Assembly (NCBI RefSeq): GCF_024399335.1
Contig: NZ_CP075339.1
Coordinates: 2,542,001 to 2,606,000, forward strand
Origin: Leucobacter aridicollis
Lineage (GTDB): Bacteria > Actinomycetota > Actinomycetes > Actinomycetales > Microbacteriaceae
Length of the DNA: 64,000 nt
Direction: 5' to 3'
Part shown: in pieces, positions 1 to 64,000 of the stretch
How the letters are laid out: every line of letters begins with the position of its first letter
How positions within the stretch are numbered: position 1 is the stretch's first letter
Notes under the pieces: generated by a model
What the model was told of the DNA's origin: nothing
Seen by the model: only the letters and a program-made list of their open reading frames with translations
The model's database searches: none
Made by a program: the position numbers and the translations under genes

Positions 1-738
1 GCCCTCATCACGGGAGGCGGCTCGGGCATCGGGCTCGCGTGCGCACACGAGTTCGCGGCGCGCGGCGCACACATCACCATCGCCGACATCACGGCAGACG
101 CAGCAGACAACGCTGTCGCGCGCATCGTGGCGGCCGGCGGCTCGGCCGAGTCCTGGGTCGTGGATCTCGCCGATACTAGAGCGCTCGACGAACTCGAGCT
201 CGACGTTGACATCATCGTGAATAACGCTGGCGTGCAACGCGTGAGCCCGATTGAGGAGTTCGACCCGGAGGCCTTTCGCCTCATCCAGCGGCTTATGCTC
301 GAGGCGCCCTTCCTGCTCATCCGCGCCGCGCTTCCTGGAATGTACAGTCGCGGGTGGGGCCGCATCATCAATCTGTCGAGTGTGCACGGCCTGCGGGCGA
401 GCGCGTTCAAGTCTGCGTACGTCGCGGCCAAGCATGGCCTCGAGGGGCTGTCGAAGGTGACCGCGCTCGAGGGCGGACCGCACGGCGTGACGAGCAACTG
501 CGTCAATCCGGGCTATGTGCGCACTCCGCTCGTTGAACGGCAGATCGCCGATCAGGCGAAGGCGCACGGTATCCCCGAGAGCGAAGTCGTCGAGCGGATC
601 ATGCTCACCGAGAGCTCCGTGAAGCGGCTCGTCGAACCGGCGGAGGTCGCCTCGCTCGCCGGCTGGCTCGCTTCAGACATGTCTGGCATGGTGACGGGGG
701 CCTCCTACACCATGGATGGCGGCTGGAGCGCTCGATGA
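1..738 (+). CDS. 3-hydroxybutyrate dehydrogenase (SDR), 5' end cut by window
   Basis: The reading frame is open from base 1, so the true start lies outside the window. It encodes a short-chain dehydrogenase: the cofactor-binding GGGSGIG is at the very start, NNAG at about window residues 74-77, and the catalytic pair in SAYVAAKHG (Tyr about 140, Lys about 144, counted from base 1). The stretch VHGLRAS, followed by ALEGGPHGVTSNCVNPGYV, is typical of D-3-hydroxybutyrate dehydrogenases, which interconvert 3-hydroxybutyrate and acetoacetate with NAD. The C-terminal TMDGGWSAR is a normal SDR end, so only the N-terminus is missing. The stop overlaps the next start as ATGA, so the two genes are translationally coupled. 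Family is certain; substrate is by similarity. Confidence 0.85.
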   Translation, partial: ALITGGGSGIGLACAHEFAARGAHITIADITADAADNAVARIVAAGGSAESWVVDLADTRALDELELDVDIIVNNAGVQRVSPIEEFDPEAFRLIQRLMLEAPFLLIRAALPGMYSRGWGRIINLSSVHGLRASAFKSAYVAAKHGLEGLSKVTALEGGPHGVTSNCVNPGYVRTPLVERQIADQAKAHGIPESEVVERIMLTESSVKRLVEPAEVASLAGWLASDMSGMVTGASYTMDGGWSAR

Positions 739-1643
739 AGTCGCACAGCTACCGCACCGTCGACGTTCCCGTCAGCGGTGGGCTGCTGAGGGTCGGCGTC
801 TGGGATCCGGTGTCTCCCGCGGAAGGCGCGCCCACAGTGCTCGCCATTCACGGCGTCACTGCGTCTCATCTCGCCTGGCCATTTGTCGTTGGGGAGCTCC
901 CAGGGGTCAGGATCATCGCCCCCGACCTGCGAGGGCGCGGAGCGAGCAACACCGTCGACGGGCCCGCGGGAATGCACGCGCATGCAGCCGACCTCGTCGC
1001 CGTGCTCGACAACTTCGGGGAGCGCTCGGTACCGGTGTTCGGGCATTCGATGGGGGCGTTCGTCGCGGTCACCCTTGCCCATCTCGCACCCGAGCGGGTC
1101 TCTCGCCTCGTGCTCATCGACGGCGGTCTCCCGCTCGATACTCCAGCAGGGGTCAGCGCCGAGGCGCTCGTCCAGGCGATCCTCGGGCCGACGGCTGACC
1201 GCCTCTCGCGGCGATTCGCCGATGTTCCCGCATACCTCGACTTCTGGCGGGCGCACCCGGCGTTCGCACGCGACTGGAGCGGCGAACTCGAGGCGTATTT
1301 CGCCTACGACCTCGTACCGGCTGGCGACGGGCTTCGACCCGCGACAAGTCTCGCGACGACGACCGACGACACCGTCGACATGAACACGGGCTCGACGCTC
1401 GCCGACGCCCTCGCGGCACTGCCTGCGTTTTCTGGCCCTGTCGAGCTCATCACCGTGCCACGTGGGCTCCTCGACGAGCCACCTGGGCTCTACCCGCCTG
1501 CCCACCTCGCTACGCTGCTCAGCGCGCTACCTAACGTGAGGCACGTCGAACTCGAAGACCTCAACCACTACACGGTTGTCATGAGCGAGCGGGGGGCGCG
1601 GGCGCTCGCCCCGATCCTGCACGGCGAACTCTCCGCGCGCTGA
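735..1643 (+). CDS. alpha/beta hydrolase
   Basis: 302 residues, alpha/beta-hydrolase fold. Visible elements are the oxyanion HG motif (39-40), the nucleophile elbow GHSMG with Ser105, and a C-terminal catalytic His candidate at 278 (LEDLNHYTVV). There is no signal peptide, so it is cytoplasmic. The start overlaps the stop of the 3-hydroxybutyrate dehydrogenase gene (ATGA), which implies co-translation and suggests action on a related ester, for example a hydroxyacyl ester, lactone or oligomer. The sequence does not identify the substrate. A strong terminator follows directly. Confidence 0.85.
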   Translation: MKSHSYRTVDVPVSGGLLRVGVWDPVSPAEGAPTVLAIHGVTASHLAWPFVVGELPGVRIIAPDLRGRGASNTVDGPAGMHAHAADLVAVLDNFGERSVPVFGHSMGAFVAVTLAHLAPERVSRLVLIDGGLPLDTPAGVSAEALVQAILGPTADRLSRRFADVPAYLDFWRAHPAFARDWSGELEAYFAYDLVPAGDGLRPATSLATTTDDTVDMNTGSTLADALAALPAFSGPVELITVPRGLLDEPPGLYPPAHLATLLSALPNVRHVELEDLNHYTVVMSERGARALAPILHGELSAR

Positions 1644-1670
1644 GCGCGTGAATGGCCGGGCACATACGAC

Positions 1671-1715
1671 GAGAGGGCGGTGTGACGGGAACTATCCCTG
1701 TCACACCGCCCTCTC
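1671..1715. terminator. bidirectional terminator between hydrolase and pckG
   Basis: A 16-bp perfect stem (GAGAGGGCGGTGTGAC at 1671-1686 against its complement at 1700-1715), with further GGGA/TCCC pairing towards the loop. It lies between the convergent hydrolase and pckG stop codons and can serve both strands. Confidence 0.8.
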
Positions 1716-1745
1716 GCGTTGCGTTGGCCTGCTACGGGCGGGGTG

Positions 1746-3581
1746 CTACTTCCCGAGGCGCTCGCGCAGTGCGTTGAGCTCGGCAGTCAGCTCAGCGGGA
1801 AGGCGATCACCAAACTGGGCGAAGTACTCCTCAGTGAGGTCTGCCTCTGCGAGCCATGAGGTCGGGTCGATCGCGAAGATCTTGTCGAGATCCTTCTCGA
1901 CATCTTCGATACCTGTCAGGTTCAGCTCGCCCGGTGCGGGGATGGTTCCAACCGCGGTCTCGACGCCTGTGTGCTCGCCCTCAACGCGGCGAATCACCCA
2001 GTCAATGACACGGGAGTTGTCGCCGAAGCCAGGCCACATGAACTTGCCGTCTTCGTCCTTGCGGAACCAGTTGACCTGGAACATCTTCGGCGCGTTCTCG
2101 CCGAGCTGTTCCCCCATCTCGAGCCAGTGGCCCCAGTAGTCGGCCATGTTGTAGCCGCAGAACGGAAGCATCGCGAAGGGGTCGCGGCGGAGCTCACCGA
2201 CGGTGCCCTCCTGCGCGGCGGTCTTCTCCGACGAGATCGTCGCACCGACAAAGACGCCGTGGTTCCACGAGCGCGACTGCGCGACGAGCGGCACGTTTGT
2301 CGCGCGGCGGCCGCCGAACAGGATCGCGTCAAGCGGGACGCCGTCTTGCTCGTACCAGTCACGCGCGAGCGACGGGGTCTGCTGGATCGGCACGGTGAAG
2401 CGCGAGTTCGGGTGCGCTGCGGGGCGGCCGGACTCGGGTGTCCAGTCGTTACCCTGCCAGTCGATGAGGTGTTCGGGGACCGAATCGGTCATGCCCTCCC
2501 ACCACACGTCGCCGTTGTCGGTGAGCGCAACGTTCGTGAAGATCGTGTTTCCCCAGAGGGTTTCCATTGCGACGGGGTTCGTCGACTCGCCGGTGCCTGG
2601 AGCGACACCGAAGAAGCCAGCCTCGGGGTTGATCGCGTACAGGCGGCCGTCCTTACCCGGGCGGAGCCAGGCGATGTCGTCACCGATCGTCTCGACCTTC
2701 CAGCCGGGAATCGTCGGCTGGAGCATCGCGAGGTTGGTCTTGCCGCAGGCGGAGGGGAACGCAGCCGAGAGGTGGTAGTCCTTGCCGGTCTCGGTGTTCG
2801 TCAGCTTCAAGAGGAGCATGTGCTCGGCGAGCCAGCCCTCGTTCTTGCCCATGACGCTCGCAATGCGAAGCGCGAAGCACTTCTTCGAGAGCAGCGCGTT
2901 GCCGCCGTAGCCTGAGCCGTACGACCAGACCTCGAGCGTGTCAGGGAAGTGGGTGATGTACTTCGTATCGTTGCACGGCCACGCTGAATCCTCAGCGCCG
3001 TCCACGAGGGGCGCGCCGACCGAGTGCACCGTGCGCACCCACTCGCTACCGGGGGTAATGCCGTCGAGAGCCTGCTGGCCCATACGGGTCATGATGCGCA
3101 TGTTGAGCACAGCGTATGGCGAGTCGGTGATCTCGATACCGAGCTGCGTGATGGCGCCACCAACGGGGCCCATGGAGAACGGCACGACGTACATCGTGCG
3201 GCCGCGCATGGAGCCTGCAAAGAGGGGCATGAGCTCTGCGCGCATAGCGTCGGGAGCAACCCAGTTGTTCGTGGGCCCTGCGTCTGCCTCGTTCTCCGAG
3301 CAGATGAAGGTGCGGTCTTCAACGCGGGCGACGTCTGCGGGGTGCGAACGGGCGAGGAAGCTGCCCGGGCGGAGGTTCTTGTCGAGCGGAATCAGCGATC
3401 CCGCCTCAACCATCTCGCTGGTGATGCGGTTCCATTCGTCCTGCGAACCGTCGCACCAGAGAATCGAGTCAGGCTGCGTGAGCTCCGCAACCTCAGTGAC
3501 CCACTGCAGAACCTCTGCGTTGTCGGTCGTGGCGGTCTCGCGAACGAGATCAGTGATCGAAGCGAGAGTAGCGTTACTCAT
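1746..3581 (-). CDS. pckG: phosphoenolpyruvate carboxykinase (GTP)
   Basis: 611 residues, the normal length for GTP-dependent PEPCK, which converts oxaloacetate and GTP to PEP, CO2 and GDP as the first committed step of gluconeogenesis. The P-loop/active-site motif FPSACGKTN is at 275-283 with the reactive Cys279 and Lys281, and GDDIAWL follows. A good ribosome site (AAGGAGA) precedes the ATG. It is divergent from a RamB/PrpR-like regulator across about 120 bp holding an inverted repeat, so regulation by that protein is likely, consistent with growth on acetate or other C2 substrates. Soluble cytoplasmic enzyme; assignment is firm. Confidence 0.97.
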
Positions 3582-3684
3582 ACCGTCGAGTCTCCTTGGG
3601 GTTTCGTCGAACCGGGCTGTATTTCTATTCTCGTGGGCTCCGTAACCTCTCGTTCACCAAAACGGCTGTCAAATTTTCAGCTTT

Positions 3685-3699
3685 TTGACATATAGTCAA
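3685..3699. promoter_or_regulatory. TTGAC-N5-GTCAA inverted repeat, candidate operator
   Basis: A perfect 5-bp inverted repeat (TTGAC/GTCAA, 5-bp spacer) ends 3 bp before the regulator ATG at 3703 and lies in the region shared with divergent pckG. Its position suits autorepression by the ScfR-family protein. A TTG inside it could be read as an in-frame start, but ATG 3703 fits the family N-terminus better. Confidence 0.45.
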
Positions 3700-3702
3700 C
3701 TT

Positions 3703-5172
3703 ATGAGCCCACAACTCACTCCTTCGTTGAGCGCAGCCACAGTCGACCGCCTCGTCCTCGGCAAGCGCCTCAGGCACTACCGCAACCAGGCAGGTCTCAC
3801 CCTCGAGCAACTCGGCAGCCGCGTCGGCGTCGTCCCCAGCCAGCTCTCACTCGTCGAAAACGGCAAGCGAGAGCCAAAGCTCACACTCATCCAGGCAATC
3901 GCGCGCGAGCTCGCGATCGATCCTGGCGAACTCCTCAGCGAGGAGGCGCCAGACAAGCGCAGCGAGCTCGAGATCGAGCTCGAACGAGCCCAAAGCACGC
4001 TTGGCTACGAGCAGCTCGGGCTCCCCCGGATCCGGACCCCGCGCTCACTGAGCGACGACACCCTCGAGGCACTCATCGGCCTCCATCGAGAGCTGGCCAG
4101 GAGAACCCGCGCCGCAGAGACAACCTCAGAAGAGGCGCGGCGAGCGAACACCATGATTCGATTGCAAATGCAGGCGCGCGACAATTACCTGCCCGACATC
4201 GAGCTCATCGCGTCAGACCTGATGCGCCGCATCGGACACACTGTCGGCGCCGTCACCCACCGCGACGTCGCGATGCTTGCTGAGATGCTCGGCTTCACCC
4301 TCATCTTCGTCGACGACCTTCCCCCCAACACCCGGAGCATCACCGACCTCGAGAACGGGCGCATCTATCTGCCGCCCACGTCGATCCCTGGCGGCCACGG
4401 CCTGCGCTCGCTCGCTCTCCAAGCGATGGGACACCGCGTGCTCGGGCACTCCGAGCCCAAGAGCTACGCGCAGTTCCTCGAGCAGCGACTCCAAATCAAC
4501 TACTTTGCCGCAGCCTGCCTCCTCCCCGAGGCGCGCGCCGTTGACTACCTGCAGCAAGCGAAACGCAACCGCAACCTCGCAATCGAAGACTTTCGCGACG
4601 CGTTCGGCGTCACGCACGAGGCGGCAGCGCACAGGTTCACCAACCTTGCGACGCGGCACCTCGACCTCCGGGTGCATCACTACCGCACCGACGGCGCCGG
4701 CGCTCTCGTACGCGGGTACGAAAACGACGGCAAGCCCTTCCCCACCGACGAGGGCGGCGCAATTGAAGGCGAGCTTTTGTGTGCGAAGTGGGGCGGGCGC
4801 ACCGCGTTTCATCGCCAGAACCGCACGAGCGAGTTCTACCAGTTCACCGACACCCCGAACGGCACCTACTGGACAAGCGTGCAGACAGGCGACGCAGAGC
4901 AGGGTCCGTTCGCAATCGCCTGTGGCGTCCAGTTCGACGACGCCCGCTGGTTCCGCGGCCGCGACACGCAGGTGCGCAAGCGCTCAACATGCCCCGACAC
5001 CGCATGCTGCCGCACAGCTTCCCCGACGCTCCGAGAGCGCTGGGAGGGCAAAGCGTGGCCGAGCGCGCGCATGCACCAACACGTGCTGACGCCCCTGCCA
5101 ACCGGCACGTTCCCAGGCGTCGATGACACTTCCATGTACGAGTTCTTGTCGAAGCACGCACCCGAGATCTAG
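3703..5172 (+). CDS. ScfR-family transcriptional regulator (RamB/PrpR-like)
   Basis: 489 residues, very close to actinobacterial RamB and PrpR. An XRE-type helix-turn-helix occupies about 18-75 (KRLRHYRNQAGLTLEQLG, then QLSLVENGKREP). The middle has an IrrE-like region with a degenerate GHRVLGH instead of HExxH. The C-terminal DUF2083 region contains C430-x4-C435-C436 and C407; cysteines there ligate a 4Fe-4S cluster in M. tuberculosis PrpR (family knowledge). Members control acetate, propionate and glyoxylate metabolism in response to acyl-CoA or redox state. Being divergent from pckG, control of gluconeogenesis is the natural inference. ATG 3703 was chosen over TTG 3685 because the latter lies in the inverted repeat. 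Confidence 0.88.
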   Translation: MSPQLTPSLSAATVDRLVLGKRLRHYRNQAGLTLEQLGSRVGVVPSQLSLVENGKREPKLTLIQAIARELAIDPGELLSEEAPDKRSELEIELERAQSTLGYEQLGLPRIRTPRSLSDDTLEALIGLHRELARRTRAAETTSEEARRANTMIRLQMQARDNYLPDIELIASDLMRRIGHTVGAVTHRDVAMLAEMLGFTLIFVDDLPPNTRSITDLENGRIYLPPTSIPGGHGLRSLALQAMGHRVLGHSEPKSYAQFLEQRLQINYFAAACLLPEARAVDYLQQAKRNRNLAIEDFRDAFGVTHEAAAHRFTNLATRHLDLRVHHYRTDGAGALVRGYENDGKPFPTDEGGAIEGELLCAKWGGRTAFHRQNRTSEFYQFTDTPNGTYWTSVQTGDAEQGPFAIACGVQFDDARWFRGRDTQVRKRSTCPDTACCRTASPTLRERWEGKAWPSARMHQHVLTPLPTGTFPGVDDTSMYEFLSKHAPEI

Positions 5173-5244
5173 GGGCCTCGCGCAGCCGCGCTCGGCGACG
5201 TCGCAGGACGTGAATGCCGGAGGAGTTCCGGCCTCCTACAACGT

Positions 5245-5280
5245 GAAAGGCCACAAACCCCGAGGGGTTCGTGGCCTTTC
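5245..5280. terminator. bidirectional terminator between regulator and ndh
   Basis: Stem GAAAGGCCAC (5245-5254) pairs with 5271-5280 and is extended by AACCCC/GGGGTT around a GA loop, making about 16 bp with one mismatch. It sits between convergent stop codons. A second weaker GCCGGA/TCCGGC hairpin lies just upstream near 5217. Confidence 0.8.
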
Positions 5281-5310
5281 GCGTAGTTTGCTACTCAGTA
5301 GCGTCTCAGG

Positions 5311-6651
5311 CTAGTCCGCGGCGGGACGTGGGCGCGACGCGAACTCTTCGAAGATCGCACGCGGCTCGGTCACAGCCTCGATGTTGACGATGTCACGACC
5401 GAGGAAGAAGTGCCCAACCCAGCCGCCGAACACGCGCCACTTACGCTCCCATGTGGGGATCGCAAGGCCGTGGTAGAAACGGTGCGCCAGCCACGCAATG
5501 TAGCCCTTGAGCGTGAAGTTGCCCGAGCGGAACACGCCGGTGTTCATGCCGAGGCCAGCAACCGCGCCCTGGTTCTTGTGGTTGTACTCGACGACGCCCT
5601 CGCCACGCAGCGACGCGACGATGTTCTTCGCGAGCAGACGGCCCTGGCGCACGGCGTGCTGTGCGTTGGGAACGCAGAAGCCGCCAGGGCCGGGGGTCGA
5701 GGAAATGTCGGGAACCTGCGAGGTGTCGCCCGCGGTCCAGGCGCCCTCGACGATCTCGCCCTCTTCGGTTGCGACGCGCAGCGACGGCGTACCGACGACG
5801 TGGCCACGTGCACCAATCGGGAGGTCGGTTCCGCGGAGGAACGGACGGGGCATAACGCCAGCGGTCCAGACGATGAGGTCTGACTCGTACTTCTCGCCGG
5901 TCGACAGCTCGATGTTGCCGCCCTCTGCAGAGGAAAGCTGCGTGTCGAGGTGGATGTTCACGCCGCGACGGGTCTGGTCCTTGACCACCCAGTCAGCGAG
6001 GCCCTCGGTGACCTCGGGCATGATGCGGCCCATGGCCTCAACGAGGTGGAACTTCGTCTCGTCGAACGTGATCTCAGGGTAGCGGCGAAGCAGCGCGGTC
6101 GCGAACGAGCGCAGCTCGGCCACCGACTCGATGCCAGCGAAGCCACCACCGACGACGGTGACGGTGAGCAGGCGGGCGCGCTCAGCCGAGTCCTTCGGCA
6201 GCGACGCGGCGCGCTCGAAGTTACCAACCATGCGGTCGCGGATCGCGACTGCTTCTTCGATCGTCTTCATGCCGATGGCGCGGTCAGCGATGCCCGGAAT
6301 CGGGAACGTGCGCGATACCGAACCGGTGGTGATGACGATCTGGTCGTACTCGAAGTCGTACGCCTCGCCGGTGTTCGGCGTGATCGTTGCGGTCTTAGTA
6401 GCGTGCGAGATGCCTGTGACCTTGCCCGCGACGTTCACGGTCTTCTTGAGGTGACGGCGACGCGCCACAACCGCGTGGCGGGGCTCGATCGAGCCGGCAG
6501 CAACCTCGGGAAGGAACGGCAGGTATGCCATGTACGGAAGCGGGTCAACGATGGTGACCTCGGCTTCGCCAGCACGAAGAAGCTTCTCGAGCTTCCATGC
6601 GGTGTAGAAGCCGGCGTAGCCGCCGCCAACGATCAGAATCTTCTTCGCCAC
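5311..6651 (-). CDS. ndh: type II NADH dehydrogenase (NDH-2)
   Basis: 446 residues from a GTG start at 6651, preceded by AAGGAG; the frame is open further upstream but the FAD-binding GGGYAG at 9-14 fixes the real start. It contains a second dinucleotide motif (VVGGGFAGIES) for NADH and an amphipathic C-terminus with aromatic residues (YIAWLAHRFYHG), as in membrane-associated non-proton-pumping NDH-2. It oxidises NADH and reduces menaquinone at the inner face of the membrane. The 209-bp region upstream holds two copies of CAAATTTGC, possible regulatory sites. It is monocistronic, with a terminator downstream. Confidence 0.93.
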   Translation of the reverse strand: MAKKILIVGGGYAGFYTAWKLEKLLRAGEAEVTIVDPLPYMAYLPFLPEVAAGSIEPRHAVVARRRHLKKTVNVAGKVTGISHATKTATITPNTGEAYDFEYDQIVITTGSVSRTFPIPGIADRAIGMKTIEEAVAIRDRMVGNFERAASLPKDSAERARLLTVTVVGGGFAGIESVAELRSFATALLRRYPEITFDETKFHLVEAMGRIMPEVTEGLADWVVKDQTRRGVNIHLDTQLSSAEGGNIELSTGEKYESDLIVWTAGVMPRPFLRGTDLPIGARGHVVGTPSLRVATEEGEIVEGAWTAGDTSQVPDISSTPGPGGFCVPNAQHAVRQGRLLAKNIVASLRGEGVVEYNHKNQGAVAGLGMNTGVFRSGNFTLKGYIAWLAHRFYHGLAIPTWERKWRVFGGWVGHFFLGRDIVNIEAVTEPRAIFEEFASRPRPAAD

Positions 6652-6671
6652 GAAGCGATCTCCTTGATGAT

Positions 6672-6775
6672 CAAATTTGCACAAAATGCAGGCTGCAAGG
6701 TGCGCCCGCTTGTTTGCGCGGGAAGCCAGCTGGGCAAGATTCACCCAACCCGAACCACTTTACCTGCAAATTTGC
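6672..6775. promoter_or_regulatory. paired CAAATTTGC motifs upstream of ndh
   Basis: CAAATTTGC occurs at 6672-6680 and again at 6767-6775, the latter as a full palindrome GCAAATTTGC (6766-6775). AT-rich words like this are rare here. A related TCAAATTTTC lies at 3669-3678 in the pckG-regulator intergenic region. The rest of the 209-bp gap shows no gene. Confidence 0.35.
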
Positions 6776-6860
6776 TGCAGATCGTCACAAACAGCGAGAC
6801 GGCGCAATCAAACCGATGATTATTCGCTACCTGGGCCAGAATTCCGCATCAAATGCGCGG

Positions 6861-7343
6861 CTAGGCGCTCCAGCCTGAACGCTCAAGCGCCAAGTCGCCA
6901 ATCGGGTTCACCCCGGGCCCGGCTGCGAGCGAGTGACCGATCAGCGCGTGCAGGCACTTGACCCGGGTCGGCATTCCGCCAGCACTGATCCCTGCAAGCT
7001 CCGGGACCTCGCCAATCGCATCGCGATCCGCAATGTACTGCATGTGAGCCCGCTCGTAGGCGGCACGCAACTCTTCGTCATCGGCGAGCATCTCGTTGAA
7101 CTCAACCATCATGCCGGCGGCCTCGAGCCGCGACGCGGCGGCCACGACCTCGGGATGCGACAGGTAGTAGAAGGTTGGGAACGGCGAGCCGTCTGGCAGG
7201 CGCGGCGATGTCGCCACGACGGTCGGGCTCCCGTCAGCGGCGCGGGCAGCGATACCGACAACGCCACGAGCCTCGCGTCCAAGCTGTTCACTCACCGCCG
7301 CGATGTCTGCTGCTGTCGGTTCGGGGAATGGGGGCCGGCTCAC
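6861..7343 (-). CDS. DUF501 family protein
   Basis: 160 residues, matching the small actinobacterial DUF501 family in length and in conserved blocks (VVATSPRLPDGSPFPTFYYLSHP in two halves, and MPTRVKCLHALIGHSLA). No transmembrane segment or signal peptide is visible. Its start overlaps the divIC stop, so it is the last gene of the eno-divIC-DUF501 unit. This order next to a divisome gene is common in actinobacteria. The biochemical role of the family is unknown; the conserved KCLHALxGH block with Cys and two His could bind metal, which is speculation. Confidence 0.85.
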   Translation of the reverse strand: MSRPPFPEPTAADIAAVSEQLGREARGVVGIAARAADGSPTVVATSPRLPDGSPFPTFYYLSHPEVVAAASRLEAAGMMVEFNEMLADDEELRAAYERAHMQYIADRDAIGEVPELAGISAGGMPTRVKCLHALIGHSLAAGPGVNPIGDLALERSGWSA

Positions 7344-7801
7344 TTGCTACTCCTTGCGACTTCTTCTTCAGATGGGGTGTCGGGCACCGCGGTACCCGAG
7401 GCGATAACCGAGCCAAGAAGATCCTTCGCCCAGTTCCGCTCGACCTGCGTGAGGTCGGCGCTCGTTTCTTCGTCTGACTCGACGGGCAGCACGACATCGG
7501 AAATGATACTGAGCTGCGTCTCGCCTGGAAGCACGTACGACAGCCTGTCACGGGCTTGGGCCCGCACGTACGACGGATCCTTCCAGCGTGTGCGCTCGGC
7601 ATCGATCGCTTCCACGGCTTCGCGGTGCTGCCGCACGCTCTCTCGCAGCTGCGCGATCTCGCGTTGCTGCTGCACGTACGTCGAAATATTTGGGCTGAGG
7701 ATCAGCGCCCCGGCAATCACCGAGACAACAACGACAACGGTGAAGACGCTGAAGCGCAGACTTGCGACCCACGCCGCAATGTCTGCGCCCCAGTTCTTCA
7801 C
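7340..7801 (-). CDS. septum formation initiator protein (FtsB/DivIC family)
   Basis: 153 residues with one transmembrane helix near residues 16-38 (FSVFTVVVVVSVIAGALIL), followed by a coiled coil of about 40 residues rich in Q, R and E, and then the typical DPSYVRAQARDRLSYVLPGE segment of DivIC/FtsB. It is a bitopic divisome protein expected to pair with FtsL and FtsQ at the septum. It lies 27 bp downstream of eno and overlaps the DUF501 gene by ATGA, an arrangement conserved in Gram-positive bacteria. The C-terminal 40 residues are acidic and low in complexity. Confidence 0.9.
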   Translation of the reverse strand: MKNWGADIAAWVASLRFSVFTVVVVVSVIAGALILSPNISTYVQQQREIAQLRESVRQHREAVEAIDAERTRWKDPSYVRAQARDRLSYVLPGETQLSIISDVVLPVESDEETSADLTQVERNWAKDLLGSVIASGTAVPDTPSEEEVARSSK

Positions 7802-7828
7802 CGTGTGCTCCCCGGATTAGACGAGAAA

Positions 7829-9196
<1,368 letters not shown>

Positions 9197-9204
9197 TCAG
9201 GCCA

Positions 9205-10500
9205 TTACTCGCCGAGTTCGCGCCACGACAGGGACGCCGCGTCGCGATCGCCCGGGCGCACGTTGGCGAATCGGGTGAAGCCCTCGGCCTCGAGTCGTGC
9301 AAGCAGCGTCTTCATGTTCTTCTGGCGCTTCTCGAGTCGCACGCGCAACCCGTCGGCGACGAGGGCGCGCTTGAGCACCATGAGATCGTCGAGCGGTGTT
9401 TCTTGGTCTGCGACGAGCGCGACCGCTGCCGGCCCCGCGTTCGCGTCGAGCTCGATGAGGTCGACAACGCGTTCGAACCCGATAGAGAAACCGACGGCCG
9501 GCACGTCCTGTCCAAGGAAACGACCGATCATGCCGTCGTAGCGGCCACCGCCGCCAACCGACGACCCGGATCCAGGATGCGCGATCTCGAAGATTGTGCC
9601 CGTGTAATACCCCATGCCGCGCACGAGGGTCGGATCGAAACGAATCTCGACGCCTTCGGGGAGTCCCCCTGCAAGCGCCTCACCGAGAGTGACGAGGCTC
9701 GCAACGCCGTCCTCCGCGGCTCCAGTAGGCAGCACCGCCGCGATCGCCTCGCGTGTGACAGGGATGCCCGCGGCGAGCGCCTCGTCGACGCCTGCGAGGA
9801 TTCCGCGCATCGCCTCGGCCGCAGCTTCGTTCGTCTCAGCAAGCTCAGCGGTGACGCCTTCGACGCCGATCTTGTCGAGCTTGTCGACGGTGATGAGCGC
9901 CCCAGCCTGCTCCTCAGGAGCGAAACCGCAGTGGTCGAGCAGGCCGAAGAGGATCCGTCTGTCGTTCACGCGAATCACACAGTCCTTGAGCCCGAGCTGC
10001 GCGAGCACCTGCGACGTCGCAGTGATGAGCTCAATCTCGGCAATCACCCCCGACTCTCCGATGATGTCGATGTCTGCCTGAACGAACTGGCGATAGCGCC
10101 CCTTCTGTGGGCGCTCTGCACGCCACACGGGGGCGATCTGGATCGATCTGAACACCGGCGGCAGCTCTGCTCTATGCGAGGCGTAGAAGCGCGCGAGCGG
10201 CACGGTGAGGTCGAAGCGCAGCCCGAGGTCAGCGAGCTGTTCTGGGTCGCCCGCCTCGGCCGCTGCGGCGAGCGCCTCGGGCTTGATCCCACGTTTCAGG
10301 ATCGAGAAACTCAGCTTTTCGTTGTCGCCGCCAAGCCCCGAGTGGAGTCGCGCGTGGTCTTCGACAACGGGTGTCTCGATCTCGTCAAAGCCGTGCGAGC
10401 GGTAGACGCCGCGGATGATGCCGAGGGCGTGCTCCCGGCGGGCTTTGTCGGCTGGCAGAAAGTCGCGCATGCCGCGCGGCGGGTTCACTGGGTTAGCCAT
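9205..10500 (-). CDS. hisS: histidyl-tRNA synthetase
   Basis: 431 residues from ATG 10500 (MANPVNPPRGMRDFLP), a class II aminoacyl-tRNA synthetase charging tRNA-His. Motif 2 is seen in APVWRAERPQKGRYRQF, the HisRS-specific block as GGGGRYDGMI, and motif 3 in VGFSIGFERV. The open frame runs 22 codons further upstream, but GGAAGA sits 9 nt before ATG 10500 and directly abuts the alternative ATG at 10509, so 10500 is preferred. It lies upstream of eno with about 95 bp between. Confidence 0.96.
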   Translation of the reverse strand: MANPVNPPRGMRDFLPADKARREHALGIIRGVYRSHGFDEIETPVVEDHARLHSGLGGDNEKLSFSILKRGIKPEALAAAAEAGDPEQLADLGLRFDLTVPLARFYASHRAELPPVFRSIQIAPVWRAERPQKGRYRQFVQADIDIIGESGVIAEIELITATSQVLAQLGLKDCVIRVNDRRILFGLLDHCGFAPEEQAGALITVDKLDKIGVEGVTAELAETNEAAAEAMRGILAGVDEALAAGIPVTREAIAAVLPTGAAEDGVASLVTLGEALAGGLPEGVEIRFDPTLVRGMGYYTGTIFEIAHPGSGSSVGGGGRYDGMIGRFLGQDVPAVGFSIGFERVVDLIELDANAGPAAVALVADQETPLDDLMVLKRALVADGLRVRLEKRQKNMKTLLARLEAEGFTRFANVRPGDRDAASLSWRELGE

Positions 10501-10571
10501 GGGTCCCATTCTTCCATGTCGGAGAGCAACACCGGACCGTCGGGGGCGCGGGAAGCTGGCGCGCACACACG

Positions 10572-11324
10572 CTAGTTGCGTTTGGCGAGAAGCTGCCCGA
10601 TGGACCGCGCGGCCCGAGCGACATGGTCGACAAGCACTGCTGTCGCCGGCAGGGTCTCGCGCGTCGACACCGAGACTGACCCGAGCGGGTCATTGCCGAG
10701 CTTCACCGGCATCGCGAGCGCCGAGACCTGCTCGTCATACTCCCCGCGGGTGACGCAGTAGCCGAGGCCCCGAATTCGAGCGAACTCTCCCTCGAGCTCT
10801 TGGGGGTTCATGCTCGTTTCCGCGGTGTAGCGAGCGAGTGGTCGTTGGCTTGTGTAATGGTCACGTTTTGCGCGAGGGAGATGCGCGAAGTATGCCTTCG
10901 AGATTGCGCCGACGTGAGCCGGGAACAGTTCGCCTGCCATCGGGTAGTCGCGCAGCGGCCCCTCTGGCCCATCTACTGAGATGACCGCGCGCATGTGCGC
11001 GTGATCCGCGATTGCGAAGGTCGCTGTGAGACCTGTCGTTTCGGCGAGCAGTGTCACTGCTGGCCTTGCGATGCTCGCAAGCGAGGCTGTGCTCTGCCAG
11101 GCGCGCGAGAGATGCAGCACGCCAGTTCCAAGCCTGTAGACGCGGCGGTGATCGTCTCTGCGCAGGAACTGCATCTTCGTCAGTGTGTGAATCGTGCGCT
11201 GGGCGCTCGACGTCGAGCAGCCGAGCAGGCCGGCGAGTTCGGTGACTCCGATCTCTCGCCTGTCCGCGTCGAAAAGGAGTAGCGCGGTGAGCGCCCGTTC
11301 GACGCTGTCGAGTGTTTCAGCCAT
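10572..11324 (-). CDS. IclR family transcriptional regulator
   Basis: 250 residues from ATG 11324 (MAETLDSVERAL). An N-terminal winged helix-turn-helix occupies about 5-65 (IGVTELAGLLGCSTSSAQRTIHTL), followed by an IclR effector domain. It is divergent from the aminotransferase/peptidase/OPT operon, with a near-perfect palindrome in front of it, so it probably controls that operon and itself in response to a small acid or amino acid. The frame extends far upstream through the intergenic region, but those residues do not resemble the family. An in-frame ATG at 11342 is a less likely start because it lies in the palindrome. Confidence 0.88.
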   Translation of the reverse strand: MAETLDSVERALTALLLFDADRREIGVTELAGLLGCSTSSAQRTIHTLTKMQFLRRDDHRRVYRLGTGVLHLSRAWQSTASLASIARPAVTLLAETTGLTATFAIADHAHMRAVISVDGPEGPLRDYPMAGELFPAHVGAISKAYFAHLPRAKRDHYTSQRPLARYTAETSMNPQELEGEFARIRGLGYCVTRGEYDEQVSALAMPVKLGNDPLGSVSVSTRETLPATAVLVDHVARAARSIGQLLAKRN

Positions 11325-11331
11325 GCACAGA

Positions 11332-11352
11332 TTATCCCGCATAGCGGCATAA
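11332..11352. promoter_or_regulatory. palindrome TTATcCCGC-ATA-GCGGcATAA, candidate IclR operator
   Basis: Nine-base arms with one mismatched position flank a 3-bp centre, 8 bp upstream of the IclR gene start and 80 bp before the divergent operon. Size and position match IclR-family operators. Confidence 0.5.
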
Positions 11353-11431
11353 CCCTTGCCGGGCTCGTTCTGATGGCGAATTCTAAGTGAGCGTCTCCGG
11401 GAGAGGCGCGACACAGGAAAGAGGCGTTCCA

Positions 11432-12637
11432 ATGACGGACTGGCAGGCGCACCAGGATGCGAACCGCGCGGGCACGGAGCTCGACGGCAAGTACATGTAC
11501 TTTGACACGGCCGCAGCGGCTCCCCCGGTGATCGGCGCGGTGGAAGCCGCAACCAACTACCTTGAGCAGACCGCCAAGACCGGCCCCTACCTTCCGAGTC
11601 TGCGCGCTCGTGTCTACAGTCAGCTCGACGAGATCCGTGCGGATGTCGCGGGCTTCGTTGGCGCGACCCCTGATGAGGTTGCATTCACCCGCAACGGAAC
11701 CGAGTCAATCAGCCTCGTCGCTCGCGGCCTGAGCTGGAACAAGGGCGACGAGATACTCGTCCCAGACACCGAGATGCTCTCAAACATCGCCATCTGGCGC
11801 ATGGTCGCTCAGGAGACCGGCGCAAAAATCGTGACAGTCGAGGGAGGCATCACCGGACTTCTCGACCCCGAGGTCGTGCGCGCGGCGATCACTGACCGCA
11901 CGAGACTCATCACGTTCGCGGCGATGTCAAACGTAACGGGCGCGGTCCAGCCGGTCCGCGAGATCTGCGAGGTCGCCAGAGCACGCGGCGTGCTCACCCA
12001 TGTAAACGCGGCGCAGGCGCTCGGCATGATGCCCGTCGGTCTCGACATCTGGCCGTGCGACTTCATCTCGGCGTGCACCCGCAAGGGGCTCCGCGCGATC
12101 GAGGGCTCCGGGGTGCTCGTTGTCAGACAGCACCACATCGAGGGTATGACGCCCGCACTCGCCGGCTGGTGGAACGCGAGCTTTGACGACACGGGCAGTG
12201 TCCAGTTCCCCGCCACCGCACGGAAGTTCGAGGCAGGCTCGCCAAACATCCCCGCGATCCTCGCGCTCGGCGCCGCAGTTGAGACCGCTACGGGGCTCGG
12301 GATCGAGCGTATCCACGCCCGCGTCCGCGAGCTCACCGCGTACGCCGCGGCTCGTCTTCGCGCGATCGCGGGCACCCAGATCTATGGCCCTGAGCGAGAT
12401 GAGGATCGCCTGGGGATCCTGCCTTTCAACATAGACGGCGCCGACCCAACAAAGCTCACCCTCGCCCTCGAGGCGCGCGGCATCATCATCGAAGCCGGCC
12501 ACTTCATGGCAACCCCGATCCTCGCCGCGTACGGCGTCGAGCGGATGGCGCGCGTGTCGCTCCACTACTTCAACACGACAGCAGAGATCGACGCCCTCGC
12601 CAGGGCGATTGAATCCGAGAGAGGAATCACCGCATGA
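11432..12637 (+). CDS. class V aminotransferase (cysteine desulfurase/SufS-like fold)
   Basis: 401 residues from ATG 11432, preceded by AGGAAAGAGG. It is a PLP-dependent fold type I enzyme of the class V group. YFDTAAAAPPV at the N-terminus, FTRNGTESISLVARGL for cofactor binding, HVNAAQALG with the PLP-contacting region, and the Schiff-base lysine Lys218 in SACTRKGLRAIEG are visible. It lacks the GHKxxGPxG context of true SufS and has no Suf neighbours, so amino acid or amino-sugar breakdown, or a racemase/lyase activity, is more likely than Fe-S assembly. It is the first gene of a four-gene operon with a peptidase, DUF1177 and a peptide transporter. Confidence 0.82.
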   Translation: MTDWQAHQDANRAGTELDGKYMYFDTAAAAPPVIGAVEAATNYLEQTAKTGPYLPSLRARVYSQLDEIRADVAGFVGATPDEVAFTRNGTESISLVARGLSWNKGDEILVPDTEMLSNIAIWRMVAQETGAKIVTVEGGITGLLDPEVVRAAITDRTRLITFAAMSNVTGAVQPVREICEVARARGVLTHVNAAQALGMMPVGLDIWPCDFISACTRKGLRAIEGSGVLVVRQHHIEGMTPALAGWWNASFDDTGSVQFPATARKFEAGSPNIPAILALGAAVETATGLGIERIHARVRELTAYAAARLRAIAGTQIYGPERDEDRLGILPFNIDGADPTKLTLALEARGIIIEAGHFMATPILAAYGVERMARVSLHYFNTTAEIDALARAIESERGITA

Positions 12638-13362
12638 CCAACGCACTTCTCATGAGCAGCTCCCGCATGGGCAGCCTCGGCTATCTCGAGCACGCCGCGA
12701 GCCAGCTCACCACGATCCTTGAGGGGACAAGCCGCAAGGTCCTGTTCGTTCCGTTCGCGGCCGTCTCATTCTCGTACGACGCCTACGAGGATCTCGCCGC
12801 TCCCCCGTTCGCCGCGGTCGACGCTGAGCTCACCGCGATCCACAGGTTTGACGACCCCGTGCATGCAGTTCGCGAAGCCGACGTCATCGCAGTCGGCGGT
12901 GGCAACAGTTTCGCGCTACTGAACAGGCTCTATGGTGCCGGAATCGTGTCTGAAATCCGCGAGCGCGTCACTCAGCACGGTGCGCGCTACATCGGCTGGA
13001 GCGCAGGCACCAACGTCGCGACTCCGTCGATCCGCACGACGAACGACATGCCGATTGTGGAGCCGCCGTCGTTCAATGCGATCGGGCTCGTGCCGTTCCA
13101 GATCAACCCACACTTCATTCCAGGCAAGCCCGCGGGCCACAACGGCGAGAGCCGCGAAGAGCGCCTCGCAGAGTTCACCGCGATCAACCCGGGCGAGGAG
13201 GTGCTCGGCCTCATCGAGGGCAGCGCGCTCCACGTCACCGGTTCGACAGGCACGATCCTCGGCGACAGCGACGCCCTCGTGTTTGCGCAGGATGCGCCGG
13301 CGCGCACGATCGCCGCGGGCTCGTCGTTCGAGCTCGCCGAGATCTCGGGCCCGGTGGCGTAA
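12634..13362 (+). CDS. pepE: peptidase E (alpha-aspartyl dipeptidase, family S51)
   Basis: 242 residues. It aligns with E. coli PepE: nucleophile Ser123 in GWSAG, Asp138 in TNDMPI and His160 in INPHF correspond to the known Ser-Asp-His set, and VGGGNSF forms the preceding loop. PepE hydrolyses Asp-X dipeptides in the cytoplasm. It overlaps the aminotransferase gene by ATGA and abuts DUF1177 (TAATG), so it is tightly coupled and suggests the imported substrate contains aspartyl peptides. Confidence 0.88.
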   Translation: MTNALLMSSSRMGSLGYLEHAASQLTTILEGTSRKVLFVPFAAVSFSYDAYEDLAAPPFAAVDAELTAIHRFDDPVHAVREADVIAVGGGNSFALLNRLYGAGIVSEIRERVTQHGARYIGWSAGTNVATPSIRTTNDMPIVEPPSFNAIGLVPFQINPHFIPGKPAGHNGESREERLAEFTAINPGEEVLGLIEGSALHVTGSTGTILGDSDALVFAQDAPARTIAAGSSFELAEISGPVA

Positions 13363-14306
13363 TGTCACTTCGCGAAATCCTTGAGGTCTCTGACCAGATG
13401 GACGATCCCCGACTCTCGGGCGAGCGGATCGTCGATCTCCTCCGCAGCGCTGGTGCGCCAGGATGCGAGATCACCGTCACGAGCGTGCCGTACGAGGCAC
13501 CGGAAGACACGAGCCAACTGTGCGACTTCGTGAGGGTGGTCATTCCCGGGGAGCAGGGCAAGATCGCGGGCGGCCAGGCCCCGACTCTGGGCCTTATTGG
13601 CAGGCTCGGCGCCCAGCAGGCCCAGCCCGAGCGTATCGGCTACGTCTCAGACGCCGACGGCTCGATCGTCGCGATCGCGGCGGCCCTCAGGTTGCTCCGT
13701 CTCGTGGCGGCAGGGGCGACGCTGCGGGGCGACATCATCGTGACAACGCACATCGCGACGCACGTGAGTATCACTCCGCGCGAACCCGTCGACTTCATGG
13801 GCACACCGGTCTCATCCGAGCGGATGAACGAATTCGAGGTTGACGACCGGATGGACGCGATCCTCTCGTTCGACACGTCAAAGGGCAACAGGCTCATTAA
13901 CCACCGCGGCGTGGCCATCTCGCCGACCGCTAAGGCGGGCTACCTCCTTCCCGTCTCCCCCGACCTCATCACAGTGCTCGAGTACGCGACCGGCGAGCCG
14001 GCCCGCACGTTCCCGCTTGCGCAGCAAGACATCACGCCGTACGGCAACGGGTACCGTCACTTCAACTCGATCATGCAGCCGACGATCGCGACAGCTGCCC
14101 CCGTCGTCGGCGTCGCGCTCACCGCGCGCGCTGTAGTCCCGGGATCCTCAACAGGCGCGAGCTACGAGGGAGCGTTGCTCGACGCGACGAGGTTCGCCGT
14201 CGAAGTCGCGAAGAGCTATACCCGCGGTGAGATCGCGTTCTACGACAGCGAGGAGCATGCCGCACTCACTGCCCAGTACGGCGAACTTGCCTCCTTCCAG
14301 CAGTAA
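13362..14306 (+). CDS. DUF1177 family protein
   Basis: 314 residues, full length for DUF1177. Recognisable blocks are IPGEQGKIAGGQAPTLGLIG, RIGYVSDADGSIVAIAAAL, THIATHVSITPREPVDFMGTPV and RGVAISPTAKAGYLLPVS. The family has no established reaction. Its association here with peptidase E and an OPT transporter, and conserved Asp and His residues, suggest a metal-dependent amidohydrolase or peptidase role, which is inference. It shares one base with the pepE stop. An inverted repeat follows before the OPT gene. Confidence 0.82.
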   Translation: MSLREILEVSDQMDDPRLSGERIVDLLRSAGAPGCEITVTSVPYEAPEDTSQLCDFVRVVIPGEQGKIAGGQAPTLGLIGRLGAQQAQPERIGYVSDADGSIVAIAAALRLLRLVAAGATLRGDIIVTTHIATHVSITPREPVDFMGTPVSSERMNEFEVDDRMDAILSFDTSKGNRLINHRGVAISPTAKAGYLLPVSPDLITVLEYATGEPARTFPLAQQDITPYGNGYRHFNSIMQPTIATAAPVVGVALTARAVVPGSSTGASYEGALLDATRFAVEVAKSYTRGEIAFYDSEEHAALTAQYGELASFQQ

Positions 14307-14312
14307 CCCTGC

Positions 14313-14348
14313 CTCCCATCGCGCGCCGCACCTGACGCGCGATGGGAG
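14313..14348 (+). terminator. hairpin between DUF1177 and OPT genes
   Basis: A 13-bp perfect stem (14313-14325 with 14336-14348) and 10-nt loop with no T-run. It could be a partial terminator or an mRNA processing/stability element lowering or uncoupling transporter expression. Confidence 0.5.
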
Positions 14349-14375
14349 AATCCCCCTAATGAGAAAAGACAGATC

Positions 14376-16013
14376 ATGAAATCACGCACAGGTGCGCAGC
14401 TCGGCGACGTTGCCGCGGCGCATCCCAGAGCATTCGAGCTCGGCACTCTCCTCGTCTCGGCGCTCCTCAGCTTGCTCGGCGCCGTCATCGGCGTCCACCT
14501 CATCACTACCCTCGGCATCTCGGCGAACACGAGTGTTATTGGCGCAGTCATCGCGATGCTCATCGGCCGCTTCTCGTTCCTTGGGCTGAGCAAGTTCCGA
14601 GACCCACACCGGCAAAACATCGTGCAATCGGCGATCTCCAGTGCAACCTTTGCGGCCGCGAACGGACTGCTCGCGCCCATCGCGATCCCCTACGCGCTCG
14701 GGATGCCGGAGCTCGTGTGGCCCATGCTCATCGGCTGCGCGCTCGGGATCCTGATCGACGTCTTTATCCTGTACCGTGCGTTCGGCTCGCGGTTCATGCC
14801 GGCGTCGGCGCCGTGGCCTCCGGGAGTTGCGGCCGCCGAGACAATCAAGGCTGGCGCCGAGGGCGGCAAGCGTGCACTCGTGCTCGTTGGCGGCGCTGCC
14901 GTTGGCGTCGTTGGCTCACTCTTCTCGCTCCCGATGGCAGCCGCGGGAGTCGCGCTCATTGGGAATTTCTGGGCACTCCTGATGTTCGGCATCGGCCTCC
15001 TGCTCTCGCAGTACGCTCCGGCGCTCTGGAACGTAAACCTCGGCGAGATGTACGTCGCCCACGGCGTCATGATCGGAGCGGGCGTCGTCGCGCTGCTGCA
15101 GGTCGTGTGGCTCATCGTCGGGTCGCGTACGAAGAGGGCAAAGCTTACCGAGACCGCACGCATCCAGGCGGTTGCTGAGGATGAGACGCTGCAGTACACA
15201 ATCGACGGCACGAAGCTCGGCCGGTCGCTCGGGCTCGGCTACGTGCTCTTCGTGCTCGGTGCCCTGCTCATCGCACTCATCGGCGGCGCGATGAACGACC
15301 TCACCATCTGGGGCCTCATCGGGTTCGTGCTCTTCGCTGGCATCGCGGCAATTGTTCACGAGCTCATAGTGGGCCTCGCTGCAATGCATGCAGGCTGGTT
15401 CCCGGCGTTCGCAGTCACGCTCATCTTCCTGATTTTCGGTCTCGTCCTCGGGCTTCCAACCGTGCCCCTCGTGATGCTCGTCGCCTATTGCTCGGCCACC
15501 GGCCCGGCATTTGCTGACATGGGTTACGACTACAAGACCGGCTGGATCTTGCGTCGCGAGCTGAAGCCGTGGAAAGCCTCGGAGCTCGCGGGCCGTCGGG
15601 AACAGCTCAAGGCCTCCATCGTCGCGATTGCCGTTGCCATCGGCGTCGTCGCAGTGTCGTGGGAGGGACTGTTCTCCGAGGGCAAGCTGCCCCCGTCGTC
15701 ACAGGTCTTCGCCGACACAATCATGGCTGGCCTCACTGATCCGAAGATCATGGTCACGATGGCGTTATGGGCGATTCCTGGAGCCCTCATTCAGTTCTTT
15801 GGCGGTTCGAAGCGGCAGATGGGCGTGCTCTTCGCGACTGGCCTCCTCGTTGCGACCCCGAACGCAGGCTGGCTCGTACTCGTTGCGCTCGTCACCCGAA
15901 TCGTGTGGACGAAGTACCGAGGCGAAAAGGGCGAGCAGGAGCTCTCCCTCGTGGGTGCCGGTGTTATCGCCGCCGATTCGATCATGAACGTGGGCAAGGT
16001 CATCAAGTTCTAG
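14376..16013 (+). CDS. OPT family oligopeptide transporter
   Basis: 545 residues with about 13-14 hydrophobic helices, an integral membrane proton-coupled importer of the OPT superfamily. The conserved SAISSATFAAANGLLAPIAIP region and SAPWPPGVAAAETIKAG are hallmarks of the family. It is the last gene of the operon and probably brings in the peptides processed by PepE, DUF1177 and the class V aminotransferase. The start is ATG 14376 after a modest ribosome site (GAGAAAAG). A strong terminator follows. The exact substrate is not readable. Confidence 0.88.
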   Translation: MKSRTGAQLGDVAAAHPRAFELGTLLVSALLSLLGAVIGVHLITTLGISANTSVIGAVIAMLIGRFSFLGLSKFRDPHRQNIVQSAISSATFAAANGLLAPIAIPYALGMPELVWPMLIGCALGILIDVFILYRAFGSRFMPASAPWPPGVAAAETIKAGAEGGKRALVLVGGAAVGVVGSLFSLPMAAAGVALIGNFWALLMFGIGLLLSQYAPALWNVNLGEMYVAHGVMIGAGVVALLQVVWLIVGSRTKRAKLTETARIQAVAEDETLQYTIDGTKLGRSLGLGYVLFVLGALLIALIGGAMNDLTIWGLIGFVLFAGIAAIVHELIVGLAAMHAGWFPAFAVTLIFLIFGLVLGLPTVPLVMLVAYCSATGPAFADMGYDYKTGWILRRELKPWKASELAGRREQLKASIVAIAVAIGVVAVSWEGLFSEGKLPPSSQVFADTIMAGLTDPKIMVTMALWAIPGALIQFFGGSKRQMGVLFATGLLVATPNAGWLVLVALVTRIVWTKYRGEKGEQELSLVGAGVIAADSIMNVGKVIKF

Positions 16014-16037
16014 CACCCGTTCGGATCATGCAGCGAG

Positions 16038-16070
16038 GAGGGGCCCCGACACACTGTGTCGGGGCCCCTC
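16038..16070 (+). terminator. intrinsic terminator after the OPT operon
   Basis: A 15-bp perfect stem (16038-16052 with 16056-16070), 3-nt loop, followed by TTTT: a textbook rho-independent terminator for the plus-strand operon. Confidence 0.93.
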
Positions 16071-16133
16071 TTTTCTGCGGCCGGCCACCGGCTGCACATG
16101 TGACCGCGAGTGAACTGTCGGTGACCGCAGAGC

Positions 16134-17777
16134 CTAGTGATTCACTGGCGGCTCTGCGCCGTAGCCTGTAAGTGCACGCACCTCCATCTCAGCGGCGAGC
16201 TTCTTCGACTCGGCAGTCTTGTCGGTGACAGTGCCAAGCCATGCGAGGAAGAAACCGACAGGGATCGACACGATTCCTGGGTTCGCGAGCGGGAAGATCG
16301 CGAAATCAATGTTCTCGCCGAGCATCGACGTCGGCGACCCCGACATCACTGGTGACAGGATGATCAGGCCGATCGCCGTGACAAGCCCGCCAATCATCGA
16401 CCAGACCGCGCCACGGGTTGTGAACCGCTTCCAGAACAACGAGAACAGGATCGTTGGGAGGTTTGCCGACGCGGCAACTGCGAACGCGAGCGCCACGAGG
16501 AACGCGACGTTCTGGCCCTGCACCCCGATGCCTCCCGCAATGGCGACGACGCCGATCACGAGGGTCGTGATCCGTGCAACCTTTACTTCCTGTTTCGCGG
16601 TGACGTTTCCCTTCTTGATCACGCTCGAGTAAATGTCGTGCGCGAACGATGCCGATGCGGTGATGGTGAGGCCAGCGACGACAGCGAGAATCGTCGCGAA
16701 TGCGACTGCCGAGATGAATCCGAGCAGCAGCGGGCCGCCGAGTTCTGCGGCAAGCAGTGGGGCCGCCGAGTTGACGCCGCCGGGCGCAGACTTGATCGTC
16801 TCCGGGCCAACGAATGCTGCAGCGCCGTAGCCGAGCACGAGAGTGAACAGGTAGAAGATGCCGATGAGCCAGATCGCCCACACGACCGATCGGCGCGCCT
16901 CACGCGCCGTCGGCACCGTGTAGAACCGCATGAGCACGTGCGGCAGGCCCGCCGTTCCGAGGACGAGCGCGAGTGCGAGCGACACGAAGTCGAGCGGCAT
17001 CGCGCCGTACTGGATTCCCGGGGCGAGGATCGCGTCGCCGTTCGTGTTCTCGGGGTTGTTCACGGCGGCTTCGAGTACCGCACCGAAGTTGAATCCCTTG
17101 AGCGCGAGCACCCAGATCGTCATGGCACCTGCGCCGAGGATCAGGAGCGCGGCTTTGATGATCTGCACCCAGGTAGTGCCCTTCATGCCGCCGATGAGCA
17201 CGTACAGGATCATCACGATGCCGACGACTGCGACAACGACTGACTGGCCGATCTTGTCGTCGATGCCGAGTAGCAGCGACACGAGGCCGCCGGCACCCGC
17301 CATCTGCGCGAGCAGATAGAAGAACGTCACTGCAAGTGTCGTGAGGGCTGCCGCCATACGTACCGGGCGCTGCTTCAGCCTGAACGACAGGACGTCGGCC
17401 ATCGTGAACTTCGCCGTGTTGCGCATGAGTTCGGCGACGAGTAGTAGTGCGACGAGCCACGCAACAAGGAAGCCGATCGAGTAGAGAAACCCGTCGTACC
17501 CGTTGATCGCGATCGCACCACAGATGCCGAGAAACGACGCCGCCGAAAGGTAGTCGCCAGCGATCGCGAGCCCGTTCTGACGCCCAGTGAATGAGCGGCC
17601 GCCTGCGTAGAAGTCTGCTGCGGTTTTCGTGTTACGGCTCGCCCGAATCACGATCACCATCGTCACCGCGACGAAGGCGCCGAAGATCGAGATGTTGAGG
17701 ATCGGGTTCTGAGCTGCCGAGGTTTCAAACTTGAAGAGTTGGGCCGCGACCGGCCCTACTGTGGCGAGTCCGTTCAT
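16134..17777 (-). CDS. actP: cation/acetate symporter (sodium:solute symporter family)
   Basis: 547 residues with about 13 transmembrane helices. ASRNTKTAADFYAGGRSFTG followed by NGLAIAGDYLSAASFLG is characteristic of ActP/MctC acetate and pyruvate symporters of the SSS family. It imports acetate, possibly also propionate and pyruvate, with Na+ or H+. It overlaps the upstream DUF485 gene by ATGA, the usual yjcH-actP pairing, and is divergent from a RamA-like regulator. In Corynebacterium the equivalent mctC is activated by RamA (family knowledge). Confidence 0.93.
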   Translation of the reverse strand: MNGLATVGPVAAQLFKFETSAAQNPILNISIFGAFVAVTMVIVIRASRNTKTAADFYAGGRSFTGRQNGLAIAGDYLSAASFLGICGAIAINGYDGFLYSIGFLVAWLVALLLVAELMRNTAKFTMADVLSFRLKQRPVRMAAALTTLAVTFFYLLAQMAGAGGLVSLLLGIDDKIGQSVVVAVVGIVMILYVLIGGMKGTTWVQIIKAALLILGAGAMTIWVLALKGFNFGAVLEAAVNNPENTNGDAILAPGIQYGAMPLDFVSLALALVLGTAGLPHVLMRFYTVPTAREARRSVVWAIWLIGIFYLFTLVLGYGAAAFVGPETIKSAPGGVNSAAPLLAAELGGPLLLGFISAVAFATILAVVAGLTITASASFAHDIYSSVIKKGNVTAKQEVKVARITTLVIGVVAIAGGIGVQGQNVAFLVALAFAVAASANLPTILFSLFWKRFTTRGAVWSMIGGLVTAIGLIILSPVMSGSPTSMLGENIDFAIFPLANPGIVSIPVGFFLAWLGTVTDKTAESKKLAAEMEVRALTGYGAEPPVNH

Positions 17778-18142
17778 TGTGCGGCTCCTTCGGCATCACG
17801 GGCGAGATCTTCGAGTTCGGCGCGGAGCGCTTCGGTGCGCGGGTCGATGCGCCTGTTCGCGAACATCACGTATGCGGTGGTGATCGCAAATGTTGAAACG
17901 AATTGCAGTAGCCCCAGCCAGATGGCGACGTTCAAGCCGAGGAACGGCTGCGCCATGAAGTCATGGGCGAACGCGCCGAGCATCACGTACAGCAGGAACC
18001 ACGCGAGGAACGCCGCTGTGAGCGGGAAGATAAAGCTTCGCAGCCTGCGCTTCAACTCCTGAAATTCTGGGCTAGCTTGAAACTTTTCGTAATCAATCGG
18101 AGGAGCGTGTGTCTCCGCCTGTGCGGGGATATCTTCGGACAT
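17774..18142 (-). CDS. DUF485 membrane protein (YjcH-like, partner of ActP)
   Basis: 122 residues from ATG 18142, with a strong AAGGAGG before it; the frame runs 28 codons upstream without family similarity. It has two transmembrane helices (LTAAFLAWFLLYVMLGAF and VAIWLGLLQFVSTFAITTAY) and the DUF485 pattern FQELKRRLRSFIFPLT. Such proteins are encoded directly before actP in many bacteria; the role is probably in stability or function of the symporter, but it is not established. It is the first gene of the actP operon. Confidence 0.9.
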   Translation of the reverse strand: MSEDIPAQAETHAPPIDYEKFQASPEFQELKRRLRSFIFPLTAAFLAWFLLYVMLGAFAHDFMAQPFLGLNVAIWLGLLQFVSTFAITTAYVMFANRRIDPRTEALRAELEDLARDAEGAAQ

Positions 18143-18193
18143 TTGGGCCTCCTTGCCCTGTCTCGTTGGAATCAGGAGCAGTGCGACCCTGCC

Positions 18194-18205
18194 GCCACAT
18201 GTGGC
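18194..18205. promoter_or_regulatory. palindrome GCCACATGTGGC in actP/ramA intergenic region
   Basis: A perfect 12-bp palindrome lies between divergent actP operon and the RamA-like gene, itself flanked by an ATCAGGAG (18171-18178) / CTCCTGAT (18216-18223) inverted repeat. Nearby is an ACCCCCG run (18279-18285), resembling the A-C4/5 stretches described for RamA sites. Confidence 0.4.
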
Positions 18206-18301
18206 CAGCGTGACTCTCCTGATCAACCGCGACGCTGCGGTCTGTCACCGATGCTAGAAATCATGGTAAGCATGTAGTACCCCCGAAAGTTGGGAGTGCC
18301 A

Positions 18302-19138
18302 ATGGTGCCACCTGTAACCGTGACGAAGCAGCGTATCCTCCAGGACGCCGTGACGGAGTTCTCTCGAGCAACCGGTTTTGCTCTCGCCTTCGGAGGGTAT
18401 GAGGCCGATGGCGTGACGACAGTGTCTGCGCTCTCAGGCACTGAGGGCGACAGCTTGCAGGGTCTTCGAGTTGCGAACTGGCGCGGCCTCGGCGGCAAGG
18501 CAATGATCGAGCTTCGCCCACGGTTCACGCGCGACTACATGTCGTCGCAGACGATCAGCCATGACTACGACGTCGAGATCGGCGCCGAGCGAATCGTGAT
18601 GCTCGTCGCCGTACCGGTCATCGTCGACGGCGTCACGCGCGCCGTGCTGTACGGCGGCACTCGGGGCGATTCCTCACCCGACGCGACCTTCATGCAGGCG
18701 GCCGCCGGTGTGAGCGAGGAGCTTGCCCGGGTCATTAGCGCTGAGGATCGCGCGCAGACCCAGTTACGCTTCCCGCCAGACCCGACGGACCTGCCTGGGA
18801 GCGTGCTCGAAGAGCTGCGAAGCAGCCATGCTGAGATTCGCAGGATCGCGGCTGAGACGACCGATCCCGTCGCGCGCGAGCGCCTCGCCGCGATCGAGCA
18901 AAAGCTCGCAGGGATTGGCAAGCCGCACACTGCAGCGCCCGAAATACATCTCACGTCGCGCGAGATCGACGTGCTCTGCCAGGCTGCGCTCGGCGGTACG
19001 AACGCGAGTATCGGGCAGGCCCTTGGAATCGCTGAGAGCACGGTGAAGAGCTATCTCAAGACGGCGATGGGCAAGCTCGAAGCGCCCACGCGGCACGCGG
19101 CGGTCACTGCCGCTCGGGGGTACGGACTTATTCCGTAG
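18302..19138 (+). CDS. GAF-LuxR transcriptional regulator (RamA-like)
   Basis: 278 residues from ATG 18302, with GGGAG upstream; a TTG at 18290 is an alternative. The N-terminal two thirds is a GAF-like ligand-binding region; the C-terminus is a LuxR helix-turn-helix (LTSREIDVLCQAALGG, then AESTVKSYLKTAMGKL). Size and architecture equal RamA of Corynebacterium (282 residues), the activator of acetate genes. Its divergence from actP strengthens this. There is no receiver domain, so it is not a two-component protein. RamA orthology is an inference from architecture and context. Confidence 0.83.
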   Translation: MVPPVTVTKQRILQDAVTEFSRATGFALAFGGYEADGVTTVSALSGTEGDSLQGLRVANWRGLGGKAMIELRPRFTRDYMSSQTISHDYDVEIGAERIVMLVAVPVIVDGVTRAVLYGGTRGDSSPDATFMQAAAGVSEELARVISAEDRAQTQLRFPPDPTDLPGSVLEELRSSHAEIRRIAAETTDPVARERLAAIEQKLAGIGKPHTAAPEIHLTSREIDVLCQAALGGTNASIGQALGIAESTVKSYLKTAMGKLEAPTRHAAVTAARGYGLIP

Positions 19139-19160
19139 CTGTCACTGGCTGCTTGGCACG

Positions 19161-19877
19161 TCAGTCGGCGGTCACGCGCGCCGCTAGCCTGTCGCTGGCG
19201 AGCCTGAGTGCGCGATCGGGGTCGACGCCCGCGGCGTTCGCCCTGATCACGAGCGCGAGCATTGCGTCACCAATGCCGACCTCGGCCATCGCGGCCTCCT
19301 GCGGACCGATCGCCGCCGACAGCGGGTCCTCTGCGGAGCGCTCTGCCGCAGCCGGGTCAACGAGGCCCGCCCGCTTGAGCCGTTCAACAACTTTCGCTGC
19401 ACGTGCGAGGGTCGGCATACCCGCTGGCACGCCGTCGAGTGGGGCGCGCGACCCGCGCTCTTCCCCAGCAGCGTCCTCCTTCAGGCGCTCCCACTCAGCG
19501 TTGAGTTCTTCGACTGTCATGTAGCCGCGGTCACCGAACACGTGAGGGTGGCGAGCTATGAGTTTCTCGTTGAGCGTCCGGGCGACAGATTCGAGGTTGT
19601 AGCCCTCACCGTCGCGCTCCGCGATTGCCGCGTGGAAGAGCACTTGGTAGAGCACGTCGCCGAGTTCGCCTCGTACCTCGTCAGCTTCGAGATCGCGTTC
19701 AACGGCGTCGATGAACTCGAATGTCTCCTCGATGAGAAATGGGACGAGCGTCTCGTGAGTCTGAACTGCGTGCCAGGCGCACCCGCCCCCGGCAACGAGG
19801 CGGCGCACCGTGTCAAGCACCTCCTGCACTGCGTCGTCTGTGGGGGTGGGTTTGGGTCTGTCAGCGCCAGCATCCAT
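19161..19877 (-). CDS. mazG: nucleoside triphosphate pyrophosphohydrolase
   Basis: 238 residues. The MazG core is clear: CAWHAVQTHETLVPFLIEE, EETFEFIDAV, RGELGDVLYQVLFHA, where the Glu/Asp residues bind Mg2+. It hydrolyses (d)NTPs, including aberrant ones, to NMP and pyrophosphate. The canonical CPWDxxQTH appears here as CAWHAVQTH, with Pro-Trp-Asp replaced, a mild deviation. It lies convergent with the RamA-like gene and near mfd, a conserved actinobacterial grouping. Cytoplasmic. Confidence 0.93.
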   Translation of the reverse strand: MDAGADRPKPTPTDDAVQEVLDTVRRLVAGGGCAWHAVQTHETLVPFLIEETFEFIDAVERDLEADEVRGELGDVLYQVLFHAAIAERDGEGYNLESVARTLNEKLIARHPHVFGDRGYMTVEELNAEWERLKEDAAGEERGSRAPLDGVPAGMPTLARAAKVVERLKRAGLVDPAAAERSAEDPLSAAIGPQEAAMAEVGIGDAMLALVIRANAAGVDPDRALRLASDRLAARVTAD

Positions 19878-19986
19878 ACGACGAGCCTAACGGCTGCGCC
19901 ACAAAGGTTCCGCAGAGAGTGCGGCGCTTCGCCACCCTCGCGCTGAATCTCAGGTGCGCTCCCGGCACCGCCGTTAGGCTCTCGGT

Positions 19987-20466
19987 ATGAACACTGTGAC
20001 TCCGAAGCTTCTCGCTGCCGCCGGTGCCACGGCGCTCGCCCTCGCCCTCTCTGGGTGCGTCACGTTCTCGGCTGCGCTCCCAGGTACGTCTCCAAGCGCG
20101 GGGGCACCGAACCGGATCGGCCCCGAAGGCTGTGGGGTGAGCGCCGACAAGGTTTCGACGCTCGTCGATGACGTGCTCGCAGAGCTCGGCACGGTGCAGG
20201 AGTCGGCGCTTGCCGGCGACATCCCTGACCTCTCGAAACTGCTCACGCCGTTTCAGGACGATGTTGCAACACTCACCGAAGGCGTGACCGACCCGGAACT
20301 GCTCGCGGCGCTCACCGAGGTGCAGGCCGGTTTCACTGGGTTCGCTGAGATTCCCGCGCCGCAGAACGTGCTCGAGGGCGCCGGCTGGGTCCAGGAGTTC
20401 ACAGCCCAGCTCCAGGAGCTTCGCGACAGCGGTGCAGCGCTCAAGGAGCTCTGCACCGCCCCGTAA
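19987..20466 (+). CDS. small secreted lipoprotein, unknown function
   Basis: 159 residues with a lipoprotein signal peptide (hydrophobic ATALALALSGC, lipid-modified Cys about residue 22). The mature part is acidic, with predicted helices and two further Cys (about 42 in EGCGVS and near the end in KELCTAP) that could form a disulfide. No recognised domain. It is convergent with mfd, with only 9 bp between the stops, and divergent from mazG. Probably a membrane-anchored envelope protein; function not identifiable. Confidence 0.8.
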   Translation: MNTVTPKLLAAAGATALALALSGCVTFSAALPGTSPSAGAPNRIGPEGCGVSADKVSTLVDDVLAELGTVQESALAGDIPDLSKLLTPFQDDVATLTEGVTDPELLAALTEVQAGFTGFAEIPAPQNVLEGAGWVQEFTAQLQELRDSGAALKELCTAP

Positions 20467-20475
20467 GCACTGTCG

Positions 20476-23400
20476 CTAGCGGGTCGCTGCCGGATCAGGA
20501 TCGGGTTCGAGCAGCGTCGCAACCACGGTCGATGTCCACTTCACGATGTCGCCGTCGTCTGGCGTTGCGCGCTGCCCGACGCCCGCGAGTGGGCTCCGCG
20601 CGCTTGCGGTGCCTCCCGGGAGCGGGATCTGTAGCGTTTTCGTCGATTCTGTGTACTTGCCTCCCGGGTACATGCGAGTCATGCGCATGCGCCTGGAGTC
20701 GAGCAGCGTGACTGGTTCGAGCTTCAGCGTCGGCCCGAGCGCGACAACCTTCGTAAGTCCGAGGATCGATGCACGTCGCCGCAGCGCCGAGACCGCGGCG
20801 AGGCGCTGCACTTCCGCGGGCGGCTCACCGTACCGGTCGGTGAGTTCTTCAAGCACCAGCTCGACGTTCTCAGCTGGCGCCTGCGGGTGTGAAGCGGCAG
20901 AGAACTTCTGATAGGCCTCAAGTCTGAGCCGTTCGCTCTCGACATAGTCCTCGGGAATGTGTGCGTCCACTGGAAGCTCAAGAATGAGCTCAGTGTTCGT
21001 CTGGACGTCCTCGCCCTTGAACGTATTCACTGCTTCGCCGATCATACGCAGGTATAGGTCGAACCCAACGCCCGCGATGTGGCCAGACTGCTCGCCCCCG
21101 AGCAGGTTGCCCGCGCCGCGCAACTCGAGGTCCTTCAGCGCGACCTGCATACCCGAGCCGAGCTCGTTGTTCGCGGCGAGGGTCTCAAGTCGCTCATTCG
21201 CGTGCTCGGTGAGGGGCTTGTCTGGGTCGTACAGGAAGTAGGCGTATGCCCGCTCGCGGCTGCGGCCGACGCGACCGCGCAGCTGGTGGAGCTGGCTGAG
21301 CCCATACTTGTCTGCCTGATCGATGATGATCGTGTTCGCGTTCGCGATGTCGAGCCCCGTCTCGATGATGGTCGTCGACACGAGCACATCGAACTTTCGC
21401 TCCCAGAAGTCCTGCACGACTTGCTCGAGCTGATGCTCGGAGAGCTTTCCGTGGGCCACTGCGACGCGCGCCTCGGGCACGAGCTCGGCAATCTTTGCGG
21501 CAGTTCGTCCAATCGAGCTCACCCGGTTGTGCACGAAGAACACCTGTCCCTCGCGGAGCAGCTCGCGGCGAATCGCCGCCGAAATCTGCCGATCGCTGCG
21601 TGGCCCAACGAAGGTGAGGATCGGGTGTCGATCTTCCGGCGGAGTCGCGAGCGTCGACATCTCTCGAATGCCGGTGACCGCCATCTCGAGGGTGCGCGGG
21701 ATCGGGGTCGCGCTCATCGCGAGGATGTCGACGCCAGTTTTCAGCGCCTTGAGTTTGTCCTTGTGCTCGACGCCGAAGCGCTGCTCCTCGTCGATGATGA
21801 GGAGGCCGAGATCCTTATAGATCACGCCGTCGGCGAGCAGTCGATGAGTGCCAATGACGACGTCGACGGTTCCCGCTGCGAGCCCCTCGATGGTCTCCTT
21901 CGCCTCTTTGTCGGTCTGGAACCGGCTGAGCGCGCGGAGCTGCACGGGAAACCCTGCGAAGCGGTTCTGGAACGTCTCGAAGTGCTGGTTCGCGAGGAGC
22001 GTTGTTGGCACGAGCATCGCGACCTGCTTGCCGTCTTGCACTGCTTTGAATGCTGCACGAACCGCGACCTCGGTCTTGCCAAACCCGACGTCGCCAGCAA
22101 GCAGCCTGTCCATCGGTACCGGACGCTCCATGTCACGCTTCACCTCGTCGATCGTGGTGAGTTGGTCGAGCGTCTCGGCGTACGGGAATGCCTCTTCGAG
22201 TTCGCGCTGCCATGGCGTATCAATTGAGAATGCGTGGCCAGGCGACGCCATGCGGGCTGAGTACAGCTTGACGAGTTCAACAGCGATGTCGCGGACAGCC
22301 TTGCGGGCCTTCTTCTTCGCGTTCGACCAGTCACTGCCGCCCATTTTCGAAAGTGCTGGAGCCTCGCCGCCAACGTACCGCGACAGCTGGTCAAGCTGGT
22401 CCGTCGGCACATAGAGCTTGTCCTTGGGCATGCCGCGCTTCGTCGAGGCGTACTCGATGACGAGGTATTCGCGTAGCGCTTTGCCTGCGTCCCTCCCGAT
22501 ACCCGTGGGCACCATACGCTGGGTCAGCTCGACGAACTGGCCAATGCCGTGCGTCTCGTGCACGACGTGGTCGCCAGCAACAAGTTTCAGCGGATCGACA
22601 ACGTTCTTGCCGCGCCGCCGCGCGAGCTTCTGGCCACTCTGCCCCTGGGAGGTAACAGTTCGCCCGAAGAACTCTGCCTCGGTTTCAAGCAGCAGTTTCG
22701 CTTCTTCGCTCTCGAACCCCTGCCAGGCAATACCTGTGACGAGGTAGATGACTCCGGCTTCGAGCGCCGACGGGAGCTCGTCGACGATACGTGCGGCCGC
22801 ACCAGTCTCGGTGAGGAGGTCGCGGGCGCGCTCGACAAGCCCCGCCCCCTGCGCGGTGACGATCGCGCGCCAGCCTTCGGCGAGCCTGCGGCTCAGGTGC
22901 ACGAGCGCTTGAGCAGTCGCGTCGTTGTCTGTCGCTGACCGACGCACGGGTCCACCAGCAACAGTGATGATCGCATCGTCGACTCCGTCGATCACGGTGA
23001 GCCCGCGTGACTCGTCGCTCGCAGGCGGCTCTCCCCCGCCCGCGTCATCGGCATCGCGTACGAACCCGGTCATGCTCCACCAGGGGCGGTCGTGCGAGGC
23101 ACGACGAAGCTCAGCGACAGTCAGCATGCCGCTGTCGCCCGTCGGCACCGGCGTCTCCGCCCCGACGGTCGCAGCGTGCCAGGCGGCCTCGAGAAACTCT
23201 CGGTTGGTGTCGGCGAGGCTCACGGCGCGACCCGCGACGCGTTCTGGCGACACCACGAGCACGGCGCCGCCATCGGGCAGCAACGAGGTCAGTGGCGCGA
23301 GCCCGGGCAGGAGCTGCGGCAGCAGGCTCTCCATGCCCTCAACCGAGATCCCCTCAGACATCTTCTCGAGCATCGTCGAAAGCGCCGGGAACTTCGGCAG

Positions 23401-24183
23401 CAGGTCGGCTGCGCGGGCGCGAACCTCGTCGGTGAGGAGCAGCTCGCGCGCTGGCCACAGCTCGAGAAGCTCTACGGGGTCGCCGGCGCTTCGCTGGTCT
23501 GACACCGAGAATCTGCGGATCTGATCGACCTCGTCGCCGAAGAAATCGACGCGCATCGCTTGCTCAGCCGCTGGCGGGAAGACGTCGAGGATCCCGCCAC
23601 GCACGGCGAACTCGCCGCGCCGCGTCACCATGTCGACGCGAGTGTACGCAAAGTCAACAAGCTTTCGAGCGAGCGCGTCGAGACCCGCACCTTCGCCCCC
23701 CATGCGCGGTTCCTTGCCAGCGCGCAACACGACAGGCTCGGCGAGCGCGGCGTGTGGCGACACGGGCTGCAGCGCAGCGCGGACGGAGGCGACCATGACA
23801 AGCGGGCCGGCCTTGGACTGCTCGGGGTTATCGCGGTAGTCCCGGAGCATACGGAGCGCCTCAGCTCGGCGCCCAACGGTCTCCGCGCTTGGGCTCAATC
23901 GTTCGTGCGGCAGCGTTTCCCAGGCCGGAAACTCGGTAGTCCTCGCTTCTGGGATGAGGGATGCGACTGCTTGCCGGACTGAGTCCGCCTCACGGCTCGT
24001 CGCGGCGATCAATAGGTATGCGCCGCGGTCGCCTGAGGCACGACGCCGACGGATGAGGCCAGCGATCAGCGGCGCCCGCAGTCCGTCTGCGACCGAGAAT
24101 TCTGCGTCGATACCAGCGGCATCGAGCGCGCGCGCAAACGACGGCGCGCCCTCGAGCAGCCCGTCAAGTCCGCGGAGACTCAT
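20476..24183 (-). CDS. mfd: transcription-repair coupling factor
   Basis: 1235 residues, full-length Mfd. In order: N-terminal UvrB-like region, an RNA-polymerase-interaction domain (VAGDHVVHETHGIGQF), the RecG-like translocase with Walker A GDVGFGKTEV near residue 700 and the DEEQ box LLIIDEEQRFG, motif III MSATPIPRTLEM, motif VI QLRGRVGRSRERAYAYF, and the C-terminal TRCF domain. It displaces stalled RNA polymerase and recruits UvrA. Its start overlaps the pth stop (ATGA). Confidence 0.98.
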   Translation of the reverse strand: MSLRGLDGLLEGAPSFARALDAAGIDAEFSVADGLRAPLIAGLIRRRRASGDRGAYLLIAATSREADSVRQAVASLIPEARTTEFPAWETLPHERLSPSAETVGRRAEALRMLRDYRDNPEQSKAGPLVMVASVRAALQPVSPHAALAEPVVLRAGKEPRMGGEGAGLDALARKLVDFAYTRVDMVTRRGEFAVRGGILDVFPPAAEQAMRVDFFGDEVDQIRRFSVSDQRSAGDPVELLELWPARELLLTDEVRARAADLLPKFPALSTMLEKMSEGISVEGMESLLPQLLPGLAPLTSLLPDGGAVLVVSPERVAGRAVSLADTNREFLEAAWHAATVGAETPVPTGDSGMLTVAELRRASHDRPWWSMTGFVRDADDAGGGEPPASDESRGLTVIDGVDDAIITVAGGPVRRSATDNDATAQALVHLSRRLAEGWRAIVTAQGAGLVERARDLLTETGAAARIVDELPSALEAGVIYLVTGIAWQGFESEEAKLLLETEAEFFGRTVTSQGQSGQKLARRRGKNVVDPLKLVAGDHVVHETHGIGQFVELTQRMVPTGIGRDAGKALREYLVIEYASTKRGMPKDKLYVPTDQLDQLSRYVGGEAPALSKMGGSDWSNAKKKARKAVRDIAVELVKLYSARMASPGHAFSIDTPWQRELEEAFPYAETLDQLTTIDEVKRDMERPVPMDRLLAGDVGFGKTEVAVRAAFKAVQDGKQVAMLVPTTLLANQHFETFQNRFAGFPVQLRALSRFQTDKEAKETIEGLAAGTVDVVIGTHRLLADGVIYKDLGLLIIDEEQRFGVEHKDKLKALKTGVDILAMSATPIPRTLEMAVTGIREMSTLATPPEDRHPILTFVGPRSDRQISAAIRRELLREGQVFFVHNRVSSIGRTAAKIAELVPEARVAVAHGKLSEHQLEQVVQDFWERKFDVLVSTTIIETGLDIANANTIIIDQADKYGLSQLHQLRGRVGRSRERAYAYFLYDPDKPLTEHANERLETLAANNELGSGMQVALKDLELRGAGNLLGGEQSGHIAGVGFDLYLRMIGEAVNTFKGEDVQTNTELILELPVDAHIPEDYVESERLRLEAYQKFSAASHPQAPAENVELVLEELTDRYGEPPAEVQRLAAVSALRRRASILGLTKVVALGPTLKLEPVTLLDSRRMRMTRMYPGGKYTESTKTLQIPLPGGTASARSPLAGVGQRATPDDGDIVKWTSTVVATLLEPDPDPAATR

Positions 24184-24803
24184 CGCGCGCCCCCGTGGAA
24201 TCGCTGTTGGGTGGCGGTGAGCCCGTCAGTGACGAGCATCTCCGTGGCGTCAGCAGCGTCTTCAAGCAGCACGGCGAGCGTGTCACGCTCGCCGGACGCG
24301 AACGGCTTCAGCACAAAGTCCGCCGGGTCTTGCTGCCCTGGCGGGCGCCCGATCCCGATCCTCACCCGCAGAAATTCTGGTGTGCCGAGCGCCTTCGCAA
24401 TGTCGCGGAGTCCGTTGTGGCCGCCGTGGCCACCCCCCTGCTTCAGTTTCAGCGAGTCGAACGGCAGGTCGAGCTCATCGTGGAGCACGATGACGCGTTC
24501 GGCATCGACACCGAAGTACTTCGCAAGCGCCGATACGGGACCGCCAGATGTGTTCATGAACCCGTTCGACTTCGCAAGAATAAGCTTCGGCCCACCAGGC
24601 ACGAGCCGGCCTTCGGCGACCCGCGAGTTCGTTTTGTGAGGAGAAAACTTCGACCCCATGCGCGCAGCGAGCACGTCGAGCGCCATCTGGCCAACATTGT
24701 GCCGTGTCGCCTCGTACTTCGGCCCGGGGTTTCCGAGGCCGACGACCAGCCAACTATCACTCGCCACGGTCTCAACGTCCTTTTTCTTTCGCAGGCCAAA
24801 CAC
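24180..24803 (-). CDS. pth: peptidyl-tRNA hydrolase
   Basis: 207 residues. VVGLGNPGPKYEATRHNVGQM contains the catalytic His35; HDELDLPFDSLKLKQGGGHGGHNGLRDI and RIGIGRPP complete the family pattern in two further blocks. It recycles peptidyl-tRNA released during translation. Compared with E. coli the N-terminus is about 15 residues longer (MFGLRKKKDVETVASD). It follows rplY on the minus strand and overlaps mfd by ATGA; the rplY-pth-mfd order is common in Gram-positives. Confidence 0.97.
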   Translation of the reverse strand: MFGLRKKKDVETVASDSWLVVGLGNPGPKYEATRHNVGQMALDVLAARMGSKFSPHKTNSRVAEGRLVPGGPKLILAKSNGFMNTSGGPVSALAKYFGVDAERVIVLHDELDLPFDSLKLKQGGGHGGHNGLRDIAKALGTPEFLRVRIGIGRPPGQQDPADFVLKPFASGERDTLAVLLEDAADATEMLVTDGLTATQQRFHGGAR

Positions 24804-24872
24804 CCTCTAAGCCTATGCGGCGTTGGGCGGCCGGGAGTGCGAAATTGCTCTCGGCTGAACTGTTTGCTTGGA

Positions 24873-24919
24873 CACACAAAACCCGCCGGGCGGTGCGGCA
24901 CCGCCCGGCGGGTTGTGTG
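24873..24919 (-). terminator. terminator after rplY
   Basis: A GC-rich stem AACCCGCCGGGCGGTGC (24880-24896) pairs with 24898-24914, with outer CACAC/GTGTG (24873-24877/24915-24919). Read on the minus strand the stem is followed by TTTTG. It separates rplY from pth. Confidence 0.85.
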
Positions 24920-24932
24920 AAGCGTGCGAGGG

Positions 24933-25526
24933 TTACTCTGCGGCTGCCTCTTCGGCGCCCTCAGCGTCCTCCTCGTCCGCAGCTGCGCCGCGGGGAACAA
25001 CGACCTGCACAACGAGGTGCTCAGTGTCGTCGAGGAGCTCAGCGCCCTTGGGAAGCTCGAGGTCGCCCGCGAGAATCTGGGTGCCCTCTTCGGCGCCTTC
25101 GATGCTGACCTCGACCGAGTCGGGGATCGAAGTTGCGGGGACGAGCAGCCGGACCGTGTTGAGATCCTGCAGCGAGGTGGTGCCCGAGAACGAGGTGCCG
25201 GTCACGTGGATCGGAACCTCGACCTCGACCTTCTCGCCCTTCTTGACGATAAGCATGTCGACGTGCTCGATGATCTGGCGTACGGGATCCTTCTGCACGT
25301 CCTTGACGAGCACGAGCTCCTTCTTGCCCTCGATGTCGAGTTCGATGAGCGCGTTAGCCTGGCGCACGATCAGGCTCAGCGGGTGCGTCTCAACGGTGAT
25401 GTGCTTGGGATCGGTGCCGTGACCGTAGACGACTACGGGGGTCTTGCCAGCAGCACGGAGCTTGCGGGCCGCGCCCTTGCCAAAGTTGTCGCGTGCAGCT
25501 GCGTCGAGCTTGTTCTCTACGCTCAT
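24933..25526 (-). CDS. rplY: 50S ribosomal protein L25 (CTC/TL5 form)
   Basis: 197 residues from ATG 25526, preceded by AAGGAG. The N-terminal L25 domain (GKGAARKLRAAGKTPVVVYG) binds 5S rRNA; a C-terminal beta domain and an acidic tail (DEEDAEGAEEAAAE) make it the long CTC/TL5 type. The upstream leader of about 185 bp is non-coding, with small hairpins (for example GGGTGGGTATCCCCACC around 25560), which might be regulatory but are not a recognised element. Confidence 0.96.
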   Translation of the reverse strand: MSVENKLDAAARDNFGKGAARKLRAAGKTPVVVYGHGTDPKHITVETHPLSLIVRQANALIELDIEGKKELVLVKDVQKDPVRQIIEHVDMLIVKKGEKVEVEVPIHVTGTSFSGTTSLQDLNTVRLLVPATSIPDSVEVSIEGAEEGTQILAGDLELPKGAELLDDTEHLVVQVVVPRGAAADEEDAEGAEEAAAE

Positions 25527-25710
25527 AATGATTCTCCTTGCGGGCTCTCGCCCCGTGTCGGGTGGGTATCCCCACCGGCGTGGTTTCTCGCACTTGTAAC
25601 GTGCGACGCAGCGATGCCCCGATGTGGGGAGTTCGTTCCGCGTCGATAACGGGCGCTCGCGCGCCCCTCGCCGAAGTACAGCCACTAATCTTACACGACT
25701 TGAACCTCTG

Positions 25711-26382
25711 CTACGACCCGAGGTTCGCGACAGCCCGCTCGATCTCAGTATCACCGTCGAGGATGTCAACGGTTAGGCCCCTGAGCTTAGGGCGTGCGAC
25801 GATTTCAGCGAGCACCCGAGCGACGTTGTCGCGGCTCACCGGACCGCGATCGAGTCGCGCACCGACAGTCACTCGGCCGGTCCCCGCGTCGTTCGTCAGC
25901 GTTCCCGGCCGCACGATGACCCAGTCAAGCCCGCTTGCCTCGAGCGCGAGGTCTGCTGCGTACTTTGCCCGCTGGTAGGCGGCAAAGTCGACACCCATCG
26001 TCTCTGGCGGAGTAGTGGCGACCCCGATGTAGGAGATCTGCACGACCCGCGCACCGAGCTGCGCTGCGGCGGTCATCGTTGCGAGCGCCCCCTGATGGTC
26101 GACGGTCTCCTTGCGCTCTGGCCCAGAACCGGGGCCAGCGCCAGCGGCAAACACCAGCGTGTCGGCGGCTCCGAGCGCACGCGCAAGCTCGTCGCCATTC
26201 GTTCGTTCAAGGTCGAGCAGCACTGGCTCACCGCCCGCGAGTTCGACGTCGGCAGCGTGCTCAGGGTTTCGAATCACGCTCAATACTCGATGCCCCGCCG
26301 CGCTCAGCAGCCTGGTTGCTCTGAGCGCGATCTGGCCGTGACCGCCGATCATACCGACGACGGTTGGAGAAGAATCGTTCAT
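25711..26382 (-). CDS. NAD(P)-binding oxidoreductase (NmrA-like/atypical SDR)
   Basis: 223 residues. GMIGGHGQIALRATRLL is a variant Rossmann dinucleotide loop, and YQRAKYAADLALEASGLDWVIVRPG contains the YxxxK segment and the WVIVRPG block of atypical SDRs such as YwnB or HscarG-like proteins. The reaction is unknown; members act as NAD(P)H sensors or quinone/flavin-type reductases. Cytoplasmic. It sits 9 bp downstream of a YbaK-like deacylase gene on the same strand, so probably co-transcribed with it. Confidence 0.83.
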   Translation of the reverse strand: MNDSSPTVVGMIGGHGQIALRATRLLSAAGHRVLSVIRNPEHAADVELAGGEPVLLDLERTNGDELARALGAADTLVFAAGAGPGSGPERKETVDHQGALATMTAAAQLGARVVQISYIGVATTPPETMGVDFAAYQRAKYAADLALEASGLDWVIVRPGTLTNDAGTGRVTVGARLDRGPVSRDNVARVLAEIVARPKLRGLTVDILDGDTEIERAVANLGS

Positions 26383-26391
26383 GCTGAACTC

Positions 26392-26883
26392 CTATTCAGT
26401 TCCGGCGCCGGTCAGCTGCACCAGGTCGGCATCATACGCCTGGGCAAGCTCGTCAGTGCGCACGAGCGCACCAATTCCCGGGCTGCCAGCGCCGACGACC
26501 ACTGTCTGACCGCTCAGGCTCTCGTCAATGATGACCGGCCAAGCTGTGCTCGACCCGAGTGGTGTGATGGTGCCGCGTTTGTAACCTGTAGCGGCGTAGG
26601 CCGCGTCGGCGTCAGGCAGCGACAGCCTGTTCACGCCGAGGTGGGCGCGCAGTTTCGCCCAGCTGAACTGGCCGTCGAGCGGGGTGAGCACGAAGACAAA
26701 TCCCTCCCCGCGCTGCACGACGACGCTCTTCACGATCTGCGCCCCGCCGAAGTCTGCGCGCGTCGGGCGGCCGGTGCCGTCACGCACCACGAACTCGACT
26801 GCAAGGCCACGCGCTGCGGCGTCGGACGCGGCCCTGTAGACCTCGGAGGGCACGTCAGTCTCGGTTCCTGCCGCGTGTGTCAT
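26392..26883 (-). CDS. YbaK/EbsC-type aminoacyl-tRNA deacylase
   Basis: 163 residues, the size of free-standing YbaK/ProX editing domains. The conserved Lys is in QIVKSVVVQ, the substrate pocket GTITPLGSS follows, and VGAGSPGIG near the C-terminus is the usual GG/SPG loop. Such proteins hydrolyse mischarged tRNAs (Cys-tRNA-Pro, Ala-tRNA-Pro). The sequence does not discriminate between subtypes. Encoded just before an NmrA-like gene. Confidence 0.85.
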   Translation of the reverse strand: MTHAAGTETDVPSEVYRAASDAAARGLAVEFVVRDGTGRPTRADFGGAQIVKSVVVQRGEGFVFVLTPLDGQFSWAKLRAHLGVNRLSLPDADAAYAATGYKRGTITPLGSSTAWPVIIDESLSGQTVVVGAGSPGIGALVRTDELAQAYDADLVQLTGAGTE

Positions 26884-26900
26884 TGCCGCCTCGTTTCTTC

Positions 26901-26933
26901 CGGGAGCGTTTCCCAGTGGGTGAAACGCTCCCG
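26901..26933 (-). terminator. hairpin between SDR and YbaK genes
   Basis: A 12-bp perfect stem CGGGAGCGTTTC/GAAACGCTCCCG (26901-26912/26922-26933), extended imperfectly by TTTCTT/AAGAAA outside. No run of T follows on the minus strand, so it is a probable but non-canonical terminator of the upstream SDR gene. Confidence 0.6.
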
Positions 26934-26970
26934 GGAAAGAAACTATTTCACTGGATGAGGGTGGGGCAGG

Positions 26971-27765
26971 CTAGTCGTTCCACGACCAGATATCGTCGCC
27001 GCGGAGCGTCGCATCTGCGCCACCGTCGCAGTAGATGACCTGACCGGCCATGTGGGTGTTTTGCTCGTCGGTCAGCCACACCAGCACGTCAGCGATCGAC
27101 TGCGCGGGCTGGTGCGAGTTGAGCGGCATCGGCACGGCGGAGTCAACCATCGCGCGCCCTTCTGCCGTCGCGAGGAGTTCCTCGGTCATGGGGGTGATAA
27201 CTGTGCCCGGCGCGACGGCGTTGAGGGCGATGCCTGCGCCGGCCCACGTCGGGGTGACTGCCTCACGGCGTACCCAGCGAGCGATCGCCCGCTTGGAAGA
27301 CGGGTAGACGAGGTAGCCGACCTCGGGGCCCTGGGCGACGACGGCGTCAGCAACGGCGAGGGTCTTCGCCTCGTCGCCTGAGAGCGCGGCCTCGACCATC
27401 TCCTTCGAGTTGGGCTGCAGCGATGCCATCGACGAGACGACCGCAGCGCGGGGCGCCTCAGCTGCGGCGAGCGCCGGCTGAAGGGCCTCGAGGAGCTCCG
27501 TCACACCGAAGTAGTTGATCGAGATTGTCTTCGAGATCGGCGCCGAGATGCCGGCGCAGGCGATAACGCCGTCGATCACGCCGCCGGCGAGCTCGGTCGC
27601 ACGCGCGGCCGCATCGATTCGGCCTTCGTGGCTCGACAGGTCCGCTTCAACCTCTGCGTTCTTCAGGTCGATGCCGATCACGCGGTCTCCCCTGTCGCGC
27701 AGGGTCTTCGCGGTTGTGGCTCCAATGCCTGAAGCCGAACCTGTCACTACGTACGTGCGGGTCAT
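26971..27765 (-). CDS. SDR family oxidoreductase (hydroxysteroid-dehydrogenase-like)
   Basis: 264 residues, a classical SDR: TGSASGIG cofactor loop at 8-15, catalytic Ser in VVSSMAS, and Tyr-Lys in YPSSKRA. Its unusual feature is a variable insert between the Ser and Tyr strands (LQPNSKEMVEAALSGDEAK...), as in 3-alpha-hydroxysteroid dehydrogenase/carbonyl reductase of Comamonas. It reduces or oxidises a ketone/alcohol with NAD(P). A MarR regulator gene lies 72 bp upstream on the same strand, so its expression may respond to that regulator. Confidence 0.88.
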   Translation of the reverse strand: MTRTYVVTGSASGIGATTAKTLRDRGDRVIGIDLKNAEVEADLSSHEGRIDAAARATELAGGVIDGVIACAGISAPISKTISINYFGVTELLEALQPALAAAEAPRAAVVSSMASLQPNSKEMVEAALSGDEAKTLAVADAVVAQGPEVGYLVYPSSKRAIARWVRREAVTPTWAGAGIALNAVAPGTVITPMTEELLATAEGRAMVDSAVPMPLNSHQPAQSIADVLVWLTDEQNTHMAGQVIYCDGGADATLRGDDIWSWND

Positions 27766-27837
27766 GATGTTTCTCCTTCGGTTGCATGCGCAGCCCCGAT
27801 CGGAGCGGCGCTGTGGCGGCGACGTGGCCGCCAGCTT

Positions 27838-28302
27838 CTAGCCGTGGGTTTCCGGCCGAAGCAGCCTCATAGCGACGCCTGTCACCGTGCGGATCTCGGC
27901 GGTTGACAATTGCGCCGTTGCTTCTTCGACGATGCGCACACCGGCCCCGACGAGCCTCGCGTAGGCGGCTTCACCCTCGTCCGTGAGTGACAGCGTTATC
28001 GATCGGGCGTCGGTCGCGCTTTGCGATTTCATGACGAGTCCGGCTGCGGTGAGCCGCGCGAGCGCCTTACTCATGGTCGGCCTGCTCAACCGCAGCTCGT
28101 CCGCGAGCTCCGCTGGCCGCACGCCCATGCCAGAGCCACGTTGCCCGATGAGGTACAGCGCGCGCACGTCACCCTCAGCGATGTCGACACCGACCTCGGC
28201 GGCGATGCTGCCTTGCGTCACCGAGGCCGTCCAGTTTGACACGAGGCCAACGATCGCTGCGAGCAGCTCTGCAGCGGCATTCTCAGGGTTGTTGGCTGGC
28301 AT
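27838..28302 (-). CDS. MarR family transcriptional regulator
   Basis: 154 residues. The winged helix is seen in VRPAELADELRLSRPTMSKALARLTAAGLV and the wing in SATDARSITLSLTDEGEAAYARL. It is a dimeric regulator of the MarR family. A perfect 9+1+9 palindrome lies 18 bp upstream of its start, the normal site of MarR autoregulation. The SDR gene follows on the same strand and is the obvious target. The ligand is unknown. Confidence 0.92.
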   Translation of the reverse strand: MPANNPENAAAELLAAIVGLVSNWTASVTQGSIAAEVGVDIAEGDVRALYLIGQRGSGMGVRPAELADELRLSRPTMSKALARLTAAGLVMKSQSATDARSITLSLTDEGEAAYARLVGAGVRIVEEATAQLSTAEIRTVTGVAMRLLRPETHG

Positions 28303-28320
28303 ATGCCCAGCTTACTCTTT

Positions 28321-28339
28321 TAGTTGCCATTGGCAACTA
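28321..28339. promoter_or_regulatory. TAGTTGCCA-T-TGGCAACTA palindrome, MarR operator
   Basis: A perfect 9-bp inverted repeat around a single central T, 18 bp upstream of the MarR gene. TTGCCA half-sites with one-base centre match the geometry of MarR-dimer operators, as in many actinobacterial members. Probably overlaps the regulator's own promoter. Confidence 0.8.
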
Positions 28340-28382
28340 CTTCTCCCCTGCCTAGCGCTCCGGGCGCAACTTCACAGCGGAT

Positions 28383-29066
28383 TCAACCGCCAGCAGTAAC
28401 AAGCCCCGACTCGTACGCTGCGATGACGAGCTGGGTTCGGTCACGGAGCCCGAGCTTGCTCAGCAAGCGCGAGACGTGCGTCTTCACAGTCTGCTCTGAA
28501 AGGAACAGGTGCCCCGCGATCTCCGCGTTCGTGTTGCCTGCCGCGACGAGTCGCATCACGTCGAGCTCACGCTCGGTCACCTGAGATAGGCTCGCCGACG
28601 GCTTTCGTTCGGGGCGCGCAGCGTAGTCAGCAATGAGCCGACGGGTCACTGACGGAGACAGCAGCGCCTCGCCGGCGGCGACGATCCTGACCGCCCCGAT
28701 GAGATCCTCAGCGCTCGCGTCCTTCAGCAAGAACCCACTCGCTCCCGCCCGAAGCGCCGAGAACACGTACTCGTCGGCATCAAACGTCGTCAGCATGATA
28801 ACGCGCGGGTGCTCGTCGCGCGGCGCACTAAGAACCGCACGCGTCGCGTCAAGCCCATTCATTCGCGGCATGCGAATATCCATCAGGATCACGTCGGGTC
28901 GCGTCCGGCGAACAAGCTCAGTGACCTCGTCACCGTCAGCCGCGTCCCCAACGACAGTGATGTCGGGCTGAGCGCCAAGCAGCGCACCAAACCCCTGACG
29001 TACCATGGCCTGGTCATCGACAATCGCGACACGGATTGACGAGCGATCGGATTCGGAAGTGGGCAT
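28383..29066 (-). CDS. two-component response regulator (NarL/LuxR family)
   Basis: 227 residues. Receiver domain with the acidic pocket (VDD at 16-18), phosphoacceptor Asp63 in LMDIRMPRMNG, and Lys in LKDAS; then a LuxR helix-turn-helix (LSQVTERELDVMRLVAAGNTNAEIA, then SEQTVKTHVSRLLSKLGLRDR). It is divergent from the histidine kinase gene, with 217 bp between, its evident partner. No recognisable binding site was seen in that gap. Confidence 0.95.
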   Translation of the reverse strand: MPTSESDRSSIRVAIVDDQAMVRQGFGALLGAQPDITVVGDAADGDEVTELVRRTRPDVILMDIRMPRMNGLDATRAVLSAPRDEHPRVIMLTTFDADEYVFSALRAGASGFLLKDASAEDLIGAVRIVAAGEALLSPSVTRRLIADYAARPERKPSASLSQVTERELDVMRLVAAGNTNAEIAGHLFLSEQTVKTHVSRLLSKLGLRDRTQLVIAAYESGLVTAGG

Positions 29067-29283
29067 GTGTCGATCCTATGCTCGAGCGCCCCTCACGGCC
29101 GCGCCCAGCAGGGCAAGCTCGCGAACTTCACTCTCGCGGGTGACCCCTTCACGCGATCGGATTCACTCGCCAGGGTGACGCGCACCAGTAGATGCGCCCT
29201 CTACAGTTGGCATCACCGGCACCACCAATGCCGGCAGATTGGCCTCACCGGCCGCTGGCCGGACGAGAGACAGGGATTGAACC

Positions 29284-31206
29284 ATGGTGAAGACAACAAC
29301 TCAGCCAGCGCCGCGCCTATCGCGTGCCGGCGCCTGGTCGGGACTCTACAACCCGGCCCTCGTGATGCGCGACATCGGCTACGTCCTTCCGGGGTTCTTC
29401 ATCTCACTCATCGCCTTCTCGCTCCTCGTCCCGCTCGCATCTCTCGGCGTCGCTACTCTCATCGTCTGGCTGGGGGCCCTGCTCCTGCCAGCGACACTCC
29501 TCCTCGCGACAAAGTTCGCTGAGCTCTCACGGACCCGAGCGGCCTGGTGGGGTGCGGCGGTTCCCGCTCCCGCGTACCGGGCTCCCGGCCCCGGCCTCGG
29601 CGGGTTCATGCGCATCATGGCTGACGGCCGTCGCTGGCTCGATCTCGCATTCGAGACGCTGGTCGCATTCCCGGTCCGCGCGGTCACATTCTCAATTGGG
29701 ATCGCCTGGCTCGCGGCAGCACTTGGCGGCACCACGTGGTTCATCTGGTCTCCATTCCTGCCCGAAAACGACAGCGTCTTTCCGGGCAACATGCTCCGTG
29801 CGATCTTCGGCGATGCCCTCACCCACGAGGCCGCCTACTCCCGCGCAGCCGAGAGCCTGACGTACACACTCTTCGGCGCTACCGCACTCGCGCTGACCCC
29901 CGTCGTCATGCGTGCGCTCGCCGCGTTCGATATCTCGCTGACCCGGGCAGGGCTCGGCGGAAGCGCCTCCTCGACGCAGGGCAACGGGGCCACGAAAACC
30001 CCCGCCGCAGACGGGCTCTCGACTTCCCAGCCACCACTCGCATCGTTCACGGGCTGGTCATGGATCCTGATCGGATTTGCAGCAGTCGCGACGATCGCCG
30101 TCTCCTGGCCGCTCCTCGCCACGCTCTACGACGTACATCCCGCGATCGCCATGGTGCTCGCAGCAGCCGAAGCAACAGCCGTGGCGCTCGCGCTGCGCCT
30201 CCCCGCCATCGCGATTGCCCTCGGCACCATCGCGCCGGCCGCAACCGCACTCATCACCGCTGCGCCAGTCGAGACGCCGTGGCCGTGGCCCGTGACAGCG
30301 CTCATCGTGCAGGCGCTCCTCGCGTTCATCATCGGACTGCGTCATCATTGGCGTTGGGTACTGGCGGCACTCGCGCTGCCACAACTCGCGGTTATCGCCG
30401 CCGTGGGGTTGTCGGGGGCCGGTTTTACAGCCGGCACGATCAGCAGCCTCGTCATCAGCAGCTCCGTGGCGCTCGGGCTCGGACTCGTCGGGATCGTGCT
30501 GCAGGGAATCCTTGAGAACCGCGGGGCGCTTCGCGCCGAGCGCCAACACAGCGCAGAGCTTGACGCGAAACAGCGCGAACTCTCGGAGCGCAACCTCGTC
30601 GCCCGAGAACTCCACGACGTTGTCGCACACAGCATGTCTGTCGTGAGTATCCAAGCAAACACGGCAAAGTACCGCATTCCCGGGCTCGGCGACGAGGCAG
30701 AGGCAGAGTTTGCGGCAATCGCGCAGTCCTCACGTCAGGCGCTCTCGGAGATGCGGGGGCTCCTCGCAACCCTCCGCGACAGCGACGGCACGGCCCCGCT
30801 CGCGCCGCAGCCGACGCTTTCAGACCTGCCAGCACTCATCGAAGGCAGCCGCAACTCGGGCGCCGAGATCACGTTCACCCAAAGCGGCGGCGTCACCACC
30901 GAACCCGTGCTCTCCGCGACGGGCCTCACCGTCTATCGGGTCGTCCAAGAAAGCCTCGCGAACGCCATGCGTCACGCCCCCGGCGCGGCGATCGACGTGA
31001 CAGTCACACTTGGTGACGACGAGATCACTGTCGCCGTCGTGAACAGTCACGCGCCCGTCGAAGCGCCGCCCGCGCCCGGGTCAGGCCTCGGCCTCACCGG
31101 TCTGCGCGAACGTGTAGCGGCGCTCGGCGGCACAGTCACTGCTGGCCCAACAGGCGAAACCGGCGCGGGCGAAGGATTCGCCGTCCACGCGACGTTGCCA
31201 CGCTAA
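29284..31206 (+). CDS. sensor histidine kinase (HisKA_3 type)
   Basis: 640 residues. The N-terminus resembles the actinobacterial 'sensor' membrane domain (YNPALVMRDIGYVLPGFFISL), and about ten hydrophobic helices run to residue 400. The dimerisation/phosphoacceptor box ARELHDVVAHSMSVV has His444; an N-box (VVQESLANAMRHA) and GSGLGLTGLRERVAALGG form the HATPase domain. It is the NarL-type kinase partner of the divergent response regulator. The stimulus is unknown; envelope stress is common for this type. Confidence 0.93.
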   Translation: MVKTTTQPAPRLSRAGAWSGLYNPALVMRDIGYVLPGFFISLIAFSLLVPLASLGVATLIVWLGALLLPATLLLATKFAELSRTRAAWWGAAVPAPAYRAPGPGLGGFMRIMADGRRWLDLAFETLVAFPVRAVTFSIGIAWLAAALGGTTWFIWSPFLPENDSVFPGNMLRAIFGDALTHEAAYSRAAESLTYTLFGATALALTPVVMRALAAFDISLTRAGLGGSASSTQGNGATKTPAADGLSTSQPPLASFTGWSWILIGFAAVATIAVSWPLLATLYDVHPAIAMVLAAAEATAVALALRLPAIAIALGTIAPAATALITAAPVETPWPWPVTALIVQALLAFIIGLRHHWRWVLAALALPQLAVIAAVGLSGAGFTAGTISSLVISSSVALGLGLVGIVLQGILENRGALRAERQHSAELDAKQRELSERNLVARELHDVVAHSMSVVSIQANTAKYRIPGLGDEAEAEFAAIAQSSRQALSEMRGLLATLRDSDGTAPLAPQPTLSDLPALIEGSRNSGAEITFTQSGGVTTEPVLSATGLTVYRVVQESLANAMRHAPGAAIDVTVTLGDDEITVAVVNSHAPVEAPPAPGSGLGLTGLRERVAALGGTVTAGPTGETGAGEGFAVHATLPR

Positions 31207-31216
31207 GCCTGCGAAA

Positions 31217-31264
31217 CGCGAGTGCCCCGCACCCCCGAGAGTCGGTGGGTGCGGGGCACTCGCG
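31217..31264. terminator. bidirectional terminator between kinase and HisD-like gene
   Basis: An 18-bp perfect stem (31217-31234 with 31247-31264) around a 12-nt loop that itself can pair (CCGA/TCGG). It lies between convergent stop codons. Confidence 0.88.
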
Positions 31265-31283
31265 AGTTGTAGGGGCGGACCGC

Positions 31284-32606
31284 CTAGGCGACGCCATTGA
31301 AGCGGTCGAGTCGCATCTGCGCTGTGGCCTCATGGGCCGTCATCCCCTCAGACGCCGAGATGGTGATCGTCGCAGGCGCAACAGTCGGCGTTGCCTCCCG
31401 CTCGACGCGCTGGTACGTCAGCGGCTTGAGGTAGCGCGACACCGAGAGTCCCGCGCTGTGCTTCGCGCCGCCAGCGGTCGGCAGCGTATGGTTCGTGCCC
31501 GCCATCCCCTTGTCGGAATAGGCAACCGTGCTCCACTCGCCAACGAAGATCGAACCGTAGTTGCGAAGGTTCTCGTGATACCACTCGTCGTCACCGGTGA
31601 TGACCTCAAGGTGCTCCGGGGCCAGATCGTCCATGAGCGCCGCAGCAACTTCGCGGTTCTCTGCAACAGTGACCGAACCGTAGTCGCGCCATGCTGGGCC
31701 ACAGATCTCGGCTGTCGACAGTGTCTGCAGCTGGCGCTCGACCGCCTCCATGACCGCCAGTCCGTGAGCCTCATCGGTGGTGACAAGGGCGGCCGGGGAG
31801 TTCGGGCCGTGCTCTGCCTGACCAAGCAGGTCTGCTGCCACGATCTCTGGGTCGGCAGTCTCGTCAGAGATCACCGCAACCTCAGATGGGCCAGCAAGCA
31901 GGTCAATCGCGACCCTGCCAAAGAGTTGACGCTTCGCCTCGGCGACAAATGCATTGCCTGCGCCAACGAGCATGTCTGCCGGCAGTTCGTCGATCAGTCC
32001 AAACGCCATCGCGGCGAGCGCCTGAACTCCCCCGAGCATGAAGACCCGGTCCACACCCGACACGTGGGCCGTGTAGAGCACGGCGTCGTTTGCCTGCCCG
32101 TTGGGCTGCGGCGGGGTGCACGCAACGACGTGGGGCACGCCGGCTGCTTTGGCAACGCCGACGGTCATGAAGGCGCTCGCTGTGAGCGGGAATCGCCCTG
32201 CGGGCATGTACGCGCCGACGCGGCCAACGGGAATGTAGCGCACTCCGGTGTGCAGGCCCGGCGCGAGCTCGACGTCGAAGTCAACGTGCCCCTCGCGCTG
32301 GCGGCGAGCGAACGCCTGGGTCCGCTCAGCTCCGAGCTCGATTGCTGCACGCAGGTCAGGGGCGATGCGATCTCCACTGCTCGCGATTGTCTCCCGAGAG
32401 ATTTCGAAATCGCCACCATCCCAGCGGTCAAGCTTGCGGGCGTAGTCGCGAACGGCGTCGAGGCCTCGCTTCTCGATATCGAGGAGCATCGCGGACACTG
32501 TCTCAACGACCTGGGGATCGCGCTGCGCTGCGGGAACGTCGAGTGGGGTCTTCAGCCGAGTGAACCGGCCGTCGTACTTTGTCAGAATTGGGGTGGTGAA
32601 CTTCAT
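31284..32606 (-). CDS. histidinol-dehydrogenase-family protein (paralogue outside a his operon)
   Basis: 440 residues from ATG 32606 (MKFTTPIL); the frame is open 12 codons upstream without similarity. All catalytic and Zn-ligand positions of HisD are kept: Gln263 and His266, catalytic Glu331-His332, Asp365 and His425. However, it has no his genes around it and lies beside a LysR regulator and an amino acid ABC transporter, like HisD-type dehydrogenases for other amino or sulfonated alcohols (for example HpsN). It probably oxidises an alcohol to an acid with NAD in a catabolic route. A role in histidine synthesis is less likely but cannot be excluded. The ribosome site is weak. Confidence 0.85.
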   Translation of the reverse strand: MKFTTPILTKYDGRFTRLKTPLDVPAAQRDPQVVETVSAMLLDIEKRGLDAVRDYARKLDRWDGGDFEISRETIASSGDRIAPDLRAAIELGAERTQAFARRQREGHVDFDVELAPGLHTGVRYIPVGRVGAYMPAGRFPLTASAFMTVGVAKAAGVPHVVACTPPQPNGQANDAVLYTAHVSGVDRVFMLGGVQALAAMAFGLIDELPADMLVGAGNAFVAEAKRQLFGRVAIDLLAGPSEVAVISDETADPEIVAADLLGQAEHGPNSPAALVTTDEAHGLAVMEAVERQLQTLSTAEICGPAWRDYGSVTVAENREVAAALMDDLAPEHLEVITGDDEWYHENLRNYGSIFVGEWSTVAYSDKGMAGTNHTLPTAGGAKHSAGLSVSRYLKPLTYQRVEREATPTVAPATITISASEGMTAHEATAQMRLDRFNGVA

Positions 32607-32678
32607 AGTTCTGATCGTAAAAACGCGAGAGCAACAATACAACGGGGCAGTGAACTAGAGATCACATAGGGTTAGGCT

Positions 32679-33644
32679 ATGACAATCACTCAGCTCCGGG
32701 CATTTGTGTACGCCGCCGAGCATGGCTCCTTCACAAGTGCAGCGAGCCGCCTCGGCGTTTCGCAGCCGACGATCTCGGCGCTCATCAGAAAACTTGAGGA
32801 GCACCACGAGTTGCCGCTCTTCATACGCACTGGTCGCAGGCTCGCGCTGACTGCGGCGGGCAACGAGCTGCTGGGCTGGGCGCGCCAGATCGTCGAGACG
32901 TCCGAGCTCGCTGACGAGGCACTCATCGAGCTTCGGGGAATACAGCGCGGATCAATCTCGCTCGGGGTGCTGCGCAACGCAAACTTCTACTTCCTCCCCG
33001 ACATGGTCGAGAGGTTTCATAGGCGCCGCCCGAACGTCAACCTTCGCCTCTTCGGCCAGAACTCCTTCGAAGTCGTCGAGGGCGTTCGAAACGGTCAACT
33101 CGAAGCGGGCATCGTGGTCCTCCCGGTGCCTGACGAGGAGCTTGAGGTGTTCCCGCTTGTGCAGGACGAGGTCCTCTGGGCCTCAATCCATCCTGAGCGA
33201 GTGGCGACGGCAGTGAGCATCGATCAGATCGTCGCACACCCTGTCGTGCTGTACGACGCAAGCTACAGCTGGAATGACCCCACGCGGCGACAGCTTAGCG
33301 AGCGCGCGCAGGAGCGCGGTTTGCGCCTCCAGCCACGCTTCGAGGTGGAATACCTGGAGGCCGCACTCGAACTCGTCAAGCGCGGCCTCGGCGACACAAT
33401 GGTGTCGCGAGCCGTGACTCAGAACGTCAGCTTTCCACCAGAGATCCACGTGGCCCCGTTTGAGACGCCACTCTACGACACGATCGCAGTGATTCGTCGC
33501 CGGAACAGCGTGTACTCCCCCGCGATTCGCGAACTCATTGACATCGTGAACGACATCCTCAAGGAGCGCGCGTACGGCAACGGCCGTCCTGGCCGGACGA
33601 ATCCAGCGCAGAACGGCCGTAATAGCGAGAACCCTCGCGCTTAG
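32679..33644 (+). CDS. LysR family transcriptional regulator
   Basis: 321 residues. N-terminal LysR helix-turn-helix ([38 protein letters not shown]) in the first 60 residues, then a substrate-binding-like effector domain. It is divergent from the HisD-like gene, with 72 bp between, and therefore probably regulates it; the ABC transporter genes lie immediately downstream, convergent, with stop codons overlapping. The C-terminal 20 residues ([19 protein letters not shown]) are polar and dispensable-looking. Confidence 0.93.
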
Positions 33645-34519
33645 TCTTCGTCGAACTCCGGGAAGACTGTGACAGCCTCGGTCTCAGGCGTGTCCAAGAT
33701 TCCCGAGCGGCGAAGCAGCGCCCGCGTGCGCGAGTGCTGCGGGTCCCCAAAGACGTCCTCGGGAGGGCCCTGCTCGACGATCTGGCCACCGTCCATCACC
33801 ACGATGCGGTCGCCGATCTCGCGAGCGAACTGCATTTCGTGGGTCACGATAACCATTGTTGTCCCCGACGCAGCGATGTTCTTGATGACTGCGAGAACTT
33901 CGCCGACGAGCTCTGGGTCGAGCGCCGAGGTCGGCTCGTCGAACAGCATGACGTTTGGTTCCATGGCCATCGCACGTGCGATCGCAACGCGCTGTTTCTG
34001 GCCGCCCGAAAGCCTGGACGGGTAGTTCGCCATGCGGTCAGCCAGGCCGACCCTCGCAAGCGCCGGCTCGGCGAGGGCACGCGCCTGCTGCTGTGACAGC
34101 TTCTTCACGTGCATGAGCGGCGCCATGACGTTCTCAAGCGCCGTCTTGTTCATGAAAAGGTTGAAGTGCTGGAACACCATTCCGATGTCCGTGCGCTTGC
34201 GAGCAGTCTCTCTCGCCGATTCCGCGACAAGCCCCCCGGCGCTCTCGCGGTACCCCACCAGGTGATCGTTCACGAGAATCTTGCCGCTGTCGATCACCTC
34301 AAGCTTGTTGATGCAGCGCAGCAGTGTTGACTTCCCTGAGCCGCTCGATCCGATCAACACGACGGTCTCGCCTGGCAGCACGTCGAGATCAACGCCCTTG
34401 AGAACCTCGAGGGTTCTGCGGGTGTCCTTGCCCCCGACGAGCCGCTTCCAAAAGCTTGGCTTCTCCCCGATAAGGAAGCTCTTATGCACATCCTGAATCT
34501 GAATCACTGGGTTAGGCAC
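33641..34519 (-). CDS. polar amino acid ABC transporter, ATP-binding protein
   Basis: 292 residues. Walker [11 protein letters not shown]-loop VFQHFNLF, signature LSGGQKQR, Walker [14 protein letters not shown] and H-loop THEM are all present; the closest class is GlnQ/HisP. Compared with GlnQ there is an insert of about 15 residues before Walker A ([15 protein letters not shown]) and a C-terminal extension rich in acid. It overlaps the permease gene by 8 bp and energises import of a polar amino acid or similar solute. Confidence 0.93.
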
Positions 34520-35165
34520 GGCTTCTCACCTTCTTCTCGAGTACGATCACGAGCCGCGAGAGCGGCAGCGACAACGCAAGGTACAGGACCGCTGCTGCGG
34601 TGTAAATCTCGACTGTCTGGAATGTCTGGGAATTCAGCGTGTTTGCGGTCTTCAAGATCTCAGAGACTGCGATGACGGAAGTCAGTGCCGTGTCCTTGAC
34701 CATTGCAATGAAGTAGTTGCCGATCGGACCAAGCGCAACCTTGAATGACTGCGGGATCACGATACGCCAGAGCGCCTTCGTGGGTGTGTACCCGAGCGAC
34801 AGCGCAGCCTCGGTTTGACCGCTGTCGATTGCAAGAATCGAGGTCCGGTAGACCTCGGACAGGTACGCGGCATAGTTCAGCCCGAGACCGATAATGCCGG
34901 CTGCGATTGGGTCGAGCTGCACACCAACGACTGGGAGCACGAAGTAAATGTAGACGAGCTGCACGAGCAGCGGGGTGCCGCGGAGCACTTCGACATAGAC
35001 CACAGCGATGCCGCGCAGAATGCGGCTCGATGAGAGGCGGGCAAGGGCGATGAGCAGGCCAAGCACCAGGGCAAGGATCATCGCCCCGAGCGCGAGCTGC
35101 GCGACGACAGGCACGCCCTTGATGAGCTTCGGCATCACACCGATCACGTTTTCAATGAATTCCAA
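34512..35165 (-). CDS. polar amino acid ABC transporter, permease
   Basis: 217 residues with about five transmembrane helices, HisM/GlnP type. [17 protein letters not shown] and the EAA motif [24 protein letters not shown] are diagnostic. Only one permease gene is present, so it should act as a homodimer, as GlnP does. It lies between the binding-protein gene (upstream, after a hairpin) and the ATPase gene. Confidence 0.94.
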
Positions 35166-35183
35166 GACTTCTCCTCACACGGA

Positions 35184-35214
35184 GATAGTGGAGCACCTGC
35201 AGTGCTCCACTATC
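35184..35214 (-). terminator. hairpin between binding protein and permease genes
   Basis: A 13-bp perfect stem GATAGTGGAGCAC (35184-35196) against 35202-35214 with a 5-nt loop, in the 59-bp gap. As in many ABC operons, it can attenuate transcription or stabilise the upstream mRNA, so that the binding protein is made in excess. Confidence 0.7.
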
Positions 35215-35224
35215 GACGCGTTCG

Positions 35225-36028
35225 TTACTCCGCGATGTTGTCTTCGCCGAGGCCGTACTTCTGCAAGATCTCGAGGTACTTCGGCGAAGCCTTGAGGTTC
35301 GCGAGCGCACCGTTGAGCTCTTCACGCATTGCGTCGCTGTCTGCGTCCTGTCGGAAGGCGGCCGCGATGGTTCCCGGGAAGTACGGATCGTAGGGCGAAA
35401 CGAGCTTCACCTTGTCGTTCGGGTTCTGCACCAGACTCCACGCCACCACTGCCTGGTCGGTGAAGCCTGCGTCAACCTGACCGTTCGCGATCGCCTGGAT
35501 GAGGTTTGCCTGCGAGTCGTACTGCTTGATGTTCGCCTCGTCGGTCAGCTCCTGGGCGATCTCGAGGTGCGTAGTCCCAGTCATCACGCCTACAGTCTTG
35601 CCGCGCGCATCATCGCGCGACGCGAACGTCGAGTTCGCGGGAACAAGCATTCCCTCGCCCTGGTAGTACCATGTGTCCGAGAACGCGAGCGTCTCCTTAC
35701 GCGAGTCGGTCACGTACAGGCCGTCGGCAATGAAATCAGCCTTCTTCGAGAGCACGGTCTGCGGCATCGTCGCAAAGTCGGTGACGACGACTTCGATCTT
35801 CCAATTGAGCTCTTCTGCCATCGCACCGAGCATCTCACCGTCGATCCCCGTCAGTTCACCCGTCGCTTCGTCAACGAACGAGAAGGGGGCATCGTTTGAT
35901 GTCACGATCTTCACGGTGCGCTCGGCATCGCCGCCCTCTGCTTCAGGAGCCGCCGAGCTGCAGGCACTCAGTGCGAGCGCACTCACCGCGAGAGCGGCAA
36001 TGAGAGAAAACTTCTTCTTCATAGTCAT
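35225..36028 (-). CDS. polar amino acid ABC transporter, substrate-binding lipoprotein
   Basis: 267 residues; signal peptide MTMKKKFSLIAALAVSALAL with lipobox LSAC (Cys about 23), then a type 2 periplasmic-binding fold (SBP_bac_3) with the typical FSFVDEATGELTGIDGEM start. It captures a polar amino acid or related compound at the outer face and passes it to the permease. It is the first gene of the ABC operon; ATG 36028 follows AAGGAAGAG. A palindrome about 95 bp upstream may be its operator. Confidence 0.94.
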   Translation of the reverse strand: MTMKKKFSLIAALAVSALALSACSSAAPEAEGGDAERTVKIVTSNDAPFSFVDEATGELTGIDGEMLGAMAEELNWKIEVVVTDFATMPQTVLSKKADFIADGLYVTDSRKETLAFSDTWYYQGEGMLVPANSTFASRDDARGKTVGVMTGTTHLEIAQELTDEANIKQYDSQANLIQAIANGQVDAGFTDQAVVAWSLVQNPNDKVKLVSPYDPYFPGTIAAAFRQDADSDAMREELNGALANLKASPKYLEILQKYGLGEDNIAE

Positions 36029-36122
36029 GGGTGTGACTCTTCCTTATTCCAGGCTTGTGAGACTGCAGCGTTGCTGCCTCCGATTACACAGTCTTCGGAA
36101 TCTCGGAGTATTGCACAAGAAC

Positions 36123-36142
36123 TGTGGAATCTATATTCCACA
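36123..36142. promoter_or_regulatory. TGTGGAAT-N4-ATTCCACA inverted repeat, candidate operator
   Basis: Perfect 8-bp arms (36123-36130/36135-36142) with centre CTAT, 95 bp before the binding-protein gene. The minus strand shows TATAGA across the centre, which could be a -10 element, so a bound protein would cover the promoter. No other feature is seen in the 225-bp gap 36029-36253. Confidence 0.5.
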
Positions 36143-36253
36143 TAGCTCTTCACTATAGCTTCGCGTTGGGGCCCAAGTTTCTCGGGCGATCGCAGCACGC
36201 GGCACCGCACTGCATCACGCGGCATCGCGCAGCCGGAAGCCTGACGCCCGATA

Positions 36254-37261
36254 CTAGAGCTCGGCGAGAAGGTGCTCGAAATCCTTGAGCACTGCGGCAA
36301 CAGTCGCCTGCGGCGTCGATGCGCCACCGACGAGCGTGTACTCGCCGAAACCTTCGGCCGTCACCATCAGAGCCTTCGTGCTTCCCCTCGCCGCCGAGTA
36401 GGGGTGCGTTTGGTCGTAGGATCGCAGCTCGACCCGAGCAGCATAGCCAGTTCCCACGCGCTCGAGGACTCCAACAAGCGCGGCCTTGGCGCCTGTCTGC
36501 CGCCAGGCGCGCACCTGGTGGTCGGACACTTCGAACACGCTCTCACGCTCCACGCTCTCAAGCGGCAGCCACACACCGAGCGCAATACCGGCGATGACGA
36601 CAAGCTTGGCAGCCGTATCCCGGCCGTCAAGGTCGAATGCGGGGTCGGGCTCCGCGATCCCGCGCGCTACCGCATCGGCGATTGCGGCCTCGAGCGTCGA
36701 TCCTGATCTAACAACCTCGTCGAGCACGAACGAGCTCGTTCCAGTGAGCGCCGCCTCGACGCGAGTGATTTCTGCACCCGCGAGATTGTGTCGCAGAAAA
36801 TCAACGGCGGGCAGCGCCGCCGAACTCGCCCCGCTCGCGTGCACTCGGCTTCCGCTTGCCTGCGCGGTCTCGAAAAGCCTCGCCCCGTGCAGCGCGAGCG
36901 CGCTCTTCGACACCATGATCGCGTGGATGCCACGCCGCGTCGCCCAGTCAAGGTGGTCGAGCCCCGGCCCACCCGACACGTAATCGTTCGGCCCAGCGTC
37001 AATCACGACGTCGGGGTTTGCCTGTTCAAGAAAGGTCGCGCCGACAAGCCGCGGCGCCCACCCATCCCGTTCGGCGATGTCTGCCGCGGTGAGACCACTG
37101 TCACGCACGATCCCAGACGCGCTCCCGCACACCGCGACAAGTCGCACGTCGACACCCCAGCGTGCAGACAAGCGAGCGCGCCGTTCGAGCAGCGCCACCG
37201 CGACGCGGGACCCGATCCCGCCGCACCCGGTGAGCGCCACTCGTACGACGCGCATGGCCAC
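36254..37261 (-). CDS. homoserine-dehydrogenase-like oxidoreductase without ACT domain
   Basis: 335 residues. N-terminal Rossmann loop LTGCGGIGSRV; AKLVVIAGIALGV and GIAEPDPAFDLDGRDTAAK match the homoserine dehydrogenase catalytic signature, where Glu, Asp and Lys bind aspartate semialdehyde. It ends before the regulatory ACT domain found in actinobacterial Hom (about 430 residues). The second half has diverged. It lies 11 bp after prs, and an ABC operon follows. It may be a catabolic dehydrogenase rather than the biosynthetic enzyme. Starts possible at GTG 37261 or ATG 37255. Confidence 0.8.
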   Translation of the reverse strand: MAMRVVRVALTGCGGIGSRVAVALLERRARLSARWGVDVRLVAVCGSASGIVRDSGLTAADIAERDGWAPRLVGATFLEQANPDVVIDAGPNDYVSGGPGLDHLDWATRRGIHAIMVSKSALALHGARLFETAQASGSRVHASGASSAALPAVDFLRHNLAGAEITRVEAALTGTSSFVLDEVVRSGSTLEAAIADAVARGIAEPDPAFDLDGRDTAAKLVVIAGIALGVWLPLESVERESVFEVSDHQVRAWRQTGAKAALVGVLERVGTGYAARVELRSYDQTHPYSAARGSTKALMVTAEGFGEYTLVGGASTPQATVAAVLKDFEHLLAEL

Positions 37262-37272
37262 GCCGCGCCTGA

Positions 37273-38250
37273 CTAGGCGGCGCCCTCAAACATCGACGTC
37301 ACCGATCCATCTTCGAAGACCTCGTGAATCGCCTTCGCAAGCAGCGGGGCGATCGGCAGCACCGTGAGCTTCTCAAAGCGCTTCTCTTCGGGAACCGGCA
37401 GGGTATCCATGACGACGACCTGATCGATGAAGTCACGCGACAGGTGCTCAATCGCCTTACCCGAGAAAATGGCGTGCGTCGCGGCAATCGTTACCCCGCG
37501 GGCGCCGGCCTGCTTGAGCGCCTCGGCAGCCTTCGAGATAGTGCCGCCGGTGTCGATCATGTCGTCGACCATGAGGCACCAGCGATCCTTCACGTCGCCG
37601 ACGATGCCGTGCACCGAGGCCTGGTTCGCGACAGACGGGTCGCGACGCTTGTGGATGATCGCAAGCGGAGCACCGAGGCGGTCGCTCCAAACGTCCGCGA
37701 CGCGAACGCGCCCCATGTCGGGCGACACGACCGTCAGGTCGTCACGGTTCAGGTTCTTCTCGAAGTGCTCGAGCAGCACAGGCATCGCAAACAGGTGATC
37801 GAGTGGGCCGTCGAAGAAGCCCTGAATCTGCGGTGCGTGCAGGTCGACCGACATGATGCGGTTGGCCCCAGCCGTCTTAAACAGGTCTGCGATGAGGCGC
37901 GCCGAGATGGGCTCGCGGCCGCGGCCCTTCTTGTCCTGGCGCGAGTACGGGTAGAACGGCGCCACAACTGTGATGCGCTTCGCCGAGGCGCGCTTCAGGG
38001 CGTCGACCATGATGAGCTGCTCCATGAGCCACTCATTGATCGGGTCAGTGTGCGACTGAATGACAAACGCGTCCGATCCGCGGACACTCTCATCGAACCG
38101 AGCGTAGAGCTCGCCGTTCGCAAAGGTTCGGGCATCGGTGGGAACGAGTTCAGCGCCGAGTTCAGCGGCAACTTGTTCGGCGAGCTCAGGATACGCTCGG
38201 CCGGTAATGAGAACGAGCTTCTTCTGCCCGGTCATCTCGATTTTGCTCAT
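37273..38250 (-). CDS. prs: ribose-phosphate pyrophosphokinase
   Basis: 325 residues, class I PRPP synthetase, making PRPP from ribose 5-phosphate and ATP. The divalent-cation site SVDLHAPQIQGFFDGPLDHL (key His-Ala-Pro-Gln), the regulatory/catalytic loop region RQDKKGRGREPISA, and the PRPP-binding block MVDDMIDTGGTI are present. It lies 28 bp downstream of glmU; the tRNA-Gln, glmU, prs order is conserved in actinobacteria. Confidence 0.97.
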   Translation of the reverse strand: MSKIEMTGQKKLVLITGRAYPELAEQVAAELGAELVPTDARTFANGELYARFDESVRGSDAFVIQSHTDPINEWLMEQLIMVDALKRASAKRITVVAPFYPYSRQDKKGRGREPISARLIADLFKTAGANRIMSVDLHAPQIQGFFDGPLDHLFAMPVLLEHFEKNLNRDDLTVVSPDMGRVRVADVWSDRLGAPLAIIHKRRDPSVANQASVHGIVGDVKDRWCLMVDDMIDTGGTISKAAEALKQAGARGVTIAATHAIFSGKAIEHLSRDFIDQVVVMDTLPVPEEKRFEKLTVLPIAPLLAKAIHEVFEDGSVTSMFEGAA

Positions 38251-38278
38251 CAGTGCTTTCCCACTTGCCCTTCAGTGA

Positions 38279-39748
38279 TTACTTTGTATGAGATGTGTCG
38301 TTGAGTGAGTCTGAGGCGGCCTCGGGGCTCGCGGCCCGCTCGGCAGCGGCAGCGGAACTCGTTCCGGGGCGGTTCGCAGCGACCCAGCCCTCCAGATTCC
38401 GCTGAGGGGCAACCGTCATCGCGAGCGCACCAGCGGGCACGGGCTTACGCACGATTGTTCCCGCCGCGGTGTACGTTCCGTCTTCAATGGTAACCGGTGC
38501 GATGAGCACGTTCTTCGAACCGATTCGCACCGCATCCCCGACAACGGTCTGATGCTTGTTCACGCCGTCATAGTTCGCGACAATCGTGCCCGCACCGATA
38601 TTCGAGCCGGTACCGATCGTGACATCACCGACGTAGCTCAGGTGTGGCACCTTCGAGCCCTCACCGATCTGCGCATTCTTCGCCTCGACGAACGCCCCGA
38701 TCTTGCCGCCCTCGCCAAGCTCGGTGCCCGGACGGATGAACGCGAACGGGCCAACCTCTGCACCCGCGTGGAACGCCGCAAGCGTCGCCTCAGAACGGCG
38801 AACGCGCGCCCCCTCACCGACCTCGCAGTCAGTCAGGGTCGTGTCGGGGCCGATGATGGCTCCTGTCGCAATTGACGTCGCGCCATGCAGGAACGTTCCA
38901 GGCAGAATCTCGACATCCGACTCGATCGACACGTCAGCGTCGATCCACGTCGTCGCCGGGTCCATGATTGTCACGCCATTTCGCTGATGCTCGCGGATGA
39001 TGCGAGCGTTCAGCTCACGGCCAGCATCGGCGAGCTGAGCGCGGTCGTTCACGCCCGCGACGACCCACGGATCGTTCGTCGCGACAGCCTCAACCCCGCC
39101 GCCTCTCGCGAGGATGCGCGCGGCCGCATCAGTCAGGTACTTCTCGCCCTGCGCGTTGTTCGTGTCGATCTCACCGAGCGCCTGCGCCAGAGCGCGGTGC
39201 GTGAAGACGTAGATGCCGCCGTTGATCTCACCGATCCTACGCTGCTCGTCCGTCGCGTCCTTTTCTTCGACGATGCCAGTCATGCCGCCATCCGCGTCGC
39301 GGAGGATGCGGCCAAGGCCTGTCGGGTTATCGAGAAGCGCGGACAGCAGCGTCATGTCGCGGTGCTCGGCGAAATGGCCATCGAGCAGGCTGCGAATAGA
39401 CGGGCCATCGACAAGCGGAGCGTCGCCCGACAGCACGACGACCGAGCCGTCGAAGTCAGCGGGGAGCGCCGCAAGCGCGAGCTCGACCGCGCGGCCAGTG
39501 CCGGGCACCTCGTCCTGATCAACAATGATCGTGTCGGGGGCGTGGTTCAGGATCGCCTCGGCAACCCGTTCACGCTCATGCCGAACGACGGCGACGATTT
39601 TCTGCGGCGAGACAGCCGCCGCAGTGTCGAGCACATGCTCGATGAGTGAGCGTCCGCCGATGCGGTGCAGCACCTTGGGAAGCGTCGACTTCATCCGAGT
39701 GCCCTGGCCAGCGGCCAGAATGACGACAGCGAGAGAACGTTCTGTCAT
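38279..39748 (-). CDS. glmU: bifunctional UDP-N-acetylglucosamine pyrophosphorylase / GlcN-1-P acetyltransferase
   Basis: 489 residues from ATG 39748 (MTERSLAVVILAAGQGTRMKS), preceded by AAAGGGA; the upstream frame runs through the tRNA gene and is not coding. The N-terminal pyrophosphorylase domain has the LAAGxGTRMxS nucleotide loop; the C-terminal left-handed beta helix shows hexapeptide repeats and the active-site NYDGVNKHQTVVGD. It makes UDP-GlcNAc for peptidoglycan. The C-terminal 30 residues (SSAAAAERAASPEAAS...) are a low-complexity tail. Confidence 0.96.
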   Translation of the reverse strand: MTERSLAVVILAAGQGTRMKSTLPKVLHRIGGRSLIEHVLDTAAAVSPQKIVAVVRHERERVAEAILNHAPDTIIVDQDEVPGTGRAVELALAALPADFDGSVVVLSGDAPLVDGPSIRSLLDGHFAEHRDMTLLSALLDNPTGLGRILRDADGGMTGIVEEKDATDEQRRIGEINGGIYVFTHRALAQALGEIDTNNAQGEKYLTDAAARILARGGGVEAVATNDPWVVAGVNDRAQLADAGRELNARIIREHQRNGVTIMDPATTWIDADVSIESDVEILPGTFLHGATSIATGAIIGPDTTLTDCEVGEGARVRRSEATLAAFHAGAEVGPFAFIRPGTELGEGGKIGAFVEAKNAQIGEGSKVPHLSYVGDVTIGTGSNIGAGTIVANYDGVNKHQTVVGDAVRIGSKNVLIAPVTIEDGTYTAAGTIVRKPVPAGALAMTVAPQRNLEGWVAANRPGTSSAAAAERAASPEAASDSLNDTSHTK

Positions 39749-39843
39749 GTCGGGTGTCCCTTTCTCGTTCGCGAGTGCGTGAGCACTGCGCGGAACTGCG
39801 CCGATACCGACGCGCGGCGGTGGGTTCGCCCCAGCCGCCACCG

Positions 39844-39915
39844 CTCCGCCCCTAGGATTCGAACCTAGACTTAACAGCTCCAAAGGCTGTCGTGCTGCCA
39901 TTACACCAAGGCGGA
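39844..39915 (-). tRNA. tRNA-Gln (anticodon TTG)
   Basis: Read on the minus strand: acceptor TCCGCCT pairs with GGGCGGA, anticodon stem ACAGC/GCTGT encloses loop CTTTGGA with anticodon TTG, and the T arm has GGTTCGAATCC; discriminator base G. CCA is not encoded. The anticodon reads CAA and by wobble CAG (Gln). Upstream on the minus strand, GACTATATC (about 39935-39943) may be a -10 element. It lies directly before glmU. Confidence 0.95.
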
Positions 39916-40043
39916 TCGCACCGAAGCCGGTACAGATATAGTCTGCCAGACCTCGCGACTACTTTCGCACGTCTCGGGCAGAACGGGGCAAACTGCGGCG
40001 GGTTCACGGGGAAAAAACTTCAGCAACCCGAGATAATGAGCAG

Positions 40044-40592
40044 ATGGAAGACCGCACGCCAGACTCGACCGACGAGGTTGACGGGATCATCGCGTCGTGG
40101 AGCGCAGCACGCCCAGACCTCGATTTCGCACCACTCACCGTGTTCTCGCGGCTCTCGCGAATCGCGAAGCATCTCGACCGGGCGCGCTCCCACGCGTTCG
40201 AGCGTTCAGGGCTCGCGTCATGGGAGTTTGACGTACTCGCTGTGCTGCGCCGCGGTGGCGCACCCTACCGACAAAGCCCGAAAGTGCTTGTGCAGCAGAC
40301 AATGGTCTCAAGCGGCACCATGACGAACAGGATCGACAGGCTCGTCGAACGCGAGCTCGTGCGCCGCCTCACCGACCCCAACGACGGCAGGGGCGTGCTT
40401 GTCGAAATGACCCCCCTCGGCCAGACACTCGTCGATGCGGCGATGACACGACTCACTGATTCAGAGGAGCGCCTTCTCGGCGCAATGAGCAGGCCGGAAC
40501 GCGAGCGCCTTGCCGTCCTGCTGCGAAAGCTTGCGCGAAGCGTTGACCGTTATGAGCCCGTCTCTGAGGCAGCCGACGACCCGGTGGTCTAG
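40044..40592 (+). CDS. MarR family transcriptional regulator
   Basis: 182 residues. The winged helix-turn-helix is at about 50-130 (SWEFDVLAVLRRGG, LVQQTMVSSGTMTNRIDRLVERELV, and DPNDGRGVLVEMTPLG for the wing). No palindrome was found near its start, and no obvious target lies beside it: upstream is the divergent tRNA-Gln, downstream the convergent amidase. The ribosome site is weak. Function of the regulon is unknown. Confidence 0.9.
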   Translation: MEDRTPDSTDEVDGIIASWSAARPDLDFAPLTVFSRLSRIAKHLDRARSHAFERSGLASWEFDVLAVLRRGGAPYRQSPKVLVQQTMVSSGTMTNRIDRLVERELVRRLTDPNDGRGVLVEMTPLGQTLVDAAMTRLTDSEERLLGAMSRPERERLAVLLRKLARSVDRYEPVSEAADDPVV

Positions 40593-40681
40593 GAACCGGC
40601 CCCACGCGCCGGGCGCGAGCACCAGTCTCCTGCCCCACGGAACCCGTGCGGTGCGCATAGCGTGGCACGCACGCGGCGCTC

Positions 40682-42397
40682 TCAGAGGGCTGGCGTCGAC
40701 TCAGGAGCGACACGGAGCGATCCGTCGCCGGCCGCCTCGAAAAGTGTGCCGAGACGCAGCAGCTCGGGGTCTGAATACGCGGCGCCGGCGAACGTGAGCC
40801 CAACAGGCATGCCAATATCGGCCATGACTCCCATCGCGACGGTGACCGTGGGAATCCCGAGGTGGCGCAGTGCGTAGTTCCCGTTCGAGAAGAAGACGCC
40901 GTTCGACCACGCGTGATCCGCAGCTGCCTTCTCACGCTCGGCCGATTCGCGCCCCACGTCGGCGTTTGCCGGGAACACGACGGCGTCGAACCCCTCGGTC
41001 TGCAGCCACGACTCGAACAGGTCCTCGCGCAACTGAACGAGCGCGCGCAGACCGGCAGCGAAGTCGGGGCGCTCACGCGGGTCTGGGATACCCGCCTTCG
41101 CGAAGGCGACAACTGCACGGTAGCGGTTCGCATAGTCTTCAACTTCTTCGTAACGGTCGGGCAGCGTGCCTGGGGGCTGCGGGAAGATCGTATCGGGGTC
41201 GACGTCCGCGAGCGTCGGGATCGCGGGGTCGCCGTTTGCGCGAAGGAAGTCGTCCCAGCCGTACGCGAGGAAGTGGTTGAACTCGGTGTCCATCCAGCCG
41301 TCGGGCAGCACCCCGAGCTCGCCGACGTTTTCCTGGCCGGGGCGATCGCCCTCGTAGCGTTCGATGAGGGGGAACCCAGTTTCGACGACCTCGGCGCCAA
41401 GCGCTTCGAGGCGGGCGCGCGCGGCCGCCCACAGGTCGAGCACTGTCGGGCGAACCGCAATGGGAAAGTCAGGATCGAGGCCGAGGTACATCTTCGGCAC
41501 CGCGAAACGTTTGCCCGCAAGCAGCTGGGCATGCAGTTCGGGCCCGGCTTTCGACTCCCCCTCGAGTTCTGGCGCTTCCGCGAGGGCAAGGTATGACTCG
41601 GGCCTATGCTCGCTCGGCGCGGGCACAGGGACGGCGTTCTGGGCCCGCCAGAAGTCCCCGCGGGTGACCTTGTCGTCCTGCACGAGCACGTCGAGCAACC
41701 TGAGCATGTCTGGCATTGACCGCGTGTGCGGAACGACGACGTCGCGCGCCGGGAACAGCGGCCAGTTCCCGCGGATTGACAGCACGCCCCAGGAGGGGGT
41801 GTAGGCGCACAGGCCGTTGTTTGAGGCCGGGCTGCGGCCGCTTGAGACTGTCTCCTCGCCCATGCCGAAGACTGCAAGGTTTGCTGCCGTCGCGACGGCC
41901 GACCCGTTCGAAGACCCTGAGGCGTAGGCTGCTGCAAGGTAGTCGCGGTTGTAGGGCGACTCGGCTCGTCCGTAGACGCCACGCTGCATGCCGCCGTCGG
42001 CCATGGGCGGCATGTTTGTCTTGCCGATGAGCACCGCCCCCGCTTCCCGGAGCTTCTCGACTGAGAATGCATCCCACTGCGCGACGAGGTACTCGAACGC
42101 CGGCGAGCCTGAGGCGACGGTGAGGCCACGCACCATGTACGAATCTTTGACGGTGAAAGGCACGCCCTCGAGCGCGCGCTGCGTGCCAGCTTTCCAGCGG
42201 GCGTCGGACTCTGCCGCTTGAGCGAGCGCGTCTGGGGTGGGCACAACGACAGCGTGAAGTCCGTCATCGCCAAGGTCGTACGCTTCGATGCGAGCGAGGT
42301 AGCTTTCGGTCACGCTCGTCGGCGTGGCCGACCCTGTTTCGTAGGCTCCGAGCACGTCTGCGATGCTCGCTTCGATGAGTTGAAAAGACTCGCGCAT
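40682..42397 (-). CDS. amidase (amidase signature family)
   Basis: 571 residues, amidase-signature enzyme hydrolysing an amide or peptide amide. The catalytic Lys is in GVPFTVKDSY, the cis-Ser region in ASGSSNGSAVATAANLAVFG, and the nucleophile region in GEETVSSGRSPASNNGL; the last deviates from the usual GTDTGGSxRxPA (Glu-Glu-Thr-Val-Ser-Ser), so specificity may be unusual. The C-terminus has the typical TVTVAMGV...GMPVGLTFAG. Its ATG at 42397 lies inside a stable hairpin. A 606-residue open frame in another phase of the same strand is a shadow. Confidence 0.9.
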   Translation of the reverse strand: MRESFQLIEASIADVLGAYETGSATPTSVTESYLARIEAYDLGDDGLHAVVVPTPDALAQAAESDARWKAGTQRALEGVPFTVKDSYMVRGLTVASGSPAFEYLVAQWDAFSVEKLREAGAVLIGKTNMPPMADGGMQRGVYGRAESPYNRDYLAAAYASGSSNGSAVATAANLAVFGMGEETVSSGRSPASNNGLCAYTPSWGVLSIRGNWPLFPARDVVVPHTRSMPDMLRLLDVLVQDDKVTRGDFWRAQNAVPVPAPSEHRPESYLALAEAPELEGESKAGPELHAQLLAGKRFAVPKMYLGLDPDFPIAVRPTVLDLWAAARARLEALGAEVVETGFPLIERYEGDRPGQENVGELGVLPDGWMDTEFNHFLAYGWDDFLRANGDPAIPTLADVDPDTIFPQPPGTLPDRYEEVEDYANRYRAVVAFAKAGIPDPRERPDFAAGLRALVQLREDLFESWLQTEGFDAVVFPANADVGRESAEREKAAADHAWSNGVFFSNGNYALRHLGIPTVTVAMGVMADIGMPVGLTFAGAAYSDPELLRLGTLFEAAGDGSLRVAPESTPAL

Positions 42398-42430
42398 GCC
42401 CCCATGCTAGTGGGGACATGCGCGAGTCTT
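42385..42430 (-). terminator. hairpin/terminator overlapping the amidase start codon
   Basis: A 14-bp perfect stem AAGACTCGCGCATG (42385-42398) with 42417-42430, further closed by CCCC/GGGG. On the minus strand the stem is followed by TTTTC, as in a rho-independent terminator for the acyl-CoA dehydrogenase gene. The amidase ATG (42395-42397) and its GGGGG ribosome site lie inside the structure. Confidence 0.8.
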
Positions 42431-42460
42431 GTGCGTTCTTTCGGCGCAGTGCCGACAGCG

Positions 42461-43627
42461 CTACTTTCGGCCGGTCACTGCGCGCGCAACGATCTCACGC
42501 ATGACCTCGTTGGTGCCGCCGTAGATTCGGTGGACGCGCGCATCGAGGAATGCGCGCGCGATCGGGTACTCGGTGATGTAGCCGTAGCCACCGTGGAGCT
42601 GGACGCCCTGGTCGAGGATCTCCCACTCGCGCTCGGTGCACCAGAACTTGACCTTGGCAGCCTCGTCTGCGGTGAGCTTGCCCTCCATGAACAGCTTCAT
42701 GGCACGGTCGATGTATGCCCACATAACGTCGACCGTTGTTGCCATGTCAGCGAGGCTGAAGCGCGAGTTCTGGAAGTCGGCGACGGGCTTTCCAAACGCC
42801 TCGCGGCTCTTCGTGTAGTCGAGCGTCCACTGGAACCCCGCATCAGCGATTGCCGTCGCAGCGACACCGATCGAGAGGCGCTCGAGCGGCAGGTTCTCCA
42901 TGAGCTGCACGAATCCGTGCCCCTCGACACCCCCGATGAGGTTCTCGTCTGGAACGAACACGTCAACAAAGCTGAGCTCGGCGGTGTCGTGGCCGTGCGA
43001 ACCCATCTTGTGAAGCTTGCGGCCGTGGTCGAAGCCGTCCATGCCGTCTTCGATAATGATGAGGCTGAAGGCGTCGGGGCGATTGCCCTCGCCGGTCTTC
43101 ACGAAAGTCACGATGATGTCGGCTGTCTTGCCGCTCGAGATGAACGTCTTTGCTCCGTTGACGATGTAGCCGCCATCGGTCTTCTTCGCAGTCGTTGTGA
43201 CGCCGCGCAGGTCGCTGCCGGCGCCTGGCTCAGTCATTGCGAGTGCTCCAAGCACCTCGCACGTCGCCATCTTCGGGAGCCACTTGGCCTTCTGCTCGTC
43301 AGTGCCGAAGCGCGCAATGTACGGAACTGCGAGGTCGTCCTGAATTCCGACTGCGCCTGCGAGCGCGGCGCCGGTGCCCGAGAGCGTGAGCTCCTCGAGC
43401 ACGATTGACCTGAAACGGTAGTCCTCAAGCATGCCGGCTCCGCCGAACTCTTCGGGAACCGAGAGACCGACAATGCCGTGTTCAGCCGCCGCGAGCATCG
43501 TCGCGCGGTCAACCTCGCCTGCCTCTTCCCACTCGTTCATCTTCTCGGTGGTGACGTAGCGCTTGATGAATTGCTTGACCATCTCACGGAAGTCGTCGTG
43601 GATCTCTTCGTAAATTTCGCGTTCCAT
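42461..43627 (-). CDS. acyl-CoA dehydrogenase (long-chain-like)
   Basis: 388 residues from ATG 43627, with GAAGGGAA before it. FAD/acyl-CoA signatures are clear: LAMTEPGAGSDLRG, FISSGKTADIIV and LQLHGGYGYITEYPIAR (read as QGVQLHGGYGYITEYP). The C-terminal motif is YGGTNEVMREI, with Gly where short/medium-chain enzymes have the catalytic Glu (YEGT); long-chain and isovaleryl types take the base from an earlier helix, so it is placed with those. It catalyses the first step of beta-oxidation or branched-chain breakdown. No ETF gene is near. Confidence 0.93.
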   Translation of the reverse strand: MEREIYEEIHDDFREMVKQFIKRYVTTEKMNEWEEAGEVDRATMLAAAEHGIVGLSVPEEFGGAGMLEDYRFRSIVLEELTLSGTGAALAGAVGIQDDLAVPYIARFGTDEQKAKWLPKMATCEVLGALAMTEPGAGSDLRGVTTTAKKTDGGYIVNGAKTFISSGKTADIIVTFVKTGEGNRPDAFSLIIIEDGMDGFDHGRKLHKMGSHGHDTAELSFVDVFVPDENLIGGVEGHGFVQLMENLPLERLSIGVAATAIADAGFQWTLDYTKSREAFGKPVADFQNSRFSLADMATTVDVMWAYIDRAMKLFMEGKLTADEAAKVKFWCTEREWEILDQGVQLHGGYGYITEYPIARAFLDARVHRIYGGTNEVMREIVARAVTGRK

Positions 43628-43680
43628 GTGCGTGTTCCCTTCGCGTCGTCGCGTTCGCAGGTTGTGATGGGCGGAGCCTG

Positions 43681-43730
43681 CTGGGCGTACCCACATGGGA
43701 ACCCTCAGCGTCGGCTTTCGGTACACCCAG
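43681..43730 (-). terminator. possible hairpin after the membrane protein gene
   Basis: CTGGGCGTAC (43681-43690) pairs with GTACACCCAG (43721-43730), allowing one G-U pair, over a 30-nt loop. No T-run. Weak evidence only. Confidence 0.3.
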
Positions 43731-43754
43731 CATGAATGACCTTGCGATGCAACG

Positions 43755-45089
43755 TCAAGAGATTTGTTGCGTAGCTCCAGCTTTTTCGATCACTTCAGCC
43801 TGTGGTCTGCGCAACAGCTCCACCAGCAGGAGCGTCGCGAGGAACCAGCCAAGCGCTGCGAGCACGCTCGCAAGCGAAATCGGGCGGTTCAAGAACACTA
43901 CGAGCACTATCGCCGCTACGGCGACGGACCAAATCATTGGGCGGATCCGATCGATCCAACTGCCGACGGCGCCGGTGTTGAGGTGCAGCCTGTCGAGGCC
44001 AGCCCGCGCACGGTCGAAGCCCCTGTTGGCTGCGCTTCTGATCGCACGCGCCTGTCGTGAAGAACCAAACAGCCACGCGGCGACAGCAATGAGCGCCGAG
44101 AGAACTGTGAGCGCGACAAGGATCGCGTGAATGTTCAACGTCACTTGCCCAAACAGCGCTTCGGCAGTAGCGACGGGTATGAACGCGGGACTCACTGTCG
44201 CAACGAAGAAGAGCTTACCCGTGCCGATCCCTGCGATCAGCAGCAGGAAGGAGGCAGCAAGTCCGATTCCCGCTGCCAGCGTCGCGCGGGCACGCTTGCG
44301 AGCTATCGCGATCGCTGCGACAAGAAGCCCGAGCACAAGCCAAGGGAGCCAGTATCCGACCGCCGTGGCGAACGTATACGCGGTGCGTACGGACGTGAGC
44401 GAGTCAGAGGTCACCAGCGGGATTGAGCGATCGATCTCCGGGATCAAGCTTGCGAGGTCGACGCCCTGAGCTTGGAGCATTGTTTTGGCCTCGGCGATGA
44501 TCGTGCCGAGCTCGACAGTGACGGTCCCGTCGTCAGAAAGCTGGAGCGCACTGTTGGGGTCACCCTGGATCACAGCGATCGCGCGCGCGTGGGTTTGCCG
44601 CAGCGCGACCTCCCAGATCTGTGCAAACTGCGGCGACGTGACCATGCGGTCGACAGTGGTGCGCAGGATCGACTGGATGCCGTGCACTGCGGGGCCCTCA
44701 AGCATCGTGAACGCTGCCGCGGCCTGCGGCGGCAGGTCGAGCGCACTCAAACCGCTCACGGCGTCGTGCACGACTGCCTCGATATCGAGGCTCTCTTCGA
44801 TCGCATCGACGACTTCGTCGGAGATGAACGACTGCACCGCCGGCTTCTCGGCGAGCGGCGCGAGCCCGGAAACGAAGCGATCTGTGTCGATAAGTTCGGC
44901 CCGCACCCACGTGCTCACGACCGCGGCGGGCGCAAGCAGCGCGGCGACGACGATCAGGATCGCGGCGAGCACCGAACGTGCGCGATTGCCAGCCCGGGTG
45001 CCGGTAGCGCGTTTCAGCTCGGTGTTCTCGCTCTCGAGGGCCTCGACACGGTCGCGCAGCTCCGCGAGCTCACCGCCTGGCCCGCTCAT
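43755..45089 (-). CDS. integral membrane protein, unknown function
   Basis: 444 residues. A short N-terminal coiled coil (LAELRDRVEALESENTELKRA) is cytoplasmic; one transmembrane helix (about 35-60) leads to an external domain of about 190 residues (WVRAELIDTDRFVSGLAPLAEKP...); then four to five helices follow (YWLPWLVLGLLVAAIAIA, GIGLAASFLLLIAGIGTGKL, ILVALTVLSALIAVAAWLF, and two near the C-terminus). The pattern DTDRFVSGLAPLAxxPAVQ is frequent in actinobacterial hypothetical proteins. The role is not known. It is divergent from the kdp operon. Confidence 0.82.
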   Translation of the reverse strand: MSGPGGELAELRDRVEALESENTELKRATGTRAGNRARSVLAAILIVVAALLAPAAVVSTWVRAELIDTDRFVSGLAPLAEKPAVQSFISDEVVDAIEESLDIEAVVHDAVSGLSALDLPPQAAAAFTMLEGPAVHGIQSILRTTVDRMVTSPQFAQIWEVALRQTHARAIAVIQGDPNSALQLSDDGTVTVELGTIIAEAKTMLQAQGVDLASLIPEIDRSIPLVTSDSLTSVRTAYTFATAVGYWLPWLVLGLLVAAIAIARKRARATLAAGIGLAASFLLLIAGIGTGKLFFVATVSPAFIPVATAEALFGQVTLNIHAILVALTVLSALIAVAAWLFGSSRQARAIRSAANRGFDRARAGLDRLHLNTGAVGSWIDRIRPMIWSVAVAAIVLVVFLNRPISLASVLAALGWFLATLLLVELLRRPQAEVIEKAGATQQIS

Positions 45090-45354
45090 CGGGTCACGGC
45101 CTGTCGCGCCGAGTCATCCTGTGGACATCCAGAGAATCTGCTCATAGCTGGAGATTAGCGCACCAAGAGTTCGTGGTCATCAAGCTCTTTCGACGCTGCG
45201 TCGTGCGTTTCTCGTTAGGGAACACTGGTTGCCCGTATGGATTCCGTTAGGACGCATGATTTCGCTCGCGAGCGGGTATTCAATCAAGGCATGCGCCACC
45301 GCGGCGCCCGCCCCTGACAGCGTTCAGCGAGGCATATTTCGAACGGAGATCATC

Positions 45355-45438
45355 GTGCTCGATGTGGTCTACGCGCTTGGCGCGATCGCCCTCTTCGCGC
45401 TCATTGGCGTTGTTGCAAAGGCGGTGGAGAAGCTGTGA
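45355..45438 (+). CDS. 27-residue KdpF-like membrane miniprotein upstream of kdpF
   Basis: GTG start at 45355, 6-7 nt after GGAGA, then [27 protein letters not shown] in two halves: a single hydrophobic helix with a basic/acidic end, just like KdpF in length and character. The stop TGA (45436-45438) overlaps the kdpF start as GTGA, which implies coupling. The upstream part of the open frame (from 45229) lacks a ribosome site and similarity, so it is not included. It could be a second KdpF or a regulatory peptide. Length below normal gene-finder limits. Confidence 0.6.
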
Positions 45439-45524
45439 TCGTTTTCGACATTCTCGCCGCACTCCTTGCGATCTCGGCCCTCGTGTTTCTTGGGGTTGCG
45501 CTCACCCGACCGGAGAAGTTCTGA
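45435..45524 (+). CDS. kdpF: potassium-transporting ATPase subunit KdpF
   Basis: 29 residues from GTG 45435: [20 protein letters not shown] then VALTRPEKF, a single transmembrane helix ending in the diagnostic RPE(K/R)F. KdpF stabilises the KdpABC complex. It starts inside the stop of the 27-residue miniprotein gene and its own stop overlaps kdpA (TGATG). Below the size limit of usual ORF calls. Confidence 0.92.
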
Positions 45525-47197
45525 TGGGGTGGGTCGGTGCGCTCCTCGCGGTCGGCACTGTCGCGGTAATCATCGCCGTCCTGTACCGTCCCCTCGGCGA
45601 CTACATCGCATGGGTGTACACGTCGCAGCGGGACTCGCGCGTTGAGCGCGGGATTTACCGTCTGATAGGGGTCGACGCGCGGGCCGAGCAAAGCTGGCAG
45701 GCGTACCTGCGGAGCGTGCTCACGTTCTCGGTCGTGGGGCTGCTGCTCGTCTACGGGATGCAGCGCCTCCAACATGTGCTGCCGCTCTCGCTCGGGCTCC
45801 CCGCACCGAGCGCGCCCCTGTCGTTCAACACCGCCGCCTCGTTTGTCGGGAATACAAACTGGCAGTCATACTCCCCCGAGGCAACGCTCGGCTATACGGC
45901 GCAGATGGCCGGCCTCGCCGTACAAAACTTCACGTCCGCAGCTGTCGGAATCGCTGTCGCCGTCGCGCTCGTTCGCGGCTTTGCTTACCGCCGTTCTGGC
46001 ACGATCGGCAACTTCTGGGTTGACGTCACTCGCGGCATCCTCAGGCTCTTGCTGCCAGTTGCAGCTGTGAGCGCAGTTGTGCTCATCACCGCCGGCGTGA
46101 TCCAGAACTTCAACGGGTTCACCGACGTGACAACGCTTGCCGGAGCATCTCAGTCGATCCCCGGTGGCCCCACTGCGTCGCAGGAAGCGATCAAGCTGCT
46201 CGGCACGAACGGCGGCGGGTTCTTCAATGCGAACTCATCGCATCCGTTTGAGAACCCAACGGGCTGGACGAACTTGTTCGAGATTGTTCTCATGCTCGCC
46301 ATTCCGTTCGCGCTGCCGCGAGCCTTCGGCAGGATTGTTGGTGACAACCGTCAGGGGTACGCGATCCTCGGAGTGATGGGTGTGCTGTATCTCGGATCAT
46401 TCGCCGCCCTCACCGCTGTCGAGCTCGCAGGCAACGGCACGGCACCGGAGCTCGCGGGAGCGGCGCTCGAAGGTAAGGAACAGCGTTTCGGGATCATTGG
46501 GTCGACGCTGTTCGCGACGACGAGCACCGGCACTTCAACGGGCGCGGTGAACTCGATGCACGACTCGTACACCGCGCTCGGCGGCTTCTTCCCAACGCTC
46601 AACATGATGCTCGGCGAGGTTTCGCCTGGCGGGGTCGGCTCGGGCCTCTACGCGCTGCTCGTGCTCGCCGTGATCACGGTGTTCATCGCCGGGCTCCTCA
46701 TCGGGCGCACCCCCGAGTACCTCGGGAAGAAGATCGGGCCGAAAGAGGTCAAGCTTGCTGCGCTCTACATCCTCGTCATGCCGATGCTCGTGCTGACGGG
46801 AACCGCACTCAGCTTTGCTGTCCCGGGGGTACGCGAGAGCGTCACCGAAGACTCGATCCTCAACGACGGCGTCCACGGCATGTCCGAGGTGCTCTACGCG
46901 TTCACCTCAGCAGCGAACAACAACGGTTCAGCGTTCGCCGGGCTCACCGCGGACACCCCATGGTTGAACACGGCGCTTGGCGTCACGATCCTGCTCGGCC
47001 GGTTCCTCCCCATCATGCTCGTGCTCGCACTCGCGGGTTCCCTCGCGGCGCAGGACACAGTCCCCGCGACCTCGGGCACCCTTCCCACCCACCGCCCGCT
47101 GTTCGTCGGGCTGCTTGCAGCGGTCACCATCCTCCTCTCTGTGCTCGCGTTCCTCCCCGTTCTCGCGCTAGGCCCCCTAGCTGAAGGGCTCATGTAA
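45524..47197 (+). CDS. kdpA: potassium-transporting ATPase, channel-like subunit KdpA
   Basis: 557 residues from ATG 45524 ([11 protein letters not shown]); the open frame extends upstream over kdpF but that part is not KdpA. Ten transmembrane helices are expected. Selectivity-filter-like loops include [36 protein letters not shown] and [14 protein letters not shown]. It binds and translocates K+ within KdpFABC. The order F-A-B-C-D-E is complete here. Confidence 0.97.
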
Positions 47198-47199
47198 CC

Positions 47200-49317
47200 A
47201 TGTCAACGCACACTCTCCCCACCCGCAGCGGGTTCTCGCTCGCCCAGCTCAGCCACGCACTCCCCGGGGCGCTGCGAAAGCTCGACCCGATTCAGCAGTG
47301 GCGCAACCCAGTGATGTTTATCGTCTGGGTCGGCGCCGCGCTCACGACCGCACTCGCGCTCGCCGAGCCATTCCTCGGGGGCCCCTCTGATTCGGGCGGT
47401 AGCTCGGTGCCAGCCTCGTTCACGGCGGCCATCGCCGTATGGCTGTGGTTGACAGTGTTCTTCGCGAACATCGCCGAGTCAGTCGCCGAGGGCCGCGGCA
47501 AGGCGCAAGCTGAATCCCTTCGCAAGACGCGGACGAGCACCACGGCGAACCGCGTCGACGCCTACAGCCCCGACTCCGACCCCGCTGCTGCCGAATCGGC
47601 AGTGACCCCAGTTGCCTCCTCTGAGCTGCGCATCGGCGACACAGTCGTGGTGGTCGCTGGCGAGCTGATCCCTGGCGACGGTGACATTGTTTGGGGCATC
47701 GCCTCCGTCGATGAGTCGGCGATCACCGGAGAATCTGCACCGGTCGTGCGCGAGTCGGGCGGCGACAGGTCCGCTGTCACAGGCGGCACCCGGGTGCTCT
47801 CTGACCGCATCGTCGTGCGTATCACCTCACAGCCTGGCGACACCTTCGTCGACAGGATGATCGCCCTCGTCGAGGGCGCCGCGCGACAGAAGACTCCGAA
47901 CGAGATCGCCCTCAACATCCTGCTCGCGAGCCTGTCAATCGTGTTCGTGATCGTCGTGCTCACGCTCAACCCGATTGCGTCGTACGCCGCCGCACCTGTC
48001 AGCCTTGCAGTGCTCACCGCACTGCTTGTCTGCCTCATCCCCACAACAATCGGCGCGCTCCTCAGCGCCGTCGGCATCGCCGGCATGGACAGGCTCGTGC
48101 AGCGCAACGTGCTCGCCACATCGGGGCGCGCGGTTGAGGCGGCTGGCGACGTCACCACGCTGCTCCTCGACAAGACAGGCACCATCACATACGGCAACCG
48201 CCGAGCAAGCAATTTCATCCCCCTCCTCGGAATCGCAGACACCGAACTCATTGCCGCAGCAGCGCTGTCGTCGCTCGCAGACCCCACCCCTGAGGGAAGC
48301 TCGATCGTCGAACTCGCCAACACGCTCGGGGCGACGTACGACACGAACACCACGGGTGAGATCGTGCCGTTCACCGCGCAGACCCGAATGTCGGGGCTCA
48401 ACCTCCCAGACGGCACAGAGATCCGTAAGGGCGCCGGCTCCGCAGTGCTCGCGTGGCTCGAAGATGGCGGCGCCCCGCTCCCCCCGCAACGGTCGGCCGA
48501 GCTCCAGCAACGCATCGCCGAGGTTTCTGAGAGCGGCGGCACGCCGCTCGTCGTCGCCACGCGTGCCGGTTCCGAGCGGAAGCTCCTCGGCGTTGTTCAT
48601 CTCAAGGACGTCGTGAAGGAGGGGCTCCCGGAGAAGTTTCGCGAGCTGCGTGCAATGGGGATCCGAACAGTCATGATCACCGGCGACAACGCACTCACCG
48701 CGGCCGCGATCTCGCGCGAAGCTGGCGTCGACGACTTTCTCGCCGAGGCAACTCCCGAAGACAAGCTCGCCTACATTCGCGCAGAACAGGCGGGCGGCAA
48801 CCTCGTCGCGATGACCGGAGACGGCACGAACGATGCCCCCGCACTCGCGCAGGCAGACGTCGGCGTCGCCATGAACTCGGGGACCTCGGCGGCCAAAGAG
48901 GCTGGCAACATGGTTGACCTAGACTCCGACCCGTCGAAGCTCATCGATATCGTCCGCATCGGCAAGCAGCTGCTCATCACCCGTGGCGCGCTCACAACGT
49001 TCTCGATCGCGAACGACATCGCGAAGTACTTCGCGATCATTCCCGCGATGTTCATGGGGATCTTCCCCGGCCTCGCCGCGCTGAACATCATGGGCCTGCA
49101 CTCGGCGGCATCCGCCGTGCTCTCCGCAATCATCTTCAACGCCATCGTGATCGTGTTTCTCATTCCGCTCGCGCTGCGCGGGGTGAAGTACAGGCCAGGC
49201 ACTGCCGCGAGCATTCTCGGCCGCAACCTCACGGTATACGGGCTCGGCGGTGTCGTCGCCCCCTTCGTCGGGATCTGGCTCATCGACCAACTCGTCCGAC
49301 TCATCCCCGGGTTCTAA
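47200..49317 (+). CDS. kdpB: potassium-transporting ATPase, P-type subunit KdpB
   Basis: 705 residues. The phosphorylated Asp324 lies in DKTGTIT; the actuator motif appears as [10 protein letters not shown], and the hinge as [18 protein letters not shown]. It hydrolyses ATP to drive K+ uptake through KdpA. It begins 2 bp after kdpA and is followed by kdpC after 23 bp with a separate ribosome site (AGAAAGAGG). Confidence 0.98.
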
Positions 49318-49340
49318 CCCATCAGAAAGAGGCACACACA

Positions 49341-49955
49341 ATGAATGCCGCACCACGCACCACCCGCCGCACACTGTGGGTCGCGATTCGCGCGATGGTG
49401 ATCTTCACCCTCCTGCTCGGCATCGCCTACCCGCTCGCACTCACCGGCATCGGCCAGCTCGCGTTCCCGTGGCAGGCAAACGGCTCGCTGCGAGCCAACG
49501 CAACCGGCGAGGTTGTCGGCTCGGCCCACCTCGGGCAGCAGTTCCTCACTGAAAGCTGCGAACCCGATCCGCAGTTCTTCCAGCCCCGCCCATCCGCAGC
49601 AGGCTACGGCTACGACGGCGCCGCGTCCTCCGGTTCAAACCTTGGGCCCGAAAACCCCGACCTCGTCGCAGCAATCGCCGAACGGCGGGCTGCAGTTGCG
49701 AGGTTCAATGGGGTCACGGAGTCCGAGGTCCCGGCCGATGCCGTGACAGCGTCCTCCTCCGGCCTGGATCCTCATATCAGCGCCGACTACGCCGCCGTGC
49801 AGATCAGCCGAGTCGCGGACGCACGCGGACTCGATCGAAGCGAAGTTCAAAACATCGTACGCGCCCACACGCAGGCCCCAGACCTCGGCTTCCTTGGCGA
49901 GAGTAGGGTGAACGTACTCGAGTTGAATCTGGCGCTCGAACAGTTGCGGAGGTGA
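49341..49955 (+). CDS. kdpC: potassium-transporting ATPase subunit KdpC
   Basis: 204 residues. One N-terminal transmembrane helix (AIRAMVIFTLLLGIAYPLALTGIG) and an extracytoplasmic domain with QANGSLRANATGEVVGSAHLGQ and the conserved PADAVTASSSGLDPHISADYA. KdpC increases the affinity of the complex for ATP. The stop overlaps the GTG alternative start of kdpD. Confidence 0.97.
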   Translation: MNAAPRTTRRTLWVAIRAMVIFTLLLGIAYPLALTGIGQLAFPWQANGSLRANATGEVVGSAHLGQQFLTESCEPDPQFFQPRPSAAGYGYDGAASSGSNLGPENPDLVAAIAERRAAVARFNGVTESEVPADAVTASSSGLDPHISADYAAVQISRVADARGLDRSEVQNIVRAHTQAPDLGFLGESRVNVLELNLALEQLRR

Positions 49956-49957
49956 GC

Positions 49958-52453
49958 ATGGACAAGCGAGGGCGGCTGCGGGTCTTTCTCGGCGCCGCCC
50001 CCGGCGTGGGAAAGACCTTCTCGATGCTCGAAGAGGGAAGACGTCTCCTCGCCGACGGGCGCGACGTCGTCGTCGCCATCGTCGAATCTCACGGACGCGC
50101 AGCGACCGCCGCACTCACCGAAGGCCTCCCCCACATTTCCCGAGCGCGTCTCAGCCACCGCGGCGTTTCCCTCGACGAGATGGACCTCGCCGCGGTACTC
50201 GAACGGCGGCCCGAGATCGCCCTCGTCGACGAACTCGCGCACACAAACGCTCCCGGGGCTGCCAACGAGAAGCGCTGGCAAGATGTCGCAGAACTCCTCG
50301 CGGCGGGCATCGACGTCATCTCAACGCTCAATGTGCAGCACATCGAGTCATTGAACGATGTTGTCGAACAGATCACCGGAGTTCCACAACAGGAGACGGT
50401 GCCAGACAGCTTCCTGCGGGGAGCGGACGAACTCGAGCTCGTCGACCTCGCGCCACAGTCGCTCCGTGACAGGTTGGCCGACGGCTACGTCTACCCGGCC
50501 GAACGTATCGACGCCGCGCTCTCGCACTACTTCAGGCTCGGCAACCTCACCGCGCTTCGCGAACTCGCGCTCGTGTGGCTCGCAGACGAGGTTGACCAGG
50601 CGCTCCGCGGCTACCGCGCCGAGCACGGGATTGACGGCACGTGGGAGGCGCGTGAGCGCGTTGTCGTCGCGCTGACTGGCGGCCCCGAGGGCGACACCCT
50701 CTTGCGTCGCGGTGCACGGATCGCCGCGAGGTCATCTGGCGGCGAGCTGCTCGCGGTACACGTCACGAGTCAAGACGGGCTCAGGAGTGCCGCGCCCGAC
50801 GTGCTCGCGAACCAGCGCGCGCTCGTGGAGAAGCTCAACGGCAGCTACCATCAGGTCGTCGGCGAAGACGTGCCGACGGCGCTCGTCGAATTCGCCAGGT
50901 CCGTGAACGCGACACAGCTCGTGCTCGGAGCGAGCCGCCGCGGCAGGTTCGCCGCCGCCCTCACTGGTCCAGGGATCGGCGCGACGGTGGTGCGGGAGTC
51001 GGGTGAAATCGACGTCCACATGGTCAATCATTCGGCCGCGGCCCGCCGGTTCGCACTGCCGCCACTCACTGGCGCGCTCACGGCGCGTCGACGCATCCTC
51101 GGCTTCGTCGTCGCGCTCGTCGGCGGACCCGTTCTCACATACTTCCTCACGCTCTCACGCAGCCCCGATTCGATCACCGCAGACGTGCTGAGCTATCAGC
51201 TGCTGACTGTCATCGTTGCACTCGTCGGCGGGATCTGGCCTGCCCTCTTCGCCGCCGTGCTTTCGGGGCTCACCCTCGACTATTTCTTCATCGAACCGAT
51301 CTTCACTGTGCACATTCACGAGCCGCTGCACTTGCTGTCGCTCGGCCTGTACGTGATTATTGCGAGCCTCGTCAGCTTCATCGTCGATCGCGCTGCCCGC
51401 CATACGAGGGCCGCCCGCCGATCGGCTGCAGAATCAGAACTGATCCAAACCATCGCGGGCAGTGTCCTCCGCGGTGACGACGCCGCACAGGCACTCGCCG
51501 ATCGCACCCGCGAAGCGTTTCAGCTCGAGGCCGTGCGAGTCGTGCACGAGGGCACCGGGCGGATAGTTGCAGCCTCGGGCGCAGTCATCGACGGCGACAA
51601 ACGCACCCGGGCGGCGCTCGGAGAGCACGCCTGGCTCGAACTCTACGGCCAGCCGCTCGCCGCTGGCGAGCAGCGTCTGCTCTCAGTCGTCGTCGCACAG
51701 CTCTCGGCGGCCCTCGCCCGCCAGGAGCTCGAGGAAACCGCCCGAGAGATCGGTCCGATTGCGGCATCCGACCGTGTACGCGGCGCGCTGCTCACCGCCC
51801 TCAGCCATGACCTCCGTCGCCCACTCGCTGCCGCGACTGCAGCCGTCGGCGGGCTCCGGGCTGCGGGCGCCAGGCTCACGTTCGAAGACCGCGCCGAGCT
51901 TCTCGACACCGCCGAGGAGAGCCTCGGAGCCCTCGGTACGCTGCTCACCGATCTCCTCGACGTGAGCCGTCTGCAGGGCGGCGTACTCAGCATCGCGAAC
52001 CTCCCGACCGACCCAGCAGAAGCGATTGCCCCCGCACTAGACGAGCTTGGACTCGGCCCCAGTGAGGTTCGTCTCGCCCTCGGTCACGGCGAAGGCCGCG
52101 CGAATGCCGACCCTGTGCTGCTGCAGCGCGTGATCGTGAACCTCTTGGCGAACGCACTGCGGCACTCTCCCGCAGGCTCGAGCATCATCGTCAGCACGAG
52201 CGTCTTCGGCGATGTGCTCGAGATTCGTATTATCGATCACGGTCCAGGTGTACCCCGTGACCGGCTCGAAGACATCTTCGTCCCGTTCCAGCGCCTCGGG
52301 GACACAGACAACGAAACAGGGCTCGGCCTTGGGCTTGCGCTCTCGCGTGGCTTCGTCGAGGCGATGGGAGGTACTCTCACACCAGAAGAGACACCGGGAG
52401 GGGGCCTCACAATGGTCGTTGCACTCACACGCCCCGAAGGACACACTGCATGA
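49958..52453 (+). CDS. kdpD: sensor histidine kinase KdpD
   Basis: 831 residues from ATG 49958 with GGAGG just before; GTG 49952 is an alternative. N-terminal KdpD domain with Walker-like GAAPGVGKT (12-20) and the second motif VDELAHTNAPG; a USP domain (about 220-340); four transmembrane helices (about 375-480); GAF-like segment; HisKA with His617 in ALSHDLRR; HATPase with NLLANALRHSPAGS and GLGLGLALSRGFVEAMGG. It senses low K+ or turgor and phosphorylates KdpE. The USP domain binds c-di-AMP in some homologues (family knowledge). Confidence 0.97.
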   Translation: MDKRGRLRVFLGAAPGVGKTFSMLEEGRRLLADGRDVVVAIVESHGRAATAALTEGLPHISRARLSHRGVSLDEMDLAAVLERRPEIALVDELAHTNAPGAANEKRWQDVAELLAAGIDVISTLNVQHIESLNDVVEQITGVPQQETVPDSFLRGADELELVDLAPQSLRDRLADGYVYPAERIDAALSHYFRLGNLTALRELALVWLADEVDQALRGYRAEHGIDGTWEARERVVVALTGGPEGDTLLRRGARIAARSSGGELLAVHVTSQDGLRSAAPDVLANQRALVEKLNGSYHQVVGEDVPTALVEFARSVNATQLVLGASRRGRFAAALTGPGIGATVVRESGEIDVHMVNHSAAARRFALPPLTGALTARRRILGFVVALVGGPVLTYFLTLSRSPDSITADVLSYQLLTVIVALVGGIWPALFAAVLSGLTLDYFFIEPIFTVHIHEPLHLLSLGLYVIIASLVSFIVDRAARHTRAARRSAAESELIQTIAGSVLRGDDAAQALADRTREAFQLEAVRVVHEGTGRIVAASGAVIDGDKRTRAALGEHAWLELYGQPLAAGEQRLLSVVVAQLSAALARQELEETAREIGPIAASDRVRGALLTALSHDLRRPLAAATAAVGGLRAAGARLTFEDRAELLDTAEESLGALGTLLTDLLDVSRLQGGVLSIANLPTDPAEAIAPALDELGLGPSEVRLALGHGEGRANADPVLLQRVIVNLLANALRHSPAGSSIIVSTSVFGDVLEIRIIDHGPGVPRDRLEDIFVPFQRLGDTDNETGLGLGLALSRGFVEAMGGTLTPEETPGGGLTMVVALTRPEGHTA

Positions 52454-53133
52454 AGATCCTCATCGCTGACGACGACCCACAGATCCTGCGCGCACTGCGA
52501 ATCACGCTCACAGCGAAGGGCTACGAAGTTGTTACTGCGGCCGACGGGAAGGATGCGATTGCGGTGGCAATCGATCACGACCCGGATCTGTTGGTGCTCG
52601 ACCTCGGCATGCCGCAGCTCGATGGGCTCGCAGTGATCCAAGCCTTTCGCGGGTGGTCACACGCCCCCATACTTGTCGTTTCGGGTCGGGCAGGAGCCGA
52701 CGACAAGATCGAAGCGCTCGACGCTGGCGCCGACGACTACGTCACGAAACCATTCTCGGTTGGAGAACTGCTCGCGCGCATCAGGGCACTCACCAGGCGC
52801 AGCCCACAGGGCGAGGCCGCACCCACCGCGCGGCTCGGCGCGGTCACCGTCGACCTCGCGGCGCACAGCATCGTGCGCGAGACCCCAACGGGCGACAAAC
52901 AGATCAAGCTCACGCCCACGGAGTGGCAGGTGATTGACATCCTCATCCGCAACATGGGGAAGCTCGTGACTCGACACACACTCCTCACCAGCATCTGGGG
53001 CACCGAACATGCCGAGGACACCGGGTATCTCAGGCTGTACGTCTCGCAGCTGCGCAAGAAGATAGAGGATGACCCAGCTCATCCCGTGCATATTCTCACC
53101 GAGCCCGGCATGGGATACCGGCTCTCGGAGTAA
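52450..53133 (+). CDS. kdpE: response regulator KdpE
   Basis: 227 residues, OmpR/PhoB family. Acidic residues DDD at 7-9, phosphoacceptor Asp51 in LVLDLGMPQLDG, Lys in YVTKPFS, and a C-terminal winged helix (LTPTEWQVIDILIRNMGKLVTR and LRLYVSQLRKKIE). It activates the kdp operon. It overlaps kdpD by ATGA, ending a complete kdpFABCDE unit. A hairpin follows. Confidence 0.97.
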   Translation: MKILIADDDPQILRALRITLTAKGYEVVTAADGKDAIAVAIDHDPDLLVLDLGMPQLDGLAVIQAFRGWSHAPILVVSGRAGADDKIEALDAGADDYVTKPFSVGELLARIRALTRRSPQGEAAPTARLGAVTVDLAAHSIVRETPTGDKQIKLTPTEWQVIDILIRNMGKLVTRHTLLTSIWGTEHAEDTGYLRLYVSQLRKKIEDDPAHPVHILTEPGMGYRLSE

Positions 53134-53134
53134 C

Positions 53135-53155
53135 CCCTCGCCCGCGGGCCGAGGG
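53135..53155. terminator. hairpin between kdpE and rskA
   Basis: CCCTCG (53135-53140) pairs with CGAGGG (53150-53155), with CCCGCGGGC self-pairing inside. It lies 1 bp after the kdpE stop, between convergent genes. There is no T-run, so efficiency is uncertain. Confidence 0.5.
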
Positions 53156-53182
53156 CTGCAGTGAGAGAGCCGGCGACTACGC

Positions 53183-54010
53183 CTAGGCGGAAGCCACGAC
53201 GAGGATCGGATCGCTCGTCGGCGCCCCGGTCGGGGAACCGCCCCGCGCTTCCACCGTCACGGCGACTGCATCGCCGGGCCGAAATCCCGTCGCGATCATG
53301 GCAGTGTCGCTGTCGCCGTCAGCATGCACGACGCCGAGCGAGATAGGGGTTTCCCCCCGCACGATCCACAGCTCAAAGTCCCGCTGGTCGTCGAGACTTG
53401 GCAGTCCCTCGGCCACGAACACCGCTGTTTGCGCAGAGTCCGACCAATGTACGCTCGCCTCGCCCGATTCCCCGAAGGTCGCAGTCGCGACGGCTGCGTC
53501 CGGGGCATCAGCGATCTGCTCAAGCGCGAGCGCAACTGGGTCGTTCGGGAGAAAAAGGTCTCGCGCAAACGGTGTGAGGCTCAACGTGGCCAGCACTGCA
53601 ATTGACGCGGCGAGGGCAAACCAGCCTGCCCACCGTCGAGCTGGCCGAGGAGCGAACTCGTCGCGAACACGACGCTCAGGCTCAGGCAATGCCTCGGCCG
53701 TCCGCCCATCACGGTCGTCGTGTTCGCTTGCACGCCTATCGCCGTGGTTTTCTCCAGATGCGGGGTCTTGCGGAAGGCCCGCAATCGCAGCGAGGATAGC
53801 GTTCCGCGAGGCCTGCGACGGTTCGACCGTGCCAGCGCCAGCGTCTGCGGCCGCTTCACCGAGCGCCGCTGCAACCTCGCGGTCCGCATCAACGATCTCG
53901 CTCCAGCTTGGGTTCGCGGCGAGCGCGGCCGCAAAGGCCTGCTCCTCGTCGGGTGAGAGCGCGTGTAGCGCGCGCCCCGCGGAGAGCACTCGGAACTCTT
54001 GTTCGTTCAT
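53183..54010 (-). CDS. rskA: anti-sigma-K factor RskA
   Basis: 275 residues. N-terminal cytoplasmic anti-sigma part (VLSAGRALHALSPDEEQAF, typical of RskA rather than the His-Cys zinc type), an acidic linker, one transmembrane helix about 128-150 (WAGWFALAASIAVLATLSL), and the extracytoplasmic RskA C-terminal domain (VFVAEGLPSLDDQRDFELWIVRG). It holds SigK until proteolysis, in mycobacteria by Rip1 (family knowledge). It overlaps sigK by ATGA and is downstream of it. Confidence 0.93.
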   Translation of the reverse strand: MNEQEFRVLSAGRALHALSPDEEQAFAAALAANPSWSEIVDADREVAAALGEAAADAGAGTVEPSQASRNAILAAIAGLPQDPASGENHGDRRASEHDDRDGRTAEALPEPERRVRDEFAPRPARRWAGWFALAASIAVLATLSLTPFARDLFLPNDPVALALEQIADAPDAAVATATFGESGEASVHWSDSAQTAVFVAEGLPSLDDQRDFELWIVRGETPISLGVVHADGDSDTAMIATGFRPGDAVAVTVEARGGSPTGAPTSDPILVVASA

Positions 54011-54606
54011 GGCGCCACCTCCAATACTGTTCTCAGTCTCGTCAGCCCGTCTCTCAACCGGGTCTTGATCGTTCCAAGCGGCGTGGCAAGCAGCACCGCG
54101 ATCTCACTCTGGGTGTACCCACCAAAGTAAGCGAGCACGAGCGCCTGCCGTTGAGCCTCTGGCAATTCGGAAAGCCCAGCGACGGCCGCTGAACCGTCAA
54201 TCAAGAGCTCGACCTCCTCCTCGACAGCCGGGCCCGAACTCGCTTGCTCCTTGGCGCCGGCAAGAAGATCTCGGCGACGCGACGCCTGCACCGCACGCAC
54301 CCGGTCTACAGCCCGTCGATGCGCTATGGTCAGCACCCACGCGCGTGCATGCCCACGCTCAGGATCAAACGATGTCGCTCCCTGCCACACCTCAAGGAAC
54401 ACGTCTTGCAAGACTTCTTCGCTCATCGACCGGTCAACGAGCACGCGAAGTATCAGGCGGAAGACCCTCCCGGAGAGCATGTCGTACAGTGCAGCGAAGG
54501 CCTCTCCGTCGCCGGCTGCTGCCCGCACGAGCGCGTCATCGGCAGGATCGGCGCGCTCGCCGTCCTCCGATACTTCCACTCCGTCGATCACCATCTCCCC
54601 TAGCAT
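54007..54606 (-). CDS. sigK: ECF RNA polymerase sigma factor SigK
   Basis: 199 residues from ATG 54606, with GGAGG upstream; the frame continues far upstream without similarity. Region 2 (FAALYDMLSGRVFRLILRVLVD, ...VFLEVWQGATSFDPERGHARAWVLTIAHRRAVDRVR, given here in parts) and region 4 (LPEAQRQALVLAYFGGYTQSEIA, GTIKTRLRDGLTRLR) are clear. Its partner RskA, and the neighbouring dipZ and fasciclin gene, all belong to the SigK regulon of M. tuberculosis, so the orthology is well supported by context. Likely read also from the dipZ promoter. Confidence 0.92.
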   Translation of the reverse strand: MLGEMVIDGVEVSEDGERADPADDALVRAAAGDGEAFAALYDMLSGRVFRLILRVLVDRSMSEEVLQDVFLEVWQGATSFDPERGHARAWVLTIAHRRAVDRVRAVQASRRRDLLAGAKEQASSGPAVEEEVELLIDGSAAVAGLSELPEAQRQALVLAYFGGYTQSEIAVLLATPLGTIKTRLRDGLTRLRTVLEVAP

Positions 54607-54703
54607 GACGCATTCACCTCCGTTCGTCGTGCTGTGTGACCCTGCGAGTCGCCTCGCGAGCAACTGCTCCGCGTGTTCGTTGACGCAAGCGCTCGCACGA
54701 GCG

Positions 54704-56431
54704 CTACCCAAACGTGAATGAGTAGACCTCAATACCCGTCGGGACCTGCAGTTCAAGTGCCCCTTCCGAAGCATCGCCGGGTTCAACCAAGCGATAGGAC
54801 TGCGGAGTACCACCAACAGCGACTGTCCGAACGCCACCACCTGGGAGCGTGACTGTGAGTTCGCCGTCCCCAGCCACAACCACCCTCACCTCTGACCCGC
54901 GGTAGTTGAGCCGCACGGCCGCGGGCTCACCCGCGTTCGATAGCGGTGTCGCGTATTGGGTCTGGATGTCCCATGCACCTGCAAGGGCGAACGTGTCCGG
55001 GCCCTGTTTGGCCGGAAAATCGAACGTTCCCTCGCCCGGCCCGTACCTGCCAGCCCCTGCGTAGTTGTGGTCTTTTGCAGAACCGAGGAATGTCTCGGGG
55101 GTGGTGCTCCCGTTCTTGGGCGTGACGTCGCTCGTGTTGGTGGTGGCCGGGAGATCGACATCGGAATCTGCTTCAAAGAGTAGCTCGCGGATTAAGCGTT
55201 CGGTGGTCTCGTAGTTTCCTTCACCAAACGAAATGTGGCGCACCGTACCCGTGGCGTCGATCAGGTAGTGGGCCGGCCAATAGCGGTTACGGTATTTGGT
55301 CCAGGTCGCAAGACTGTTGTCGAGGGCGACCGGGTACTCGATCTCAAATTTGTTCGCCCCAGCCTCAACGTTGCTGGCGTCCTTCTCGAACGCGTACTCG
55401 GGCGAGTGCACGCCAATCACCCGCAACCCAGCATCACGGTAGGCCCGATCCCACGCGACAACGTGCGGGATCGAGCGTTGGCAGTTGATGCACGAGTAGG
55501 CCCAGAAGTCGACGAGCACAACGTTACCCCGGAGGTCGTCGAGGTCGACCGGAGCCCCGCCCTCAGTGTTCAGCCACGCCTCGATGCCGAAGAGCGCTGG
55601 CGCGGTACCGCACGAGCGAAGCTCCTCGGCGTTGGCTGCACAGTTGTCAAGCTCCCGGTTCTCATCAGTGACCAAGCCACCCAGACTGAGCGTGCGCTCG
55701 GCGGCGTCGCTTCCGGCGAGCTGTTGTTGGAGCCCAGCCGTGTAGTCCGGCACGAGACGCTGGAGCGCCTGCGGCACATCGAACGCGAGACCAGCGGCAA
55801 GCGCGATCAGCGCGATCCCGCCGGCGATCCGGATGCCGCGTTCGCGTCGCCTGAAGCCCCGAATTCGCTGCGCGACGCTACTCCCCGCGAGCGCAAACAC
55901 GAGTAACGGTACTGCGACGCCAATCGCAAACGACACCGTAAGAAGCACCGTGTCTGGGCCGATCGAACCTGTGGCTCCCGCGACGATGATCGCGGCAAGC
56001 ACCGGCCCGGCGCACGGCACAAACACCGTGCCGAGGGCGAGCCCCATACCAAATCCGTTTCCGCCATCGCCGACCTTGCGACGCGGCAACCGCTGAAACG
56101 GCTTCTCAAGCAGTTGCTCGAACCCTGGAAACAGCATCCCTACTCCGATAACCAACAGCACCGCAACGCCCACCCACCGAATGGCGGTCGGCGGGATGTG
56201 GAGCAGGCCGAGCAGCAGGGAACCAATCAGGGTGACCACGGAAAAACTCAACACGAGTCCACCAATGATCCAGAATGGCCTGCTGCGTTTGGCGGGAATG
56301 ACCACAGGCGCCTTGCCGGGACCTGCCTGCGTTGCGCCGGCTGTGAGGAAGATCACTGGGAGTACCGGGAGGATGCACGGTGATATTCCCGTGATGAGCC
56401 CGCCGAGTAGTCCAATAAGCACTGTGTCCAT
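54704..56431 (-). CDS. dipZ: DipZ-type cytochrome c biogenesis/thioredoxin fusion protein
   Basis: 575 residues. An N-terminal CcdA/DsbD membrane domain of six to eight helices has the paired redox cysteines in GISPCILPVLP (Cys19) and VPCAGPVL; then an extracytoplasmic TlpA-like thioredoxin domain with Cys314-x-x-Cys317 (SCINC), and a C-terminal beta-sandwich as in M. tuberculosis DipZ. It carries reductant across the membrane to disulfides outside. It precedes sigK by 97 bp on the same strand and shares a SigK-like promoter with the divergent fasciclin gene. Confidence 0.93.
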   Translation of the reverse strand: MDTVLIGLLGGLITGISPCILPVLPVIFLTAGATQAGPGKAPVVIPAKRSRPFWIIGGLVLSFSVVTLIGSLLLGLLHIPPTAIRWVGVAVLLVIGVGMLFPGFEQLLEKPFQRLPRRKVGDGGNGFGMGLALGTVFVPCAGPVLAAIIVAGATGSIGPDTVLLTVSFAIGVAVPLLVFALAGSSVAQRIRGFRRRERGIRIAGGIALIALAAGLAFDVPQALQRLVPDYTAGLQQQLAGSDAAERTLSLGGLVTDENRELDNCAANAEELRSCGTAPALFGIEAWLNTEGGAPVDLDDLRGNVVLVDFWAYSCINCQRSIPHVVAWDRAYRDAGLRVIGVHSPEYAFEKDASNVEAGANKFEIEYPVALDNSLATWTKYRNRYWPAHYLIDATGTVRHISFGEGNYETTERLIRELLFEADSDVDLPATTNTSDVTPKNGSTTPETFLGSAKDHNYAGAGRYGPGEGTFDFPAKQGPDTFALAGAWDIQTQYATPLSNAGEPAAVRLNYRGSEVRVVVAGDGELTVTLPGGGVRTVAVGGTPQSYRLVEPGDASEGALELQVPTGIEVYSFTFG

Positions 56432-56495
56432 GAGCCGCTCCCCTTTCTGTCTCTGTGACGCGAGACGTCGCCGTGAAGTGAGTTGTCACAGAGGT

Positions 56496-56522
56496 GTTCG
56501 GAGCCACGGACTACGCGGATTG
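56496..56522 (-). promoter_or_regulatory. SigK-type promoter of dipZ (CAATCC-N15-CCGAAC)
   Basis: On the minus strand, -35 CAATCC (56522-56517) and -10 CCGAAC (56501-56496) are separated by 15 bp, about 60 bp before the dipZ ATG. The same two boxes with the same spacing occur on the plus strand before the fasciclin gene. The mycobacterial SigK consensus is CCATCC and CCGAAT with a similar spacing (from memory). Confidence 0.75.
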
Positions 56523-56567
56523 CTGCTAGCCCTTTCGCACCGACGAAAAAATTCTTTTCACAATTTC

Positions 56568-56594
56568 CAATCCGATGATCGGGCGACTCCGAAC
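56568..56594 (+). promoter_or_regulatory. SigK-type promoter of the fasciclin gene (CAATCC-N15-CCGAAC)
   Basis: -35 CAATCC at 56568-56573 and -10 CCGAAC at 56589-56594, 15-bp spacer, 50 bp before the ATG. Identical in both boxes and spacing to the divergent dipZ promoter. Confidence 0.78.
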
Positions 56595-56644
56595 AACCCA
56601 ATAAGCCGCGAAAATCCGCGGAACAACGTTCGAAGGAGCAACCC

Positions 56645-57304
56645 ATGTTCACCAAGAAGAAGACTCTCGGCACTGCGTTCGCACTCACGCTCGTCGCGGC
56701 CGCAGCGCTCACCGGATGCTCGATGGATTCAGCGGAGCCAGAGAAGGCCCCGTCGACCGAACAGTCGGGGCCGAGTGAGACCGAGCAGCAAATGGATCCC
56801 GCTGCGAATCTCGTCGGAACCGGCTGCGCCGCATACGCCGAAGCAGTGCCGTCCGGCGCGGGCTCAATTGTCGGCATGTCTCAGGATCCAGTCGCCGTTG
56901 CGGCGTCGAATAATCCCTTGCTCACCACGCTCGTCGCCGCAGTGAGCGGCGGCCTGAACCCTGACGTCGACCTCGTCGACACGCTGAACAGCGACGAGTT
57001 CACGGTGTTCGCCCCCGTTGACGACGCTTTTGCCAAGGTCGATTCGGCAACGATCGACACGCTGAAGACCGACAGTGAGATGCTCTCGTCAATCCTCACC
57101 TACCACGTAGTGCCCGGCCAGATCGAGCCAGCCGACATCGCCGGCACGCACACAACAGTCAACGGTGCCGAACTCACGGTGACTGGTGAGGGCGACGCTT
57201 TGAAGGTGAACGACGCAAACGTGATCTGTGGCGGCGTACAGACCGCCAACGCTGTCGTCTATCTCGTTGACAGCGTTCTCCTGCCTCCGGCGACCGAGAA
57301 GTAG
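56645..57304 (+). CDS. fasciclin-domain lipoprotein (MPT70/MPT83-like)
   Basis: 219 residues; lipoprotein signal with lipobox LTGC (Cys25), a Ser/Glu/Gln-rich linker, then one fasciclin (FAS1) domain with the H1 block [14 protein letters not shown], and YHVVPGQI and the C-terminal [12 protein letters not shown]. Cys61 and Cys195 probably form the disulfide known in MPT70, which would connect it to DipZ next door. It is a membrane-anchored surface protein, likely for adhesion. Strong ribosome site (GAAGGAG). Confidence 0.93.
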
Positions 57305-57335
57305 CGGGGAAGCCCTTCTCGACAGCCGTTGGGCG

Positions 57336-57375
57336 ACGCCGGTGAGGCCACGACTTTCCGTGGCCTCACCGGCGT
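57336..57375 (+). terminator. intrinsic terminator after the fasciclin gene
   Basis: A 17-bp perfect stem (57336-57352 with 57359-57375), 6-nt loop and TTT after it. The remaining 330 bp to the next gene at 57704 show no further gene or clear promoter. Confidence 0.9.
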
Positions 57376-57703
57376 TTTCGGTTCGTCGTTTCGCCAGCCC
57401 AGCCAGTGGAAGTGAGCGTTGGCTGCGTGAGCGCGGGGCCAGCGAAGCACCAGCCATTCCCCTGAGCCCTCGGTTAGCGTCGATCGCCATGAGTGAGCAT
57501 CAAACTGCTCAGTGACCCCGCATTGGGGCGCCGGATTCCAGGTTTGGACTACTCAAGCGACAGCCACAATGTCACAAATGTTGCCGAAAACTCCACCTGC
57601 TGTGCAGTGAGACGACGCACGAGATTTACGCTCTTCAAGCACCGCGTAGCCGTGCCGTCGTCGATTACAACCGACGCGAGACAACGAACTCGAAGGATCA
57701 CGC

Positions 57704-59728
57704 ATGCCACACTCCACCCGCCTCGGAGGCTTCCTCGCTGCGACGCTTGCAGCCTCCACACTCGCGATCGCACCCGGTGCCGCGCAGGCGGTGCAGGACC
57801 CGCTCCCCGACGGCAAGGCTGAGGCGAGCGGAGAGTACGGCCTCATCGGCGACAGCCTTGAAACCATCCCCAACATCTACGGCGTCACGATCGACGATGC
57901 CGGGAGCATCTGGTACGCAGTCACCGATGGCGCATCGCGCGGCATCACCGAGTACCGGCCGGGCACGCTCGACCCGAACGCAGGCGACTACCTCGGCAAC
58001 GGCGAGTACGCGGACGGAACCGGCTACCTTGGCGCTGGCTGGAACGCCCCGCTGCACTACGCGAACCGAGATTCCGGCCGCGACAGTCCAGCTGGCGGCA
58101 CCGAGCCATGGGCAGAGCCGCGCGGCATCGAGGCTCTCCCTGGCGGCGGCATCGCCGTCTCAGACACCAACGGCAACGTCTCGACGCCTACAGGCACGAT
58201 CCTGTTCTACGACGAAGGCCACACGGTCATCGGCAACGCTGGCGTCGGCGGCGACCAGGGATGCACCCAGCTCGCCGAGGGTGAGCTGGCATGGGGACCC
58301 TACTTCACCGTGCTCGACGACAAGCTCTACGCCCCCTACGAAGGTTGCAACGTCGTCAGTGTCTTTTCAGTGCCAGACGGCGAACCGCTCCACCGGCTCA
58401 CCGGCGAGGGCCAGACAGCAGGGGCATCCCCCAACCCCGCCGCGACCAACGGGCCAGGCGGGCTGAGCGACATCTACGGAGTGTCCACGGACGGCCTGTC
58501 AATCTACACAACCGACCTCGGGTACAACAGGAGTCCAGGCGCTGGCATGGTGCAGCGATGGACCCTCACCGACGACGGATCCGACTGGCAGCTCGACCAC
58601 ACGTTCGCGGAAGACGGCGCGCTGAGCTTCCCGGAGGTCATGATGTACAACACGGTCATCGGACCAGCGAATGGCCTGTACACGATTCCGCAGAGCGGCC
58701 CGGTGCAGCGGTTCACGCACGCCGGCGAGTACGTCGCAGACGTGCAGGTGCGTGACGTGCCGTATACCTCGGCGCGCGATCTCGCGATCACGGAGGAGGG
58801 CTGGATCGTGATGACAGCGAAAGGCGAACACAGCCTCCGCATTCTCGCGGAGAGCCCCTCGCCAGTGTCTGGGCTCGCCGGCACGACTGGTGCCGCCGCG
58901 GGAACCGTCGAGCTGTCATGGGATGCGGTTGAAACTACCTACGGTCAGGCGCCCGTACTCGACTACGTCATCGAGCGCTCTCACGACGGCGGGGCGACCT
59001 GGCAGGCAATCGAACGAGACGTCAGCCTCAGCACCACTGCGACGATCGACGGTCTCGCACCCGGCGCATACGACTTCCGCGTGAGCGCGTACAGCGAGGC
59101 CGGCAGGGGCGACAGTGCGATCGTTGACGCTGTTGTTGCGGCCGATGCAGCGCCCGCTGTCGCAACAACGCTCACCGGGACGGCTCCTGAGGTGACCGCA
59201 CTCGGCGCGGGCGTGACGTGGGAAGCGACGATCACCAATCCAGGCAATACGCCGCTCGCTGACGTCGCCGCAGTGTTTGAGGGTGACACTGACGGCGTGG
59301 CTAAGACCGTCGCGGTCGGTGACCTTGAGGTGGGCGAGTCGACGCGGGTCGAGATCGTCACGCCATTGACCGAGGCACATCTCGCGGACCTCACGGCTGC
59401 GAACTCCGTCTCTGTGGTCGGGGTCGCACCCGACGGCACGGCAGTCACCGCCTTGGCGGCGGCGCAGGTTGAGCTCGCTGAGGTTCCGGATCCAGATCCC
59501 ACCGATCCAGACCCCACCGATCCAGATCCCACGAACCCCGCCCCCACCGGCCCGACGGCCCCCGGCACTGGCGGCGACGGCTCGGGCACTCATCCGACCC
59601 CGAAAGGCGGCGCTAACGCGCTGGCACAGAGCGGCTCTAGCGTACCGGCCAGCCTGGCAGTTGGCGCGGCCCTCGTCGCCGCGGGCGCGATGTGGCTCCT
59701 CGCGCGGAAGCGCCGCACGACAGCCTAG
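57704..59728 (+). CDS. wall-anchored beta-propeller / fibronectin type III surface protein
   Basis: 674 residues. Signal peptide with cleavage near AQAVQD; about 350 residues with repeated YGVT..IWYAVTDG / GGIAVSDTNG / IYGVSTDGLSIYTTDLG units suggest a beta-propeller; an FnIII domain (about 390-480); a CARDB-like beta domain; a Pro-Thr-Asp-rich spacer with DPDPT repeats; and a C-terminal sorting signal LAQSG, hydrophobic helix and RKRR tail. LAQSG resembles the LAxTG motif used by actinobacterial class E sortases. It is expected to be covalently attached to the wall. The ligand is unknown. Confidence 0.85.
   Translation: MPHSTRLGGFLAATLAASTLAIAPGAAQAVQDPLPDGKAEASGEYGLIGDSLETIPNIYGVTIDDAGSIWYAVTDGASRGITEYRPGTLDPNAGDYLGNGEYADGTGYLGAGWNAPLHYANRDSGRDSPAGGTEPWAEPRGIEALPGGGIAVSDTNGNVSTPTGTILFYDEGHTVIGNAGVGGDQGCTQLAEGELAWGPYFTVLDDKLYAPYEGCNVVSVFSVPDGEPLHRLTGEGQTAGASPNPAATNGPGGLSDIYGVSTDGLSIYTTDLGYNRSPGAGMVQRWTLTDDGSDWQLDHTFAEDGALSFPEVMMYNTVIGPANGLYTIPQSGPVQRFTHAGEYVADVQVRDVPYTSARDLAITEEGWIVMTAKGEHSLRILAESPSPVSGLAGTTGAAAGTVELSWDAVETTYGQAPVLDYVIERSHDGGATWQAIERDVSLSTTATIDGLAPGAYDFRVSAYSEAGRGDSAIVDAVVAADAAPAVATTLTGTAPEVTALGAGVTWEATITNPGNTPLADVAAVFEGDTDGVAKTVAVGDLEVGESTRVEIVTPLTEAHLADLTAANSVSVVGVAPDGTAVTALAAAQVELAEVPDPDPTDPDPTDPDPTNPAPTGPTAPGTGGDGSGTHPTPKGGANALAQSGSSVPASLAVGAALVAAGAMWLLARKRRTTA
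59489..59533 (+). repeat. three tandem 15-bp repeats coding DPDPT
   Basis: GATCCAGATCCCACC, GATCCAGACCCCACC and GATCCAGATCCCACG in a row (59489-59503, 59504-59518, 59519-59533). They form the spacer before the wall-sorting signal and may vary in number between strains. Confidence 0.88.
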
Positions 59729-59735
59729 ATCGCAA

Positions 59736-59770
59736 GTGCGGGGCCGGCTGCAAACAGCTAGGCCCCGCAC
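59736..59770 (+). terminator. terminator after the surface protein gene
   Basis: GTGCGGGGCC (59736-59745) pairs with GGCCCCGCAC (59761-59770), with an inner GCTG/CAGC helix. It lies 8 bp after the stop of the plus-strand gene. Confidence 0.75.
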
Positions 59771-59774
59771 AACC

Positions 59775-59815
59775 CGAATGGGTCAGCCCGCCCCCACGAC
59801 GGCCTGACCCATTCG
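59775..59815 (-). terminator. terminator after hemQ
   Basis: A 12-bp stem CGAATGGGTCAG (59775-59786) against 59804-59815 with a 17-nt loop, just before the hemQ stop on the minus strand. With the preceding hairpin it separates convergent genes. Confidence 0.7.
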
Positions 59816-59834
59816 AGAGTTCGGTGCGGCGACG

Positions 59835-60563
59835 CTACTCGGCGGCGCTCCCGAGCACACGAGCAAGCAGGACCTCGGGCTCGACACGCGGACCCGTGAA
59901 GAACGGCGTCTCCTCGATCACGTGGCGACGGGCCTCCGTCGCACGAAGCTCACGCATCAAGTCCACGATGCGCGTCAGATCGGCCGACTCGAACGCGAGC
60001 AGCCATTCATAGTCGCCGAGCGCGAACGACGCGACAGTGTTCGCGAGCACGTCTCCGTAGTCACGGGCGGCTGCACCGTGCTCCCGGAGCATCTTCGAGC
60101 GCTCCTCGTCTGGCAGGAGATACCATTCGCGGCTGCGCACGAACGGGTACACGCAGAGGTAATCGCCCGGGGTCTCACCCGCAAGAAAGGCGGGGATGTG
60201 TGCCCTGTTGAACTCGGCTGCGCGGTGCACACCGATGTTCGACCACACAGGTGCGAGTCTGCCGCCTGCGCCAGTGAGGATCGCACGGTAGCCCGCTTGT
60301 AGTGCCTCGGTCGAGGGGGCGTGGAGCCAGACGAGCACGTCGGCGTCCGCGCGGAAGCCGGCGACGTCGTACCATCCGCGGACGCTCAGTCCGTCGACCG
60401 CAGCCAGCGCCGCGACAGTCGCAGAGACCGCTGCCGCGGGATTCGCCACTGCGGCGGCGGCGCGCTCCTCGCGGAACACCGCGAACATTGTGTAGTTCAC
60501 CGCCTCGTTGATGGACTCGGCAATTGCGCTGTGGTCAATGACAGGGCGAACAGTCTCGGTCAC
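59835..60563 (-). CDS. hemQ: coproheme decarboxylase HemQ
   Basis: 242 residues, chlorite-dismutase-fold HemQ (ChdC), making haem b from coprohaem by two decarboxylations with peroxide. The motif [14 protein letters not shown] places the catalytic Tyr at 139, and His162 (MLREHG) is in the expected position of the axial haem ligand. It lies 14 bp downstream of the ferrochelatase gene, the coproporphyrin-dependent arrangement of Gram-positives. Confidence 0.93.
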
Positions 60564-60577
60564 GATCTCTCCTTCGG

Positions 60578-61690
60578 TTAATCCTCGGCCCCGGCGAGCA
60601 CAGGAATGCCTGTCACCTCGCCGTGGCGCATACGGCAGCTCCCGGGTGGGGCGACGTCTGGCAGCGCCGGGTACTCCCCGACGGTCACTGGCGTGGCGTC
60701 CTCGCCCCGCTCACGGGCGGCACGCTCGACGACGAGGTCGACGAGGCCGGACACGAACTTGTCTCGCACTCCGACCGTGTCGGCTCTGACGGCCTGAATC
60801 CCGAGTTCGCCAGCTGTCTCCATCGCCTCGGTGTCGAGGTCGAATGCGACCTCCATGTGGTCGGAGATGAAACCGATCGGGGCGATAACAACCTTGCGCA
60901 CGCCCTGTTTTGCAAGCTCTTCGAGGTGATCGTTGACGTCAGGTTCGAGCCACGGGGTCCGCGGGTCGCCTGAACGCGAGCAGTACGCGAGCGAGGATTC
61001 GAATGCCGGCGCGACATCGCCAGCGAGAAGCGCGTTGATCGTCGCAAGCACATCCTCGTGCTGCTCACGGTACCCGGGTCCGGTCTCGGCCGACGCGTCC
61101 TGCATCGTGTCCGGGATCGAGTGGGTGACGTAGACGACGTGGGCGCCGGCGAGACCGCCGTCGAGCTTCACCGCGGCTTCCGCAATTGCGTCTGCGTTTG
61201 CGGCGACGAAGCCCGGGTCATTGAAGAACGGTCGAACGATATCAATCTCTGGGGCCGCGTCACCGAGATCGGCGACCGCCGCAGCGAGGTGCTCGCGGTA
61301 CTGGCGGCTCCCCGAGTACGAGGCGTAGGCGCTGGTTACGATGGTGAGTACGCGCTTCGCGCCAAACGCAACAGCATCGCGAAGAGTGTCGACTGTGTAC
61401 GGGTGCCAGTTTCGGTTGCCCCAGACGACCGGCAGTTCGATGCCGCGGCGTTCGAGCTCGACCTGCAGCGCCCGCAACAGGTCAAGGTTTTGCTCGTTGA
61501 TCGGACTCTTGCCCTCGAAGTGCCCGTAGTGCTCACCCACTTCGACGAGTCGGTCCTCCGGGATGTTCTTGCCAACGGTGACATTGCGCAAGAACGGAAG
61601 CACGTCGTCGGGCCCGTTGGGGCCGCCAAAGGAGCAGAGGAGCAGGGCATCGTAAGGAGCCGCGAGTGCGGCGGGCGAATTCTCAGTCAC
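60578..61690 (-). CDS. cpfC: coproporphyrin III ferrochelatase
   Basis: 370 residues. [18 protein letters not shown] at the N-terminus, the catalytic His in YVTHSIPD, and [16 protein letters not shown] with the acidic metal-binding residues are the ferrochelatase signature. Inserts Fe2+ into coproporphyrin III before HemQ. First gene of the cpfC-hemQ unit and divergent from an iron-type ABC importer, sharing a 126-bp control region. Confidence 0.94.
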
Positions 61691-61732
61691 GCTCCGTACG
61701 CTATTCGACCGAACCTGAACGTCTGATGTGAA

Positions 61733-61754
61733 AGATCTGACTTATTAGATCTGA
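61733..61754. promoter_or_regulatory. AGATCTGA direct repeat in cpfC / iron ABC intergenic region
   Basis: AGATCTGA at 61733-61740 and 61747-61754, 14 bp apart start-to-start; each contains the palindrome AGATCT. It lies between divergent ferrochelatase and iron-uptake genes and could bind an iron or haem regulator, but does not match the usual DtxR/IdeR box. Confidence 0.4.
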
Positions 61755-61816
61755 TCTATGGCTAGAGTGGACCAGGCGCCATTCGACGCCCGCACTCAAT
61801 CGGCACCAGGAGATCC

Positions 61817-62827
61817 GTGAGCCGCACACGACACCCAGCGATGTGGACCGCAATTGTCGGAACACTCGCGCTCGGCGTATGCGCACTGTTCTCGCTCATG
61901 CTTGGCATCGTACGCCTCAGCCCTGGCGAGACGCTCGGCGCCCTCTTCGCGCCAGCCAACGCAGAAATGCAGGCGGCGACTGTCGTGTGGTCGATCAGAC
62001 TCCCCCGGATTGCCGTGGCCGCACTCGTCGGCGCGGCGCTCGCCGTCGTCGGAACCGTCATGCAGGCCATCCTGCGAAACCCGCTCGCAGAGCCAGGCAT
62101 CACCGGCGTGTCCGCAGGCGCTGCAGTCGGGGCTGTCGCCGGCATCACTCTCGGGTTCTCTGGCACGCATCAGTGGGGAGTCCCGGTCGCAGCATTCGCC
62201 GGAGCCGCCACAGTCGCCCTAATTCTGCTCAGCGTGCTGCGGAGCCGTCGCGACCTTGGACCGGGCACCATCATTCTCGTCGGCGTTTCAATCAGTGCCC
62301 TCGCCGGCGCGCTCATCAACGTTCTCATTGCGAACGCGAAAGACGACGCGCTGGTACGCAGCGCAATGTTCTGGCTCGCCGGAGACCTCGAACTGCGGAG
62401 CTGGGATCACGTCACTCTCGCCATTGCCCCGATCCTGATCGGCGTCGCCTACCTCGCGACGCGAGTGCGTGCGCTAGACGCGCTCTCGCTCGGCGAAGAG
62501 ATCGCCGCGACCTCCGGGGTGAACGTCACGCGAGAGCGCACGGTACTTCTGCTCGTCGCCGCGCTCGTCACGGGAGCCGCAGTCGCGGTGAGCGGAATCA
62601 TCAGCTTCGTCGGTCTCGTTGTACCCCACTTTCTTCGACTACTCGTCGGCGCGTCGCACGCGCGACTCCTGCCTCTCGCGGCACTCGGTGGGGCGCTCTT
62701 CCTCATCGCCGCCGACACCGTCGCGCGCACCGCATTCGGAGCAGTTGTCGTGCAGACAGGCGTCGTCGCCGCGCTCGTCGGCGCGCCCGTATTCCTCGCG
62801 CTCCTACTCCGAAAGGGCCGCTCGTGA
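61817..62827 (+). CDS. iron/siderophore ABC transporter, permease (FecCD family)
   Basis: 336 residues with about nine to ten helices. Signatures are RLPRIAVAALVGAALAVVGTVMQ, RNPLAEPGITGVSAGAAVGA and the cytoplasmic FVGLVVPHFLRLLVGASHARLLP. BtuC/FecCD-type importer for ferric siderophore, haem or cobalamin. Starts at GTG 61817 after AGGAGA. It is the first gene of the transporter operon and overlaps the ATPase gene by GTGA. Confidence 0.94.
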   Translation: MSRTRHPAMWTAIVGTLALGVCALFSLMLGIVRLSPGETLGALFAPANAEMQAATVVWSIRLPRIAVAALVGAALAVVGTVMQAILRNPLAEPGITGVSAGAAVGAVAGITLGFSGTHQWGVPVAAFAGAATVALILLSVLRSRRDLGPGTIILVGVSISALAGALINVLIANAKDDALVRSAMFWLAGDLELRSWDHVTLAIAPILIGVAYLATRVRALDALSLGEEIAATSGVNVTRERTVLLLVAALVTGAAVAVSGIISFVGLVVPHFLRLLVGASHARLLPLAALGGALFLIAADTVARTAFGAVVVQTGVVAALVGAPVFLALLLRKGRS

Positions 62828-63597
62828 TCCCCGCCCCGAGCGTGCTGCAGCCGCTAGAGCTCACTGAGTTCGGTGCAATACGCGGCAGCGCTTCGCTGAG
62901 CGACCCGCTGTCGCTGCGGCTCGAGCCCGGCACGGTGCTGGGGATCGTCGGCCCGAACGGCGTCGGAAAATCCTCCCTGCTCGGCGCGATCGCGCACTCG
63001 GGCGTCACAAGCTACGGTCGGGCGGTGTTCGGAGGTGAGGATCTCGGCAGGCTCCGCCCGAAACGCCGTGCCCAGGTCGTCTCGCTCATGGCGCAGGATC
63101 ATGGAGCGCCAGGCGAGCTGCGCGTCAACGAGCTTGTCGCGGTTGGCGCCTGGGCCTCGGGGCGGGAGGATCCGGCCGAAGCCGTCGCGGCGGCACTCAC
63201 GCGCGCCGGGATATCGAACCTCGCAGACCGCCGGTACGGGACGCTCTCTGGAGGCCAGCGCCAGCTCGTTCAACTCGCGCGCGTGCTCGCACAGAACACC
63301 CCAATTGTGGTCATGGACGAACCGACAAGCGCGCTCGATCTCGCCCACCAACGCGCGGTCGAGCAAATCATGCGAGGCCTCGGCAATCAGGGCCGGATCG
63401 TGATCGCCGCAATTCACGATCTCAGCCTTGCCCTCAACACGTGTACACGAGTGCTCCTGCTCGATCCAGGCGGCGCGTCGCACAGCGGTCCGCCTCATGA
63501 GGTGCTCGGACCCGACCGCGTATTCGCAGCGTATGGAGTACGCACCACGATCCACACCACCCCGCAGGGCCGCCGCATTCTCGCAGCGGATGACTAA
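62824..63597 (+). CDS. iron/siderophore ABC transporter, ATP-binding protein
   Basis: 257 residues from GTG 62824 overlapping the permease stop; the frame is open back to 61843, but that part is a shadow of the permease gene. Walker A GPNGVGKSS, signature LSGGQRQL, Walker [13 protein letters not shown] and H-loop AIHDLS are in normal order, FecE/BtuD type. It energises the permease; the substrate is probably ferric siderophore, haem or cobalamin. Confidence 0.93.
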   Translation: MIPAPSVLQPLELTEFGAIRGSASLSDPLSLRLEPGTVLGIVGPNGVGKSSLLGAIAHSGVTSYGRAVFGGEDLGRLRPKRRAQVVSLMAQDHGAPGELRVNELVAVGAWASGREDPAEAVAAALTRAGISNLADRRYGTLSGGQRQLVQLARVLAQNTPIVVMDEPTSALDLAHQRAVEQIMRGLGNQGRIVIAAIHDLSLALNTCTRVLLLDPGGASHSGPPHEVLGPDRVFAAYGVRTTIHTTPQGRRILAADD

Positions 63598-63633
63598 TCG
63601 CGGAGCGCCAGCCGCCCCTCGCGAAAGGAAGAC

Positions 63634-64000
63634 ATGAAGACCACTCGCACGCTCACCACGGTTGCGTTCATCGCCCTCTCAGCGATGGCGTTCACAGGCT
63701 GCGCTGCAGCAGCACCTGCCGAGCAATCAGGATCGTCTGAGCACGACACGGGCGCGCACCGAGGACAGGGCTTTCCGCGCACCATCGAGATTCCCGCGGG
63801 TCGCGGCGGTGACGCACACAGCCTCACGATTGAGGCTCAGCCGAAGGCGATTGCTGCCCTCGACTACGAAAGCGCCGAGGTGCTTGCCGAGCTCGGGCTC
63901 GCCGACAATGTCGTGCTCATCCCCGAGGCTGTACTCAATCCGGCGCTCGGCGGTCACACTGAGGAGCTTGCCAACGTTCCCGCCACATTCCCCGTCGCGA
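63634..64000 (+). CDS. iron/siderophore ABC transporter binding lipoprotein, 3' end cut by window
   Basis: 122 codons are visible. Start ATG 63634 after GAAAGGAAG. Signal peptide MKTTRTLTTVAFIALSAMAF with lipobox FTGC (Cys about 23). The mature part begins a type 3 binding-protein fold: RTIEIPAGRGG, EAQPKAIAALDYESAEVLAELG and LADNVVLIPEAV are typical of FecB/FhuD-like proteins. It is the third gene of the operon, an unusual position for a binding protein. The remainder lies beyond the window. Confidence 0.9.
   Translation, partial: MKTTRTLTTVAFIALSAMAFTGCAAAAPAEQSGSSEHDTGAHRGQGFPRTIEIPAGRGGDAHSLTIEAQPKAIAALDYESAEVLAELGLADNVVLIPEAVLNPALGGHTEELANVPATFPVA

Follow-up and report, generated by a model that had tools for sequence, protein, structure and literature searches.

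A self-contained SigK-RskA regulon predicted at a single locus of Leucobacter aridicollis

In Leucobacter aridicollis, genes for a sigma factor, an anti-sigma factor, a DipZ protein and a fasciclin lipoprotein lie side by side, and two identical promoter-like boxes face away from each other in their midst. Does this locus form a self-contained regulon of the kind known from Mycobacterium tuberculosis, and is its arrangement special? We addressed this question in a window of 64,000 nucleotides, the whole stretch of DNA that was analysed; positions given here are those of the window. The four genes are the following.

53183-54010, minus strand: rskA, membrane anti-sigma factor, 275 aa (RskA_C, NF052375)
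54007-54606, minus strand: sigK, ECF sigma factor, 199 aa, zero cysteines (4nqw, NCBIfam SigK)
54704-56431, minus strand: dipZ, 575 aa, with a CcdA-type membrane domain followed by thioredoxin-like and C-terminal domains in one protein (DsbD_TM, AhpC-TSA and Thioredoxin_10 of Pfam, 2hyx)
56645-57304, plus strand: gene of an MPT70/MPT83-like fasciclin lipoprotein, 219 aa (Pfam Fasciclin, 1nyo; lipobox LTGC read from the sequence)

The first-pass annotation had named these four neighbours, and their identities are confirmed by Pfam, NCBIfam and solved-structure matches. The minus-strand order is, from right to left, dipZ, sigK and rskA, and the fasciclin gene runs in the opposite direction. The best solved-structure match of SigK is M. 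tuberculosis SigK (4nqw, E = 1.2e-39, followed by a match at 5.2e-23). Its best NCBIfam model is SigK, with 219.7 bits for a model cut-off of 226, which is an annotation threshold and not a defining trait. It is the single close SigK of the genome, the next sigma factor matches being 32% and 29% identical. Directly downstream of sigK, rskA encodes a clear C-terminal domain (Pfam RskA_C, 76.3 bits for a cut-off of 29.4) and matches the NCBIfam anti-sigma factor model NF052375 (122.3 bits, cut-off 100). The membrane helix of RskA was judged by eye, and phmmer gave zero matches for this protein in the PDB. DipZ has M. tuberculosis DipZ as its best solved-structure match (2hyx, E = 8.7e-111) and is 71-77% identical to the DipZ of 13 Leucobacter loci. 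Finally, the fasciclin protein, encoded by the single fasciclin gene of the genome, scores 101.7 bits with Pfam Fasciclin and best matches MPT70 (1nyo, E = 3.4e-64) over residues 55-216, with both cysteines aligned.

The start of rskA and the stop of sigK overlap by 4 nt (ATGA), and the 97-bp gap between dipZ and sigK contains zero sites in the terminator scan (the three sites found elsewhere were not above shuffles). Given this overlap and this gap, dipZ, sigK and rskA are likely read as one transcript. A sigma-70 scan of the same 97 bp found no promoter; a separate sigK promoter may lie there. On one side of the locus, positions 49952-53133 hold an 833-aa ORF resembling, by eye, a KdpD-type sensor kinase, then an OmpR-type response regulator. 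On the other side, positions 57704-59728 encode a 674-aa protein with a fibronectin type III domain and a C-terminus resembling a sorting signal (weak NCBIfam LAXTG match, below cut-off).

Two predicted promoters occupy the 213-bp gap between dipZ and the fasciclin gene.

56496-56522, minus strand: predicted SigK-type promoter of dipZ, probably of dipZ-sigK-rskA; -35 CAATCC at 56517-56522, -10 CCGAAC at 56496-56501 (sequence; kept in relatives)
56568-56594, plus strand: predicted SigK-type promoter of the fasciclin gene; -35 CAATCC at 56568-56573, -10 CCGAAC at 56589-56594 (sequence; kept in relatives)

The identical CAATCC-N15-CCGAAC boxes, back to back on opposite strands, are thus present as first described; the spacer measures 15 in both, with a different sequence in each. 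Scanning the 3,604,182 bases of the genome for CAATCC-N14-16-CCGAAC returned exactly 2 sites, both in this gap, and 1 for the motif read backwards as a control. If bases were independent, the CAATCC/CCGAAC form would be expected about 1.4 times per genome and 7e-5 times in the gap. The claim that such an exact repeat is unlikely by chance stands in one respect, two sites in one 213-bp gap being far beyond chance, but not for the genome-wide number, which is not unusual. The family consensus learned from relatives, CMATCCR-N15-CGAAB, has 3 matches in the 3.60-Mb genome (backwards-read control, 1; base composition predicts 5.1), namely the twin boxes and one site inside a 542-aa open frame. Since the counts in the genome itself do not exceed the prediction from base composition, the argument draws its strength from the occurrence of two sites in a single gap and from the relatives.

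With this consensus, the direct SigK regulon is predicted to comprise the dipZ/fasciclin locus only, and weaker sites could be missed. A wider regulon, sought with exact matches to CMATCC-N14-17-CCGAAY, was rejected, as 9 sites were found for 8.0 predicted by base composition (backwards-read control, 1). None of the 7 sites outside the locus is convincingly upstream of a gene: 6 fall within open frames of 198-753 aa, and the seventh (L117) sits immediately beyond a 483-aa frame, from which it faces away, about 580 bp before the next frame of that strand. Allowing two mismatches gave 278 sites for 127 in the control, too many for use.

Relatives were taken as the best 80 of 394 from a DipZ scan (Leucobacter, Microbacterium, Demequina and a few others); being selected via DipZ, they are uninformative on relatives that lack dipZ. 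In 76 of the 80, dipZ and the fasciclin gene diverge. The others have no fasciclin match (L024 and L037, the latter at a contig end) or a different gene order (L076 and L078). At least 11 of the 12 motif positions are matched on both sides in 73 of these 76 gaps, the failing ones being L034, L067 and L079; the reversed motif reaches this level in 0/76. The spacing is 15 in 146 of the 152 best sites, ties being assigned to 15. The hexamers vary (CAATCC/CCATCC; CCGAAC/T/G or GCGAAC) even within a single genus: on the dipZ side, mostly CAATCC is found with GCGAAC, CCGAAG, CCGAAT or CCGAAC, and on the fasciclin side, mostly CCATCC or CAATCC with CCGAAC. Both sides have the same hexamers in 10 of the 76 relatives, and the exact CAATCC/CCGAAC form stands on both sides in none. 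Given this variability, the proposal that these boxes give the SigK promoter a form specific to the lineage has to be abandoned: the motif is degenerate and precedes fasciclin genes order-wide. The hexamer identity in L. aridicollis looks like a chance outcome within this degeneracy. As a separate observation, GCGAAC is the -10 box of 33/76 dipZ promoters and of 9/76 fasciclin promoters (CCGAAC in 42/76), a difference hinting at conserved unequal strengths of the twin promoters.

The position of sigK in these loci bears on which sigma factor would read the boxes. In 59 of the 76 divergent loci it comes after dipZ and reads in the same direction, and in two (L081 and L082) it is close by on the other strand. 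In the remaining 15, no sigK was found in the stretch examined: 12 Demequina-type loci that have the twin motif, the Leifsonia MAG L079, and L065 and L077, which both end just after dipZ. The motif kept without an adjacent sigK in Demequina, together with the two further ECF-like matches of the L. aridicollis genome at 32% and 29% identity, would suit boxes that are real promoters of another ECF sigma factor in the same genome. We consider this improbable, because the motif agrees with the consensus of SigK promoters, CCATCC-N15/16-CCGAAT, and because sigK follows dipZ in those 59 loci. A genome-wide search covering 11 of the 12 Demequina-type loci and the Leifsonia MAG found SigK-like proteins elsewhere in all 12 genomes, with best E-values from 3.7e-53 (Leifsonia MAG) to 3.7e-37; the best ones of the 11 Demequina-type genomes are 41-48% identical. 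The pairing of sigma factor and promoter is assumed for these genomes. If the remote SigK-like proteins are the partners, SigK in Demequina would act on targets far from its own gene, as it does in M. tuberculosis. The twin boxes of L. aridicollis are best read as SigK promoters, which they almost certainly are given the motif on both sides of 73 of the 76 related gaps.

Published work reports strong conservation of SigK sites across Actinobacteria and recognition of the mpt70 promoter by SigK orthologues (PMC7509140). We surveyed 248 genomes of the order, with counts uncorrected for relatedness. SigK was found in 156 of them at E <= 1e-30, a threshold at which some matches may be paralogues, an MPT70-like gene in 119 at E <= 1e-10, and both genes in 115. 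In keeping with the regulon, SigK occurs in 115/119 genomes that have the MPT70-like gene and in 41/129 of the others (again uncorrected). Upstream stretches were examined in 39 of the 119 genomes, hand-picked across families. The motif, at 11 or more of 12 positions, stands upstream of the fasciclin gene in 31 of 35 genomes with SigK and in two of four without; no reversed control exceeded 10, and 18 of 780 shuffles reached 11 and none 12. Among the counted sites, that of G228 stands some 600 bp before the fasciclin gene and could belong to a different one. Two genomes, G031 and G159, have the MPT70-like gene, no SigK at 1e-30 and no motif. In G029, a SigK-like protein encoded elsewhere falls just over the threshold (3.1e-30), and none is found beside the fasciclin gene. 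In G181 (L202), where no sigma factor is better than 5.3e-10, the motif precedes a truncated fasciclin frame and is possibly a decaying remnant.

As for the layout, sigK is no more than 7 kb from the fasciclin gene in at least 66 of 118 genomes (L. aridicollis excluded), among them at least 38 with fasciclin then sigK on one strand, at least 15 divergent, at least 7 convergent and at least 6 with sigK first. Among the matches listed, all 14 sampled Microbacteriaceae genomes with both genes have them divergent and within 7 kb. In 8 of these 14, less than 500 bp separate sigK from the fasciclin gene, which leaves no room for dipZ between them; the L. aridicollis layout is hence one of two in the family. 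The closeness of sigK and fasciclin gene, contrasted in the first-pass annotation with M. tuberculosis, turns out to be the family norm, and related cassettes were already published.

The variation among relatives also bears on two further rivals. The boxes, on opposite strands in one gap, could be one operator, an inverted repeat on which a dimeric regulator controls both genes. This is very unlikely: the two -35 boxes are anywhere from 32 to 273 bp apart in 12 Leucobacter relatives, where each promoter keeps its 15-bp spacing, and fasciclin genes in other parts of the order also have the box upstream. A recent duplication of one promoter, which the identical hexamers of L. aridicollis could suggest, is hardly credible, being contradicted by the differing spacers, by the presence of both promoters in Leucobacter, Microbacterium and Demequina and by hexamers that vary apart in all but those 10 relatives. 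Overall, we put at roughly 90% the probability that the locus is a self-contained SigK-RskA regulon of the M. tuberculosis kind, in one Microbacteriaceae layout.

In such a regulon, RskA would hold SigK at the membrane until an outside signal frees it, probably via cleavage of RskA. Freed SigK would then start transcription at the two back-to-back promoters. The leftward product, dipZ-sigK-rskA, would be both an output and a feedback on its own switch. The rightward output would be the fasciclin lipoprotein, and DipZ may help maintain its disulfide. In M. tuberculosis, sigK is autoregulated, and RskA holds SigK in the form with a disulfide between C133 and C183; this cysteine pair is reported in 56% of ECF19 proteins (PMC7509140), so that its loss as such was already known. 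L. aridicollis SigK has Gly144 and Val194 at these positions, according to the 4nqw alignment, and no cysteine anywhere. We compared 66 SigK proteins, those of L. aridicollis and of 65 loci whose SigK match reached 150 bits or more. Both positions are occupied by other residues in 62 of the 66, L. aridicollis included; the first cysteine only is found in L008 and L012, and both only in L081 and L082. No cysteine at all occurs in 60 of the 66, and the pair is found in none of the compared Leucobacter and Microbacterium SigK. Because L. aridicollis SigK has no redox cysteines, we infer that the signal must come through RskA, which makes RskA cleavage the probable route.

Downstream of the fasciclin -10 box, an alignment of 13 gaps (L. 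aridicollis and 12 Leucobacter) revealed a GC-rich inverted repeat.

56606-56621, plus strand: 5'-end stem-loop of the fasciclin message, a few bases past the expected transcription start; CCGCG, 6-nt loop, CGCGG (fold, relatives)
56633-56638, plus strand: ribosome-binding site AAGGAG of the fasciclin gene, outside the hairpin (read from the sequence)

Of 77 fasciclin leaders, 63 have a stem of 5 or more pairs that begins 8-15 bases past the -10 box, versus 19.2% of shuffles; among the dipZ leaders, such a stem is found in 1 of 77 and is rarer than in shuffles (16.4%). Stems of at least 6 pairs occur in 41 of the 77 fasciclin leaders, versus 6.9% of shuffles. In the wider order the signal is weaker: of 33 leaders with the motif at 11 or more, 12 have the stem (shuffles 17.5%) and 8 have at least 6 pairs (shuffles 6.0%). 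Covariation was evaluated on 72 of the 77 leaders; L056, L065, L079, L081 and L082 were left out, and as four of these five are stemless, their omission favours the hairpin. Paired cells amount to 80.7%, versus 28.8-63.9% for slid partners. The covariation score is 0.176 versus 0.146, with 4 of 500 shuffles as high, and two-sided pair changes number 5 versus 3.5 (41/500 shuffles); the commonest, G-C to A-U at pair 23-37, comes, by eye, mostly from one Microbacterium group. Further pair types show no excess (13 versus 12.3; 206/500 shuffles), and RNAalifold predicts just 3 pairs from the 72-leader alignment. Pairing in the predicted hairpin is therefore supported by position and sliding, and weakly by compensation. 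Positions 56601-56632 fold at -8.9 kcal/mol (z -1.90) and the L043 leader folds into the same hairpin (z -2.41); the 50 bases examined in L060 prefer a different fold (z -1.01). The hairpin has no Rfam match.

The hairpin leaves the ribosome-binding site uncovered, which argues for an effect on message stability rather than on translation; protecting 5'-end stems are known on other messages. We tentatively propose, at somewhat less than even odds, that, in Microbacteriaceae and Demequina, the fasciclin messages starting at SigK promoters carry a purpose-built, promoter-anchored 5' stem-loop, which begins about 10-12 bases past the -10 box, hence around +4 of the RNA, and is absent from the sister dipZ message. 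As a stabilising cap, it would let the lipoprotein message outlast that of the regulatory operon, so that one sigma factor would give two output levels from twin promoters. The literature searched describes no leader hairpin for mpt70, the sole mention of mpt70 found in the excerpts not being about its leader; the hairpin may be the one new feature here.

How does the locus compare with known systems? Like the M. tuberculosis regulon (mpt70, mpt83, dipZ), it combines the SigK-RskA pair with the same two hallmark kinds of target, the same promoter form and, as a prediction, autoregulation. It differs in having everything in one locus, a SigK without cysteines at the C133/C183 positions and a single fasciclin gene, with a lipobox. 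In Yersinia enterocolitica, an mpt83-sigK-rskA minimal cassette is described (Veyrier 2008, as cited in PMC7509140), in which, likewise, the fasciclin gene adjoins sigK-rskA and has a SigK site upstream; the excerpted description mentions no dipZ, whereas in L. aridicollis dipZ lies in between and the fasciclin gene is divergent. For Corynebacterium pseudotuberculosis, the excerpt lists anti-sigma factor, sigK and dipZ together, as here (cskE-sigK-dipZ; PMC3078919), but no fasciclin gene, which L. aridicollis has. For the genera studied here, the literature searched yielded one Microbacteriaceae paper, on Leifsonia xyli rskA, with no mention of dipZ or a fasciclin gene in its excerpt, and others may exist. 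Such clusters are common in Microbacteriaceae and not new, and that of L. aridicollis is a typical, well-formed example of the SigK-RskA family.

From its sequence, the locus most likely combines, in one small cluster, a switch responding to stress with the pair of envelope genes under its control. It would represent a complete single-locus regulon outside mycobacteria, with the sigma factor and its anti-sigma factor, the two targets and the two predicted promoters in about four kilobases, and a counterpart of the regulon studied in the tuberculosis bacillus. Its cysteine-free SigK separates signalling through RskA from the redox switch of SigK, and its leader hairpin, should it prove functional, would add another level of control to a gene of the MPT70/83 type.
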